This document shows positions 1 through 52,101 of a stretch of DNA of 52,101 bases, piece after piece. The position numbers and the translations under genes were made by a program. The DNA is from Chitinophagales bacterium (lineage in GTDB: Bacteria; Bacteroidota; Bacteroidia; Chitinophagales; Saprospiraceae): contig JAAFJT010000026.1 of assembly GCA_013298955.1 (NCBI GenBank), forward strand, positions 1 through 52,101. The letters are read 5' to 3'. How positions within the stretch are numbered: position 1 is the stretch's first letter; every line of letters starts with the position of its first letter. The notes below the pieces were generated by a model. It was not told where the DNA came from. It saw only the letters and a program-made list of their open reading frames with translations, and searched no databases.

Positions 1-33
1 GTTGCAACCTCGCCGACCTTGATTCGATACGAA
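1..33. repeat. Half of a palindromic intergenic element, cut by window edge
   Basis: The first 20 bases are the right half of the palindrome that is complete at 4907-4938. The match continues 13 bases into the flank, so positions 1-33 are the reverse complement of 4894-4926 with one mismatch. The left half presumably lies just outside the window. It sits directly downstream of the hemB stop codon. Confidence 0.8.
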
Positions 34-42
34 TGCACTGAC

Positions 43-1020
43 CTAAGTTAACCATTCCCGCGCATCTCGGGCGGCATACGTGATGATTGCGGAGGCACCT
101 GCCCGCTTGAACGCCGTCCAAAGTTCGATATGGGCTACGTTTTTTTCAATTAAATGTTCTCTCACTAACAAATCAATTGCAGCATATTCACCACTTACAT
201 GATATATAACTAATGGAATATCAGTTTTTTGCGATAATCTTACCAAAATATCCAAATAGGGCAAAGCTGGTTTGACCATTAAGAAATCCGCGCCTTCTTG
301 GGCATCGCGCAGGGAAGACGAGATGGCATCATGCAAATTACTGGGGTCAATTTGATAGGTTTTGCGCCCTTGTAATTTCAAGGTTTTATCAGGCGTTGAT
401 TTGCAAACATCCCGAAACGGGCCATAAAAATTAGAAGAAAATTTGGACGAATAACTCATAATACTCACAACATCATGTTTATGAGCATCTAATATTTGAC
501 GAATAGCTTTAATGCGTCCATCATTCATGTCGCTTGGCGCAATGCAATCGGCTCCTGCGTTTGCCAACGTCAAAGCATAATCTGCCAAAATTTGAACGGA
601 GAGGTCATTTTCCATCCGCGTTTTTTCGGCATTCAGTACGCCGCAATGCCCATGTACGGTGTAACTGCACAGGCATAAATCGCAAGCTAACCAAATCGCA
701 TCGCCAAAACATTGTTTGATATGACGAACCACTTTTTCAGCAAATTCAAAATTAAACTCATATTCAAATCGTTGATTTGGAATGGGAAAGAGTAAAAACT
801 TGTGTACCCCTTTCGCAACATCATCCGTAATTTGTTGGATAATCGACGTTTCCGTATCGGTGAAAACGCCTGACATGGATGGGTTTGCAATGCGTTCTGG
901 AATGCCTTGTTCAACGAAAATGGGTTGTATCAAGTCGCGGTGCGAAATCGTGACCGTTCCCGCTAATTCGCGGACATGCGTACTCGCTCTTAGGCGACGT
1001 TGATTCATATAAAAATTCAT
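43..1020 (-). CDS. hemB: Delta-aminolevulinic acid dehydratase (porphobilinogen synthase)
   Basis: Condenses two 5-aminolevulinate molecules to porphobilinogen in the cytosol, the second committed step of tetrapyrrole synthesis. The 325-residue length is normal for the family. The two Schiff-base lysines are visible: K193 in the motif SSKFSSNFYGPFR and K250 in MVKPALPYLD. The cysteine cluster CDLCLCSYTVHGHCG (C116, C118, C126) is the zinc-binding type rather than the magnesium-dependent type that lacks the cysteines. An alternative ATG lies four codons downstream of the one chosen. It is the third gene of a minus-strand operon hemA-hemCD-hemB, separated from hemCD by a large palindrome. Confidence 0.97.
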   Translation of the reverse strand: MNFYMNQRRLRASTHVRELAGTVTISHRDLIQPIFVEQGIPERIANPSMSGVFTDTETSIIQQITDDVAKGVHKFLLFPIPNQRFEYEFNFEFAEKVVRHIKQCFGDAIWLACDLCLCSYTVHGHCGVLNAEKTRMENDLSVQILADYALTLANAGADCIAPSDMNDGRIKAIRQILDAHKHDVVSIMSYSSKFSSNFYGPFRDVCKSTPDKTLKLQGRKTYQIDPSNLHDAISSSLRDAQEGADFLMVKPALPYLDILVRLSQKTDIPLVIYHVSGEYAAIDLLVREHLIEKNVAHIELWTAFKRAGASAIITYAARDAREWLT

Positions 1021-1032
1021 AATTATTGGATG

Positions 1033-1146
1033 TTTTGAATTAGGATTTGTAGGATTTTGTAGGATTGGTTTTGTAAGATTTTTTTTAAAATCTTACAAAA
1101 TCAATCCTACAAAATCTTAAAAATCCAAAAAATCCTAATTCAAAAA
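1033..1146. repeat. Long imperfect palindrome built of TAGGATT-type modules
   Basis: The left arm beginning TTTTGAATTAGGATT (1033-1047) pairs with AATCCTAATTCAAAA (1132-1146), and the inner part consists of repeated TGTAGGATTTTGTAGG-like units. It fills the gap between hemCD and hemB and includes the hemCD stop codon (1135-1137). Related TTAGGATTTTTAGGAT modules occur at 27436-27570, 41258-41280 and 47110-47198. Confidence 0.85.
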
Positions 1147-2640
1147 TGATTTGATATTTGGAAAAATGATAGGTGTAATACCTTGTTTTATAAATAATTC
1201 GGCGGTTTTGCCTGCGGCGCAAGCATGTATCAAATGGGGTTTTAACAACGGTTTTGAAATCAAATATTGTTCAAAATTCGTCCAAAAAATAGCATCTGCC
1301 GTTTGCATTGCCGCCGAAACCGCTTCTGTTAAACGCGGTATCAGCCGATAAGAAGAAGCCGTTTGATACGTCGGTTGCCAATGTGCTTCGGCGGCTTCAT
1401 TCGTCAAAATCAAAATATTTTTTTTCAATAGGTGAAATAACGGTCGTTCAAACACAGGCAACAAAGATTCAAAGCCAAAACCATCCGCACAACCCGATAC
1501 CCAAATGCCTTTTTGCGCCAATTGAAACCACGTTTTGGTGCCAGAAGCCCAAATGGTTTTTGATTTTAAAATATTTAATATTTTTGAATCAGTTGCGGTT
1601 CGGTGGTGTGCAACGAATATCGTTTCGACTTTTTGTAATTTATTTATAAAATTTTCATCTATTGTAAAATATTGATAATCAAAAAAATCGCGCATAAAAT
1701 CAGTGGTCGAAACCAATTTTTTACCTGCTATCAATGCCGTTAATTTATTTTCAAAATGAAACACATTGATGGATTGATTGCCCGATTTGCCCTTCAAAAT
1801 GGAAAAATTCAGCCCTTTGAAATCCACATTCACCACCCCAAAACGTTGATGACAACCCGCCCCATATTGATGCGCAAACGCCCGTTCTTTGAGCAAGTTC
1901 GACATCAAATCAGGTTGATGAATCGCAGGCAATAAGGCTGCCGCCGCCGCATTCGTTGCCAAACACTCCACTAATAACGCGCCTTGACCCGCCGCAGGAG
2001 GCACTTCCGTCATCGGCAACAACATTTTGGGCAAGCCTTTTAACAATTCAGCCACTATCGGTTCGTGTTCCAAGAGGCGATTCAGCCCCGCCGCCGCCAA
2101 TGCAATCGCATCATAATCCCCCTTTCGGAGCTTGCGCAATCGCGTATCGACATTTCCACGAATATTTAAAATCTCTATTTGAATAGGCGTTTCAGCTAAT
2201 TGCGGTAACGCTTTTTGCAAAAACGGTGGAATCAATTCTGCCCGCCGCAAGGAAGAAGTCCCAAGTCGAATCGGTTGCCCCATTTTTAATTTTTCCAAAA
2301 TATTATTTTGAAAAATCACAACATCCCGAACATCATTGCGCTCGACAAGCGCAATTTTAAAATTAGGGTCTGTTAATTTCTCCGCACTCACGTCTTTCAT
2401 GGAATGAACCGCGAAATCCGCATTGCCCGACTCCAAAACCGCTTGAATATCTTTGGTAAAAATATTTTTATCGCCCATCTGATATAAAGGAGTCGTTTGG
2501 TCTAAATCGCCTTGAGACGGTTTCGACAAGACTTCAATGCGCGTATTTGGGCAATTTTGTTCCATCAATCGTTGAACGGTATGTCCTTGAATCAACGAAA
2601 GTTTTGAATTGCGACAGATAATTTTAAAACTATTTTTCAT
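1135..2640 (-). CDS. hemC: Hydroxymethylbilane synthase fused to a uroporphyrinogen-III synthase-like domain
   Basis: The first roughly 320 of 501 residues are HemC, which links four porphobilinogens into hydroxymethylbilane. Visible are the catalytic aspartate in HSMKDV (D83) and the dipyrromethane-cofactor cysteine in YGAGCHQRFG (C263), with the arginine-rich LRRAEL and RGNVDTRLRKL segments that bind the chain. Residues about 338-501 have the layout of a HemD-like uroporphyrinogen-III synthase domain (for example IFVAHHRTATDSK and ADAIFWTN), but HemD diverges so strongly that this half is less certain. I start at the ATG at 2640 because the protein then begins MKNSFKIICRNSKLSLIQ, the normal HemC N-terminus; a start further upstream (2685) would read through the palindrome. 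It is the middle gene of the heme operon, and its stop codon lies inside a palindrome. Confidence 0.93.
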   Translation of the reverse strand: MKNSFKIICRNSKLSLIQGHTVQRLMEQNCPNTRIEVLSKPSQGDLDQTTPLYQMGDKNIFTKDIQAVLESGNADFAVHSMKDVSAEKLTDPNFKIALVERNDVRDVVIFQNNILEKLKMGQPIRLGTSSLRRAELIPPFLQKALPQLAETPIQIEILNIRGNVDTRLRKLRKGDYDAIALAAAGLNRLLEHEPIVAELLKGLPKMLLPMTEVPPAAGQGALLVECLATNAAAAALLPAIHQPDLMSNLLKERAFAHQYGAGCHQRFGVVNVDFKGLNFSILKGKSGNQSINVFHFENKLTALIAGKKLVSTTDFMRDFFDYQYFTIDENFINKLQKVETIFVAHHRTATDSKILNILKSKTIWASGTKTWFQLAQKGIWVSGCADGFGFESLLPVFERPLFHLLKKNILILTNEAAEAHWQPTYQTASSYRLIPRLTEAVSAAMQTADAIFWTNFEQYLISKPLLKPHLIHACAAGKTAELFIKQGITPIIFPNIKSFLN

Positions 2641-2653
2641 ATAAATATTTTGC

Positions 2654-2768
2654 AACACATAATTCACATAGGAGGACATAAGCACATAGGATTTTCATTT
2701 GGGCGGATGTAGCTGCATTTCAATATAAACCATATGCGCCCTATGTCCTCCTATGTGAACTATGTGTT
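2654..2768. repeat. Palindrome of CACATAGG-type modules between hemA and hemCD
   Basis: The left arm (2654-2680, containing CACATAGGAGGACATA) pairs with the right arm (2740-2768), with one difference in the outer part. It ends one base before the hemA stop and 14 bases upstream of the hemCD start, so it fills the gap almost exactly. The same module type forms the outer arms at 17487-17680. Confidence 0.85.
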
Positions 2769-3995
2769 TCAAATGTATAAAACAATTTTTAAGGCGGTTA
2801 CTAATTGTTGGATTTGCACCAAATTATGTTTGGCATTAATGATGATACGCAAACAGGCTTGCCCTTTTGGGACGGTTGGATAATTAATAGGTTGTAAATA
2901 AATGCCATGTGTTTTCAACAACGCATCCGCAATCGCCTTGCAACGACTGCTGCTACCAATATGAATCCGTGTAATATGAGACGCATGCCCACTAAATGTA
3001 ATTTGATTTTCAATCAACATGTTCCGAAAAATTTGTATATTTTCGTGAAAACGTTGCATGATTTCAGGATTTTGTTTTACAATAGAAATGCTTTCCGTAA
3101 TCGCCGCACAAGTCGCGGGCGGCAACGAACTCGTGAAAATATAGCCTTCTGCATGACTTCGGATAAAATCCATTGTTACCAAACTGCCAGCTAAAAACCC
3201 ACCAATCACCCCATAAGATTTGGCAAAAGTGCCATTTAATATATCAATTTGATGGCTAAAACCCATTTGTTCCACATAACCTGCGCCATGTGTCCCATAC
3301 AAGCCGACAGCATGCACTTCATCACAATACGTTAAAACATTATATGTTTGAGCTATTTCAACGATTTTTTGGATGGGCGCGACCGTTCCAGACATCGAAT
3401 AAACAGATTCAAAAGCAATCACTTTGGGTGCATCTATGGGTAATTGTTTTAAAATCGCTTCAAGCTGCACCATATCATTGTGTGCAAAAATGTGTTTTTG
3501 ACACTTGCTCGCCCGCAAACCTTCTATCATCGAAGCGTGATTTTCCTCATCTGAAATGAAAATACACCCTTTTAAATGCCTACCGAGTGTTGTTAACGCT
3601 GTTTGATTTGCCAAATAAGCCGAATTAAACAGCAATGCCGCCTCTTTTTGGACAAGTTGCGCCGTCGCTTTTTCAAGGGCGCGGTGAAAAGTCGTCGTGC
3701 CACTGATATTACGCGTGCCGCCACTGCCCGTTCCCGCTTGGTCAATCGCAGCTTTTGCGGCGGCTTGCACGGCGGGATGCGTTGTCTGCCCCAAGTAGTC
3801 GTTGCTGCAAAAATTGATGGCTTCCGCCAGATTGCCTTGCGCATCCGTGTATCGAAAGGCAGGAAAATGAGCCGCAGAACGCTCCATTTCTAAAAAATAA
3901 CGATAATGACCTTGCTTTTTCAACGCATCTAAGGTTTGAGCAAAGTAATTTTCGTAATTTAAACGGTCTTGGGCAGCGATTTCACTTGTTTTCAT
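2769..3995 (-). CDS. hemA: 5-aminolevulinate synthase (C4/Shemin pathway), PLP-dependent
   Basis: Predicted to condense glycine and succinyl-CoA to 5-aminolevulinate, the first step of the C4 heme pathway. The 408 residues fit the alpha-oxoamine synthase family, and the detailed motifs are those of ALAS rather than of KBL, BioF or CqsA: GHYRYF (R32, succinate-binding arginine position), FCSNDYLG, GTGSGGTRNISGT (T94 and N96 match the succinyl-recognition pair), NHASMIEGLRASK, CDEVHAVGLYG (D225), the PLP lysine K259 in NGTFAKSYG, GYIFTSSLPP, and QPINYPTVPKG near residue 370. It is the first gene of the operon with hemCD and hemB and is divergent from hpt. ALAS is unusual in Bacteroidota, which normally use GltX/HemA(GluTR)/HemL. 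Function is inferred from motifs and linkage. Confidence 0.93.
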   Translation of the reverse strand: MKTSEIAAQDRLNYENYFAQTLDALKKQGHYRYFLEMERSAAHFPAFRYTDAQGNLAEAINFCSNDYLGQTTHPAVQAAAKAAIDQAGTGSGGTRNISGTTTFHRALEKATAQLVQKEAALLFNSAYLANQTALTTLGRHLKGCIFISDEENHASMIEGLRASKCQKHIFAHNDMVQLEAILKQLPIDAPKVIAFESVYSMSGTVAPIQKIVEIAQTYNVLTYCDEVHAVGLYGTHGAGYVEQMGFSHQIDILNGTFAKSYGVIGGFLAGSLVTMDFIRSHAEGYIFTSSLPPATCAAITESISIVKQNPEIMQRFHENIQIFRNMLIENQITFSGHASHITRIHIGSSSRCKAIADALLKTHGIYLQPINYPTVPKGQACLRIIINAKHNLVQIQQLVTALKIVLYI

Positions 3996-4135
3996 AGCAT
4001 CAATGATTTAGGATTTAGCTCAATAATAACGATGAGTTGTTTTAGCGATTTCCATTATCTTTCTTTTTGAATGACAAAGTTCGTTTTTTTAATCCATTTT
4101 AAGGGATTAAAAGCACAACGATTTAAAAAAAGGCT

Positions 4136-4143
4136 TATATTTG
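4136..4143 (+). promoter_or_regulatory. Bacteroidota-type -7 element for hpt
   Basis: TATATTTG matches TAnnTTTG. Transcription would begin near 4150, downstream of the more upstream in-frame ATG at 4071, which supports the start of hpt at 4233. I see no good -33 element. Confidence 0.5.
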
Positions 4144-4232
4144 AATCTTTTTTGAAAAATTATCATGCAATGCCCCCTATCGAACACAACAATACGGCGA
4201 TACAAAAGGAGTTAACAAACAAAAAAAATAGA

Positions 4233-4772
4233 ATGAACAATATTAAAACGGTTCACCATCAAAATTTTAAACCATTCATTTCCGAAGCCCAAATTCAAGC
4301 CCGTGTCCAAGCGATAGGTCAACAAATTGTGGCAGATTATGCAGGTAAAAATCCACTTTTCATTGGGATTTTGAATGGTGCGTTTATCTTCACAGCAGAT
4401 TTGTTGCGTGCTTGTGAGGGTATTGATGCAACGATTTGTTTTACCAAATTAGCATCCTACAAAGGCACAACTTCCACAGGCACGGTGAACACAGTAATTG
4501 GCTTAGATATGCCTTTGAAAAATCGACATATCATTATCATTGAAGATATTATAGATACAGGAAGAACATTAAGTGTTTTTTTAGAAATCGCCCGTTTGGA
4601 ATTTCCTGCGTCGATTGCGGTAGCCACTTGCCTATTGAAACCCACCGCTTTGCAATATCCATTGCAAGTCGATTATTGTTGTTTTGAAATTCCCAATGAA
4701 TTTGTGATTGGTTATGGGTTGGATTATGATGGTTTAGGGCGCGATTTGAGAGCCATTTATAAAATGGTATAA
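4233..4772 (+). CDS. hpt: Hypoxanthine phosphoribosyltransferase
   Basis: Purine salvage enzyme that converts hypoxanthine or guanine plus PRPP to IMP or GMP in the cytosol. The PRPP-binding loop is plain (IIIIEDIIDTGRTL, about residues 96-109), and the protein has the short GILNGAFIF and C-terminal GYGLDYDG segments of bacterial Hpt. I chose the ATG at 4233, giving 179 residues, because this is the usual length. The 54 extra residues possible from 4071 look non-coding (lysine- and phenylalanine-rich) and lie upstream of the predicted promoter. An AAGGAG at 4206-4211 is rather far to act as its ribosome-binding site. It is monocistronic and divergent from the heme operon. Confidence 0.93.
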   Translation: MNNIKTVHHQNFKPFISEAQIQARVQAIGQQIVADYAGKNPLFIGILNGAFIFTADLLRACEGIDATICFTKLASYKGTTSTGTVNTVIGLDMPLKNRHIIIIEDIIDTGRTLSVFLEIARLEFPASIAVATCLLKPTALQYPLQVDYCCFEIPNEFVIGYGLDYDGLGRDLRAIYKMV

Positions 4773-4906
4773 ATAAATTACGCAACTGTTTTGCACTCCT
4801 TAACGTGTCGTTTCAGAATCAAGAGTGAATGACTCATATAAGTAGTTGAATCAAAATAAGCTATCAAAATATAAATCGTTGATAATCAACTGATTCATAT
4901 CGAATC

Positions 4907-4938
4907 AAGGTCGGCGAGGTTGCAACCTCGCCGACCTT
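4907..4938. repeat. Perfect 32-bp palindrome with GTTGCAAC core
   Basis: AAGGTCGGCGAGGTTG pairs with CAACCTCGCCGACCTT without a mismatch or loop. Together with its left flank (4894-4906) it is the same element as the half copy at the window start, in opposite orientation. The right flank (4941-4975) resembles the tail sequence beside other palindromes at 6688-6720, 15012-15046 and 33470-33504. Confidence 0.9.
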
Positions 4939-4998
4939 TTGGATCGGTTCTTTCAATTGAACTACTTAGGTATTCTTTTTTTAAATCGAAATCATTCA

Positions 4999-5263
4999 AT
5001 GAAATTACTCATTTGTGCTTTATTTTTAACTTGTCTGCCCGTTACGGTGCAATGGTTGACGGATTTTCAGCAAGCGAAAATGCAAGCGGCGGCTTCTAAA
5101 AAGCGAATTTTAATTTCTTTTTCAGGTTCGGATTGGTGTATCCAATGGCGATGATATTATAGGCGATATGGGCGTGAATACGATAGAATTGCGGTATGCG
5201 CATTACAAGCGGAGTACGGATTTGGTATCGGATAGGGTGACGCTCGCGCTGAAATTCAAATAA
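4999..5263 (+). pseudogene. Deletion scar: thioredoxin-like N-terminus joined to an outer-membrane-protein C-terminus
   Basis: From the ATG at 4999 a signal peptide and the start of a secreted thioredoxin-fold protein can be read (QWLTDFQQAK, then ILISFSGSDWC). The frame stops at 5154 just after the first active-site cysteine, so the second cysteine and the rest of the fold are absent. In another frame the following bases (about 5141-5263) encode SNGDDIIGDMGVNTIELRY and end in VTLALKFK, a typical beta-barrel terminus that resembles the end of DUF3570 proteins. In other Bacteroidota such a thioredoxin gene sits upstream of an ApbE/DUF4266/DUF3570 set. I infer that one deletion removed everything between. 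The DUF3570 assignment of the short tail is from memory of the family and is tentative. Confidence 0.6.
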
Positions 5264-5266
5264 TTC

Positions 5267-5338
5267 AAGTTTCGGAAACGAAATTTTTAAATAAATTGTT
5301 TAAAATAAATTTATTTAAAAATTTCGTTTCCGAAACTT
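5267..5338. repeat. Palindrome with GTTTCGGAAACG core sequence
   Basis: The arm starting AAGTTTCGGAAACGAAATTT (5267-) pairs with its complement ending at 5338, around an AT-rich centre. It covers the first two bases of the M16 peptidase stop codon (5337-5339). The GTTTCGGAAAC motif is shared with the cluster at 48304-48361. Confidence 0.85.
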
Positions 5339-6584
5339 ATTCTAAAACCTTTTCTGGCAAATAATACAACACAGAACAATTCCATTCATGCAAATATTTT
5401 TGCGCAACCATTTGAATATCAAGGGCTTCTATTTTCAAATAGGCATCAATTTCATTATTAATCCAATCGGCATTGCCCAGCCATTCAAAATAGGCTAAAT
5501 TCATCGCTTTATTCAAAGCTCCAATATCGCCAAACGTTTGTTGACTTTCCAATTTATGCTTAAACTTTTGTAACTCAACACTTTGCACCAATTCGGTTTT
5601 CAATAAATCCAATTCGACCCAAATCGCCGCTTCTGCTTTTTCCAACGAAACGCCTTCTGCGGGCTTGCCTTCCACCACCAATAAACCTGCATCCGCCGTC
5701 CCCGTTTGATAACAATCAATTTCCGTGAACACTCGTTGCTCTTTCAACAGTCGCCGATACAACCGCGATGAACTACCCGTACTCAAAACATCCGTCAACA
5801 TATCGGTCGCATGGTAATCTGCCGCCAACCGCGCAGGGGCATGAAACGCCATGTAAATCGCCGGAACGGGAATCGCTTGTTTCAAAATTTTGCGTTTTTG
5901 CGCTGTTTGCGGCGGCTCTTGAGGCAAATTGCGGATATATTTTTCACCCGCAGGAATCTCACCAAACCATTTTTCTGCCAAAAAACGAACATTTTCAAAC
6001 GTTACATTGCCCGCAATCACCAAAATTGCATTGTTTGGCGTGTAAAATCGCTTATAAAAATCCTTCACATCTTCCAAAGTCGCTTGTTCGATGTGCGCAG
6101 GCTCTTTGCCAATCGTCGGATACCGATACGGATGCGTCGAAAACGCCATTTCGCCGAGATGATGCCAAATATCACCATACGGTTCATCCAAAGTGGTCTC
6201 TTTGAACTCCTCTACAACCACTTTTCGCTGTGTATTCAACGCTTTTTTATGAATCGTCAATGCCAACATGCGGTCTGATTCCATCCAAAATGCCGTTTCA
6301 AGGTTTTGAGCAGGCATAGTCATATAGAAATTCGTCATATCAGAATTAGTAAAAGCATTGTTTTCACCTCCAGCGCGTTGAATGTGCGTATCAAAATCTT
6401 TAATATGTTTAGAGCCGCCAAACATTAAATGTTCAAAAAGGTGCGCAAACCCTGTTTTATCAGGCGATTCATCCCGCGAACCAACATCATATAACAAATT
6501 GAAAGCGGCTGTCGGCGTACTTGTATCCACATGCACCAAAACGCGCAAACCATTTTTTAATATAAACTTTTGATATTCAATCAT
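5337..6584 (-). CDS. M16 family zinc metallopeptidase (pitrilysin/insulinase type)
   Basis: A 415-residue peptidase with the inverted zinc motif HLFEH (H48, E51, H52) and the third-ligand region VVVEEFKET about 75 residues later, so this is a catalytically competent M16 subunit. The C-terminal half (about residues 190-400) is the second M16 domain. There is no signal peptide. Many Bacteroidota carry a second, inactive M16 partner next to the active one; none is adjacent here. It is a monocistronic minus-strand gene with a promoter-like TACATTTG upstream, and its stop codon is partly covered by a palindrome. Confidence 0.93.
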   Translation of the reverse strand: MIEYQKFILKNGLRVLVHVDTSTPTAAFNLLYDVGSRDESPDKTGFAHLFEHLMFGGSKHIKDFDTHIQRAGGENNAFTNSDMTNFYMTMPAQNLETAFWMESDRMLALTIHKKALNTQRKVVVEEFKETTLDEPYGDIWHHLGEMAFSTHPYRYPTIGKEPAHIEQATLEDVKDFYKRFYTPNNAILVIAGNVTFENVRFLAEKWFGEIPAGEKYIRNLPQEPPQTAQKRKILKQAIPVPAIYMAFHAPARLAADYHATDMLTDVLSTGSSSRLYRRLLKEQRVFTEIDCYQTGTADAGLLVVEGKPAEGVSLEKAEAAIWVELDLLKTELVQSVELQKFKHKLESQQTFGDIGALNKAMNLAYFEWLGNADWINNEIDAYLKIEALDIQMVAQKYLHEWNCSVLYYLPEKVLE

Positions 6585-6622
6585 TTAACCTTTTTTGCAA
6601 TTAAAAACAAAGAAATATACAT

Positions 6623-6630
6623 CAAATGTA
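6623..6630 (-). promoter_or_regulatory. -7 element for the M16 peptidase gene
   Basis: On the minus strand this reads TACATTTG (TAnnTTTG), about 40 bases upstream of the ATG at 6584. No clear -33 partner is visible. Confidence 0.45.
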
Positions 6631-6656
6631 TAACAAATTTCTTGACTACGAGTATG

Positions 6657-6687
6657 ACGTTTGGAGGGTTTGAAACCCTCCAAACGT
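6657..6687. repeat. Perfect 31-bp palindrome, GTTTGAAAC core
   Basis: Arms ACGTTTGGAGG and CCTCCAAACGT flank GGTTTGAAACC. It is identical over 31 bases to the element at 21458-21490. The right flank GTTGTTGTCGATT continues into a conserved tail that is also found at 33470-33504 (inverted). Confidence 0.9.
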
Positions 6688-6822
6688 TGTTGTCGATTTT
6701 TTAAAATTAACTTTTTAACGCGCTGCCCCTCTGACAAAGCAAACTTATCTTGTGAAAGCAGTCGTGATTTAAAAGAATATTTTTTATTAAACACTTACGC
6801 ATCAAAAACACAAAACAATTTT

Positions 6823-6830
6823 TATCTTTG
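6823..6830 (+). promoter_or_regulatory. -7 element for the DUF2147 gene
   Basis: TATCTTTG lies 40 bases upstream of the ATG at 6870. It fits TAnnTTTG; the -33 region is not obvious. Confidence 0.5.
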
Positions 6831-6869
6831 AAAGTTTTTTAATTGTATTCCTTTTTTAAACGTAATTGT

Positions 6870-7301
6870 ATGAAAAAATTGTTTGTAATCGCCCTCCAAA
6901 TGATCATGGTGCTGCTTTTGAATGCTCAATCGCCCGCAGGCACTTGGAAAACCATCGATGATGCGACTGGTCAAGCCAAATCTTATATCGAAATCACCGA
7001 ATCTGGCGGTAGTTTCAATGGCAAAGTGACCAAATTATTGCGCGCAGACGCTGACCCTAATCGAAAATGCGACAAATGTACCGATAGTCGCAAAGGACAA
7101 TTGATTTTGGGGATGACCATTCTTAGAAATTTGCGCAAAAACGGCGCGGAATGGAAAGGCGGCAAAATCCTTGACCCTGAAAAAGGACAAGAATACACTT
7201 GTAGCGTTTGGTTTGAAGCAGGCAAACCCGATGTTTTACAAGTGCGTGGTTATCATTGGTCTGGACTTTGGCGGACACAAGTTTGGTATCGCGTCAAGTA
7301 A
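6870..7301 (+). CDS. DUF2147 domain secreted protein
   Basis: A 143-residue protein with a signal peptide (MKKLFVIALQMIMVLLLNAQ) followed by one DUF2147 domain (GTWKTIDDATGQAKSYIEI, then the two cysteines in CDKCTDSRKG, then WKGGKILDPEKGQEYTC). The fold is a small lipocalin-like barrel found in the envelope of many bacteria; its ligand is unknown. I use the ATG at 6870, which gives a clean signal peptide and lies after the promoter, rather than the one nine codons upstream. It is convergent with the large CotH gene across a nested palindrome. Confidence 0.9.
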   Translation: MKKLFVIALQMIMVLLLNAQSPAGTWKTIDDATGQAKSYIEITESGGSFNGKVTKLLRADADPNRKCDKCTDSRKGQLILGMTILRNLRKNGAEWKGGKILDPEKGQEYTCSVWFEAGKPDVLQVRGYHWSGLWRTQVWYRVK

Positions 7302-7328
7302 GTGTAATCCTATTGGCAGGCAGATTTT

Positions 7329-7415
7329 ATAGCTGTTACAAAAGGCAGTGAGAAAATCGTAGGACAGGTCGTGACCTATCCCTCCGATTTTTTCACTGCC
7401 TTTTGTGACAGCTAT
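7329..7415. repeat. Nested palindrome between convergent genes
   Basis: The outer arms (7329-7359 and 7385-7415) read ATAGCTGTTACAAAAGGCAG and complement, with three small differences. Inside sits a second short palindrome GGACAGGTCGTGACCTATCC, whose core GGTCGTGACC resembles the GTTTGAAAC-type cores. It could act as a bidirectional terminator structure, though U-tracts are poor. Confidence 0.85.
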
Positions 7416-7424
7416 CAAGAAGCA

Positions 7425-10400
7425 TCAACGCAAAATAGTCAATTTTTTCTGTAAAGACCGTTTGCCTGCTATCTGCAAAAAGACCAAATACTGCCCTTCT
7501 TCCAACTGTTCTATTGAAATATCAAGCGTACTCGCATCGGATACAGGCATTTGCGCCACTGTTTGACCAAAAACATTGGTCACCACCACTTGTGCATCCA
7601 CTAAACGCGCCGTTCCCAAATCAATGCGCACAAATGTTTGGGCAGGATTCGGATACAAAGTATAATCCACTAATGCATTAAATTCTAAGGATACTTCATC
7701 TGAATAAAGCGGTTTCAACGCGCTATTGCGGTATAAAGCAATGCGATACATATTATAACTTGCTTGTTGTGATGCTTCATCTGCGTATTGGAAATAGCTC
7801 GCTTGTGCCTCCGCGCCTTCATAGGTGCGCACGACTTCATAGCGTTGCGTATTTTCATTCCATTTTTCCAACTGAAACACATCGTTTTCAACCCGATGAC
7901 TGGATGTCCAAGCAATCATTGCTTTTCTGCCCTCTTTCCGTCCTGTAATTTGGATATTAGGCTTTCTTGCCAAATTTTGATTGGCAACAGGGGCAGCAAC
8001 ATTGTAAATCACTTCTGTCAAAGGTCCAAAATTACCATTGGTAAAAGCACGCGCTTTAATGATATTGGTACCAATTTTTAGACTCAAAGGCGTTGAATAC
8101 GTTTGTGCCGCTTGCGCAATCCCGTTATCAAAGACAACATCTTCGCCATTTGTGGTGAAATAAACCGTCGTATTCGCATTCGGATTCGTAATCGTAATTT
8201 TTTCAGTGATATTCACATCGCCTGCGGGCTTGCTAAAACTCACGGGTTGCAACGTGTGCAACCAATTATTGCCCCGATAAAAGTTCAAAACTGTGGTCAA
8301 TTTATTGGGAAACGCACCAATACAGGCATTCACCCGATTGTTCCAAACATCTCGCGTATAAAAATTCCACCGAGTCGTCTCCAAAATGGACGCATTATAG
8401 ATGAGATTTCGACTATCATTCATCAATTTCGTCAAACCTTCATTGGTAATTAAACCATTGGGTTTGATGAACAATTCTTGCACGCGGTCGCGCACCATCG
8501 TCCGATATTCCAAATTGAACGCGCCGCCTTGCAATCCCGCCAAAACCATCAAATCACCAGGGCCCTTTGCCGATTGCACATCCAATTTATATCGAAAATT
8601 GTGTCCACCTTCATCGGTCGGCGTTGCAAAACCGTCGGTATCGTTATGAATAATAACATATTTTGAGTTTTGATAATTTTTATGCACAGCTGCCCTGTAT
8701 TCATGCTCCATGTCCGTCACAAAAAACATCAACATTATATCAATATAATGTTTCATATCTACTTTTTGTTTCAAGGCTTGAAAATTCGTCGCGGCGAATG
8801 ATTTGACCTCATTCCATTGATTTCCAGTACCTTGCTTCATAATACCAGAGGGCCAAGTCGAAGATTCATACGTTCCATCCACCACTTCATAATCCACATC
8901 TTCGCCGCCATAGTAACTTTTCATATAATTTTCATTGAAACGCTCACGTATAGTATAGATGCCATAATATTGCCCATTGAAAAAAACATGCACGAAACGC
9001 GTATGAATATCCTTATTGCCCATGCGCCGAATGAGGTCATGCGCCAAATTATCGGACATCATCAAACCGCCCAATCCCCAATATTGAGCCCCTGCGGGCA
9101 TGTGGTCTGTGCCTGCTTTCAAATCAAGGGCATCAAATTCGTCGGTGGGTTCATAATTTTCATAAACCGATTTTTGATATATTTTATGTTTTAATTTACT
9201 ATACCCATATTTCGATTTGAAATAAACCCGATAATTTTTCTTCGGATAACCCTTCGACGTATTCCCAAAAATCCTAAAGCCTGCATCGATAAAAGTGCTT
9301 TTATTTTCGCCAAACGAGTTGATGTATTCAAAAGAACAAGGACTTTCCGTCGCTGCGGCATTGGAAGCCGTCGTGCCTAAGGAAACAATCGGCAAATCTT
9401 TCAGGGCATCATTCAATTGTTGTGCCGTATAAACATTGGAATTTAGACCACTATTCAAAATATAAGTTTGCGTCACCACTTTGGTTTCGCCTGTCGCGCT
9501 GTACGCAAACGCTTTGACCACCGTATTGCCATTGATAGCAATCGGCGCGGTGTAAATCGTTCCAGTCGTTGCATTGGGAGTCGTGCTGTTCGTCGTGTAA
9601 CGAATCGTCGTACCGGCGGGCGCGGTCAAGGTGAGTTGGAAGGGCGCGGTGTAAATGCCGCGTTGTTGACTGAACGCCAAATCCAACAATTGTTTAGAAG
9701 CGTTATTAGAAAGATTCGGCGTAGCGGCTGCAAACCGAATTATATTTGTCGAACCATCTGGAAAACGACCAAAAGACGTGTTAAAAGTCGTCGTACCAAT
9801 CCGCAAACTGTCGATTAAATACATCGCACCATTGAATTGTTGGTACATATATAACGTCTCACTTTTCGCGCTGATGCCAAATGCCGCCGTCGTTGCGGTC
9901 GGCGCGGTCAATAAATCATTGGCATCAACCGTTATGAAACTTTTTGCACCCAAAATTTGATTTGGGAATATGTATTTCGTTGGTTTTGCGATTTTATCCG
10001 TTAGGAAAACGCTGTCTAAACGCACACTATTCGCATTGTTATTAAAAATTTCAATAAAGTCAACCGCAGGGCGATTCACCGAATGCGAACCTGTCGCCTC
10101 ATTGACAAACACATTCGTCAAAAGCGTTCTTTGAATCGCCGCAGGCGTATATTCAATCACCAATTCGGGAACGTGATTCGCTGAATTAGCCCTATCGAAA
10201 GACCAAGCTGTTGCATAACCATTCGTCGTCGTTGAAAAATGAAATGCCAAAGCATTGCCCGCCACGAAACCTGACTGAATTGCTTCATTTATAATCGCTT
10301 TTAAATCAGGCGTTTGTTGTGCCACAAGGCGTTGGTCATTGACTGTCCAAGCGGCGGTTGCCCAAGCAATTTGGTTCGTGGTGTAGGTTCGATTGGAAAT

Positions 10401-10772
10401 ATTATTGGTTGCCGCCGCGTAAGTTGCCGCATTGCCTTTTTGCGCTTTGATGTTAATATTCGCCCGATTCGTCGTATTTACATACGTTTCATCCACCGAA
10501 AATTGGATATAAGCGCGGGTAATCGTTGCGCCTTGCGGCAAATTGACATTCGGAAAACGAATTCCAATCATTTGTTTATAAACCAAACCCCAATCGTAAC
10601 CGCCCAATTCTAAATCCGTGCTGGCAATGTTTACGCCGCCTGTGGTGGTATTTTGTTCGGCATCATCGGAGGATGCAAGTGGTTTTACGCGTAAAACTTG
10701 GGTTTGAGCTGTCAGTGGGAGGGAAACAAGGCAGCAAAAGCAAATTACAAAGGCTTGTAATGTTTTAATCAT
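7425..10772 (-). CDS. Secreted CotH-kinase family protein with DNRLRE, lamin-tail and T9SS type A sorting domains
   Basis: A 1115-residue multidomain exported protein. In order: signal peptide (1-22); DNRLRE-type beta domain (about 25-210, LRVKPLASSDDAEQN and RAYIQFSVDET); lamin-tail-like domain (about 216-330, VDFIEIFNNN); a chitobiase C-terminal-like beta domain (about 370-440, TIRYTTNSTTPN); the CotH kinase-like core (about 460-770, with RIFGNTSKGYPKKNYRVYFK and HNDTDGF); a second chitobiase-like domain (about 870-945, TVYFTTNGED); and a T9SS type A sorting domain (about 1045-1115, LYPNPAQTFVRI to KLTIL). CotH of Bacillus is an atypical protein kinase. Whether this one is active cannot be told, as the metal-binding segment is of a divergent subfamily. 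A surface role is inferred. Confidence 0.9.
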   Translation of the reverse strand: MIKTLQAFVICFCCLVSLPLTAQTQVLRVKPLASSDDAEQNTTTGGVNIASTDLELGGYDWGLVYKQMIGIRFPNVNLPQGATITRAYIQFSVDETYVNTTNRANINIKAQKGNAATYAAATNNISNRTYTTNQIAWATAAWTVNDQRLVAQQTPDLKAIINEAIQSGFVAGNALAFHFSTTTNGYATAWSFDRANSANHVPELVIEYTPAAIQRTLLTNVFVNEATGSHSVNRPAVDFIEIFNNNANSVRLDSVFLTDKIAKPTKYIFPNQILGAKSFITVDANDLLTAPTATTAAFGISAKSETLYMYQQFNGAMYLIDSLRIGTTTFNTSFGRFPDGSTNIIRFAAATPNLSNNASKQLLDLAFSQQRGIYTAPFQLTLTAPAGTTIRYTTNSTTPNATTGTIYTAPIAINGNTVVKAFAYSATGETKVVTQTYILNSGLNSNVYTAQQLNDALKDLPIVSLGTTASNAAATESPCSFEYINSFGENKSTFIDAGFRIFGNTSKGYPKKNYRVYFKSKYGYSKLKHKIYQKSVYENYEPTDEFDALDLKAGTDHMPAGAQYWGLGGLMMSDNLAHDLIRRMGNKDIHTRFVHVFFNGQYYGIYTIRERFNENYMKSYYGGEDVDYEVVDGTYESSTWPSGIMKQGTGNQWNEVKSFAATNFQALKQKVDMKHYIDIMLMFFVTDMEHEYRAAVHKNYQNSKYVIIHNDTDGFATPTDEGGHNFRYKLDVQSAKGPGDLMVLAGLQGGAFNLEYRTMVRDRVQELFIKPNGLITNEGLTKLMNDSRNLIYNASILETTRWNFYTRDVWNNRVNACIGAFPNKLTTVLNFYRGNNWLHTLQPVSFSKPAGDVNITEKITITNPNANTTVYFTTNGEDVVFDNGIAQAAQTYSTPLSLKIGTNIIKARAFTNGNFGPLTEVIYNVAAPVANQNLARKPNIQITGRKEGRKAMIAWTSSHRVENDVFQLEKWNENTQRYEVVRTYEGAEAQASYFQYADEASQQASYNMYRIALYRNSALKPLYSDEVSLEFNALVDYTLYPNPAQTFVRIDLGTARLVDAQVVVTNVFGQTVAQMPVSDASTLDISIEQLEEGQYLVFLQIAGKRSLQKKLTILR

Positions 10773-10815
10773 TATGTTATGTGCAAAAATTATATAATAA
10801 AAACGATGTTTTGCA

Positions 10816-10823
10816 CAAAGGTA
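10816..10823 (-). promoter_or_regulatory. -7 element for the CotH-family gene
   Basis: Reads TACCTTTG on the minus strand, 44 bases upstream of the ATG at 10772, a good fit to TAnnTTTG. Confidence 0.5.
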
Positions 10824-10968
10824 GATGCAAGGATTGATTTAGAAATACCTTGAAAGGAGTATTTTTGAGTTGACCGTGTTTTCATGTTTGTAAAAGATTG
10901 ATAAGTTGCAAGTTACGGCACATTTTTTCATTGCATCCGTTTTCCATTGGAAATAAAGATTGAGTATA

Positions 10969-11003
10969 ACGTGCGGTAGGTTGTGAATTGCCGCACGTTT
11001 TTT
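10969..11003 (+). terminator. Terminator-like hairpin with U-tract
   Basis: The stem AACGTGCGG/CCGCACGTT has a 14-base loop and is followed by six T on the plus strand. There is no plus-strand gene immediately upstream, so it either ends an unseen transcript or is incidental. Confidence 0.4.
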
Positions 11004-11230
11004 CACCCGTTTTTCAATTCAAAACCGAACTTTGAGTTGTTCCGTTGCTTCTGTTTTCAATTGAAAAGCCTAAAAAATTATAATTCAAAAAGGGAGATTA
11101 AATTAAAAAATTTGTTTTAAAAAAACATTTTAAAACGATAAAAGGTTCACTTTTAGATACTTTTAAATTAATATTTTTAAAACAAAAAATTATAAACAAA
11201 AAACAATTCATTTGCATCTATTCTGCACAC

Positions 11231-11872
11231 TTACGGGGCTACTCGACTCCTTTCCCAATCGCCCGTTTCTGTTTTCGTATAAACAATTCTATCATGTAAT
11301 CGGCTGCGCCGCCCCTGCCAAAACTCTATCCGTTCAGGCACGATTTCGTAGCCGCCCCAATGTGCAGGACGCGGTAAAACAGGCATTTGCGCATGTGCTT
11401 CTATGGCATTTTGCATGGATTTTTCCAAAAAAGCACGGTCTGTCACCACCCGACTTTGCGGAGAAGCAATCGCGCCCAATTGACTCATGCGCGGGCGCGA
11501 CTGAAAATACGCATCCGATAAATGAGCAGCTATTTTCGTTGCAATCCCCTCAATCCGAACCTGTCTTTGCAAGTCTAACCAATTGAAAATCAATGCAACC
11601 TGTGGATTTTCATCCAATTCCTGCCCTTTTTGACTTTCATAATTGGTAAAAAAAGTGAATCCTTTTTCGGTCACGCCTTTCAATAACACGATTCTTGCAG
11701 CAGGCTTTCCTGCCCGCGAACAAGTCGCTAAAGTCATCGCATTCGGCTCTAAAAGATGGGCATTCAAGGCTTCTTGAAACCAAGCCTGAAATTGTGTGAG
11801 CGCGTCTGCAGCTGTATCCGAAAGGTCAAGCGATTTTTGGCGATAATCTTGGCGTAAATCTGCAATATTCAT
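11231..11872 (-). CDS. pdxH: Pyridoxamine/pyridoxine 5'-phosphate oxidase
   Basis: FMN-dependent cytosolic enzyme that oxidises pyridoxamine or pyridoxine phosphate to pyridoxal phosphate, the cofactor the hemA product needs. The 213-residue length is typical. Family segments are present: MTLATCSRAGKPAARIVLLK (FMN phosphate side), FTFFTNYESQKGQEL, QVRIEGIATK, SRPRMSQLGAIASPQS, and the C-terminal EFWQGRRSRLHDRIVY followed by WERSRVAP, which lines the PLP site. It is monocistronic, with no recognisable promoter in the AT-rich upstream region. The assignment is secure. Confidence 0.97.
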   Translation of the reverse strand: MNIADLRQDYRQKSLDLSDTAADALTQFQAWFQEALNAHLLEPNAMTLATCSRAGKPAARIVLLKGVTEKGFTFFTNYESQKGQELDENPQVALIFNWLDLQRQVRIEGIATKIAAHLSDAYFQSRPRMSQLGAIASPQSRVVTDRAFLEKSMQNAIEAHAQMPVLPRPAHWGGYEIVPERIEFWQGRRSRLHDRIVYTKTETGDWERSRVAP

Positions 11873-12106
11873 TGTTTTATTTTTAATTTTTTTATAACAA
11901 TAAAATTTCGTTCATTTAAAATGAATAATTTATATATATCATAAAAAAAAATTAATTATTTACTACCTTTAAAAAGGTATTTTTTAACGAAAAATTCATG
12001 TAAAAAGATTACCTTTAAACCACTTTTGACAAACTTAGTTCACAATAAAATCGTTTTTTTAAAAATGAGTCTCGTAAATTTTGCTAAATCTAACAGTTCC
12101 CAAAAC

Positions 12107-13363
12107 ATGTTTTTCCCGAAAAAAATACTCCCATTTTTATTGCTTTCCTTCCATTTACAGGCTCAAGCCCCTTTAAATCCGTCGCTTGAAGATGATGTTA
12201 TGGGCGAAAATTGGGCTTCTGTCAAATTTCATCCTATGGGTCAGCCTTTGCAGATGCCGATTATGGACTTACAAGGGGGCAGTCTGCTCCTGTCTTTCGA
12301 TGATTTAGATGCTGATATTAAAAGATTGTATTATACGATTCAACATTGTGATGCCGATTGGAAACCATCTAAATTGGAGCAACAAGAGTTTATGATTGGT
12401 TTTAATGAAGAACAAATTACCAAATATCACGCTGCTTTCAATACGTTGATTCCGTACATGCACTACGAGTTAAATTTGCCTAATGAAAACTTATCTTTCA
12501 CCAAATCAGGGAATTATACTTTAAAAATTTTTGATGATTTGATTCATAAAAAACCATTGATTACGCGTCGATTCGTTATTTCAGAATCGTTGGCGGCGGT
12601 GATTCCACAGCTCACGTTTTCCAATATAACCAAGTATAATACACACCAAGAGTTTGATTTTCAATTAGTTGCGAAAAGCTATCGGATTGCTAATCCCTTG
12701 ATAGAAGTGCGGGCAACGATTTTGCAAAACAATCGGTGGGATAAATCCTTGTCGAATATCGCGCCTTTGTATGTGAAAGGCGAGGAAATTCAGTTTGATT
12801 ATCAAGATAAAATCGTTTTTTCGGGCGGCAAAGAGTTTCGACAGGTGGATTTGCGGAGTACACGCATGCGCAGTGAGCGTGTTGCACAGTTAGAGCGCGG
12901 GAATGAAACTTGGGATTACACTTTATTCGCAGATGTGGATAGGTCGGGCATGCCCTATTTGTTTGACAAAGATGCGAATGGCAATTACGTGATTGAGAGT
13001 AAGGATAGCGACCAAAGTGAGGTGAAAGGCGATTATGTAAATGCGCACTTTACATTGAAAATCAATGAGTTAGACTCAGGAGATGTGTATGTGATGGGCA
13101 GTTTTGTAGATTGGAAATTGCGCCCGTTTTGCAAAATGAAGTTTAATGGAAAGGCGTATGAAACCGATATTTTGTTAAAACAAGGATATTATAATTATCA
13201 ATATGTAGTTGTTTATCCAAAGGAGCAACCTAATTTTGAAATGTTGGAAGGCAGCAGCTACGAAACGGAAAATGATTACACTATTATTATGTATCATCGA
13301 CCGTTTGGGGCGCGTTATGACCGTGTGATAGGGATTTCGCGGTTTTCATCGACCCAAAAATAG
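12107..13363 (+). CDS. Type IX secretion system plug-type protein (DUF5103)
   Basis: A 418-residue protein with a signal peptide (MFFPKKILPFLLLSFHLQAQ) followed by the two-part DUF5103 architecture: an N-terminal beta domain (about 25-130, with LLLSFDDLDADIKRLYYTI and HCDADWKPS) and a C-terminal all-beta domain (about 130-415, with YTLFADVDRSGMPYLF and a carbohydrate-binding-like MGSFVDWKLRPFCKM). Members of this family are the periplasmic plug that closes the SprA translocon of the type IX system. This fits the several T9SS-sorted proteins in the window. I use the ATG at 12107 because it gives the signal peptide directly; upstream in-frame starts add 27 poorly conserved residues. A strong terminator follows. 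Confidence 0.9.
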   Translation: MFFPKKILPFLLLSFHLQAQAPLNPSLEDDVMGENWASVKFHPMGQPLQMPIMDLQGGSLLLSFDDLDADIKRLYYTIQHCDADWKPSKLEQQEFMIGFNEEQITKYHAAFNTLIPYMHYELNLPNENLSFTKSGNYTLKIFDDLIHKKPLITRRFVISESLAAVIPQLTFSNITKYNTHQEFDFQLVAKSYRIANPLIEVRATILQNNRWDKSLSNIAPLYVKGEEIQFDYQDKIVFSGGKEFRQVDLRSTRMRSERVAQLERGNETWDYTLFADVDRSGMPYLFDKDANGNYVIESKDSDQSEVKGDYVNAHFTLKINELDSGDVYVMGSFVDWKLRPFCKMKFNGKAYETDILLKQGYYNYQYVVVYPKEQPNFEMLEGSSYETENDYTIIMYHRPFGARYDRVIGISRFSSTQK

Positions 13364-13384
13364 CATAGCGAGTGGATTGTACAG

Positions 13385-13421
13385 CGAGTGGCGGGTTTTA
13401 AAACCCGCCACTCGTTTTTTT
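13385..13421 (+). terminator. Palindromic terminator after the T9SS plug gene
   Basis: A perfect 30-base palindrome CGAGTGGCGGGTTTT/AAAACCCGCCACTCG is followed by seven T. It has the same GTTTTAAAAC-cored design as other palindromes in the window but here carries a proper U-tract. Related degenerate copy at 30628-30663. Confidence 0.75.
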
Positions 13422-13525
13422 AAATGAAATAAAATAAAACGCATATTTTTGTTTTAAAATATTTTTGAAATGTTTTATAAGTATAAAAAAAATCTCATTT
13501 TTTTTGAAAAAAAAGACCCTAAAAA

Positions 13526-13557
13526 CTTGGTGAATCGGAACAAAAAGTTTAATTTTG
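13526..13557 (+). promoter_or_regulatory. recA promoter
   Basis: The -7 element TAATTTTG (13550-13557) lies 20 bases after a TTGG at 13527-13530, matching the Bacteroidota pattern TTG-N19/20-TAnnTTTG. The ATG follows 52 bases later. I see no obvious LexA box. Confidence 0.6.
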
Positions 13558-13609
13558 CATTATTATTCTACCAAACAGTATATCTAATTTTTTATTAAAA
13601 ATAGTTAAA

Positions 13610-14665
13610 ATGGCAAACGAGAAAAACGAAAAAGACGCAAAGTTCAAAGCCTTGCAAGCCACTCTGGAACGACTCGACAAAACCTATGGCAAAGGAACGG
13701 TCATGAAGTTGGGCGAAAAACAAGTGGAAGAGGTTGAAACGATTTCCACAGGTTCTTTGGGTTTGGATGTCGCGTTAGGAGTTAATGGGCTTCCAAAAGG
13801 TCGGGTGATTGAAATCTATGGACCCGAATCTTCTGGTAAAACAACATTGGCGATTCATGCGATTGCGGAATGTCAGAAAAAAGGCGGTATTGCGGCAATT
13901 ATTGATGCAGAACATGCTTTTGACCGTTTTTATGCACAGGCTTTGGGCGTAGATGTGGATAATTTGTTGATTTCGCAGCCTGACAATGGAGAACAAGCGT
14001 TGGAAATAGCGGATAATTTGATTCGCTCTGGCGCGGTGGATATTATCGTGATTGACTCGGTGGCGGCGTTAGTGCCGAAAGCGGAGATTGAAGGGGAGAT
14101 GGGCGAGTCAAAAATGGGTTTGCAAGCGCGATTGATGTCGCAAGCCTTGCGGAAATTGACGGCTACAATTGGGCGGACGAATTGTTGCTGCATTTTCATC
14201 AATCAGTTGCGGGAGAAGATTGGCGTGATGTTCGGCAATCCTGAAACGACGACTGGTGGTAATGCGTTGAAATTTTATGCGTCGATTCGATTGGATATTC
14301 GCAAATCGGGTTCGGCAATTAAAGATAAGGATGGCAATTTAACAGGCAATCATGTAAAAGTAAAAGTAGTGAAAAATAAATTAGCTCCACCTTTCCGGAT
14401 TGCAGAGTTTGATATTGTGTTTGGCAAAGGGATTTCCAAAGTGGGCGAGATTGTGGATATGGGCGTTGAGACGGAGGTAATGGGCAAAAGTGGGTCTTGG
14501 TACAGCTATCGCGGGGCGAAAGTGGCGCAAGGTCGGGAAGGCACGAAAACGTTTTTGGACGATAATCCTGAAGTTGCAAACGAAATCGAAGCGGAAATCA
14601 AACGCCGCTTGGAAGCCAATCCAAGCAAAATCAAAGTGACTGCGCCTGTAGAAACAGATGATTAG
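13610..14665 (+). CDS. recA: Recombinase RecA
   Basis: DNA-dependent ATPase that forms the filament for homologous recombination and activates the SOS response. Length is 351 residues. The Walker A loop GPESSGKTT (71-79), the Walker B segment [14 protein letters not shown], the MSQALRKLT region, [24 protein letters not shown] (loop 2) and the lysine/glutamate-rich tail are all present. The gene is followed by a palindrome and then recQ on the same strand, but the gap of 465 bases with its own promoter suggests separate transcription. Confidence 0.99.
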
Positions 14666-14708
14666 TATTTGAAAGCCTCTATAATCATACTGGATTGGGG
14701 CAAGCAGA

Positions 14709-14758
14709 AAAAGGGTGTATTTCAAAGGGGCATATGCTCCTTTGAAATACACCCTTTT
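14709..14758. repeat. Palindrome downstream of recA
   Basis: Arms AAAAGGGTGTATTTCAAAGG and CCTTTGAAATACACCCTTTT are perfect over 20 bases around a 10-base loop (GGCATATGCT). It is probably the structure that ends the recA transcript, with a weak T-tract on each side. Confidence 0.8.
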
Positions 14759-14852
14759 GAGTTGATGTCTATTTTTATTTTATAAGGAGGTGCGTCGAAC
14801 GGCTCGGTTTGACCTTTTGCAATGGTCTCAAATTATCTATAAGAGGAATAGG

Positions 14853-14902
14853 ATGGCTACTTCAAAGCGTTCCTTTTGCAAGAAACGCCTTGAAGTAGCC
14901 AT
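14853..14902. repeat. Palindrome ATGGCTACTTCAA...
   Basis: Arms ATGGCTACTTCAAAGCGTT and AACGCCTTGAAGTAGCCAT pair with one slip (AAAGC versus AAGGC). No U-tract follows. Confidence 0.75.
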
Positions 14903-14961
14903 AGCAACTTTTACAGCCACTTCTTTTTTTCAAACCAAACGAAAAAATTTGATTTTTAAGT

Positions 14962-14969
14962 TATCTTTG
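14962..14969 (+). promoter_or_regulatory. Candidate -7 element for recQ
   Basis: TATCTTTG matches TAnnTTTG exactly, 162 bases upstream of the recQ ATG. The long leader includes the dispersed 35-base repeat. Confidence 0.4.
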
Positions 14970-15011
14970 TACTGAAAACGAGTGCAAATCAATCTTTTGT
15001 TGCTGTTTTCA

Positions 15012-15046
15012 ATGATTTAAGTGGTTCATATTAAAGAATCGACTAC
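15012..15046. repeat. Dispersed tail repeat without its palindrome
   Basis: This 35-base stretch, containing TTTAAGTGGTTCATATTAAA, matches 33470-33504 at most positions. In inverted orientation it also resembles the sequence beside palindromes at 6688-6720 and 4941-4975. Here no palindrome adjoins it. Confidence 0.6.
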
Positions 15047-15130
15047 TTAACCATTAAAAAATACCCAATTATTAAAAATTTGAATCTGATTGAACCCCCT
15101 AAACATCAACTTTAGATTTGGTAAAATACG

Positions 15131-17467
15131 ATGGAGACAGCTAAAAAAGCCTTAAAAAAATATTTCGGATATGACGCTTTTCGCCCTATGCAGGCGGATG
15201 TCATCCGCACGATTTGCGAAGAACGCCGCGATGCACTCGTGTTGATGCCCACAGGTGGCGGCAAATCAGTGTGTTTTCAAATCCCGGCGGTCATTTCAGA
15301 TGGGGTGGCAATCGTCGTTTCGCCCTTGATTTCGTTGATGAAAGACCAAGTAGAAGCCTTGTTACAAAACGGGATTCCTGCGGCATATTTCAACTCTTCG
15401 CAAACCGCAAGAGACCAACAAATCGTTGAAAATCAATTGTTTGCTGGTAAATTAAAATTGTTATATGTCTCGCCAGAGAAGATGGTTTCGGCGGGATTTG
15501 TATCGTTGTTGCGGTCGTTGCCGATTAGCTTGTTTGCGATAGATGAGGCGCATTGTATCTCCTCTTGGGGGCATGATTTCCGCCCCGAATACGCGCAAAT
15601 GCAGTTTTTAAAACAACAATTTCCAACGATTCCCGTCATCGCGCTCACGGCAACCGCCGATAGATTGACCCGCAAAGATATTATTGAAAAATTAGCTTTG
15701 AATAATCCCGAAGTCTATATTGGTTCGTTTGACCGACCCAATTTGTCGTTGGAAGTGCGCCCCGGACAGAAGCGTTTTGAACAAATTGTTGATTTTCTCA
15801 AAGGGCATCCGCGTCAAGCGGGCATTATTTATTGTCTGAGTCGCAAAAGTACGGAGGATTTGAGTGAGCGTTTGAAACTCAAAGGCATCAATGCGGCGTG
15901 TTATCATGCGGCGTTGCCGAATGAAACGCGTTCCAAAGTGCAGGAAGATTTTCTAAATGATCGGTTATTAATCGTCGTTGCGACCATCGCTTTTGGGATG
16001 GGCATTGATAAAAGCAATGTTCGATGGGTGATTCATTACAATTTGCCTAAAAATATTGAGAGTTATTACCAAGAAATTGGTCGCAGTGGGCGAGATGGCG
16101 CGCCTGCGGAGACGATTTTGTTTTATAGCATGGCGGATGTCAATGCGTATCATGGCATGTTTGCGGACGCAAAAGGCGATAATCAAGGGTTGCAATTTGC
16201 CAAATTGGATAGAATGTTGAAATTTGCGGATGCGGCAATCTGTCGGCGGAAGATTTTATTGAATTATTTTAATGAACATTTGGCTGAAAATTGTGGCAAT
16301 TGTGATGTTTGCAAACATCCACCGCGTTATTTCGACGGGACGAAACCCGTACAAATGGCACTTTCTGCCGTTTTTCGCTTGAAAGAATCCGTTAATATGA
16401 CGATTTTATCAGAAGTATTGAAAGGTTCTGCGCGGGCGGAAATCTTGGAAAATGGTTATCAACATATTAAAACTTATGGTGCAGGACGCATGTACACCTA
16501 TCCTGAGTGGACGAGTTACATTTGGCAGATGATTCAATTGGGTTTGTTAGAGATTGCGTATGATGAAAAAAATTATTTGAAGTTTACACCGCAAAGTCGT
16601 TCCGTTTTGTTTGATAGTAAAGTGGTGGAATTGGTGCAACCGATGAGTTTCAAAGATAGGCAAGTAGCGCGTGATAAAGAATTGGAAACCAATAAGTTAG
16701 CAGAAACGGCTGCGCCAAGATTGCGGGTTCGGAATGAATTATTTGAAGTTTTGCGCGAGTTGCGGGCGGAAACGGCGCGGGAACGCGGTGTGCCACCGTA
16801 TTTGATTTTTTCAGATAAAACGTTGGCAGAAATGGCGGGTATGTTGCCGAAAACAGAGGCGGAATTGTTACAGGTGGCGGGCGTAGGCGATTTGAAAATG
16901 CAGCATTATGGCGATGTGTTTTTGAAAGCGATTGTCCAATTTTTAAAACAAAATCCTGATTTTGAGCCTTCGATTCCGATGCCGCGTCCAGCTGATTTAG
17001 AACCCATTCTTCTTGAAAAACCAGAAATTGCCCCACAAATGGGCGAAAAACCAGTCAAAGAGTCTAAAATTGTCGAAGTAAAACCTGAAAAAACGGTCAA
17101 AGAACCTAAAATCATTGAAAAAAAGCAACGGATGGAAAAAGAACCGCCCATGCCTAAAATTCCAACGGTGCAACAAACCTTTGCTTTGTACCGTCAAGGA
17201 TTGACGATTGCGGAAATTGCGGAACAGCGTTTTTTATCACCCATTACGATTAATTCGCATTTGACACAGATTTATGAGCAAACGGATGAGTTGGAAATCA
17301 CCGATTTTATTCCCTTAGAAATTTTGAATAAAATTACAAATGTATTACCTTCATTGATTGAGCCTTTTAAATTTAAAGAAATTTATGAATATTTTGGTGA
17401 AACAGTGGGGTATGAACAGATTCGGTGGGCAGTGGCGTATTATCAGAAACATCGGGATACGGTGTGA
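15131..17467 (+). CDS. recQ: ATP-dependent DNA helicase RecQ
   Basis: 3'-5' superfamily 2 helicase acting in recombination and fork repair. At 778 residues it is longer than E. coli RecQ (about 610), as is common in Bacteroidota. Order: helicase core with TGGGKS (41-46) and DEAH (138-141); motif VI as QEIGRSGRDG; a zinc-binding cysteine set (about 373-396, ending CGNCDVC); the RQC winged helix (about 405-510); an HRDC domain (about 540-620, YLIFSDKTLAEMAGMLPK); then a proline/lysine/glutamate linker (about 625-680, with repeated KEPKI and KPEK units); and a C-terminal helix-turn-helix domain (about 683-775, LTIAEIAEQRFLSPITI). Confidence 0.97.
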   Translation: METAKKALKKYFGYDAFRPMQADVIRTICEERRDALVLMPTGGGKSVCFQIPAVISDGVAIVVSPLISLMKDQVEALLQNGIPAAYFNSSQTARDQQIVENQLFAGKLKLLYVSPEKMVSAGFVSLLRSLPISLFAIDEAHCISSWGHDFRPEYAQMQFLKQQFPTIPVIALTATADRLTRKDIIEKLALNNPEVYIGSFDRPNLSLEVRPGQKRFEQIVDFLKGHPRQAGIIYCLSRKSTEDLSERLKLKGINAACYHAALPNETRSKVQEDFLNDRLLIVVATIAFGMGIDKSNVRWVIHYNLPKNIESYYQEIGRSGRDGAPAETILFYSMADVNAYHGMFADAKGDNQGLQFAKLDRMLKFADAAICRRKILLNYFNEHLAENCGNCDVCKHPPRYFDGTKPVQMALSAVFRLKESVNMTILSEVLKGSARAEILENGYQHIKTYGAGRMYTYPEWTSYIWQMIQLGLLEIAYDEKNYLKFTPQSRSVLFDSKVVELVQPMSFKDRQVARDKELETNKLAETAAPRLRVRNELFEVLRELRAETARERGVPPYLIFSDKTLAEMAGMLPKTEAELLQVAGVGDLKMQHYGDVFLKAIVQFLKQNPDFEPSIPMPRPADLEPILLEKPEIAPQMGEKPVKESKIVEVKPEKTVKEPKIIEKKQRMEKEPPMPKIPTVQQTFALYRQGLTIAEIAEQRFLSPITINSHLTQIYEQTDELEITDFIPLEILNKITNVLPSLIEPFKFKEIYEYFGETVGYEQIRWAVAYYQKHRDTV

Positions 17468-17486
17468 GATTCATTATACATTGAAA

Positions 17487-17680
17487 CACATAGGGCACAT
17501 AGATTTCATAGGACACATAGTTGTTATGTAAATAATTGAAAATTAGCAACTTAACGTGCGTCAAGTTTGAAACTTGACGCACGCTTTGCGCATATTATGT
17601 AAAAAATTAAATTTCAATCATTTACATAATAAAGAAAGATTGCCCCTATGTGTCCTATGAAACCTATGTTGCCCTATGTA
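17487..17680. repeat. Triple-nested palindrome (three different modules inside one another)
   Basis: The outer arms (17487-17520 and 17646-17680) are CACATAGG-type, like 2654-2768. The middle arms (17526-17545 and 17604-17627) read ATGTAAATAATTGAAA and complement with small differences. The inner element (17555-17583) is a perfect 29-base palindrome CGTGCGTCAAGTTTG..CTTGACGCACG with the GTTTGAAAC core. It lies between the convergent recQ and the T9SS type-B gene. Confidence 0.85.
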
Positions 17681-17688
17681 TTGAAATA

Positions 17689-19929
17689 TTATCGGTACAA
17701 AGTTAAAAAATCTCGGTTCTTTACAGCGGCTCCTTTGGGCGTAATGTATTGTAAATCATAGAGATAGCGTCCTTCTGGTGCGGGCGCACCTGTATTATTT
17801 TTCAAACCATTCCAACCTTCATTGGGGTCCGAACTTTCAAAAACTTGCTCGCCCCAGCGATTCCAAATCGTTAAATGATACGCTTTCAAACCGTACCAAA
17901 AGCCTGTACCTTTAAACAAATCGTTTTGATTATCATAATTAGGTGTAAAAGCATTCGGCATAAAAAAGGTCACTAAGGGTTCAATATAAACGTTTTTTGT
18001 AATGGAATCTTTGCAACCATACGCATTAGCAACCACTAATTGCACACGCTGCAAACCCGTATCTCGAAACGTATAAATCGGGTTTTGAACAAAATCATAA
18101 TTTTGACGATTGAAATACCATCGCCATCGCAGCACATCTGCAGAAGATTTATCTAAAAATGGAACCGTTGGATTAAAATTAGAAACAATTGGGTCATTTT
18201 TCCAAATAAAATTTGCCTTTGGAGCAGGACGCACTTTTATCCAATTGGAAAAAATTTGTTCCTTATAACAACCAATTGGGGACGTAATTTGTAATTGGAC
18301 CGAATACGTACCTGCTGTTTTGTAAAAATGTTCTCCATCGCGCTGTCGCAACGAATCGCCATCTCCAAAATGCCATACGATTTTATAGGAACTATCAATG
18401 GGCGTAGAACGATTGTTAAAACGCACTTTCGCTGGTACGCAACCGACAAACGCATCTGGCTCCACAATCAAAATCGGTGGCGCAGGTTGCCAAATTAAAT
18501 TCTTTTCAGACACGCCTTCACAACCAATTTTATCCGTTATTTTCAAAGAAACCTTTTTAATACCTGCTGTTTCGTATTGATGAATGGTATTGAGCCGTCC
18601 CGAATCCACCTTATTATCACCATAATTCCAAATAATTTGTTTTAATTGGAGTCTTGAATTAGACATCGTTCCAACAAAAGAAACAGGATTCGTGGAACAA
18701 GTATCGTAAACAGCTTGCCAATTCGGATTCAATTTGCCGCCCACTTGAATTTGCATCTGCATCGAATCACTACATGGAGTACCAGGATTCAACCGCAATT
18801 GCCCGTAATAAACGCCTGTATCGGGAAAGGTGAGGGTCGGACTCCAATCTGAGGGTTCCAAAAGCGAGCCATTGCGCAAATCAAATTTCCAAAAATGGTT
18901 TTGAATATTCCTGCGCAATCCACTTAAATTGTTGATTAACAATGGATTACCAAAACAAGTATTCAACCTATAAACGCGATTGACCACTGAATCGGCTTCT
19001 ACTTTGGCTTCCAATTCTTTCCGACAAGGGACTAAATTAAATTGAAAATCTCGATACGTGCTGCTCAATAATTGCCCATTTCGATACTCTTTGACGCAAA
19101 TGCCCACCACAAAACGACTAATTACAGTCGGTCTGCCACTCAATAAACCTGTATTTGGATGAATTGTCAACCCATTTGCACCCAAAGGCGTACTATAATC
19201 GTAGGGAGGCACAAACGGCACAGGCGCGTAAGGAGGCGCATTAGGCACGCCTGTCACATCGCCCCCACTGAAAATGCGACAAAATTCATATACTAATTGG
19301 TCGCCATCCAAGTCCGTTGCAGCATGGTCAAATTGCAATAATTCGCCTGCACAAATAACAGTTGGTGGAAAATTGTTAAATGTAGGGCTCGAATTACCAA
19401 CATGTTGCGCATCGGCAGTGATTTCGACCGTGTACGTCGCGCCAGTGCTTGTCGGATTCACCACAATATTCGCAATGCCTTGATTTCGACAACATCGTTG
19501 ATATGTCGCATGATAACTAATATTCGTATCAGGCAACCAAATCTGCCATTCATAAACCGCTTCTTGCACACAAATCGTGTCAGGCGGCGTGAGACAGGGG
19601 TACGAAGGCGGGTTAATACTGCGAATCGGACCAATCGGACTCAGATAAGGCGAACCAATGGAGATAATTCCAAATGCTTCTTGGTATGCGTTATAGCCAC
19701 CGCTACCGTCTGGCGTGAAAATGCCAAGTTTGGCTTCATCGTCGAAACCAGCCCGCCCACTGTAACAATCTCGATAGATTTTTAACGTAAATACATATTT
19801 GTTTTTACGCTCTATAAGATTTCTTCCAGTGCATTTATACGTTAACACACCACCGATTAAATGGGTTGCGCGAGCGACATGAGGTTGGCAAAGCAACCCT
19901 ACAAGAACAATAAGTAATGTGTTTCGCAT
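17689..19929 (-). CDS. Secreted PKD-repeat protein with T9SS type B (gliding-motility-associated) C-terminal domain
   Basis: A 746-residue exported protein. After the signal peptide (1-21) it begins ATHLIGGVLTYKC, a start shared by a large family of Bacteroidota surface proteins, with a cysteine-rich first domain (to about residue 300). PKD-like beta domains follow (about 400-480, 490-570 and 575-650; IWNYGDNKVDSG, IVWHFGDGDSLRQ and RWRWYFNRQNY). The last 90 residues are the type B sorting domain (FFMPNAFTPNYDNQNDLFK, then IWNRWGEQVFES, GWNGLKNN, FLTLYR), which routes the protein through the T9SS. An adhesive or structural surface role is inferred from the family. It is a single minus-strand gene with a TATATTTG promoter element. 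Confidence 0.92.
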   Translation of the reverse strand: MRNTLLIVLVGLLCQPHVARATHLIGGVLTYKCTGRNLIERKNKYVFTLKIYRDCYSGRAGFDDEAKLGIFTPDGSGGYNAYQEAFGIISIGSPYLSPIGPIRSINPPSYPCLTPPDTICVQEAVYEWQIWLPDTNISYHATYQRCCRNQGIANIVVNPTSTGATYTVEITADAQHVGNSSPTFNNFPPTVICAGELLQFDHAATDLDGDQLVYEFCRIFSGGDVTGVPNAPPYAPVPFVPPYDYSTPLGANGLTIHPNTGLLSGRPTVISRFVVGICVKEYRNGQLLSSTYRDFQFNLVPCRKELEAKVEADSVVNRVYRLNTCFGNPLLINNLSGLRRNIQNHFWKFDLRNGSLLEPSDWSPTLTFPDTGVYYGQLRLNPGTPCSDSMQMQIQVGGKLNPNWQAVYDTCSTNPVSFVGTMSNSRLQLKQIIWNYGDNKVDSGRLNTIHQYETAGIKKVSLKITDKIGCEGVSEKNLIWQPAPPILIVEPDAFVGCVPAKVRFNNRSTPIDSSYKIVWHFGDGDSLRQRDGEHFYKTAGTYSVQLQITSPIGCYKEQIFSNWIKVRPAPKANFIWKNDPIVSNFNPTVPFLDKSSADVLRWRWYFNRQNYDFVQNPIYTFRDTGLQRVQLVVANAYGCKDSITKNVYIEPLVTFFMPNAFTPNYDNQNDLFKGTGFWYGLKAYHLTIWNRWGEQVFESSDPNEGWNGLKNNTGAPAPEGRYLYDLQYITPKGAAVKNRDFLTLYR

Positions 19930-19957
19930 TGAAAATGAGGTATTTAAAATTTAATTA

Positions 19958-19965
19958 CAAATATA
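19958..19965 (-). promoter_or_regulatory. -7 element for the T9SS type-B gene
   Basis: Reads TATATTTG on the minus strand, 29 bases from the ATG at 19929. Confidence 0.5.
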
Positions 19966-20155
19966 ACTGTTTTTATAATTTTTTTATTTCATTATATTTT
20001 TTGAATAAAATTGTAAATGTATTACCTTCGTTGACACGACGGTATGACGCATTAAATAATTAGGGTGTTCTACTTTGCGCTGGGTGGTTTTGCGATAGGA
20101 TAGATGCACGGATTGAAAAGGATTATGACAGGATTTATAGATAGAAATTGATATT

Positions 20156-21421
20156 ATGAATATATTTTTACATTTGATTTACGATTTTTTTAAAATGTTG
20201 GTTTGGGGAACCCTGCGGGTCTATTATCGACATATTTTGTTGTTGAATCGGGCGCAGTTCGACTCTAAAAGTCCTTTATTGATAATTGCCAACCATCCGA
20301 ATACCATTTCGGACCCGTTATTGGTGGTCGTTCACCTACGCGAAAAGGTATTTTTTTTAGCCAATTATGGGTTATTTAAAAATCCGATTGCGAGTTGGCT
20401 GCTGAATCGCTTGTATTGCATCCCCGTCAAACGACCGCAAGATGTCGATGGTACGCCGCAAAATAATGATGATGCGTTCCGCCGATGTGATGAACATTTG
20501 CAAAAAGGCGGCAATCTTTTCGTCGCACCCGAAGGCGTGAGTTTTATGGAACGCCGCATCCAACCCCTTAAATTTGGGGCAGTGCGGATTGGTTTTAGCG
20601 CGGAAATCAAAAATAATTTTGATATGAACCTGCGGGTTTTGCCTGTGGGCGTGAGTTATGACGCGCCGAATCAGTTCCGAAGTCGGGTGGTGGTGAATGC
20701 GGGTGAATTGATGGATTTGCGCGATTGGGGAACGGCTTACCATGAAAATCCGAAAAAAGCGATGGAGGATTTAAGAGAGGCAATGGAAAAACGATTGCAA
20801 AACCTCACCATTCATTGCGCAGATGCGGCTGAAGGCGTTTTTTTGCAAAAATTGGAACAAGTGGCGGATTCCGAAACCAAAGCCAATACGCAAAATTGGT
20901 TTGAACGCGGACAAAAATGGGTTCAGATTTTAAAACAGTTGAAAACGAATGAGCCACAAACGTATATTCATTTACAACACCAAACCGAAACGTATTTTGC
21001 GCAATATCCCGCAGCAGTGCCTGCGGATTCCTTGCGTTTATTGAAATTAATCATTGGTTTACCCGTATTTATATATGGTTTTTTAAATCATATGATTGCA
21101 TTAGCCGTACCCTATTTTTTAAACAAAAAAATGAATATGTATGTTGGCTATCATTCGACGGTGAAGTATTTATCAGGTTGGTTTAGTTTTGGATTAAGCT
21201 ATTATTATCAAATAAAATGTTTTAATGCGTATTTTAATGATATTCAATGGACTATCCTGTACGGATTAACGTTGATGCCTATCGGTTGGGTGGCTTGGGA
21301 ATATTACCAAACGGCAAAATGGTGGTATCAAGACCATCAATTTCAACAATTGCCTGAAACCGCGCAAAAATCATGGCATGATTTGAAAACCCAAATTCAA
21401 AATATATTTGAACCCGCCTAA
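20156..21421 (+). CDS. PlsC-like glycerophospholipid acyltransferase
   Basis: A 421-residue membrane-associated acyltransferase. Block I is NHPNTISDP, in which the catalytic His (H47) and Asp (D53) are separated by five residues rather than the usual four. Block III is APEGVSFMERR (PEGVS at 125-129), the phosphate-binding site. A helical segment follows, then two or three C-terminal membrane spans (about 295-320 and 345-390), so it is larger than classical PlsC (about 240). It probably acylates lysophosphatidate or a related glycerolipid at the inner membrane; the substrate cannot be fixed from sequence. Confidence 0.88.
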   Translation: MNIFLHLIYDFFKMLVWGTLRVYYRHILLLNRAQFDSKSPLLIIANHPNTISDPLLVVVHLREKVFFLANYGLFKNPIASWLLNRLYCIPVKRPQDVDGTPQNNDDAFRRCDEHLQKGGNLFVAPEGVSFMERRIQPLKFGAVRIGFSAEIKNNFDMNLRVLPVGVSYDAPNQFRSRVVVNAGELMDLRDWGTAYHENPKKAMEDLREAMEKRLQNLTIHCADAAEGVFLQKLEQVADSETKANTQNWFERGQKWVQILKQLKTNEPQTYIHLQHQTETYFAQYPAAVPADSLRLLKLIIGLPVFIYGFLNHMIALAVPYFLNKKMNMYVGYHSTVKYLSGWFSFGLSYYYQIKCFNAYFNDIQWTILYGLTLMPIGWVAWEYYQTAKWWYQDHQFQQLPETAQKSWHDLKTQIQNIFEPA

Positions 21422-21457
21422 GCTTGCTAAAATGCTGATTATCAAGAGTGTATAAAT

Positions 21458-21490
21458 AACGTTTGGAGGGTTTGAAACCCTCCAAACGTT
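21458..21490. repeat. Perfect palindrome, GTTTGAAAC core
   Basis: Identical over 31 bases to 6657-6687, extended by one pair at each end. It is followed by GTTGTTGTTG rather than the GTTGTTGTCGATT flank seen at 6688. Confidence 0.9.
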
Positions 21491-21599
21491 GTTGTTGTTG
21501 TTTATTTGCGAAATAAAACCCTACGGAATTTACGTCAACGCAACACAACGCCCTTTTTCAACGTGCTTGTATGCGATTTTAATTATAAAACCTTTTTGA

Positions 21600-24017
21600 A
21601 TGAAAAAATTGTTTCCCGTGTTCGCGCTTTTGCTGCCCCTGCACCTTTTCGCGCAACGCACTTTTACCATCAGTGGCTACATTGAAGACGCGGCGAGTAG
21701 CGAAAAATTGTTTGCGGCGGCGGCGTTTGATAAGACGAGTAGTTCGGGAGTCGTCAGTAATGCTTATGGTTTTTTCTCGTTGACGTTGCCGAAAGGACAA
21801 GCGGATTTGGTTTTTACGTATGTCGGATATGAACCAAACGAAATTAAATTTGCTTTAAACCGCGATACGACTTTTAATATTCGCATGAAGCCGCATGCAG
21901 AAATTCAAACGGTCGAAATTTCTGCTAAAAAACAACATCGCATCGAAGAACGAACTCAAATGAGTCAAGTGACCGTTCCGATTGAACTTATCAAAAAAGT
22001 GCCTGCCCTTTTAGGGGAAGTCGATGTACTCAAAGCCTTGCAACTTTTGCCGGGTGTACAAGCGGGTACAGAAGGTCAAAACGGATTATATGTTCGCGGA
22101 GGCAGCCCTGACCAAAATTTAATTTTGTTAGATGGCGTTCCTGTGTATAATGTGAGTCATATCGGCGGGTTTTTCTCGGTTTTCAATGGCGATGCGATTA
22201 AGGATGTCACCTTGACGAAAGGTGGTTTTCCGGCTCGTTTTGGCGGCAGATTGTCGTCTGTGTTGGAAATCAATATGAAAGAAGGCAATATGAAACAATT
22301 TCATGGCGAAGGCGGGCTTGGGCTTTTGTCCTCTCGATTGACGCTCGAAGGTCCGATTTTGAAGGATAAAGTCTCGTTTATGGTCTCGGCGCGGCGGTCG
22401 TACATGGATGTTATTTTGCGTCCCGTCATCACTGCGTCTGTAAATGCCCAAAATACAAATAATACAAAAGAAAATACGACGGTTGACCCCAAATTATATT
22501 TTTATGATTTGAATGCTAAAATCAATTGGAAAATCAATGAGCAGCACCGTATTTTCCTCAGTGCGTACAATGGTGCGGACGTTTTTGGCTTTGCGTTTAC
22601 GCGGACAGCGAAAGATAATTCGCGTTCCAATTCTACGGATGGGGGTATCAATTATGGCAATTTGACGACGGCTTTGCGTTGGAACTATTTGATTAACAAT
22701 CAGTTATTCGCCAATACAACGTTAACTTATAGTAGTTTTAATGTAAATGTATTGACTTCTGCGAGCAATCGCCGCGATACAGTCGTGTCGGATAATACCG
22801 CAAATCTCTGTTCTGGGATTGAAGATGTGGGTTTTAAAACCGATTTTGATTACGTCATCAACCCAAAAAACCATATAAGATTTGGTGCAGGCATTACAAA
22901 ACATACGTATTCGCCGCGCACGTTGCAATTAGCGGTGCAAGCAGCTCGATTCAATATTGATACGACACTTGGTGAAGGCAACACAATTGGTTTAGAATCA
23001 GCGATTTACGCTGAAAATGAAATGAAAATTGGTTTGTTGAAATTGAGTGCAGGAGTCCATTTTTCTGGTTTTACGGTGAATGACAAAACGTACACGTCTT
23101 TACAACCGCGTTTAGGAGCGAATTATCCATTGAGTCAAAATTTGGCGGCAAAAGCGTCTTTTGTCACGATGAGACAATATATTAATCTTTTAACGAATGA
23201 AGGATTGGGTTTGCCGACCGATTTGTGGGTTCCGAGTACGGCGAAAGTCAAGCCACAAGATGCTTGGCAGGCGGCGTTAGGCATTGCGCAAACGATTCGG
23301 GATGAATACGAATTTAGTGTAGAAGCATATTACAAAAAAATGAATAATGTGGTTTCGTACACCGAAGGCGCGAATTTTCTAAATCTAAACGGCACTTCTT
23401 GGCAAGACCGGGTGGCGCAAGGCACTGGAACGGCTTATGGACTTGAACTTTTTGTGCAAAAAAAGGAAGGCAAGTTGACAGGATGGCTTGGTTACACTTG
23501 GTCGCGGAATTTTCGACAATTTGCATCTATCAATAAAGGATTGGAATATCCGTTCAAATATGACCGCCGACATGATTTCAAAGCATTAGTTTCGTATCAG
23601 ATTTCCGATAGGTGGACGTTTAGCGGCTCTTGGCAATACGGCACTGGAAATGCCACATCCTTACCAGAATTAATATATAACACGCCTGCTACCAATTATT
23701 TATACAACCCAAGTGGGGTCGTAACGACTTTCGGACAGTACGGCGCGACAGAGATTATTGGCGAAAAAAATGCGTTTCGGATGCCTGCATACCACCGTTT
23801 CGATTTTTCTTTTGAGTGGAAAAAGAAGAAAAAACGGTATACGGGAGCTTGGAATTTTGGGGCGTACAATGCGTATAATCGCGCCAATCCGATGTTTTTA
23901 TTCTTAGATACGCAAGATGTGTATAACGCAGACGGAACCGTCACTTCTACAAATGTGGTGCGCCAAGCGAGTATTTTCCCCATTATACCATCTATTGCTT
24001 ATAATTTTAAATTTTAA
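21600..24017 (+). CDS. TonB-dependent outer membrane receptor
   Basis: An 805-residue receptor: signal peptide (MKKLFPVFALLLPLHLFAQ), a carboxypeptidase-like regulatory beta domain (about 21-105, TISGYIEDAASSEKLFAAA), the plug domain (about 120-235; LQLLPGVQAGTEGQNGLYVR, ILLDGVPVYNVSHIGGFFS), then a beta-barrel to the C-terminal aromatic FKF. It imports an unknown large or scarce ligand using TonB energy. It lacks the SusC signature features and has no SusD partner. The downstream DUF4249 lipoprotein, 18 bases away, is the usual partner of this receptor subclass and implies an operon. Confidence 0.95.
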   Translation: MKKLFPVFALLLPLHLFAQRTFTISGYIEDAASSEKLFAAAAFDKTSSSGVVSNAYGFFSLTLPKGQADLVFTYVGYEPNEIKFALNRDTTFNIRMKPHAEIQTVEISAKKQHRIEERTQMSQVTVPIELIKKVPALLGEVDVLKALQLLPGVQAGTEGQNGLYVRGGSPDQNLILLDGVPVYNVSHIGGFFSVFNGDAIKDVTLTKGGFPARFGGRLSSVLEINMKEGNMKQFHGEGGLGLLSSRLTLEGPILKDKVSFMVSARRSYMDVILRPVITASVNAQNTNNTKENTTVDPKLYFYDLNAKINWKINEQHRIFLSAYNGADVFGFAFTRTAKDNSRSNSTDGGINYGNLTTALRWNYLINNQLFANTTLTYSSFNVNVLTSASNRRDTVVSDNTANLCSGIEDVGFKTDFDYVINPKNHIRFGAGITKHTYSPRTLQLAVQAARFNIDTTLGEGNTIGLESAIYAENEMKIGLLKLSAGVHFSGFTVNDKTYTSLQPRLGANYPLSQNLAAKASFVTMRQYINLLTNEGLGLPTDLWVPSTAKVKPQDAWQAALGIAQTIRDEYEFSVEAYYKKMNNVVSYTEGANFLNLNGTSWQDRVAQGTGTAYGLELFVQKKEGKLTGWLGYTWSRNFRQFASINKGLEYPFKYDRRHDFKALVSYQISDRWTFSGSWQYGTGNATSLPELIYNTPATNYLYNPSGVVTTFGQYGATEIIGEKNAFRMPAYHRFDFSFEWKKKKKRYTGAWNFGAYNAYNRANPMFLFLDTQDVYNADGTVTSTNVVRQASIFPIIPSIAYNFKF

Positions 24018-24035
24018 TTAAAATAATTTTTAAAT

Positions 24036-25049
24036 ATGAAAATCATTGATTTTAAATATATTGCAATTATTGCAGGTAGTTTATTGAGCAGTTGTACGGC
24101 AGATTATTTCACACCGATTGTGGATGTCGTTGTGCCGAAACGCGACCCCAAATTAGTGGTCATTGCCGATTTGTGGTCTGGTCAGACGGATTTGACGATT
24201 TTCGTGACCCGTTCTCGTGCCTCTTTGGACAATACGCCGTATGATTACACGGGGGTTGACACGATTTTGCGCGGATTTGGCGGTGGTCCTGGTGGCGGGC
24301 CTGGCGGTGGCAATCGGACGGAAATCGTGCCGATTTTGATTGATACGGTAGCAGGTGCAGTAGTTCAATTGTCTAAAAATGGACAACTTTTGGCAAAATT
24401 AAATTCGGTTGGCTTGGGTCGTTTTAGAACAAAATTGGCTCAACCGCTTGCAGAAGATGGGGCAACTTATACCTTAACGATTTCTGCACCCGGTTATGCG
24501 ACTGTTGAATCGGTTCAAAAAATGCCGTCAGGCGCGGTTTTAGACAGCGTTAGTTACACATCGGATGTGAGCGTTACAGACCCCAATAATCCATTCAGCA
24601 AACCGATTCGAGATGAGTATGTCCTTGATTTTAAAGATATTATAAATCAAGAAAATTATTATACGGCTGTTGCCCAAGCAACAACGAAAGACGCAGGCGG
24701 TACCGAAATGATTCGAGATGTGCCGTTTGCAAGCCTCGACCCGATTTCTGAAAATAATGTGGTCACAGATAAAGATTTGAATGGGAAACGCATCGTTTGG
24801 CGCGAACACAGCAATCGGCGATTGAAAGGCGGCGGACGCGGTGGAAATAATGCGGCGGTATCGGGTTCGATACAAGTGGCTTTGTTGTCGATTACGAAAG
24901 AGCGTTATAACTACATCAAATCGTATGCTTTATATCAGTCAACTTTAAATAATCCGTTGGCGGAACCCGTGATTTTGTATTCTAATATCAATAACGGATA
25001 TGGATTATTTTCATTGGGAGCGAATCGAGTGGCAGTCGCTCGTTTTTAA
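24036..25049 (+). CDS. DUF4249 family outer-membrane lipoprotein
   Basis: A 337-residue lipoprotein (signal ending LLSSC, with C20 as the lipidation site) of the family encoded beside TonB receptors in Bacteroidota. The N-terminal part has the family layout PKLVVIADLW, then TIFVTRSRAS, then VVQLSKNGQLLAKL. A glycine-rich insertion, GGGPGGGPGGGN at about residues 88-99, is low-complexity and looks locally expanded. It probably forms an accessory lid or binding subunit of the upstream receptor; this is inference from synteny. Confidence 0.85.
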   Translation: MKIIDFKYIAIIAGSLLSSCTADYFTPIVDVVVPKRDPKLVVIADLWSGQTDLTIFVTRSRASLDNTPYDYTGVDTILRGFGGGPGGGPGGGNRTEIVPILIDTVAGAVVQLSKNGQLLAKLNSVGLGRFRTKLAQPLAEDGATYTLTISAPGYATVESVQKMPSGAVLDSVSYTSDVSVTDPNNPFSKPIRDEYVLDFKDIINQENYYTAVAQATTKDAGGTEMIRDVPFASLDPISENNVVTDKDLNGKRIVWREHSNRRLKGGGRGGNNAAVSGSIQVALLSITKERYNYIKSYALYQSTLNNPLAEPVILYSNINNGYGLFSLGANRVAVARF

Positions 25050-25055
25050 ATCAGA

Positions 25056-25218
25056 AACCCAAGTTGCGCGGTAGGCGGCTTCGCCACCGAAAAGAGGGAG
25101 ATGGGGACGTGTGTGTGTTGTTTTTTGAATAGGGCTTTGCCCCATTCAAAAAAACAACACACACACGTCCCCCAAAAGTCTTTTTCTGCTCAACTGGTCT
25201 TACCGCGCAACTTAGGTT
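25056..25218. repeat. Nested palindrome with AAGTTGCGCGGTA outer arms
   Basis: The outer arms AACCCAAGTTGCGCGGTA (25056-25073) and TACCGCGCAACTTAGGTT (25201-25218) differ at one position. Inside is a second palindrome (25103-25172) with arms starting GGGGACGTGTGTGTGTTG and an AAT-GGGC..GCCC centre. The outer arms are the same as those at 27416-27590, while the inner sequence is unrelated. Confidence 0.85.
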
Positions 25219-25314
25219 AAGGATTAGAAATGAACAAGCATCATCCCAAAAAAATTCTTTTTCGCTCTTTTCGGAGTCAAAATTACGGGTTACAAAAATG
25301 TAGGGTGACTCCTG

Positions 25315-26715
25315 CTAATTCCTTAACTCCTGCTTCAAAACTGATTCTAATTGATTGGCTTTCAAATTTTTATAAATAATTTTTTTATTTTTATCCAAAA
25401 TATAAATTTCGGGTGTAATATCAATGTGATATTTCTCATTATACTTGCTTTCCAAAGCCGGGTCTATCACATCCGTCCATTCGATGCCGTATTTGGTGCC
25501 GAATGCCGACCATTTTTCACGTTCCGCCATCGACGCAAGCGAAAAAATCGTTATGCCTTTCGCCTGATATTTGTCAAAAACCTGCTTTAGATATGGGATT
25601 GCCTCTTGACAATGCTCACAATCGGGATTGTATATAAACAAAATAGTGATATTGCCCGCCGACTCATATAAACTTTTTTTGCGTCCCAATTTATCGCGCC
25701 CCCAAATATCTTGTCCCGTTAAACCGACAAAACTTTGCTGCATTTTTTTTGCATCTTGTTGGAGCGATTCGATTTCGGTTTCATCGGACCAAAACGCTAA
25801 TTCAGGTTTCCAATAGTTCAAAACCAGATGCGCATACACCTTTTCACCATCCATCAATGTAGTCAAACCCGGTTTGTAATGTTGCGCCAACCAATTGACT
25901 GTAAATTTAAATAAAACTTTGTTATTCAATACTTTTTGAATTAAAATATCACTCGATGTGATGATAGAATCAGGATGTTGAATGGTCAAATCATCTATAT
26001 ATTTTTTGACTTTATTAAAAATCACAGGCGTATTCAACAAGCGTTCCTCTTGCCAATCCATATTATCCAAAAACGCCATTCGATACTGCCATGCGTACAA
26101 TGCCGTATCCAAAGTCCCATTCGGACGCAATGCAGGGGGCACTTTTGGGTTTTGACCCGCCCATTTATATTTGGTAAAAAAGCGATTGGCATGATTTTGT
26201 TTTAAATCGGCAATTTTTTGGTCGCGTTCCGCGATTAAAGCCAATTGTTTTTGCTTGCCTGCTGCAACGGATTCAGCCGACAAGCCTTGTTTAATCTGTT
26301 TGCCAGCTGCTTGAAAATGCGCTTCTAAGGTGATTTGGTATTTTAAATTATCGTATAACAATTCATTTTCTGGATTGCCTTTTAAAACCATTCCATTGAT
26401 AAAATTGCCCTTTTGCGTTTGCATCGAAAATGGTTGATTATCCAAGATAAGTAATTGAAAATGAACGCCTTCGGGCATCATCACATAATACAATCCGGGA
26501 CTATATGAACCTTTCAACTGAGCCTGTCCTGTTTCAGAAATACGCGCCGTATCCGCAACATAATTTTGCTCACCTGTTGTGCCAACTAATTTTATTTGGC
26601 AATTCGCATAACCGTCGATTTGAAGTTGAATTACAGGCGATACCGTTTCTTGCGCCCAAAGCGGACTGAGGTAAAGCCCTAAAAGGAAGATAATGTTTTT
26701 TTTTAAGTCATTCAT
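25315..26715 (-). CDS. TlpA-like thioredoxin-fold protein with DUF4369/DUF5106-type N-terminal region
   Basis: A 466-residue exported protein: signal peptide (about 1-21), an N-terminal beta domain (about 28-115) of the DUF4369 kind, a helical middle region (about 120-330, DUF5106-like), and a C-terminal TlpA thioredoxin domain (about 335-466). The redox pair is C366/C369 in the active-site motif NPDCEHC. The cis-proline segment is ITPEIYILDKN. It is likely a periplasmic or surface-attached thiol-disulfide reductase; the partner is unknown. The gene begins 5 bases after the ABC ATPase stop, so the two are co-transcribed. Confidence 0.88.
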   Translation of the reverse strand: MNDLKKNIIFLLGLYLSPLWAQETVSPVIQLQIDGYANCQIKLVGTTGEQNYVADTARISETGQAQLKGSYSPGLYYVMMPEGVHFQLLILDNQPFSMQTQKGNFINGMVLKGNPENELLYDNLKYQITLEAHFQAAGKQIKQGLSAESVAAGKQKQLALIAERDQKIADLKQNHANRFFTKYKWAGQNPKVPPALRPNGTLDTALYAWQYRMAFLDNMDWQEERLLNTPVIFNKVKKYIDDLTIQHPDSIITSSDILIQKVLNNKVLFKFTVNWLAQHYKPGLTTLMDGEKVYAHLVLNYWKPELAFWSDETEIESLQQDAKKMQQSFVGLTGQDIWGRDKLGRKKSLYESAGNITILFIYNPDCEHCQEAIPYLKQVFDKYQAKGITIFSLASMAEREKWSAFGTKYGIEWTDVIDPALESKYNEKYHIDITPEIYILDKNKKIIYKNLKANQLESVLKQELRN

Positions 26716-26720
26716 AGGTG

Positions 26721-27344
26721 CTAAACAATTTCAATATGATTTTTAAAATCCGATTTCAACCGCACATCGTGGGTCACGATAATCAACGCCGCATCGCTCG
26801 CACAGGTCTGTAACAATCGAATTACTTCTTGACAATTAGAGTCATCCAAAGCAGAAGTGGGTTCATCCGCCAAAACCACCGCAGGGCGATTGATTAAAGC
26901 CCGAATAATACCAACCCGTTGTTGCTCGCCGACACTGAGTCGGTCGGTTTTCATATCGCGCTGATGTAGTAAATTTAAATTTTCTAAAAACTTGTGAATC
27001 AATGGTTTATCAGGTTTAAAACCAGCTAATTGTTGTGTTAATATTAGATTTTCTTGAACGGTGAGGGCGCGTAAAAAAGGGGGTTGTTGGAAAATAATGC
27101 CAATATGTTGCCCCCGAAAACGGTCTAAGGAAGTACCTATTAGTTCATTCAGATTTTGCCCGTTGACCACCACTTGCCCCTCTGTCGGCTTCAATAGCCC
27201 GCCCAACAAATGTAATAAAGTCGTTTTGCCAACGCCTGACGCGCCCAATAAGAGTAATTGCTCCCCTTGTTTGCATTGAATATTCGGGAACGTGAAAGCG
27301 CGTTGCGGCGTATATCTAAATTGTAATTGATTGGTAATCAGCAT
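26721..27344 (-). CDS. ABC transporter ATP-binding protein (LolD/MacB-like)
   Basis: A 207-residue nucleotide-binding subunit: Walker A GASGVGKTT, Q-loop FQQPPFLRALTVQEN, signature LSVGEQQR (LSGGQ is usual), Walker B AVVLADEPTSALDD, and the H-loop VTHD. The FQQ...L.VQEN..L and DEPTSALD wording is that of the LolD/MacB/FtsE group. No permease gene adjoins it, so it must work with a distant one or with an unrelated partner. I use the ATG at 27344; a start 16 codons upstream is possible but adds unconserved residues. It shares an operon with the TlpA-like gene. Confidence 0.88.
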   Translation of the reverse strand: MLITNQLQFRYTPQRAFTFPNIQCKQGEQLLLLGASGVGKTTLLHLLGGLLKPTEGQVVVNGQNLNELIGTSLDRFRGQHIGIIFQQPPFLRALTVQENLILTQQLAGFKPDKPLIHKFLENLNLLHQRDMKTDRLSVGEQQRVGIIRALINRPAVVLADEPTSALDDSNCQEVIRLLQTCASDAALIIVTHDVRLKSDFKNHIEIV

Positions 27345-27415
27345 TATATATTTTAAAGAAAAGTAAAAAGAGTTACAAGGTATTCGTATCAAAGATTGTT
27401 TTTCTAATCCTATCT

Positions 27416-27590
27416 AACCTAAGTTGCGCGGTAAGGTTTGAATTAGGATTTTTAGGATGATTTGGATTCAATTGGGATTGATTTTTAGGATTTTTTAGGA
27501 TGAAATCCTAAAAAATCCTAAAAATCAATCCCAATTGAATCCAAATCATCCTAAAAATCCTAATTCAAACCTTACCGCGCAACTTGGGTT
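27416..27590. repeat. Near-perfect 175-bp palindrome, 86-bp arms with 3-base loop
   Basis: The left arm is 27416-27501, the loop GAA is 27502-27504 and the right arm is 27505-27590; I find one mismatch, in the outer arms (AACCTAAG versus AACCCAAG). The outermost module is AAGTTGCGCGGTA, as in 25056-25218. The inside is TTAGGATTTTTAGGAT-type sequence. A palindrome this long with such a short spacer is usually unstable in bacteria that have SbcCD. Confidence 0.95.
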
Positions 27591-27596
27591 ATCTAT

Positions 27597-27820
27597 TACC
27601 CACAGAATCAAAAAGGTGCGTAGCACCGCAACATTTGTAGAAAAACAATGAATGAACCCGTTTCGGAGGTGCGTAGCACCGTAATATTTGTAGTTTGAAT
27701 GTTACGGTGCTACGCACCTCAAACGTGGATTTTAATTCCAATTTTCTACAAATGTTGTGGTGCTACGCACCTTTTTTATTTTGTAAAATCATTCAAGTGC
27801 TAACAATCATTCTGTGGGTA
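27597..27820. repeat. Nested block with four copies of GGTGCGTAGCACCG
   Basis: The outermost arms are TACCCACAGAAT (27597-) and ATTCTGTGGGTA (-27820). Inside, two direct copies (about 27612-27644 and 27667-27692) and two inverted copies (27701-27719 and 27743-27776) of a unit reading GGTGCGTAGCACCGYAAYAT, followed by TTGTAG, form two further nested hairpins. Each unit itself contains the short palindrome GGTGCGTAGCACC. Confidence 0.85.
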
Positions 27821-27854
27821 CTGGATAGGATTTCAATCTCGACGACTTTGAAAC

Positions 27855-28049
27855 CTATTTTTTATACGTGCGTTTCGTTCCAAACAAATTGCCTGTTTTG
27901 CCATGTTTGGTGGAGAGTTGCCCATTTCGACCAAGTTTAGCCGTAAAACCTTTGGTCGGACACCCTTCGCCGACTTTGCACGAAGTGGTTAACAACAAAC
28001 TTACACAGAACCAAATTAAATAAAAAAAGAATTGCTTTTTAGCTTTCAT
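27855..28049 (-). CDS. Small predicted lipoprotein, 64 residues
   Basis: Starts MKAKKQFFFYLIWFCVSLLL and reaches a lipobox-like TTSC, so mature residues begin at the cysteine. The mature part is about 40 residues, with a CPTKGF motif and a basic tail STKHGKTGNLFGTKRT. Small basic lipoproteins of this sort, ending in a GK.NLFG..K pattern, are seen in Bacteroidota but have no known function. It lies 10 bases after the TPR gene on the same strand, so it is probably the last gene of an HU-TPR-lipoprotein transcript. Confidence 0.65.
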   Translation of the reverse strand: MKAKKQFFFYLIWFCVSLLLTTSCKVGEGCPTKGFTAKLGRNGQLSTKHGKTGNLFGTKRTYKK

Positions 28050-28059
28050 AGGAATCAAA

Positions 28060-28839
28060 TTATTTACATTTTTGAGTGGCAATGGCTGCTTTTGCCGCGT
28101 TTCCCGCGCCTGTGTAGGCTTCCACTGCCAGACAATTTGCCTGTTTGGAGTTGGGTTCTCTCGCCAAAACCTTCTCTAAACGCCCAATTGCCCGCTCAAA
28201 TTGCCCTGTTTTGATAGCCAAACGCGCCAATTGTACATTAATTGCCGTATTATCAGGGTGCGCCGTGTCCAATTCGCGGAGGAGCAAAATCCCTTTCATC
28301 GGGTCATCGGGCAATGGATTTTCGGTGTAACAAAGTGCCAAATTAATTTTATGTTCCAATTGAGTTGGATTTAAAGAAGCGGCATTTTGAAATGCTGCAA
28401 CCGCGTGTTGCGTACAAAAATCCCGAATCGCTTTATCCTGCACCGTCCGAATCGCTAAAAAATAATTCGCGCCCGCCACCGACCAAGCCGCTTCCGACTT
28501 GTCCAATTCCGCGACTTGCTCTGCAAAATGTGCCGCCGCCGCTTCCTGCCCGAATCGGTGGTACGCGCCAGACACTTTTTTCAAAGCCTCTATTTGTTGG
28601 GCAGGTATAGGATTTGGGGATTGGAGAGCAGCATCAAGTGGTTGAATTTCAGCGAGTTGTGCAGGCGAAAGGTTTTTTCGAGCCGCCGCAAGGAGCGTTT
28701 GCGGGTCTGTTGCCGACATGGATTTGTGGCTACTATCGGCAATCGTTTTTTGAAATTTGGATTTTGTATCGCAACCGAAATACAAAATCACGAAAAAAAC
28801 GACCGCGCTACCTATCAGCCACCCTTGTTGTTTAGTCAT
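28060..28839 (-). CDS. Membrane-anchored TPR protein
   Basis: A 259-residue protein with one N-terminal membrane segment (GWLIGSAVVFFVILYFGC, about residues 5-22) followed by an extracytoplasmic helical part with TPR repeats (about 105-255; HAVAAFQNAASLNPTQLEHKINLALCYTEN, ... AINVQLARLAIKTGQFERAIGRLEKVL). The segment ends in a cysteine, so a lipoprotein anchor is also possible. It is likely a scaffold protein. I start at the ATG at 28839; the further-upstream in-frame residues are not conserved in character. It follows HU by about 90 bases. Confidence 0.75.
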   Translation of the reverse strand: MTKQQGWLIGSAVVFFVILYFGCDTKSKFQKTIADSSHKSMSATDPQTLLAAARKNLSPAQLAEIQPLDAALQSPNPIPAQQIEALKKVSGAYHRFGQEAAAAHFAEQVAELDKSEAAWSVAGANYFLAIRTVQDKAIRDFCTQHAVAAFQNAASLNPTQLEHKINLALCYTENPLPDDPMKGILLLRELDTAHPDNTAINVQLARLAIKTGQFERAIGRLEKVLAREPNSKQANCLAVEAYTGAGNAAKAAIATQKCK

Positions 28840-28931
28840 AATGGGAACGATTTTAAATACAAAAGGCACAAAAGTAACAAAAAAATTTGTTCCTATTGTG
28901 CCTTTTGTGGAGCAATCCATTAAAAAATCTT

Positions 28932-29228
28932 TTATTCTGGCAAAGAAGTTACTTTGCTTTTCACTTCTTCGGTGAAGATTTTAGCAGGTTTGAAGCTCGG
29001 AACATAATGTTCTGGAATGAAAACTGTTTTATTCCGTTTGATATTCCGACCTGTTTTCGCGGCACGCTTTTTAATAATGAATGAGCCGAAACCCCGTACG
29101 AATACTTCATTGCCAGAAGCCATACTGTCTTTAATGACCGTAAAAATAGCTTCCATCGTTTGAATAACATCCACTTTGTCAACGCCTGTTTTGTCGGCGA
29201 CTGCTGCTACTAAATCAGCTTTTCTCAT
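28932..29228 (-). CDS. HU/IHF family DNA-binding protein
   Basis: A 98-residue histone-like protein that bends and compacts DNA as a dimer. N-terminal helices (MRKADLVAAVADKTGVDKVD), the conserved VFVRGFGSFIIKKRAA turn with the expected glycines and phenylalanines, and the arm region GRNIKRNKTVFIPEHYVPSFKPAK are present. The tail (TEEVKSKVTSLPE) is slightly longer than that of E. coli HU. Whether it is a homodimeric HU or an IHF-like subunit is not decidable here. Confidence 0.96.
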   Translation of the reverse strand: MRKADLVAAVADKTGVDKVDVIQTMEAIFTVIKDSMASGNEVFVRGFGSFIIKKRAAKTGRNIKRNKTVFIPEHYVPSFKPAKIFTEEVKSKVTSLPE

Positions 29229-29644
29229 TATTGACTTGATTTTGAATAAGTTATGAAATAATTACTGCATTTGCGAATACGTTGCAAAGTTCGTAATAGT
29301 TTTGAATTTTTATAATTTTTTTATCGAAAATAATCGATTATTTTTTTTAAAATCAACGAATTATATATTTTTTTATTTGTGTTAAAATAGAAATATTGAT
29401 GCTTTTTATGTTTTAAAAAAAATATGAATACATAAAGCGTTGATTATAAATTATTTGAAAATATAAGAAAACGTTAATTGTAAATTATCTATTTTAAATA
29501 GATAATATGTTAAAGTTTTTTGCGTATTTAAAGTTTGAATAATAATTTGAAAATCAACTAATTAAGACAATAATTGCTCCAAATTGTGCAAAGTAACAGG
29601 CTTTTTTGATGCCGCGCAAGATTTTAACATTTTTTTTTCACAAG
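29229..29644. other. AT-rich gap upstream of HU
   Basis: 416 bases of very AT-rich sequence without an open frame of note. There is a weak direct repeat (two copies of GTTRATTRTAAATTAT, about 29439-29489). The HU promoter must lie here, but I find no exact TAnnTTTG; GAACTTTG on the minus strand near 29283-29290 differs at one base. Confidence 0.5.
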
Positions 29645-30589
29645 TTACAACAAGCGAAAAGGCACGCCCAAAGTGAGCAATGGGAAAGGCTCATCAAAAT
29701 CGCCCTCCAAAAACGGCAAAAGGACTCCTGCGCCCACATTAAAACGGCGGAATAGATAGCGAAATCCCAAATTTATCATGCCTGAACGCTCCGTACTGAA
29801 CGCGTCCGTCCAAGCCCAAGATTCGCCCACCCATGAAAAACGGCTTCCAAGATTGATTTTACCACTCCAACTGATGAAATTCATCGTTTGTTTCAACTCG
29901 GATGTGGTGGGAAAACGGATAAAAAGGGGGATTTTTTCCAGTCGATGCCCATACGTGAATGAGATATTATAATCCCGATTGCCCCAAGTCGCTGTACCAT
30001 ATAGCACGCTTAACTTATTGCTCAGAAGCCCCGAAAAAACGCCCACTTGGTCGCGCCCTATTAAAAAACCGCCTGCAAGATGAAAATTGGGGTGCAAAGA
30101 GTGCGCATAACGCACGGAAGCCACCGAAAACGCAGGAAATCGAATCCGTTTTTGCGCATTATTGCTAAAAAAGTCCTCCAAAGAAGTGATAATTTCAAAA
30201 CCCACACTGGCTGATATATGTTTGGTAAAACCGTATTGCACCGTATGCACCATCAAATCGCTCGTTTGGTAATGCCCTTCACCCGCTTCAAGTGGTATCG
30301 CAGAGGGCGCAGACCAATAATTCGGCAAAGTTGCTTTCCGATGCTGCACTGAAACCACTTGATTACGGCTATTTAACGTCGTGAAACCAATGATATCGAC
30401 TTTTTTCAACTCAATCTGCCCCATACTTTGGGTTTCAATGACCCAATAATCAGGTCTTTTTTCAAAAAGTTTCCCTTGAATAATGCTTTGGTCTATCAAG
30501 GTAATTTGTAGGAAGTCGCCCACTTGTTGAGCGAAAGTGCTTTGCGCGAAAATGCCAAGCAGTACTAATGTTAAGGTTTTTAAATACAT
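29645..30589 (-). CDS. Outer-membrane beta-barrel protein with an N-terminal Sm-like segment
   Basis: A 314-residue protein with a signal peptide (MYLKTLTLVLLGIFAQSTFAQ). Residues about 22-75 (VGDFLQITLIDQSIIQGKLF...IELKKVDIIGF) read like the small five-stranded barrel of Sm/LSm-type domains (a strongly bent strand plus L.DG..I.G pattern). Residues 100-314 are alternating beta strands rich in aromatic girdle residues, ending in VPFRLL, as in an outer-membrane barrel. I do not recognise a characterised family; a transport or scaffold role would be a guess. It is monocistronic. Confidence 0.7.
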   Translation of the reverse strand: MYLKTLTLVLLGIFAQSTFAQQVGDFLQITLIDQSIIQGKLFEKRPDYWVIETQSMGQIELKKVDIIGFTTLNSRNQVVSVQHRKATLPNYWSAPSAIPLEAGEGHYQTSDLMVHTVQYGFTKHISASVGFEIITSLEDFFSNNAQKRIRFPAFSVASVRYAHSLHPNFHLAGGFLIGRDQVGVFSGLLSNKLSVLYGTATWGNRDYNISFTYGHRLEKIPLFIRFPTTSELKQTMNFISWSGKINLGSRFSWVGESWAWTDAFSTERSGMINLGFRYLFRRFNVGAGVLLPFLEGDFDEPFPLLTLGVPFRLL

Positions 30590-30627
30590 TTAATTTGGAT
30601 GTTTTGTTAAACAGAATATGTATAGCG

Positions 30628-30663
30628 CATCAAGTGGCGAGTTTTAAAACCCTCCACTCGATG
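30628..30663. repeat. Degenerate palindrome, GTTTTAAAAC core
   Basis: CATCAAGTGGCGAGTTTTAA pairs imperfectly with AAACCCTCCACTCGATG. It is clearly related to 13385-13414 but has decayed at several paired positions. It lies in the presumed 5' leader of the barrel-protein gene. Confidence 0.65.
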
Positions 30664-30683
30664 CAAAGTATAGATAAATGTAA

Positions 30684-30691
30684 CAAACATA
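30684..30691 (-). promoter_or_regulatory. Candidate -7 element for the barrel-protein gene
   Basis: Reads TATGTTTG on the minus strand; the leader would be about 90 bases and would include the degenerate palindrome. Confidence 0.4.
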
Positions 30692-30917
30692 CTTGTTTTT
30701 GTTTCATTTTTTTTCAAGAAATAACAAAGCCCGTTATTTATACCATAAAATCATCATTCAAAAACTAATTATTTTATTGTAAATTGCTTTATTTTAATTC
30801 AAAAACTTATTTTTAAAACGTTTTATAAGAATTAAAACTTATTTTTGTTCCCAATTCTTGACAAAAAACAAACCAAATCAACCCACAGCATATAATTAAA
30901 CAATGTTTTTTTATAAT

Positions 30918-33449
30918 ATGAACAAATTCCGATCCCTATTTTTATGCTTATGCAGTACTTTTGTACTTCATGCCCAAACCATTTATGTAAAATCAAATGG
31001 TACTGGAAATGGTACGTCTTGGGCGAATGCCGCAGGCAATCTCCGCACCGTTTTGAGGAATGCCCCTGTGGGTGCGCAAATTTGGGTTGCCGCAGGCAAT
31101 TACTATCCCACTCAATGCACTACTTGCACGAATACAGACCGTCAGTTATCCTTTGAAATTCCTTCGGGTGTTGCTTTATATGGCGGTTTTGCAGGTACAG
31201 AACTCACTGTCAATCAACGTGTTATAGAAAATAATCCGTCTATTTTAAATGGCGATATTGATGGCAGTAATGACACAACAAACAATACACGCAATCTCGT
31301 ATATGCTCATAATGTCGATAACAACACGATTTTTGACGGTTTTACCCTCCGAAATGCTTATTCAAATGGCACACAAGGTTATGGTGAACGCTATAATTCG
31401 GGAGCAGCGATGTATTTAGATGGCAGTTTGGCAGGCAGTTATTGCCGTTTGCAGGTGCGCAATTGTCGATTTGAGGCGAATCAATCGAATGGTTATGCAG
31501 GCGCGATTTTGATGAATGGCGGTTTTAGAGGCAGTTGTAATCCAAGCATTTCAAACTGTTTGTTTGAAAACAATTCAAGTATTGCAGAAGGCGGTGCGGT
31601 CAATCACATCGGTTATTACGGTGGCGAATGCAGCCCGAAATACGAATTTTGCCGTTTCCAAAACAATCGTTCCAATGCCGCAGGCGGGGCGATTTTCAGT
31701 AATGCGATTAGTGGCAAATCGGATGTAACGTATCGACAATGTGAATGGCGGGGCAACACGGCAAACACTTATGGCGGTGCGATTTACCACATTGCCCGCC
31801 TTTCGGGGCAAAGCAATCCATTTTTTTATAATTGTCTTTTCCTTGAAAATCAAGGTTTTACGGGTGGCGCGATGTATTTTTTGGCATCGGATGCAGGCAC
31901 TTCTTTGCCCAGCATTTTGAATTGTACGTTTACGGGCAATCGAGCCAATTACGGAGTAGCCGTCTATGCGAATGCGGGCGATACGCAAACACCCGGCAAT
32001 TGCGCACCGACGATTACCAATTCGATTTTATATGGAAATACGGCTTTTGCAGGTCACGGGCGTTCTTTTCGGAATGTTAATGGGCGGATTCAAGTTCAAA
32101 ATTCGTTGATAGAGGAGACTACTGCGGCAATTGCCAACAGTGGCACTTCAAGCGTGACAGGTTATGGAACGTTGACGGTTGGAAGCAGTGTCTTGTTTGG
32201 TCAAAATCCAAGATGGCTTTCTACTACTGATTTTCAATTATTGCCCGAATCGCCTTTGATTGACATGGGTTCGGCGGCGGCTTTGACGGGTTTGCCCAGC
32301 CTTGATTTGGAAGGTCAACCGCGTATTCAAGGCAGTGCGCCCGACATAGGTGCGCATGAATTTGACCCTGTGGCAATCCTTCCACCCACGATTTCGGCGC
32401 AACCAACTCCAATAACAAAGTGTTTACATGACTATACCCAATTTTCAGTAGCGGCGGCGGCGGCAAACAACAGTGTTTTGCGGTATCAATGGTCGAAAGA
32501 TGGGGCAGATATACAGGGTGCGAATGCCCCGATTTTGTTGATTCAACCTGCGGCGATAGCAGATGCGGGCATTTATAAATGTCAAATCCGCAATCGATAT
32601 GGGCGTGTTTCGACGAGTGACACTGCCCGCTTGCAAGTTTTGCCAAGAGTTACGTTTGAAGTAGCGATAACGCATGACCGTTCTATGGTTTGTGAGGGCG
32701 ATTCCGCTACTTTTTTAGCTACTGCCAATCACGGAGGCAATGCTCAATTTCAATGGTTTAAAAATGATGTCTTGTTAACAGGTTTTACAGATAAAATATT
32801 GAAAACCAATGATTTAAAGTTTCAAAAATACAAATGTAGAGTCGTTTCAGACGCACTTTGCACCCAAGAAAATCGGTTGATTACGAATAATGATTCGATT
32901 CAAACAATGGACAAAGTTGCGGCTGTTGCCATCGTGACCCATGATTCGAGCAGCCTTTGTCGGGGCGATTCGGTGGTTTTTCGGGCAACTGCCTTGCAAG
33001 CAGGCGTTGAACCGCAATATCAATGGTTCATCAATGGCAATTTGGCTTTGGGCAAAGTGGATTCGTGGTTGAAAGATATGGTTATGGAACATCGAAAATG
33101 GACGTGTCAAATCACCTCCTCAGAACGGTGTGTGGTGCAACGAACCGTGATTTCCAATGAGGATTCCGCTTCTTTTCGGATTTGCCGAGTGGGTGTAGAG
33201 GAACTGAACCAACCTATTTTATTGAAAATTTTTCCTAATCCATCGATAGACAATGTTTTACAAATAGAAACACCTGAATATGGGTTTATTAAAATCATGG
33301 ATAATGCAGGCAGGATAATGATTGAAAAACAAATCACCCACAGTGGTTTTTCAATGCAATATTCCGATGTAGCCTTGCCCGCAGGCGTTTATCAAGTCAT
33401 TTGGACTGATGGAAAACAAATGGCAAGGGCAAAATTGATTCGATTGTAA
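30918..33449 (+). CDS. Secreted parallel beta-helix protein with Ig-like domains and T9SS type A sorting domain
   Basis: An 843-residue exported protein. Signal peptide MNKFRSLFLCLCSTFVLHAQ; then the typical start IYVKSNGTGNGTSWANA of right-handed beta-helix surface proteins, with many helix turns to about residue 480 (repeated NCRFEANQS, NCLFENNSS, CRFQNNRSNAAGGAIFSNA). The choice-of-anchor segment DLEGQPRIQGSAPDIGAHEF closes the helix. Ig-like domains follow (about 495-580, 585-670 and 675-760; YQWSKDGADIQGA, QFQWFKND, QYQWFING). The final 80 residues are a T9SS type A sorting domain (LLKIFPNPSIDN to ARAKLIRL). A polysaccharide-binding or adhesive role is plausible for the fold; no catalytic residues are evident. 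Confidence 0.92.
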   Translation: MNKFRSLFLCLCSTFVLHAQTIYVKSNGTGNGTSWANAAGNLRTVLRNAPVGAQIWVAAGNYYPTQCTTCTNTDRQLSFEIPSGVALYGGFAGTELTVNQRVIENNPSILNGDIDGSNDTTNNTRNLVYAHNVDNNTIFDGFTLRNAYSNGTQGYGERYNSGAAMYLDGSLAGSYCRLQVRNCRFEANQSNGYAGAILMNGGFRGSCNPSISNCLFENNSSIAEGGAVNHIGYYGGECSPKYEFCRFQNNRSNAAGGAIFSNAISGKSDVTYRQCEWRGNTANTYGGAIYHIARLSGQSNPFFYNCLFLENQGFTGGAMYFLASDAGTSLPSILNCTFTGNRANYGVAVYANAGDTQTPGNCAPTITNSILYGNTAFAGHGRSFRNVNGRIQVQNSLIEETTAAIANSGTSSVTGYGTLTVGSSVLFGQNPRWLSTTDFQLLPESPLIDMGSAAALTGLPSLDLEGQPRIQGSAPDIGAHEFDPVAILPPTISAQPTPITKCLHDYTQFSVAAAAANNSVLRYQWSKDGADIQGANAPILLIQPAAIADAGIYKCQIRNRYGRVSTSDTARLQVLPRVTFEVAITHDRSMVCEGDSATFLATANHGGNAQFQWFKNDVLLTGFTDKILKTNDLKFQKYKCRVVSDALCTQENRLITNNDSIQTMDKVAAVAIVTHDSSSLCRGDSVVFRATALQAGVEPQYQWFINGNLALGKVDSWLKDMVMEHRKWTCQITSSERCVVQRTVISNEDSASFRICRVGVEELNQPILLKIFPNPSIDNVLQIETPEYGFIKIMDNAGRIMIEKQITHSGFSMQYSDVALPAGVYQVIWTDGKQMARAKLIRL

Positions 33450-33469
33450 TAGATCCATTACAAATAAAA

Positions 33470-33617
33470 ATGCTTTAAGTGGTTAATGTTAAATAATCGA
33501 CAACAACGTTTCGAGGGTTTCAAACCCTGTCCCTTACCCACAAATTTCGTAAATTTTTCAAATTTACGAAATTTGTGCGCAACAAATTTCGTAAATTTGA
33601 AAAATTTACGAAATTTT
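33470..33617. repeat. Tail repeat, small palindrome and two tandem AAATTTCG palindromes
   Basis: 33470-33504 is the dispersed tail repeat (see 15012-15046). 33514-33528 is the palindrome AGGGTTTCAAACCCT. 33541-33575 and 33583-33617 are two successive palindromes, each made of CAAATTTCGTAAATTT and its complement, separated by TGCGCAA. The block lies between the convergent beta-helix gene and rpoN. Confidence 0.85.
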
Positions 33618-33665
33618 AGGTGCAAATACATCCTTCATTCCTATTTTTTTAATTTCTAATTTCAA

Positions 33666-35189
33666 TCAAAGCTCTTTCCGCAACCGCGCCACCGGAATAT
33701 TCAATTGTTCGCGGTATTTCGCCACCGTCCGCCGCGCAATATTATATCCTTTTTTCAACAAAATGCTTTTCAATTTTTCATCGGAAAGCGGTTTGCGTTT
33801 ATGTTCTTCACCGATAATATCGGTCAAAATTTTCTTCACTTCAAGGGTCGAAACTTCATCGCCTTCACTCGTTTGCAAGGATTCGGAGAAAAAATCTTTC
33901 AATCGTTTCGTGCCGTATTCCGTTTGCACAAACTTACTGTTTGCCACCCGCGACACCGTAGAAATGTCCAAACCCGTCACATCTGCCACATCTTTTAGAA
34001 TCATCGGGCGCAATAATTTTTCATCGCCCGTCAAAAAAAACTGGTATTGATATTGCATAATGGCATACATCGTCTTAAACATCGTCTGTTCGCGCTGCCG
34101 AATCGCGTCAATAAACCACTTTGCAGAATCAATTTTTTGTTTGATAAACATCACCGCCTCTTTTTGCAAACGGTCAGAACGATTCAAAGCGCGATTATAC
34201 TTATACGCCTTCAACATCTCTTTATAATGTTCGCTAATCCGCAAATCAGGCACATTTCGGCTATCCACATGCAATTCTAACACGCCATCCGCGTTTTCAA
34301 TCGAAAAATCGGGGACGATATACTGCATATTGCGTTCCGCATTGCCCGCGTGTCCGCTTGCAGGCTTCGGATTGAGCTTCAAAATCTCATCAATCGCACC
34401 TTTTAAAATATCTTCGGTTACATTTAATTGTCTTTGCAACTTTGGATAATGTTTTTTAGAAAACTCTTCAAAAAAATCGGTCAATAATTTAGAAGCAATT
34501 TTCAAACAAATTTTATCTTCATCCGATACTTCATCCGATTCCATTTTATGCACAATTTGCAATAAAAGGCACTCGCGCAAATCCCGCGAACCAATGCCCG
34601 GCGGGTCAAATCGTTGAATTTTACCCAACAAAAAGTTGATTTCGCGTTCATCCGTTTCAATATTTTGCGAAAAAAGCAAATCATCCGCAATATTTTCGGG
34701 TTGACGACGCAAATAACCATCATCATCAATGCTCCCAATAATTTGAATCGCAATGCGCACTTGTCGCTCTTCGAGTTTCAAAAGCCCTAATTGTTGCGCC
34801 AAATACTCGTGAAAGGAACTTTCAACGGCAATTGGAATCGTTTTTTCCTCCTCATCAGGCTGATACGACTCTCCTTTCGTTTTATACGAAGAAGGGTCAT
34901 CCTCAATATATTGATTTAAATAATCATCCAACTCATATTGGTCTTCGCGCACGGGCGGTTCCTCCTCTGCATAATCGTCTGCGGACGCTTCCTCTCGGTA
35001 CGCCTCTTCTTCGGAAGCAGAAAAGCCTTCCTCAAATTCTTCACCCTCTTCTAACGCAGGATTGGCTTCCAATTCCTCTTTAATGCGCTGTTCTAATGTT
35101 GCGGTCGGGATTTGCAGCAGTTTCATCAACTGAATTTGCTGCGGCGACAACTTTTGCAACATTTTTAAACTTTGAGTTTGTTTTAACAT
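33666..35189 (-). CDS. rpoN: RNA polymerase sigma-54 factor
   Basis: A 507-residue sigma-54, which recognises -24/-12 promoters and needs an AAA+ activator. N-terminal activator-interacting region (LKQTQSLKMLQKLSPQQIQL) is followed by a very acidic region II (about 48-120), the core-binding domain, the helix-turn-helix (LKDVADVTGLDISTVSRVAN), and the RpoN box ARRTVAKYRE (485-494) that contacts the -24 element. No activator gene is present in the window, and I saw no clear TGGCAC-N5-TTGC promoter nearby. The promoter on the minus strand is uncertain (TAAATTTG at 35343-35350). Confidence 0.97.
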   Translation of the reverse strand: MLKQTQSLKMLQKLSPQQIQLMKLLQIPTATLEQRIKEELEANPALEEGEEFEEGFSASEEEAYREEASADDYAEEEPPVREDQYELDDYLNQYIEDDPSSYKTKGESYQPDEEEKTIPIAVESSFHEYLAQQLGLLKLEERQVRIAIQIIGSIDDDGYLRRQPENIADDLLFSQNIETDEREINFLLGKIQRFDPPGIGSRDLRECLLLQIVHKMESDEVSDEDKICLKIASKLLTDFFEEFSKKHYPKLQRQLNVTEDILKGAIDEILKLNPKPASGHAGNAERNMQYIVPDFSIENADGVLELHVDSRNVPDLRISEHYKEMLKAYKYNRALNRSDRLQKEAVMFIKQKIDSAKWFIDAIRQREQTMFKTMYAIMQYQYQFFLTGDEKLLRPMILKDVADVTGLDISTVSRVANSKFVQTEYGTKRLKDFFSESLQTSEGDEVSTLEVKKILTDIIGEEHKRKPLSDEKLKSILLKKGYNIARRTVAKYREQLNIPVARLRKEL

Positions 35190-35564
35190 GGTATGATTAC
35201 TGTTTTTTGATAATAAATGATGGTACTTTGACCGTGAAATTCATCGTGAAAACGCATTACCTTTGCACGCTACTTTTTTTAAAATGGGTTGTATCGGTTG
35301 ATTTGGTTTTGTTTGTCCTACTGGAAATTTGCTTAGGGGTTGCAAATTTAACAAATTTGGCTAAAAAAAATTCTAAATATCCCACAAGTTTAGTAGTTTT
35401 TTTGTGAGATTGTCAATTTTTTTTTCAATTTTAACAAATATTTTTTTAAAATATTTGTTAAAATAAAAAACATAAAGTTATGAAAGTCAATTTTTTAGGC
35501 ACAAAAAAGCGACAAAAATGAGGTTTATATGGGTGCGTATCAAAATACATGCCATTTTTTTTAT

Positions 35565-35572
35565 TATGTTTG
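35565..35572 (+). promoter_or_regulatory. -7 element in front of the small-RNA candidate
   Basis: TATGTTTG matches TAnnTTTG; transcription would start near 35579. No strong -33 element is seen. Confidence 0.4.
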
Positions 35573-35578
35573 AAAAGG

Positions 35579-35690
35579 CTTATTTGTACCCTTTTTAGGG
35601 TAATCGGTCTATTTTTCGGCGTAAACGGTGGATAAGCGAACAGGAAAGCATCGTTTAAAGTCGTCGAAATGTTAATTTCGACGACTTTTT
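35579..35690 (+). ncRNA. Candidate small RNA of about 110 nt
   Basis: A promoter-like element is followed after roughly 80 bases by a strong intrinsic terminator, with no open frame between. A small internal hairpin TACCCTTTTTAGGGTA (about 35586-35601) is visible. It matches none of the housekeeping RNAs I know (no SRP, tmRNA, RNase P or 6S hallmarks). It could instead be an attenuator in a long pepP leader. Confidence 0.35.
35657..35690 (+). terminator. Strong intrinsic terminator
   Basis: A perfect 14-bp stem AAAGTCGTCGAAAT/ATTTCGACGACTTT with a GTTA loop and five T at 35686-35690. No gene lies upstream on this strand within 2 kb, which is why a small RNA is suggested. Confidence 0.7.
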
Positions 35691-35891
35691 ATCCGATTTT
35701 CGATTTGAGTTCATGCGATTTCTTAATGAAGCAGTTTACTTGGACGCTTCGGAATAGGGTACAATTGGAACACAGCTATTTCCGCTTTGGAAAAGTCGAT
35801 ACAATTGTATCCCCAAAAGCATCCTTTTAGAAGTATAGAACAGATTATGCGTTTTTTTATTTTTCAAAAATTAAATATTTATTAAACCAAT

Positions 35892-37685
35892 ATGACAATT
35901 AATGACAAATTAGGGCTTTTGCGGGCGGCGATGCGCGCTCATGGCATCGATGCGTATATCCTGCCTTCGAGCGACCCACATCAATCCGAATATTTTGCAA
36001 ATCGTTGGAAATCAAGGGCTTGGCTTTCTGGATTTACTGGCTCGATGGGTTACGCGGTGGTGACGCAGGCACATGCTGGTATTTGGACGGATTCCCGTTA
36101 TTTCCTCCAAGCGGAAACGGAATTGGCTGATAATCAATTTGTTTTGCATAAGCAAATCTTACAAGGTGCGCCTGAACATTTGGGCTGGTTGACGCAAAAC
36201 CTACCTGCGGGCAGCAACATTGGAGTCGATGAATCCTTATTTTCAGTGGAACAATATCGGGCAATGGAGCGCGAATTGCATCCCCAAAAAATGAATTTGG
36301 CGCATATAGACCTCATTGATTCGATTTGGAACGACAGACCTGCTGCACCGAATACGCCTGTTTTTGAACACGCTGCCCACCTTGCAGGCAAGACGCGCGC
36401 CGAAAAATTGACTGCAATTCGCCAAAAAATGCGCGAAAATCCGAAAAAAGTGGTTTGGCAGTTGGTGACAACGTTGGACGATATTGGGTGGACGCTCAAT
36501 TTGCGCGGGCGCGATGTGGATTGTAATCCTGTGACGATTGCATATATGATGATTGGTTTAGAAAAAACGTATTTGTTTATCGACCCCGATAAAGTATCGG
36601 ATTCGATTAAAACGAATCTGAATCATGATGGCATTTTTGTCAAACCTTATCATCAAATCGGTGCTTTTTTGGAAGCGATTCCTGCCAATGAACCTGTTTT
36701 TGCCGACAGCAGCAATATGGCGCAAAACCTTTTAGCCCACCTCAAAAAAGCCACAATCATTTATGGTTCAACGATTTCAATATTATTAAAAGCAGTCAAG
36801 AATGAAATCGAAATGGAACATATTCGGCATGTGATGGCAAAAGATGGGGCGGCAATGGTCAAAGCATGGCGGTGGTTAGAAGCGCAATTGAAAGCAAACG
36901 CGCCTGTGACCGAATACAGTTTTGCCCAAAAATTGGCGGCGTGTCGGGCGGAACAACCGTTGTATTATGGAGAAAGTTTTGATGCGATTATTGGGTATCG
37001 CGGCAATGGGGCGATTGTGCATTATCATCCTGATGCGGAACATTCCGCACCGATTTTGCCCGCAGGTATCTTGTTAGCAGACAGTGGCGGGCAATTTGAG
37101 GATGGAACGACCGATATTACACGCACGGTTGCCCTCAGTACGCCGACGGAAGAGCAATGTTTTCATTATACGTTGGTGTTGAAAGGGCATATTCAATTGG
37201 CGACTTTGCAATTTCCACAAGGAACGCGGGGCGTGCAAATGGACACGTTGGCGCGGATGGCTTTGTGGCAACATGGGTTGAATTACGGACATGGAACGGG
37301 TCACGGTGTCGGTTTTTTCATGAATGTGCATGAGCCGCCGCAAGGTTTCGTATCCAGTTTGGCGATACGCGGGACGACGGCGATGGAAGTGGGGATGTTG
37401 ACTTCCAATGAACCCGGTTTTTACAAAACAGGGGAATATGGGATTCGGATTGAAAATTTGATGTTGACCGTTCCTTCGGTGACAACGGAATATGGTTCTT
37501 TTTTAAAATTTGAAACCGTGACTTATTTCCCAATAGATACGAGTTTGATTCAACGCAATTTGTTAGAAAAATCCGAAAAAAAGTGGCTCAATGATTATCA
37601 TAAAACGACCTATCAAAAAATTGCACCTTTGTTAGAAGACACAGCAGCGAAGGCTTGGTTGAAACAAAAATGTGCTGCAATTTGA
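35892..37685 (+). CDS. pepP: Xaa-Pro aminopeptidase, M24B family
   Basis: A 597-residue cytosolic aminopeptidase that removes N-terminal residues preceding proline. Two creatinase N-terminal-type domains (about 1-155 and 160-310) precede the pita-bread catalytic domain (about 315-540). The dimetal ligands are in place: the two aspartates in LADSGGQFEDGTTDITRT, the histidine in GHGTGHGVGFF, and the glutamates in TSNEPGFY and GIRIENLM. A C-terminal extension (540-597) is usual for the long eukaryote-like (APP1) form. There is no signal peptide. Confidence 0.95.
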   Translation: MTINDKLGLLRAAMRAHGIDAYILPSSDPHQSEYFANRWKSRAWLSGFTGSMGYAVVTQAHAGIWTDSRYFLQAETELADNQFVLHKQILQGAPEHLGWLTQNLPAGSNIGVDESLFSVEQYRAMERELHPQKMNLAHIDLIDSIWNDRPAAPNTPVFEHAAHLAGKTRAEKLTAIRQKMRENPKKVVWQLVTTLDDIGWTLNLRGRDVDCNPVTIAYMMIGLEKTYLFIDPDKVSDSIKTNLNHDGIFVKPYHQIGAFLEAIPANEPVFADSSNMAQNLLAHLKKATIIYGSTISILLKAVKNEIEMEHIRHVMAKDGAAMVKAWRWLEAQLKANAPVTEYSFAQKLAACRAEQPLYYGESFDAIIGYRGNGAIVHYHPDAEHSAPILPAGILLADSGGQFEDGTTDITRTVALSTPTEEQCFHYTLVLKGHIQLATLQFPQGTRGVQMDTLARMALWQHGLNYGHGTGHGVGFFMNVHEPPQGFVSSLAIRGTTAMEVGMLTSNEPGFYKTGEYGIRIENLMLTVPSVTTEYGSFLKFETVTYFPIDTSLIQRNLLEKSEKKWLNDYHKTTYQKIAPLLEDTAAKAWLKQKCAAI

Positions 37686-37689
37686 ATTA

Positions 37690-37725
37690 ATTTGCTTGAT
37701 TTTTTAGTCCAAGAATCAAGCAAAT
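37690..37725. repeat. Palindrome of the ATTTGCTTGATT module
   Basis: ATTTGCTTGATT pairs with AATCAAGCAAAT around a 12-base loop, just after the pepP stop codon. The same module forms the core of 41154-41240. Confidence 0.75.
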
Positions 37726-37785
37726 GCATCCTTAATTAATCGTACCACCCAAATTGAGTTAAAATAGAAAACCAAAATCTTACAC

Positions 37786-37817
37786 AAAGTGCAGACAGTC
37801 GCAACTGTCCGCACTTT
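37786..37817. repeat. Palindrome with GTCGCAAC core
   Basis: AAAGTGCAGACAGT and ACTGTCCGCACTTT pair except at one position, around CGCA. The design (GT-core-AC flanked by variable arms) is that of the GTTTGAAAC group. It lies at the end of the TIGR03643 gene. Confidence 0.8.
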
Positions 37818-37820
37818 CTA

Positions 37821-38114
37821 TTAATATTTCTTTTTGGCAATTCGATTGCTCGCGCCGCGCTGCATCGGACTTTTGAATCGAATTAAAACGTCATCGCATA
37901 AGGCTTGATGTTTTGTAGCGCGACCCTGTACGCGCGCGCGCCATTTTTTCCAATTGCGCAGGTGCATTTCCGCCTTCATCAGCGCGATAACGGCTGCTTC
38001 GTTTAATCCAAATTGGATTTTAATCGCATCGAAAGGCGTTCTATCTTCCCAAGCCATTTCCACAATACGGTCTATATCAATGGGTGATAAATTAAATTTT
38101 TCTATAATGTTCAT
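37821..38114 (-). CDS. TIGR03643 family (DUF2805) protein
   Basis: A 97-residue basic protein with the family signature IDRIVEMAWEDRTPFDAIKI, then QFGLNEAAVIALMKAEM and LRNWKKWRARVQGRATKH. The first part reads like a short helix-turn-helix, and the second half is arginine/lysine-rich, which suggests nucleic-acid binding, but no function has been established. I use the ATG at 38114. The gene starts 14 bases after the radical SAM stop, so the two are co-transcribed, which is the main functional hint. Confidence 0.85.
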   Translation of the reverse strand: MNIIEKFNLSPIDIDRIVEMAWEDRTPFDAIKIQFGLNEAAVIALMKAEMHLRNWKKWRARVQGRATKHQALCDDVLIRFKSPMQRGASNRIAKKKY

Positions 38115-38128
38115 AATCAATTCCTAAT

Positions 38129-40324
38129 TTATAAAGTTAATAATCCCCATTCATTCAAGGAATGGATATTTTTTTGAGTCCAAAAATCTTCAAAATGTGT
38201 CAAATTTGCCAAGTCATACGCTTTTTGAAAGTCTTGAAACGTCCTTATCGGCGCGTGAGGCGACATTTGCATCAATTGTTGCGCCAACCAATCGCCTTGT
38301 GCGGCGGGCAGTTGCAACGTGTTTGTAGCAGTCTTGCTATGAAAAGTCAATGTCGCGATGGAGGTCGTTTTGCCTTTTTTGGTTTTCACCGAATGTTCGA
38401 CGATAGGCTGACTACCGAGCCAAACCATTTTCGCGGTTGGTTTGGTTTCGGCTAAAATCACCGCTTCGAGCGCGTTAGCGATGTAATTTTTGGGAATTTT
38501 AGTACGCGGCACTTTAAAATCGAACCAATCTTGCAATGGAAATTCAAAACAAAGCCCGTGCATGTAATTCAACAACGATTTTTTCAACCCATAACTATAC
38601 GCCTCATGCACCGCGCCTTTCGGGTCAACGTGTTCAATATCATTGTTGGCAAACGTGCCAATCGTTGCATGTTGCTTTTGAACCCCAAATTTTTCAGGCG
38701 ATAAACCAATCGGACTATGCGCCGTCATCGCAAATTGATGCCAAAAACCCGATTGCAATACGCCATTTTCAAACATTTGTCGCACCATTTCCAACGAATC
38801 AATGGTTTCTTGCGCCGTTTGCGTTGGAAAACCATACATCAAATAGGCGTGTACCAACATCCCCGATTCTGTAAAATGCCGCGCCACTTGTGCGACTTGC
38901 GCCACCGTAACGCCTTTTTCAATCAATGCCAACAACCTATCCGATGCGACTTCCAAGCCGCCCGAAACGGCAATACAGCCCGCCGATTTCAACAATCGGC
39001 ACAAATCTCGGGTAAAACTTTTCTCAAATCGGATATTTGTCCACCAACTCACCACTAATTTGCGCCGCAAGATTTCCAATGATAAAGCCCGCATCAAAGC
39101 AGGTGGCGCAGCTTCATCGACGAAGTGAAAACCATTTTGCCCTGTTTGGGCTATCATGATTTCCATTCTATCGCATAATAATTGCGCGGTCAAAGGTTCA
39201 TAATTTTTAATATAATCCAATGAAATATCGCAAAAAGTGCATTTCCCCCAGTAACAACCGTGTGCCATTGTCAACTTATTCCAACGCCCGTCACTCCACA
39301 AACGGTGCATCGGATTGGCAACTTCTATCACCGAAATATATTGATCCAACCACAAATCGCTGTAATCGGGTGTGCCAACATTTGCTTGTTTATAATCCTT
39401 TGTAAAACTATTGTTTATATATTCCACTTTTCCATCAATTCTTGTAAAAGTGCGTTTGAGCAAAGCGATAGGGCGTTTTCCATCCAAATGCTCCAAAAGG
39501 TTTTCAAAAGGAGCTTCGCCATCATCAAGCGTGATAAAATCCCAAAAATCAAAAACACGCGGGTCGGAAATAGACCGCAATTCGGTATTCGGATAACCGC
39601 CGCCTACCGCAATTTTGATGTGTGGATGATGCCGTTTGAGCCACTGCCCGCACCGAAACGCGCTATACAAATTGCCCGGAAAGGGAATACTCATTGCCAC
39701 CAAAGTCGGTTGTACAGTGAGAATCCGCGCTTCTAAAATTTTAATTAACAATTTATCAATATACGTATAATCTTGATTCAAAGCATTATAAAGCTCATCA
39801 AATTGATTGGCAGACCTGCCCAATCGTTCCGCATAACGGCTAAACCCAAAATGCGGATCCACACATTCCATGATTAAATCTGAAATATCTTCGAGGTACA
39901 ACGTAGCAAGATGTTTGGCTTTATCCTGCATGCCCATCACCCCAAAAGCCCAATCTAAATCGGCAATTTGGGCAAAACGCGCCGCTTCTGGCAAAAAATC
40001 TTCTTGACAAATCAAATGCGATAACGTTGGATATTTGCCTTGCAAAAAGGCAATCACCGCATCAATCGTTTGAATGTAGTCGTTTTTCAAAGCTACAATC
40101 CGTTGAGCATTAGGTGATAATGATTTAGAATTAATTTGAATATAATTAAATAAATCCGTCAAACCCTGTTTGGAAAACAGAGCCAAAATGACTTCAATCC
40201 CTAAATCGGCTTGAAAGGCAGTTCGATTTTTAGTATTCAAAAAACCTTTAATATACGCAGTCGCGGGATACGGCGTATTGAGCTGCGTAAACGGCGGCGT
40301 GATGAGTAAAATAGGCGCGTTCAA
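38129..40324 (-). CDS. B12-binding-type radical SAM protein
   Basis: A 731-residue enzyme. N-terminal B12-binding-like region beginning NAPILLITPPFTQLNTPYPA, with the VAVGGGYPN turn near residue 240, then a radical SAM core from about residue 345. The cluster cysteines are C357, C362 and C365 in HGCYWGKCTFCD, a CX4CX2C spacing instead of the usual CX3CX2C. A GGLE motif and SGMLVHAYLMYGFPTQT follow. Substrate unknown. The upstream in-frame TTG at 40384 lies before the predicted promoter, so I prefer the TTG at 40324, which gives the expected N-terminus about 13 bases after the likely transcription start. Co-transcribed with the TIGR03643 gene. Confidence 0.85.
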   Translation of the reverse strand: MNAPILLITPPFTQLNTPYPATAYIKGFLNTKNRTAFQADLGIEVILALFSKQGLTDLFNYIQINSKSLSPNAQRIVALKNDYIQTIDAVIAFLQGKYPTLSHLICQEDFLPEAARFAQIADLDWAFGVMGMQDKAKHLATLYLEDISDLIMECVDPHFGFSRYAERLGRSANQFDELYNALNQDYTYIDKLLIKILEARILTVQPTLVAMSIPFPGNLYSAFRCGQWLKRHHPHIKIAVGGGYPNTELRSISDPRVFDFWDFITLDDGEAPFENLLEHLDGKRPIALLKRTFTRIDGKVEYINNSFTKDYKQANVGTPDYSDLWLDQYISVIEVANPMHRLWSDGRWNKLTMAHGCYWGKCTFCDISLDYIKNYEPLTAQLLCDRMEIMIAQTGQNGFHFVDEAAPPALMRALSLEILRRKLVVSWWTNIRFEKSFTRDLCRLLKSAGCIAVSGGLEVASDRLLALIEKGVTVAQVAQVARHFTESGMLVHAYLMYGFPTQTAQETIDSLEMVRQMFENGVLQSGFWHQFAMTAHSPIGLSPEKFGVQKQHATIGTFANNDIEHVDPKGAVHEAYSYGLKKSLLNYMHGLCFEFPLQDWFDFKVPRTKIPKNYIANALEAVILAETKPTAKMVWLGSQPIVEHSVKTKKGKTTSIATLTFHSKTATNTLQLPAAQGDWLAQQLMQMSPHAPIRTFQDFQKAYDLANLTHFEDFWTQKNIHSLNEWGLLTL

Positions 40325-40343
40325 ATGATATGATTTTAGGCAG

Positions 40344-40351
40344 CAAAGGTA
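40344..40351 (-). promoter_or_regulatory. -7 element for the radical SAM operon
   Basis: Reads TACCTTTG on the minus strand. Its position rules out start codons upstream of about 40337 and supports a TTG start at 40324. Confidence 0.55.
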
Positions 40352-40501
40352 CGTTTTAATTCGTTTTCTCAACTTTCCCTGCAATAAATAAAAAAAGATT
40401 TGGCAAATTCAAAAAAAGGCAACAATTTTGCAACAGGATGATACAATGTGCCAAAACCTACTGGAAATCAAAATTAACCACCAATTAAAGCATACAAGTT
40501 A

Positions 40502-40687
40502 ATGGGATATTTTTTTTGGGTATTACTCATCCTATCCACTATGATTACGCTATTGACGATACCTGATACCCTTGATGAGGCACCTTGTGCAGGCAAAATG
40601 CCCCTTCATGATGCAGGCGACAACCCCCTTGAAACAGAAGCAGAACCGCCCCATGCTGTGCGCGAGAAAATATTTGCCTATAATTAA
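40502..40687 (+). CDS. Possible small membrane protein, 61 residues
   Basis: One N-terminal membrane span (YFFWVLLILSTMITLLTI) is followed by a short acidic, proline-containing tail (DTLDEAPCAGKMPLHDAG...). I recognise no family. The open frame starts with ATG, sits in the right orientation 60 bases upstream of the rhodanese gene, and shows coding-like composition, so it may be the first gene of that transcript. It could equally be chance. Confidence 0.4.
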   Translation: MGYFFWVLLILSTMITLLTIPDTLDEAPCAGKMPLHDAGDNPLETEAEPPHAVREKIFAYN

Positions 40688-40747
40688 GAATGTTTATTGT
40701 ATTAATTCATAATCATTTAACTTTTACAACAACAATTATTAAAACTC

Positions 40748-41134
40748 ATGAAGTTTTTTTCAAAATGTATTATTTTTATTTGCACCCTGTTATGGGCGAG
40801 CAATGTGGCTGCACAGACCAAACTCAACCCGACTGCTTTTGAAAATATGTTGAAAACATTAGGGAGTAATGCGCAATTGATTGATGTGCGCACCGCCGAG
40901 GAGTTTGTTTTAGACCGGTTGGAAAACGCGCAAAATTTGAATTTGCGCGATTCGGATTTCAAAGACCGTTTGAAAGCATTGGATAAAACTAAACCCATAT
41001 TGGTTTATTGCGCCGCAGGCGGACGCAGTTTGAAAACGATGGAGATGTTGACCAAATTTGGATTCAAAGAGATTTTTGAATTAGAAGGTGGTATCAATGC
41101 TTGGATTGAGCAGGAAAAACCGCTTGCGAAATAG
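40748..41134 (+). CDS. Exported rhodanese-like protein
   Basis: A 128-residue protein with a signal peptide (about 1-22, ending NVAAQ) and a single rhodanese domain (about 25-125). The active-site loop is VYCAAGGRS with the catalytic cysteine C88, so sulfur transfer or thiol redox in the periplasm is possible. The DVRTAEEF motif and the ending LEGGINAWIEQEKP are typical of the PspE-like group. The substrate is unknown. A large palindrome follows the stop codon. Confidence 0.93.
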   Translation: MKFFSKCIIFICTLLWASNVAAQTKLNPTAFENMLKTLGSNAQLIDVRTAEEFVLDRLENAQNLNLRDSDFKDRLKALDKTKPILVYCAAGGRSLKTMEMLTKFGFKEIFELEGGINAWIEQEKPLAK

Positions 41135-41153
41135 TATTTTTTGAATCAGGAAG

Positions 41154-41240
41154 GACGGAAAAAAGGAATGAATGAAGCATTTGCTTGATTTTTTTTGTAA
41201 AAAAATCAAGCAAATGCTTCATTCATTCTTTTTTTTCGTC
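41154..41240. repeat. 87-bp palindrome containing the AGCATTTGCTTGATTTTTT module
   Basis: Arms of about 40 bases (GACGGAAAAAAGGAATG... and ...CATTCTTTTTTTTCGTC) pair with only a slight slip, around a TGTA loop. A T-rich arm end makes it a possible terminator for the rhodanese gene. The inner module recurs at 37690-37725. Confidence 0.9.
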
Positions 41241-41305
41241 TTTGGGCGGGGTTTCTGAATTAGGATTTTTAGGATTTTTTCGGATTAAAAGGATTGAATT
41301 ATACT

Positions 41306-41376
41306 ATTTGAATTAGGAATGAGGGAATTTAAAGGAGTCCTTATTTCCTTTAAATTCCCTCCTTCCTAATTCAAAT
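41306..41376. repeat. 71-bp palindrome with GAATTAGGAA outer module
   Basis: ATTTGAATTAGGAATGAGGG and the following AATTTAAAGGA pair with TCCTTTAAATTCCC.. ..TTCCTAATTCAAAT; one mismatch in 31 pairs, with a loop of about 9 bases. The GAATTAGGA end is shared with 1033-1146, 27416-27590 and 47110-47198. Confidence 0.9.
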
Positions 41377-41483
41377 ATTTCCTAACTTAAACACTTGGTT
41401 TTCGCTGAAATTTTTTCGATAAAAAAGCATTTTCTGCTTAAAATCCGTGTACAACTTTACATTAAAAAAAATAGAATAAAACG

Positions 41484-42242
41484 ATGTCTGGTTCTGTAAA
41501 AACAAGTATTCAAGATGGGATTTCAGTGATTACCTTTGCTCATCCTGCGCATAATTCATTGCCTGCCAATCTATTAGCAGATTTGACTGCCGCGATTCAA
41601 GCAGCAGGCAAAGACCCGAATACTGCCTTAATCCTCTTGCAAAGTACAGGCGAAAAGACGTTTTGTGCAGGCGCGAGTTTCGACGAGTTGGCAGCGATTC
41701 GGACGCGGGAACAAGGCAAACAATTTTTTGTAGGTTTTGCAAATGTAATTAATGCAATGCGGACTTGTCCCAAATTCATCGTTGCGCGGGTGCAAGGACG
41801 GGCGATTGGCGGCGGAGTCGGGATTGCGGCGGCGGCGGATTACTGTATCGCTTCGCAAAATGCGACGATTAAGTTGAGCGAATTGGCAATTGGCATTGGT
41901 CCCTTTGTCATCGGACCTGCGGTGGAACGCAAAATGGGTTTGTCCGCTTTCTCCGAATTGGGGATTGCCGCTTTCGAGTGGAGAACCGCGCATTGGGCGA
42001 AACAAAAAGGCTTATTCAATGAAGTTTTTGATACCTTGGAACAGACAGACGCTTATATCAAGCATTTTTGCACGATTTTAAAACAATATCATCCCGCAGC
42101 GATGCGCCAATTGAAACAAATTTTTTGGAAAGATACGGCGCATTGGGATGCATTATTGGCAGAACGGGCGCAAATTTCAGGTGAATTGGTCTTATCCGAA
42201 CCTGCACAACAAGCTATTTTGGCTTTTAAAAAAGTGGTATAA
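41484..42242 (+). CDS. Enoyl-CoA hydratase/isomerase family protein
   Basis: A 252-residue crotonase-fold enzyme. The CoA oxyanion-hole segments are STGEKTFCAGASFDELAA and the glycine-rich VQGRAIGGGVGIAAAADYCIAS. Candidate catalytic glutamates are in IKLSELAIGI and in the SELGIAAFEW helix, so hydratase activity is plausible. The segment between them (GPFVIGPAVERKMG) lacks the usual PGxGGTQRL, which points to the methylglutaconyl-CoA hydratase-like subgroup rather than classical beta-oxidation FadB, but substrate is uncertain. It is convergent with fadD. Confidence 0.9.
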   Translation: MSGSVKTSIQDGISVITFAHPAHNSLPANLLADLTAAIQAAGKDPNTALILLQSTGEKTFCAGASFDELAAIRTREQGKQFFVGFANVINAMRTCPKFIVARVQGRAIGGGVGIAAAADYCIASQNATIKLSELAIGIGPFVIGPAVERKMGLSAFSELGIAAFEWRTAHWAKQKGLFNEVFDTLEQTDAYIKHFCTILKQYHPAAMRQLKQIFWKDTAHWDALLAERAQISGELVLSEPAQQAILAFKKVV

Positions 42243-42246
42243 CAAC

Positions 42247-42306
42247 TTTGGTAGTCGGGCAATTTATTTTCTGCGAATCGCGGGCAATAAATTGCCGACT
42301 ACCAAA
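42247..42306. repeat. Palindrome between convergent crotonase and fadD genes
   Basis: TTTGGTAGTCGGGCAATTTA pairs with TAAATTGCCGACTACCAAA, with one bulged G, around a 20-base loop. An isolated half (AATTGCCCGACTAC) occurs at 48202-48215. Confidence 0.85.
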
Positions 42307-42320
42307 TCGGTTTACACCTG

Positions 42321-43985
42321 TTATTTATCGCGCAATTCGCGGCGCAAAATTTTCCCCACATTGGTTTTCGGCAAATCCTTTCTAAATTCGACATATTTCG
42401 GGACTTTGTACCCTGTCAAATTGGCTTTACAATGTTCAAGCACCTCTTTTTCGGTCAATGAATTATCTTTTTTGACAATAAAGATTTTGGGTACTTCGCC
42501 CGACCTTTCATCGGGTACGCCAATCGCTGCCGATTCCAATACTTTCGGGTGTAATGCCATAACATCCTCAATTTCATTGGGATACACATTAAAACCAGAG
42601 ACCAATATCATATCTTTTTTGCGGTCAACGATTTTAAAATAACCATCTTTGTCCATCAAACCAATATCGCCCGTACTCAACCAGCCGTCTTTCAACACAT
42701 TCGTCGTTTCGTCAGGCCGATTATAATAACCTTTCATCACTTGCGGTCCTTTGACTTGGATTTCGCCTGTACTGCCTGTTGCCAAAGGCGAACCGTCTTC
42801 ATCCACAATCCGCATATCGGTACTCGGCAGGGGCATCCCGATACTATTCAACTTGCCCGACCCATCAAATGGGTTGCAACTCGCGCAAGGCGATGTTTCC
42901 GTCATCCCAAAACCTTCCGCTAACGTACAATTCGTTACTTTTTTCCACTTTTCAGCGACAGCACGCTGCACGGCTGTTCCACCGCCCACTGTCATTTTCA
43001 AACCCGAAAAATCCAAGTTTGCAAAGTCGTCATGGTTCAAAAGGGCATTAAACAAAGTGTTTACGCCCGTCATTGCCGTAATTTTGTATTCTTTAAAGGC
43101 TTTCATCACCGAAGGCAAATCCCGCGCATTGGTTATCAACACATTCAAACCGCCCATCCCAAAAAAGCCTAAACAGTTGACTGTAAACGCAAATATGTGG
43201 TATAAAGGCAGTGGTGAAAGGCAAATTTCCGTCCCTTCTGTAATCGTCGGTGCCATCAAAGCACGCATTTGCATCATGTTGGAAATCAAATTGCGGTGCG
43301 TCAACATCGCGCCTTTGGAAACCCCTGTGGTGCCACCTGTATATTGAAAAGCAATAATATCTTCTGGATTGGTTTTGAACGGTTTAATCGAAAATCGCTT
43401 GCCTGCTTCAATTCCTGCTTTGACCGTTACGGTATTGATTAAATTGAATTTCGGCACCATTTTTTTGACATGGCGCACCATAAAATCAACAATTTTGCCT
43501 TTGACACCCAACATTTCACCAATACTGGTGACCATGACTATCTTAATCGGCGTATCTGCTATAATTTGTTCTAAATTGGCTGCAAAATTTTCTGCAATGA
43601 TAATCGCTTTTGCACCCGAATCGTTGAATTGATGCAACATTTCCCGCGTCGTATATAACGGATTGGTATTCACAATCACCAAACCCGCCCGCACCGCCGC
43701 AAACAAAGCGATGGGATATTGCAACAAATTGGGCATCATCAAAGCGATTTTATCCCCCGGTTCCAACCCGCGACTCTGGAAATACGCCGCTAATTGATTG
43801 GAATAACGGTCAATTTCATCAAAAGTCAACACTTTGCCCATGCACGAGAAGGCAGGACGCGTCCGAAATTTTTTAAAAGTATCATTCAACAAATGGTTGA
43901 GATTCGGATACGCATCAGGGTTGATATTGGCTGGCACGCCTTGTGGATAATTTTTCAACCAAGGGCGCAATTCGGAAGTTATCAT
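42321..43985 (-). CDS. fadD: Long-chain-fatty-acid--CoA ligase
   Basis: A 554-residue adenylate-forming enzyme that activates fatty acids to acyl-CoA. Visible: the P-loop-like AMP motif YTGGTTGVSKGAMLTHRN (about residue 205), the A5 motif AEGFGMTETSP, the A7-A8 region YLSTGDIG-like WLSTGDIGLMDKDGYFKIVDRKKDMI with the FACS signature, and the A10 lysine in LPKTNVGKILRREL. I start at the ATG at 43985 (MITSELRPWLKNYP), the usual N-terminus, since the predicted transcription start lies near 44022. It is not in an operon; the neighbouring crotonase gene converges on it. Confidence 0.95.
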   Translation of the reverse strand: MITSELRPWLKNYPQGVPANINPDAYPNLNHLLNDTFKKFRTRPAFSCMGKVLTFDEIDRYSNQLAAYFQSRGLEPGDKIALMMPNLLQYPIALFAAVRAGLVIVNTNPLYTTREMLHQFNDSGAKAIIIAENFAANLEQIIADTPIKIVMVTSIGEMLGVKGKIVDFMVRHVKKMVPKFNLINTVTVKAGIEAGKRFSIKPFKTNPEDIIAFQYTGGTTGVSKGAMLTHRNLISNMMQMRALMAPTITEGTEICLSPLPLYHIFAFTVNCLGFFGMGGLNVLITNARDLPSVMKAFKEYKITAMTGVNTLFNALLNHDDFANLDFSGLKMTVGGGTAVQRAVAEKWKKVTNCTLAEGFGMTETSPCASCNPFDGSGKLNSIGMPLPSTDMRIVDEDGSPLATGSTGEIQVKGPQVMKGYYNRPDETTNVLKDGWLSTGDIGLMDKDGYFKIVDRKKDMILVSGFNVYPNEIEDVMALHPKVLESAAIGVPDERSGEVPKIFIVKKDNSLTEKEVLEHCKANLTGYKVPKYVEFRKDLPKTNVGKILRRELRDK

Positions 43986-44028
43986 AAACGATATGGTAAA
44001 TGTGGTAAATAAATGTTGCAATCAACTA

Positions 44029-44058
44029 CAAAGATAGGAATTGTTTTGAAAAAACCAA
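44029..44058 (-). promoter_or_regulatory. fadD promoter
   Basis: Minus strand: TTG at 44058-44056, 19 bases, then TATCTTTG (44036-44029), a full Bacteroidota-type -33/-7 pair. The leader to the ATG at 43985 is about 35 bases. Confidence 0.6.
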
Positions 44059-44094
44059 TCCTAATTCAGACCGTCAGCACATTCAACCCCTATT

Positions 44095-44865
44095 TTATTC
44101 TGCCATTTTATTTAAAACGCTCAATTGCGCACCGTAGGCTTTGGAAATATTTTCTTTGTTGAAAACAGTTGCCACATCGCCTGCCGCAATCAATCGTTGA
44201 TTCAATAAAATCACCTTATCGAAATTGGCTTCAACGGTCGATAAATCGTGGTGAACGACTAAAATCGTTTTCCCCTGTGCCGCCAACCGTTTCAAAATTT
44301 GGAAAATTTTAGCTTCGGTCGTCACATCGACTCCGACAAAAGGTTCATCCAAAAAGAAAATATCGGCTTGTTGACACAAGGCGCGAGCAATAAAAACGCG
44401 TTGTTGCTGCCCGCCTGACAATTCTCCAATCTGCCTATCTTTCAAATGTTCCATTCCAATTTCGCGTAAAGCATTCATTGTCAATGCTTTATCATGCTCT
44501 TTTTGCGTTTGTTGAGCAGATGATTTAAAAAAAAAGTCCCATGAAAACGTTTTTTGATGAGGATAACGCCCCGTTTGCACAATATCCCAAACGGTTGCGG
44601 GAAACGTCCAATCCACATCATTTTTTTGAGGAATGTACGCAACGCGTTGACGTTGTGTCTGAATAGAGGTTCCCCAAAATGCAATATCGCCCGCAGTCGG
44701 AGTAGTTAAACCCAACATCGCACCGAATAAAGTGGATTTGCCTGCCCCATTTGGACCAACAACTGCGTATAATTTGCCTGCTTCAATGTCTAAAAAAATA
44801 TTGGTCAAAACCCGTTTTCTATCATACGAAACGGATAAACCTTTGATTGTGATGATATTACTCAT
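44095..44865 (-). CDS. Metal-type ABC transporter ATP-binding protein
   Basis: A 256-residue nucleotide-binding subunit of the Mn/Zn/Fe-chelate group, shown by AYIPQKNDVDWTFPATVWD after the Q-loop. Walker A GPNGAGKST (37-45), signature LSGGQ (149-153), Walker B IFFLDEPFVGVD and H-loop VVHHD are all intact. No permease or metal-binding lipoprotein is adjacent in the window, so the rest of the transporter is elsewhere. Its ATG (44865) overlaps the BatE-like stop by four bases (ATGA), which means translational coupling to an unrelated gene. Confidence 0.9.
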   Translation of the reverse strand: MSNIITIKGLSVSYDRKRVLTNIFLDIEAGKLYAVVGPNGAGKSTLFGAMLGLTTPTAGDIAFWGTSIQTQRQRVAYIPQKNDVDWTFPATVWDIVQTGRYPHQKTFSWDFFFKSSAQQTQKEHDKALTMNALREIGMEHLKDRQIGELSGGQQQRVFIARALCQQADIFFLDEPFVGVDVTTEAKIFQILKRLAAQGKTILVVHHDLSTVEANFDKVILLNQRLIAAGDVATVFNKENISKAYGAQLSVLNKMAE

Positions 44866-45602
44866 ATCTTTTCGATAAGATTTAAAGTGAGCCAACCTTG
44901 TTCCCCATTCGACAGTTGCACTTTGTACCAACTCCCGATTTTATCTAAAATAATAACTTTTACGCCTTCGCCTAAGGTTTCTATGGTAGAACCCAATTCA
45001 TCGGGCGCACTCCGCACAATGCTATTTTCGACCATGACGACCGCGCTTTTGCTGTCTGTCAAGGCAGCCCGATTGCTACGTGCTGCTAAAAAAGCGATTA
45101 AACTCAGTGGTAATAACACGGTTCCCGCGATAAAACCGCCTTTTTTTTGTTCCCGCGCCACTGCTAACAGCCACAAACAGCCGCCCGCAATGCCCGCCCA
45201 AAGGAACAATAACGACCAAACGCTCCAAGCATCCACCGACATAAAACGGCGTAAACCATCCCACCACCGCCGTAAAAAGAAGGCTTGAATCTGCTCAGGC
45301 TCATTTTGTACCTTATCGCGCACCAAATTAAGGTTGTACGCGACATCCGCATTTGCCCCATATAATAAAGCGCGTTCATAGTTCAAAATCGACTTGCCTA
45401 ATTGATTTTGTTTAAAATACGCATTCCCAAGATTATAATATAATTCTGGTGAAACCTTATTTTGTTTCAAAAGAGCCTCATATTTTTGAGTGGCTTGCGC
45501 AAAATTGCCATTTTTATAATCATTATTAGCCTCTTGAAAAGCAGGATTTGCCGTTGCAAACAAAGGCATTGAAAAACAAAGTATCCAAATCAGATGACGC
45601 AT
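44862..45602 (-). CDS. BatE-like TPR and SH3-domain membrane protein
   Basis: A 246-residue protein: signal peptide (about 1-19), two or three TPR repeats (about 20-105; FQEANNDYKNGNFAQATQKY, LYYNLGNAYFKQNQLGKSI), two membrane spans (about 130-155 and 160-180), and a C-terminal bacterial SH3 domain (about 190-246; SIVRSAPDELGSTIETLGEG, then WYKVQLSNGEQGWLTLNLI). This is the domain order of BatE from the Bacteroidota bat (aerotolerance) operon, but no batA-D genes are nearby. It is the first gene of a two-gene unit with the metal-type ABC ATPase. Confidence 0.85.
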   Translation of the reverse strand: MRHLIWILCFSMPLFATANPAFQEANNDYKNGNFAQATQKYEALLKQNKVSPELYYNLGNAYFKQNQLGKSILNYERALLYGANADVAYNLNLVRDKVQNEPEQIQAFFLRRWWDGLRRFMSVDAWSVWSLLFLWAGIAGGCLWLLAVAREQKKGGFIAGTVLLPLSLIAFLAARSNRAALTDSKSAVVMVENSIVRSAPDELGSTIETLGEGVKVIILDKIGSWYKVQLSNGEQGWLTLNLIEKI

Positions 45603-45623
45603 ATTTTTGTAATTTTTAAGCTG

Positions 45624-45631
45624 CAAATTTA
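45624..45631 (-). promoter_or_regulatory. -7 element for the BatE-like operon
   Basis: Reads TAAATTTG on the minus strand, 22 bases from the ATG at 45602. Confidence 0.4.
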
Positions 45632-45668
45632 AATTTTATTTTGATTCGATTTAAATAAAATCAAAACA

Positions 45669-45700
45669 TTTGGTCAAACAAAGGTTTCGCCGTAATTTCG
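45669..45700 (+). promoter_or_regulatory. Promoter of the 43-residue membrane protein
   Basis: TTTG at 45669-45672, 20 bases, then TAATTTCG at 45693-45700 (one mismatch to TAnnTTTG). Transcription would start near 45708, about 60 bases before the ATG. Confidence 0.45.
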
Positions 45701-45770
45701 CACCGCGTTTGCGGCTGATTCCAGCCAACTTTTTTAAACAATTTTTTTTAAAAATTTTTATTCTAAGATT

Positions 45771-45902
45771 ATGAGCAGTAACAGTCCGATTGACAATAAT
45801 TACGGTAAAAAAGGCTATTGCATGATGTATTTTGCTATCTTTTTCATTTTGTTGGTGTTGACCATTGTAATGGTTTATAACCGAAATGGTTCTTTTTTGT
45901 AA
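45771..45902 (+). CDS. Small single-span membrane protein, 43 residues
   Basis: ATG at 45771 opens MSSNSPIDNNYGKKGYCMMY, followed by a hydrophobic span FAIFFILLVLTIVMVY and a short NRNGSFL end. It is shorter than usual gene-calling limits, yet it has its own promoter, a hydrophilic N-terminus with an N-in topology signal (KK before the span), and a palindrome immediately after its stop codon, as real genes here do. No family recognised; function unknown. Confidence 0.6.
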   Translation: MSSNSPIDNNYGKKGYCMMYFAIFFILLVLTIVMVYNRNGSFL

Positions 45903-45912
45903 TGCGTAATCA

Positions 45913-45970
45913 ATTGATTTTCACCACAAAAGCAATTATAATTTAAAAATACTTTTGTGGTGAAATCAAT
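45913..45970. repeat. Palindrome overlapping the PagL-like stop codon
   Basis: ATTGATTTTCACCACAAAAG pairs with CTTTTGTGGTGAAATCAAT (one extra T) around an 18-base AT-rich loop. It contains the stop codon of the minus-strand gene (45966-45968) and lies 10 bases after the small membrane protein gene. Confidence 0.85.
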
Positions 45971-47084
45971 GTTTCCAATCCAAACCCATGCCGATAGAGC
46001 CGTATTCTGCGGTGAAGCGGTGGGCTTTGAGATACACGCCTCCGAAAGCGCGCATGCCTTTCCATGACGGCGCGTAATAGCGTAAACCCAATTTATTGAA
46101 CCATGCGCCCGGTTTCGTATAGAAATTGCCTACATACGTACCTGTCTGTAAATAAATGCTGGTGTTGCCAAACCATTGTTCGTGCGCCAAAAAAGGGGCG
46201 AATCGGGTGGCTTCCAAACGCGCCTCTGCCGCCGTATGTACATTTAACGCATGTAAACTAAATTCATATACTGCCCGATTTTGCTCATAATCCATGCCCA
46301 CATACCAGCGCGTACTCGGGTTGCGCTCATACATGCCTGCAATCGTTTCGATGTAAATCGGATATTTGGGTCCATCGGGCAATTGCGATGCAACCCAAGC
46401 TATATCACTCTTGATTTGAATGCCCCAATGACGTATTACTTTGTCATTCAAGGAATTATGATGTATAAAATCATTGAATGTCAAAGGATGAGGTGTGTAT
46501 TGAACGCCTGCTGTGGCGGCAATAAGGTTGATACCATAGTTGGGCAATTGCCGCGAACCATTGGAAAAGTGGCTAAAACTGAACCCGCCAAAACTTTTCC
46601 AATGAGCATTCAAGGGTAATGTCGCTATCCATTTAAATTGAGTCAAATTATTCCAATGCGAACCGACCGCGTTATTCAACGGATTGGTCAATGTATTGTA
46701 TGGGCGCGAAACCCACCCCACCCCAGAACCAATCACCATATCGGCACGCAGCGTTTTATAGGAAAACATTTTTAAATTCAAGGTCGGATACAATGCCAAA
46801 CCTGTCCCTAAAATAGATGGGTCTCCAAAATTATAATACAAAAAAGACGCGCCTAACAAGGGATAATTTTGTCTTTCATGCCAAGCCGCTTTCCCATATC
46901 GTTGATAATTATAATGCAATTCCGCGCCTATGCTGATAGATGGCACTTCAAAAGTCAATTTTGAAGTATGTTTCAAGACTTTGCCGATGTGTATCGTTGG
47001 TTCAAGGGAAAAACCTTTGGGGATTTGCCCTCCTGCGAACTGATAGCTTATTAAAAAAAAGAAAAGATTCCAATGTTTAAACAT
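45966..47084 (-). CDS. Acyloxyacyl hydrolase / lipid A 3-O-deacylase (PagL-like)
   Basis: A 372-residue outer-membrane enzyme predicted to remove the 3-linked acyl chain from lipid A. Signal peptide (1-20); then beta strands with the family active site SHFSNGSRQLPNYGIN, in which H172, S174 and N175 and the following PN.G.N match the PagL block H-x-S-N. Usual PagL proteins are about 170-200 residues; this one has a C-terminal extension (about 200-372) of further strands, common in Bacteroidota homologues. Deacylation alters how the envelope is sensed by hosts and predators. It is monocistronic. Confidence 0.85.
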   Translation of the reverse strand: MFKHWNLFFFLISYQFAGGQIPKGFSLEPTIHIGKVLKHTSKLTFEVPSISIGAELHYNYQRYGKAAWHERQNYPLLGASFLYYNFGDPSILGTGLALYPTLNLKMFSYKTLRADMVIGSGVGWVSRPYNTLTNPLNNAVGSHWNNLTQFKWIATLPLNAHWKSFGGFSFSHFSNGSRQLPNYGINLIAATAGVQYTPHPLTFNDFIHHNSLNDKVIRHWGIQIKSDIAWVASQLPDGPKYPIYIETIAGMYERNPSTRWYVGMDYEQNRAVYEFSLHALNVHTAAEARLEATRFAPFLAHEQWFGNTSIYLQTGTYVGNFYTKPGAWFNKLGLRYYAPSWKGMRAFGGVYLKAHRFTAEYGSIGMGLDWKH

Positions 47085-47109
47085 TATTTTTGTCGCGTTT
47101 TTAATGTTT

Positions 47110-47198
47110 TGAATTAGGATTTTTAGGATTCAAAGGATTCAAAGGATTGATTTTTCAATCCTTTGAATCCTAAAAAAAATCCTTTGAATCCTAATTCA
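47110..47198. repeat. Palindrome of TAGGATT/CAAAGGATT modules
   Basis: TGAATTAGGATTTTTAGGAT followed by two CAAAGGATT units pairs with two AATCCTTTG units and ATCCTAATTCA, arms of about 41 bases with small slips. It lies in the divergent region between the PagL-like and YCF48-like genes and is close kin to 1033-1146. Confidence 0.85.
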
Positions 47199-47225
47199 GA
47201 CCTTTACCTTAAAAATGATTTTGCA

Positions 47226-48194
47226 ATGATGACTCCTAAAAATATTGTTTTTAGCGCAATAACCCTATTTTATTTGTTTTTATGCGCCTGTGGCAAAGAA
47301 AAAATAGCATTGCAATGGACAGAACAAGTCACGCACACGAATCTTGAATTAAACAATATTCATTTTCGAGATGCGCAAAATGGGATTGCGACAGGCGGCA
47401 ATAGTTGGTATCAATCCATCCTCCTCAAAACCGCAGACGGCGGCAACACTTGGCAAAGCATTGATACCGCTTCCAAATTGCAAACCTTTTTTGGCTGTGG
47501 CGTGAGCGCGGAAGGGTCGATTTTTGCATTGAGTTTCAATGGATACCTCTTTCGGATGCGCCCGCAAGATACACATTTTATGGAAATGCGCCATACTTGG
47601 TGGCACACTTGGCGTGATGTCGCTTTTTGGCAAGATAAGCATGGGATTATCGTTGGCGGGCAAGGTTGGCAAGAGGGCAGAATTGCGCGATTGGATACCG
47701 ATTTCAATGTGATTCAATTAGATACATTTAAACAAGAATTATCATCTGTTTGTTTTTCGGATGATTCAACTGTACATGCAGTGGGTTATGGGACGGTTTT
47801 GCGTTCCTCAAATCGGGGCAAAACGTGGGTTCGGAACGCGCTTAAAGGTGATTTTTTTCGCTCGGTCTGCTTTCCGAATACGCAAATTGGTTACACGGTT
47901 GGTTCATCAGGTACGATTGCGAAAACGACCGATGGCGGGATTTCTTGGGTCAAATTGCGCGATGGCGAAGCCTTAGGCACTTCTAATCAACCGTTTTTGA
48001 ATGTTTTTTTTACAGATGTGCATCACGGATATATTGTTGGGGAAGGCGGATTGTGTTGGCGCACGAGCAATGGCGGGGCAGATTGGCAGGTGATGACGGG
48101 ATTGCCGAAACGCGATTTGCATAGTATTTTCGGGCGCGACGGGGCAGGTTGGATAGCGGGTTCGGAAGGAACGATATTGCATTTTGTGGAATAA
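47226..48194 (+). CDS. YCF48-like beta-propeller lipoprotein
   Basis: A 322-residue lipoprotein (signal MMTPKNIVFSAITLFYLFLC with lipobox around FLCAC) followed by a propeller of repeated units such as NNIHFRDAQNGIATGG...TADGGNTW and VCFPNTQIGYTVGSSGTIAKTTDGG. The repeats match the YCF48/photosystem II stability factor and BNR-type glycoside-hydrolase-like propellers widely used in Bacteroidota surface proteins. No catalytic site is seen. I start at the ATG at 47226; an upstream in-frame start would cross the palindrome. Confidence 0.88.
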   Translation: MMTPKNIVFSAITLFYLFLCACGKEKIALQWTEQVTHTNLELNNIHFRDAQNGIATGGNSWYQSILLKTADGGNTWQSIDTASKLQTFFGCGVSAEGSIFALSFNGYLFRMRPQDTHFMEMRHTWWHTWRDVAFWQDKHGIIVGGQGWQEGRIARLDTDFNVIQLDTFKQELSSVCFSDDSTVHAVGYGTVLRSSNRGKTWVRNALKGDFFRSVCFPNTQIGYTVGSSGTIAKTTDGGISWVKLRDGEALGTSNQPFLNVFFTDVHHGYIVGEGGLCWRTSNGGADWQVMTGLPKRDLHSIFGRDGAGWIAGSEGTILHFVE

Positions 48195-48201
48195 CCCAGC
48201 A

Positions 48202-48361
48202 ATTGCCCGACTACAAGCATTTTGCGCAAGAATGATTTGTCAAAAAAAAATGATAAAGTTGCATAGTTGGCTAAAAATGCTCACATTTGCACTTCATTTT
48301 GCCGCTAAGGTTTCGGAAACCTGCGGCTAAGGTTTCGGAAACCTTGAAGGTTTCCGAAACC
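48202..48361. repeat. Half palindrome and GGTTTCGGAAACC cluster
   Basis: 48202-48215 matches one arm of 42247-42306. At 48307-48321, 48330-48344 and 48349-48361 are three copies of a short palindrome GGTTTCGGAAACC (third inverted, with CC in the middle), two of them preceded by GCGGCTAA or GCCGCTAA. The gap between the YCF48-like gene and the esterase holds nothing else of note. Confidence 0.75.
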
Positions 48362-48439
48362 GACTCAATACCAATAAAAATCAGGCATTACAATGTCACA
48401 AAAAAAGAAAAAAGGCTTTTTCTTTTAAGAATGCATTGT

Positions 48440-48447
48440 TAACTTTG
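48440..48447 (+). promoter_or_regulatory. -7 element for the SGNH esterase gene
   Basis: TAACTTTG, 20 bases upstream of the ATG at 48467; the leader would be very short (about 13 bases). Confidence 0.5.
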
Positions 48448-48466
48448 CTGTGTCGAAAAAACAAAG

Positions 48467-49141
48467 ATGAATAAATTACTTTTTTGTTCAATGCTATCCC
48501 TTGTTGGCGTGAGTTGCCAACAAAATCAGCCCAAAATAGATAAATCAGCCACCACAGCGTCCAAAAAAGCGACGAATTATTCCAAAAATATTATTTTTTT
48601 TGGTAATAGTTTGACCGCAGGTTATGGGCTTAGTGAGGTTTCAAATGGATTTGTATCGCTGATTCAGCAGCGAGTGGATTCGCTTGGCTTGCCCTACAAG
48701 TGTGTCAATGCAGGGCTTAGTGGCGAAACAACCGCAGGTGGTGCGAATCGGGTGGATTGGATTTTGCAACAAAAAGTGGATGTTTTTGTCTTGGAACTCG
48801 GTGGCAATGATGCTTTGCGCGGGATACAACCGCCTGTGAGTATTCAAAACTTGCAAGCGATTATTGATAAAGTCAAAGCGAAACATCCTGCGGCGCAAAT
48901 CGTGTTGGCAGGTATGGAAGCTCCCCGAAACATGGGCAAAACTTATACAGATGCATTCCATGACATGTATAATAAATTGGCGACGCAGAATAAAATTTTG
49001 TTAGTGCCGTTTATTTTGGAAGGGGTTGCGGGGATTGCAACCTTGAATCAAGGTGATGGTATCCATCCAAATGAGGCTGGAAACCGCATCATTGTTGAAA
49101 ATTTGTGGCAATACTTGCAAAAGGTACTGTTACCGTCGTAA
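48467..49141 (+). CDS. SGNH/GDSL arylesterase-type lipoprotein (TesA-like)
   Basis: A 224-residue lipoprotein (lipobox VGVSC, C17) with an SGNH hydrolase domain. Block I FFGNSLTAGYGL with the nucleophile S48 (a GNS rather than GDS form), block II glycine in NAGLSGETT, block III GGND (112-115), and block V DGIHPNEAG (D197, H200) are all present, so it should be an active esterase or thioesterase/lysophospholipase in the periplasm. The TesA-like group acts on acyl-CoA or lysophospholipid; the natural substrate is unknown. Confidence 0.93.
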   Translation: MNKLLFCSMLSLVGVSCQQNQPKIDKSATTASKKATNYSKNIIFFGNSLTAGYGLSEVSNGFVSLIQQRVDSLGLPYKCVNAGLSGETTAGGANRVDWILQQKVDVFVLELGGNDALRGIQPPVSIQNLQAIIDKVKAKHPAAQIVLAGMEAPRNMGKTYTDAFHDMYNKLATQNKILLVPFILEGVAGIATLNQGDGIHPNEAGNRIIVENLWQYLQKVLLPS

Positions 49142-49430
49142 TTTTGTTGCGTCACAAAGAAAAGGAGGCATTTCACCTTCTTAAAATGAAGCCAAACGAT
49201 GATTTTAGGTGCAAAATTTAATTTTTTTTAAAAACATTTTATCAAATATAATTCTGTGTCGTTAAAGCACTTGTTCAGAAAAGGGTCATTTTAATCTTAT
49301 TTGTATTAATAAAATGTTAATTTTTTGTAAATAAGTATATTTTATTCTGAAAAACAAGATATTTGTAAAAATAATGAAAAATCAATTAATCAGTTTATAA
49401 AAATATTTTAGGACACACTATAAAACAATC

Positions 49431-49901
49431 ATGGTTATGAGGATTAAAACAGCTTTTTTCACCCTTGCAGTGATGCTTTTGTTTGGTACTTTTGCGTCAG
49501 CTCAGTTGGCAGAACCCGTTAAATGGTCTTTTAAGGCACAACCGCTTGTTGGGAATGAGTATGAAGTGACCTTGACGGCGGATATCGCAGAAGGTTGGTT
49601 TTTGTATTCACAATATTTGTCAAGTGATGATGGGCCCATTCGCACTACCATTCAATTTGAAAAGCATCCCGCGCTTGAATTGAAAGGCAAAACAGAAGAA
49701 AATGGTCATAAAAAAGAAGGTTACGACCAAATGTTTGGTATGAACGTCATTAAATTTACGGGCAAAACGCAATTTACTCAAAAAATCGTGGTCAAAGCAG
49801 CCGATTTGCATTTAGTACGCGGGACGTTACAATATATGACTTGCAATGGTCAAATGTGTATGCCGCCAAAAGACATTCGTTTTAAAGTTAATTTAAAATA
49901 A
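49431..49901 (+). CDS. DsbD N-terminal (alpha) domain-like secreted protein
   Basis: A 156-residue protein with a signal peptide (to about residue 25, ending FASAQ) and one immunoglobulin-like domain of the protein-disulfide reductase DsbD alpha type. The redox pair is in YMTCNGQMCMPP, at the spacing found in DsbD alpha. It lacks the membrane beta domain and the gamma thioredoxin domain, so it is a free-standing acceptor domain that would need a separate CcdA/DsbD for electrons. An alternative ATG lies two codons later. Followed by an intrinsic terminator. Confidence 0.88.
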   Translation: MVMRIKTAFFTLAVMLLFGTFASAQLAEPVKWSFKAQPLVGNEYEVTLTADIAEGWFLYSQYLSSDDGPIRTTIQFEKHPALELKGKTEENGHKKEGYDQMFGMNVIKFTGKTQFTQKIVVKAADLHLVRGTLQYMTCNGQMCMPPKDIRFKVNLK

Positions 49902-49926
49902 TTTGTTTTGAATAATGATAAAATAC

Positions 49927-49968
49927 AAAAAAGGAATCTAAACCGAATGGTTTTAGATTCCTTTTTTC
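49927..49968 (+). terminator. Intrinsic terminator after the DsbD alpha-like gene
   Basis: AAAAAAGGAATCTAAAACC-like stem (GGAATCTAAA / TTTAGATTCC) with a short loop, flanked by A-runs and six T (49962-49967). Also reads well as a bidirectional terminator. Confidence 0.75.
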
Positions 49969-50046
49969 GATTTTGTGGTTTGCGAAATGATGCGTTTATT
50001 TGCAACGGGTTTACGCAAAAGATGCCCTAAATTTCAATACCATTAT

Positions 50047-51555
50047 ATGTCAGATTTTAAAGATGTCGAAAAGGCGTTGTGGACGGCTGCCGACAAAATG
50101 CGCAGTAATATGGACGCTGCTGAATACAAACATGTCGTCCTCGGACTCATTTTCTTAAAATATATTTCTGATGCGTTCAGCGATTTAAACGCGCTTTTAC
50201 ACGCAGGCGTAGGCGAATACGCGGGCGCAGACCCCGAAGATGCGGACGAATATGCCGCAGCCAATATTTTTTTCGTCCCTGAAAAAGCGCGTTGGAAGGC
50301 GTTGCAAGCTCGCGCCAAACAACCTGAGATTGGTGCTGCATTAGACGAAGCGATGGATGCGATTGAACGCATTAATCCGTCGCTTAAAGGCGTGTTGCCT
50401 AAAATCTATGCTGACCCGGATTTGAATAAACAACGGCTTGGCGAATTGATTGATTTGATTGGTACGATTGGATTTGCGCAAGCGGGGCATCACGGTAAGG
50501 ATTTATTAGGGCGCGTGTATGAATATTTTTTAGGTCAATTCGCTGATGCCGAAGGCAAAAGTGGTGGACAATTTTATACGCCTCCAAGTATTGTCAAACT
50601 TTTGGTGGCGATGCTCGAGCCTTTCAATGGGCGGGTGTATGATGGTTGTTGTGGGAGTGGCGGGATGTTTGTGCAATGTGAAAAATTTCTTTCGAGTCAT
50701 CAAGCCAATCTTCAAAATTTATCTATTTTTGGGCAGGAAAGTAACCCGACCACTTTGCGATTGGCGAAAATGAATCTTGCGATTCGGGGTATTGATGCGC
50801 GCATTGAACTCGGCGATACGCTCCTCGACGATAAACATAAAGACCTCAAAGCGGATTTTGTCATGGCGAATCCGCCGTTTAATATCAGCGATTGGAGTGG
50901 CGAGTTCCTCCGCGATGACAGCCGTTGGACGTTCGGTACGCCCCCGACCGGCAATGCGAATTATGCTTGGTTGCAACATTTTTTTCATAAATTGAGTCCG
51001 CGCGGCACCGCAGGCATTGTCTTGGCAAACGGCAGCATGAATAGTAATTCGGGCGGCGAAGGCGACATTCGCAAACGCATGATTGATGCCGATTTGATTG
51101 ATTGTATGGTCGCGCTGCCCGCACAATTGTTTTATAACACGATGATTCCGGCTTGTTTGTGGTTCCTTTCCAAAAATAGAGCGCATCGAAATCAACAAAT
51201 TTTGTTTATAGACGCTCGAAAATTGGGCGTAATGACCAATCGCCGAAATAAAGAATTGACCGATGCCGATATTTTACAAATCGCCGATACGTACCACGAT
51301 TGGCGCAATGCCAATGGTAAGTATGCCGATGTCGCAGGTTTCTGTAAAGCGGCTTCGATGGAAGATATCAAAACGAATCAATATGTGTTGATGCCCGGTC
51401 GCTATGTCGGCACCGAAGCCGAAGAAGAAGATACTGTGCCGTTTGCTGAGAAAATGAACGCGTTGACCGAAACGCTGGCGAAACAGTTTCAACAAAGTGC
51501 CGTCTTGGAAAAAACAATCCGTGAACATTTAAAATCAATTGGTTATGAATTTTAA
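50047..51555 (+). CDS. hsdM: Type I restriction-modification system, DNA methyltransferase subunit
   Basis: A 502-residue N6-adenine methyltransferase subunit. Starts [20 protein letters not shown] (N-terminal HsdM helical domain, with [15 protein letters not shown]), followed by the SAM-binding motif [11 protein letters not shown] (199-206; the family usually has DPACGSGG) and the catalytic NPPF (275-278), with [13 protein letters not shown] before motif I. I use the ATG at 50047; the in-frame start at 49975 sits in the terminator flank. The next gene, hsdS, overlaps it by 11 bases. The hsdR gene would lie beyond the window or elsewhere. Confidence 0.96.
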
Positions 51556-52101
51556 TTATTATGAATTTGTTGAACATAAATTAGGTGAATTATTAGATAT
51601 TAAATATGGAAAAGACCATAAACATCTTGCAGAAGGCTCTATTCCTGTGTACGGTTCTGGTGGGCTGATGCGATATGCAGAAAAACCTCTATACGAAAAG
51701 GAATCCATTCTCATTCCCCGAAAAGGAAGCCTCAATAATATTTATTATATGGACAAACCTTTTTGGACGGTTGATACGATGTTTTATTCAAAGATACAAA
51801 GCAATGTTGTTGGCAAATTTTTATATTTTTATTTAAAAACGATAGACTTTGTTTCTATGAATGTTGGGTCGGCTGTACCGAGTATGACGATAGAGATTTT
51901 AAAGAATTTAGAAATTCCATTACCAAATCTTGCAATACAAACGCGCATCGCCGCCATTTTAACAAGTCTCGATGATAAAATCGAACTGAACCGCCAAATG
52001 AATGCAACCCTTGAAGCGATGGCGCAAACGCTGTTTCAAGAAATGTGTTTGCCGAAAAAGGGGGAAGATATGGAAGGCTGGCGTGAAGGGAAGTTAGGTG
52101 A
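51545..52101 (+). CDS. hsdS: Type I restriction-modification system specificity subunit (5' part, cut by window edge)
   Basis: Starts at the ATG at 51545 ([20 protein letters not shown]), overlapping hsdM in a different frame, and runs open to the edge (185 codons). The first target-recognition domain (about 1-130; [20 protein letters not shown], and [19 protein letters not shown]) and the central conserved helix ([20 protein letters not shown], then [11 protein letters not shown]) are visible, and the start of the second recognition domain (GWREGKLG) is reached. Specificity cannot be read without the rest. Confidence 0.93.

Follow-up and report, generated by a model that had tools for sequence, protein, structure and literature searches.

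A 5-aminolevulinate synthase gene cluster of a Chitinophagales bacterium as the probable start of a siroheme-dedicated C4 pathway

The use of sulfate and nitrite depends on the cofactor siroheme, and the usual gene set of a cluster for assimilatory sulfate reduction consists of cysH, cysD, cysN, SUMT, cysJ, cysI and cysG_N. In Chitinophagales a C5 heme operon was read in locus L026 in the order GluTR-hemC-hemD-hemE-hemF-hemB-hemL (hemF by reading only). One paper states that alphaproteobacteria and most eukaryotes use the C4 pathway and all other bacteria the C5 pathway (PMC11480375); in another, the users of the C4 pathway are some alphaproteobacteria and most eukaryotes (PMC7242693). A literature search in titles and abstract openings of open-access papers found no paper on 5-aminolevulinate synthase (ALAS) in Bacteroidota, and nothing on ALAS with siroheme or on a siroheme-only C4 pathway.

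The window, i.e., the whole stretch of 52,101 nucleotides analysed here, is the complete contig C125 of a 4.68-Mb Chitinophagales genome (204 contigs, 97.95% complete, 0.48% contaminated). It carries a gene cluster that, judged from sequence comparisons, is very probably the front end of a siroheme-dedicated C4 pathway in a predicted heme auxotroph. The features of the cluster are:

2769..3995, minus strand: ALAS (hemA, C4 type), 408 aa, ATG start, first gene of the cluster
2649..2773: inverted repeat between ALAS and hemCD, arms 2649-2680 and 2742-2773, 94% complementary
1135..2685, minus strand: HemC-HemD fusion (hydroxymethylbilane synthase and uroporphyrinogen-III synthase), TIGR00212 and fold match
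1040..1129: inverted repeat between hemCD and hemB, arms 1040-1082 and 1087-1129, 91% complementary
43..1020, minus strand: HemB (porphobilinogen synthase), NF006762 342.6 bits over 297

The three genes lie on the same strand, with ALAS first in transcription order and the HemC-HemD fusion and HemB downstream, which agrees with the operon of ALAS with hemC/D and hemB given in the preliminary description. Upstream of ALAS, a hypoxanthine phosphoribosyltransferase gene runs in the opposite direction from 4071. The contig ends 42 bases past hemB and the operon may therefore continue.

Identity of the three genes

The protein encoded at 2769-3995 is predicted to be a C4 5-aminolevulinate synthase, an identity confirmed by curated models, tree and motifs. 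It scores 476 bits against the NCBIfam equivalog model of ALAS (TIGR01821, cut-off 338.55), and the models of the sister families remain under their cut-offs: BioF 320 (426), glycine C-acetyltransferase 311 (460), serine palmitoyltransferase 271 (640) and the CqsA type 176 (428). Its best five PDB matches are all ALAS, with 7x98 and 2bwn first and human ALAS2 among them. YRYF (residues 31-34), GSGGTRNISGTT (90-101), CDEVHAVGLYG (224-234), NGTFAKSYG with K259, and QPINYPTVPKG (368-378) were read directly in the open reading frame, where all ALAS-specific motifs listed earlier are thus present. K259, R32, N65, T94, N96, H153, S200, D225, H228, T374 and R383 are invariant in 7/7 sequences (the window protein and six relatives); we take K259 to be the PLP lysine and the other columns to be ALAS active-site residues. 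In a tree with neither CqsA nor an experimentally named KBL or BioF among its rows, 51 ALAS rows, including the window protein, split from eight sub-cut-off relatives of the same order at 100/100.

The alpha-oxoamine synthase family is prone to substrate change, and the BioF and KBL models do match the window protein, below cut-off, so the protein might be another aminoketone synthase with a different product. We regard this as very improbable, given that only the ALAS equivalog model is passed, that the protein groups with ALAS away from the eight related enzymes of the order, and that its gene is co-directional with hemCD and hemB in a genome where no alternative source of 5-aminolevulinate (ALA) was found. 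The choice of ALAS over KBL, BioF or CqsA made in the preliminary description thus stands. Loss of the heme-feedback site was considered as a mark of a siroheme-only ALAS and set aside as uninformative, because most alphaproteobacterial ALAS also lack the His/Cys heme ligands according to PMC6154995; their absence would show nothing.

The true start of the HemC-HemD gene is likely the ATG at 2640 (501 aa), as judged from the alignment of relatives. Its hemC part is recognized by TIGR00212 with 196 bits over a cut-off of 164. Pfam and NCBIfam gave no match to the HemD part of the window protein, only HemC being recognized, and PF02602 matched 1/10 members of the fusion (E 0.0051). An AlphaFold2 model was built from ten relatives (pLDDT 87.1, pTM 0.88). 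In the fold search, model residues 17-313 matched HemC 4htg (Z 30.9), and residues 321-516 matched HemD 4es6 (Z 13.6, rmsd 3.4, 190 aligned) and further HemD structures 1wcx (Z 11.5), 3re1 (Z 11.1) and 3p9z (Z 10.7), scores to be read against unrelated binding-protein rows that reach Z 10-11 on other parts of the model. Since residues 321-516 match HemD structures, hemD is present and fused to hemC, and we consider the assignment of the modelled C-terminal half to uroporphyrinogen-III synthase as settled by the fold search.

HemB of the window contains the cysteine motif CDLCLCSYTVHGHC, which is presumably of the zinc type. It shares 53-59% identity with HemB from other ALAS clusters and 35-38% with HemB from C5 heme operons in related genomes.

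The inverted repeat at 2649..2773 would form a strong hairpin in RNA (z -10.98). As regulators of the ALAS operon the intergenic hairpins were set aside, as similar-sized repeats are common elsewhere on the contig and on contig C141 of the same genome. The window holds 25 pairs of inverted repeats of at least 24 nt. Other short-spaced ones lie at 27415-27591, 33542-33616 and 17497-17669 of the window and at 5306-5429 and 13029-13205 of locus L127, and several are composed of short units, e.g., CACATAGG or TAGGATT; together they are possibly a dispersed family of palindromic elements of this genome. Rfam gave no match at gathering score across the window, and so no riboswitch for the ALAS operon.

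Supply of 5-aminolevulinate and fate of uroporphyrinogen III

Glutamyl-tRNA reductase (GluTR) had no match at E 1e-3 in the window's genome (~98% complete), and for HemL this genome gave only weak class III aminotransferase-like matches, none scoring above 175 bits (cut-off 527). Therefore, ALAS is the only ALA source found and the C4 route appears to replace the C5 route; the preliminary description had allowed for either replacement or duplication. In the five other ALAS genomes of the order, GluTR matches were lacking in G249 and elsewhere confined to short pieces no higher than 29.6 bits (cut-off 209.55), and no HemL match exceeded 240 bits (cut-off 527). Counting these five with the window's genome, GluTR was over cut-off in 0/6 ALAS genomes versus 16/24 comparison genomes, and HemL in 0/6 versus 13/24. 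One genus (g99) is split: G095 has ALAS and neither uroporphyrinogen decarboxylase (UroD) nor ferrochelatase, and its genus mates G125, G159 and G223 have GluTR, HemL, UroD and ferrochelatase.

ALAS, HemC-HemD and HemB are common to heme synthesis, and the preliminary description had read the cluster as a heme operon. On that reading, a C4 route acquired by transfer would feed heme, and the remaining genes were missed or replaced by unknown enzymes. Heme and siroheme genes were searched in 23 hand-picked genomes of the 298 in the order, seven with ALAS (the window's genome, its congener G298 and five others of the order) and 16 without. UroD (PF01208) was found in 0/7 ALAS genomes versus 9/16 comparison genomes, and ferrochelatase (PF00762) in 0/7 versus the same nine of 16, by the same searches. 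Gaps in the assemblies are a poor explanation for the missing genes because four of the seven ALAS genomes (G249, G113, G095 and G187) consist of 3-10 contigs and are 99-100% complete. A route from siroheme to heme was not supported either: the Ahb siroheme decarboxylase domain (PF17805, the domain of AhbA/B, with AhbC and AhbD outside the search) was over cut-off in 0/24 genomes, where weak matches reached up to 15.6 bits against a cut-off of 27, and in 4/14 controls. The absence of hemE, hemH and the Ahb decarboxylase leads us to predict that the host is a heme auxotroph or heme-independent. A cytochrome c domain of the planctomycete type, with CXXCH, is encoded at the locus of the congener G298 and hints at heme use, in which case heme must be taken up.

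Some support for a heme operon comes from the 14 distinct ALAS-bearing genomes listed (15 entries, with G298 and G677 apparently the same genome): two, G679 and G681, have ferrochelatase. In G681, a Chitinophagaceae MAG, it lies within a heme operon (locus L216) of GluTR, hemC, hemD, hemE, hemB, hemL and hemH. This operon has its own GluTR and HemL, so that the ALAS, which in G681 lies in a siroheme cluster without hemCD and hemB (locus L052), would duplicate the C5 route. In G679 (ALAS locus L050), hemE and hemH occur on a contig of 3,357 bases whose membership in that MAG is uncertain; the hemE is 38% identical to hemE of G125. Either C4 and C5 routes coexist in G681 and G679, or the bins are mixed. 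Taken together, we consider it improbable that the cluster is the start of a heme operon, and the term 'heme operon' does not hold for the window's genome.

Besides lacking UroD, ferrochelatase and the Ahb decarboxylase domain over cut-off, the window's genome encodes SUMT, a CysG N-terminal domain protein, sulfite reductase and NirB. Its contig C122 carries cysH, cysD, cysN, SUMT, cysJ and cysI, with the CysG N-terminal domain protein on the opposite strand; cysH, SUMT (TIGR01469, 245 over 185), cysJ, cysI (TIGR02041, 791 over 756.55) and cysG_N (TIGR01470, 117 over 62.3) pass curated cut-offs, and cysD and cysN were assigned by reading. Contig C141 encodes NirB (TIGR02374, 1012 over 578) and, by reading, a NirD-like protein and a transporter; the model matches of a nitrate-reductase-like molybdoprotein on C141 were all under cut-off. 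A SAM riboswitch (85 bits) precedes cysH at 5791-5891 of locus L126 (about 13790-13890 of C122). The siroheme end of the pathway may thus be under sulfur control, with the ALAS operon lacking an Rfam match.

The siroheme-reductase domain (NIR_SIR) was found in 7/7 ALAS genomes versus 5/16 comparison genomes. A methylase of the SUMT class was present in all seven ALAS genomes, each of which has a single TP_methylase match that scores 141-162 bits and has the size of SUMT, and was confirmed as SUMT by NCBIfam for the window's genome and G298. SUMT and precorrin-2 are common to the siroheme and corrin pathways, and uroporphyrinogen III could accordingly be made for cobalamin, or for cobalamin and siroheme both. 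The corrin ring needs several more such methylases, but each of the seven ALAS genomes has only 2-3 TP_methylase matches in total. The three in the window's genome are SUMT and two RsmI-like proteins, therefore no corrin ring set is encoded there. Cobalamin synthesis was ruled out on this count and we give the cobalamin reading hardly any weight.

Siroheme reductase without ferrochelatase was found in seven of the 23 genomes, exactly the seven ALAS genomes. Five others have both siroheme reductase and ferrochelatase, all with GluTR over cut-off; seven have neither of the two, and neither ALAS nor GluTR over cut-off; the remaining four have heme genes and no siroheme reductase. Hence, in this hand-picked set and without correction for kinship, ALAS and ferrochelatase are mutually exclusive among the 12 siroheme-reductase genomes (7:0 versus 0:5, Fisher p 0.0013), and ALAS tracks siroheme reductase among the 14 genomes without ferrochelatase (7:0 versus 0:7, Fisher p 0.0006). 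G233 and G081 (genus g95), G093, G099, G155, G019 and G003 (98-100% complete) have neither ALAS nor GluTR over cut-off and lack UroD, ferrochelatase and siroheme reductase, i.e., no tetrapyrrole synthesis was seen in the families searched.

For the window's genome we propose that ALAS would condense glycine and succinyl-CoA to 5-aminolevulinate, which HemB would convert to porphobilinogen and the HemC-HemD fusion, assigned by sequence and fold, would bring to uroporphyrinogen III. SUMT and the CysG N-terminal domain protein of C122 would then lead to siroheme, which likely serves CysI in the reduction of sulfite and NirB in that of nitrite.

Distribution and descent of the cluster

ALAS is rare in the order and the phylum: with the window's genome counted, it is over cut-off in 6/298 genomes of the order, 3/395 of the phylum and 2/2 of the genus. 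A profile scan of 84,980 species genomes gave, among its best 80 loci, eight of Bacteroidota or Kapaibacterium and 72 of Alphaproteobacteria (by title). The 14 distinct loci compared here are the window, G298, those of five genomes of the order, and the rest from the best 80, where one of the eight is G298.

The order ALAS-hemCD-hemB occurs in 10/14 of the loci listed: the window, L021-L025, L046, L050 (where hemB reads short), L051 and L077. Loci L047, L049 and L052 and that of G298 do not have hemCD and hemB beside ALAS, and the contig of L049 ends soon after. In G298 the ALAS reading frame is intact; a free hemC (54% identical to hemC of G125) precedes it and a free hemD lies in the cys cluster. 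In 10/14 of the loci listed, a siroheme gene is found no more than 4 kb from ALAS. In relatives, ALAS-hemCD-hemB sits inside a sulfate-assimilation gene cluster, in L021 and L046 as one co-directional run cysH-cysD-cysN-SUMT-cysJ-cysI-ALAS-hemCD-hemB-cysG_N. No siroheme gene was seen near ALAS on the window contig, in the 13.6-kb locus of G298, in the Kapaibacterium locus L051 or within 4 kb in L049, where a nitrate-reductase-like gene is nearby. In L046, the gene at 13711-15222 encodes a CysG N-terminal domain fused to a TauE/SafE permease domain; proteins of ~500 aa with the same CysG N-terminal match in L021, L022, L023, L024 and L052 may be alike.

The tree comprised 59 rows: 14 ALAS of Bacteroidota and Kapabacteria, 26 alphaproteobacterial (25 of the 72 loci among the best 80 and one plasmid-borne), 10 viral (of 80 loci listed), one of Streptomyces, and eight outgroup rows (of 14 sub-cut-off relatives in the order); eukaryotic, gammaproteobacterial and most other ALAS are outside it. 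The 14 Bacteroidota and Kapabacteria rows form one clade (99/95), in which the window ALAS groups with G298 and Kapaibacterium (94/86), and the other 37 ALAS form another (87/87). Within the 37, a clade of 29 rows (26 alphaproteobacterial, two viral and the Streptomyces row; 99/95) contains no Bacteroidota. The AU test rejected the 14 being held with a Rhodobacteraceae-type clade of three (100/100; p 0.0198). Holding them with five Acetobacterales-type rows gave p 0.018, part of the loss being the rows' own since the best tree does not unite these five as a clade. The placement outside the sampled alphaproteobacteria leans on the 99/95 clade rather than on either AU test. Holding the 14 with the main viral clade was not rejected (p 0.174), and the sequences are compatible with a common ancestry with the main phage ALAS clade. 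Horizontal acquisition or an overlooked lineage had both been offered in the preliminary description; the tree bears out a separate, overlooked ALAS lineage, and transfer from within the sampled alphaproteobacteria is disfavoured (AU p 0.02).

An alphaproteobacterial contaminant contig in the bin was rejected as an explanation, as the window contig also carries the Bacteroidota-type genes for recA, a type 9 secretion plug-domain protein, a CHU_C sorting-signal protein and sigma-54. Contamination is unlikely also because the congener G298 carries ALAS over cut-off, and the ALAS clade is separate from the sampled alphaproteobacteria. Near the contig end, at 49975-51555, lies an HsdM-type N-6 DNA methylase gene, which may belong to a type I restriction system truncated there.

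The HemB identities follow the same pattern as ALAS, being higher among ALAS clusters than toward C5 operons. ALAS, hemCD and hemB therefore appear to travel as a set, independently of the native heme genes, and seem to have spread as a unit through Chitinophagales and Kapabacteria. We go one step further and suggest, as a reading that we moderately favour, a mobile and self-sufficient siroheme operon that leads from a TCA-cycle metabolite to siroheme and sulfite reductase, with ALAS replacing the two-enzyme C5 route. If so, lineages that lost heme synthesis could regain sulfate or nitrite assimilation, and a C4 pathway would end in siroheme alone.

Comparison with known systems

This distinct Bacteroidota ALAS clade is tied to siroheme by gene order and genome content, mostly in genomes where no heme synthesis was found. 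An animal-type ALA synthase that apparently supplies siroheme runs against the textbook rule on the users and the use of this pathway. If the siroheme reading is correct, one branch of tetrapyrrole synthesis can persist or be recovered in the absence of heme. Regulation could then be studied on a natural ALAS that has no part in heme synthesis, and prediction tools that count ALAS, hemB and hemC toward 'heme synthesis' would mislabel heme auxotrophs as prototrophs.

The window ALAS belongs to the same enzyme family as the alphaproteobacterial and mitochondrial enzymes, as its match to human ALAS2 illustrates, and shares 40-49% identity with the ALAS of alphaproteobacteria, viruses and Streptomyces in the comparison. 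Unlike the alphaproteobacterial and mitochondrial enzymes, it falls in a separate clade with Bacteroidota and Kapabacteria hosts, siroheme genes adjoin in 10/14 loci listed, and in 12/14 hosts listed no route to heme was found, as judged by ferrochelatase.

The phage enzyme vAlaS (PMC11480375) is likewise an ALAS outside the textbook hosts, and shared ancestry with it was not rejected. According to that paper, however, the phage genes occur alone or with heme-breakdown genes (PMC11480375), whereas the Bacteroidota-type ALAS sits in bacterial genomes, in the company of hemCD, hemB and siroheme genes.

The C5 heme operon of Chitinophagales performs the same middle steps and occurs in genus mates of the ALAS genome G095, but it differs from the window cluster in its separate hemC and hemD, in a HemB of only 35-38% identity and in leading to heme. 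Finally, unlike the usual cluster for assimilatory sulfate reduction, L021 and L046 add the genes from ALA to uroporphyrinogen III, with ALAS at their head.
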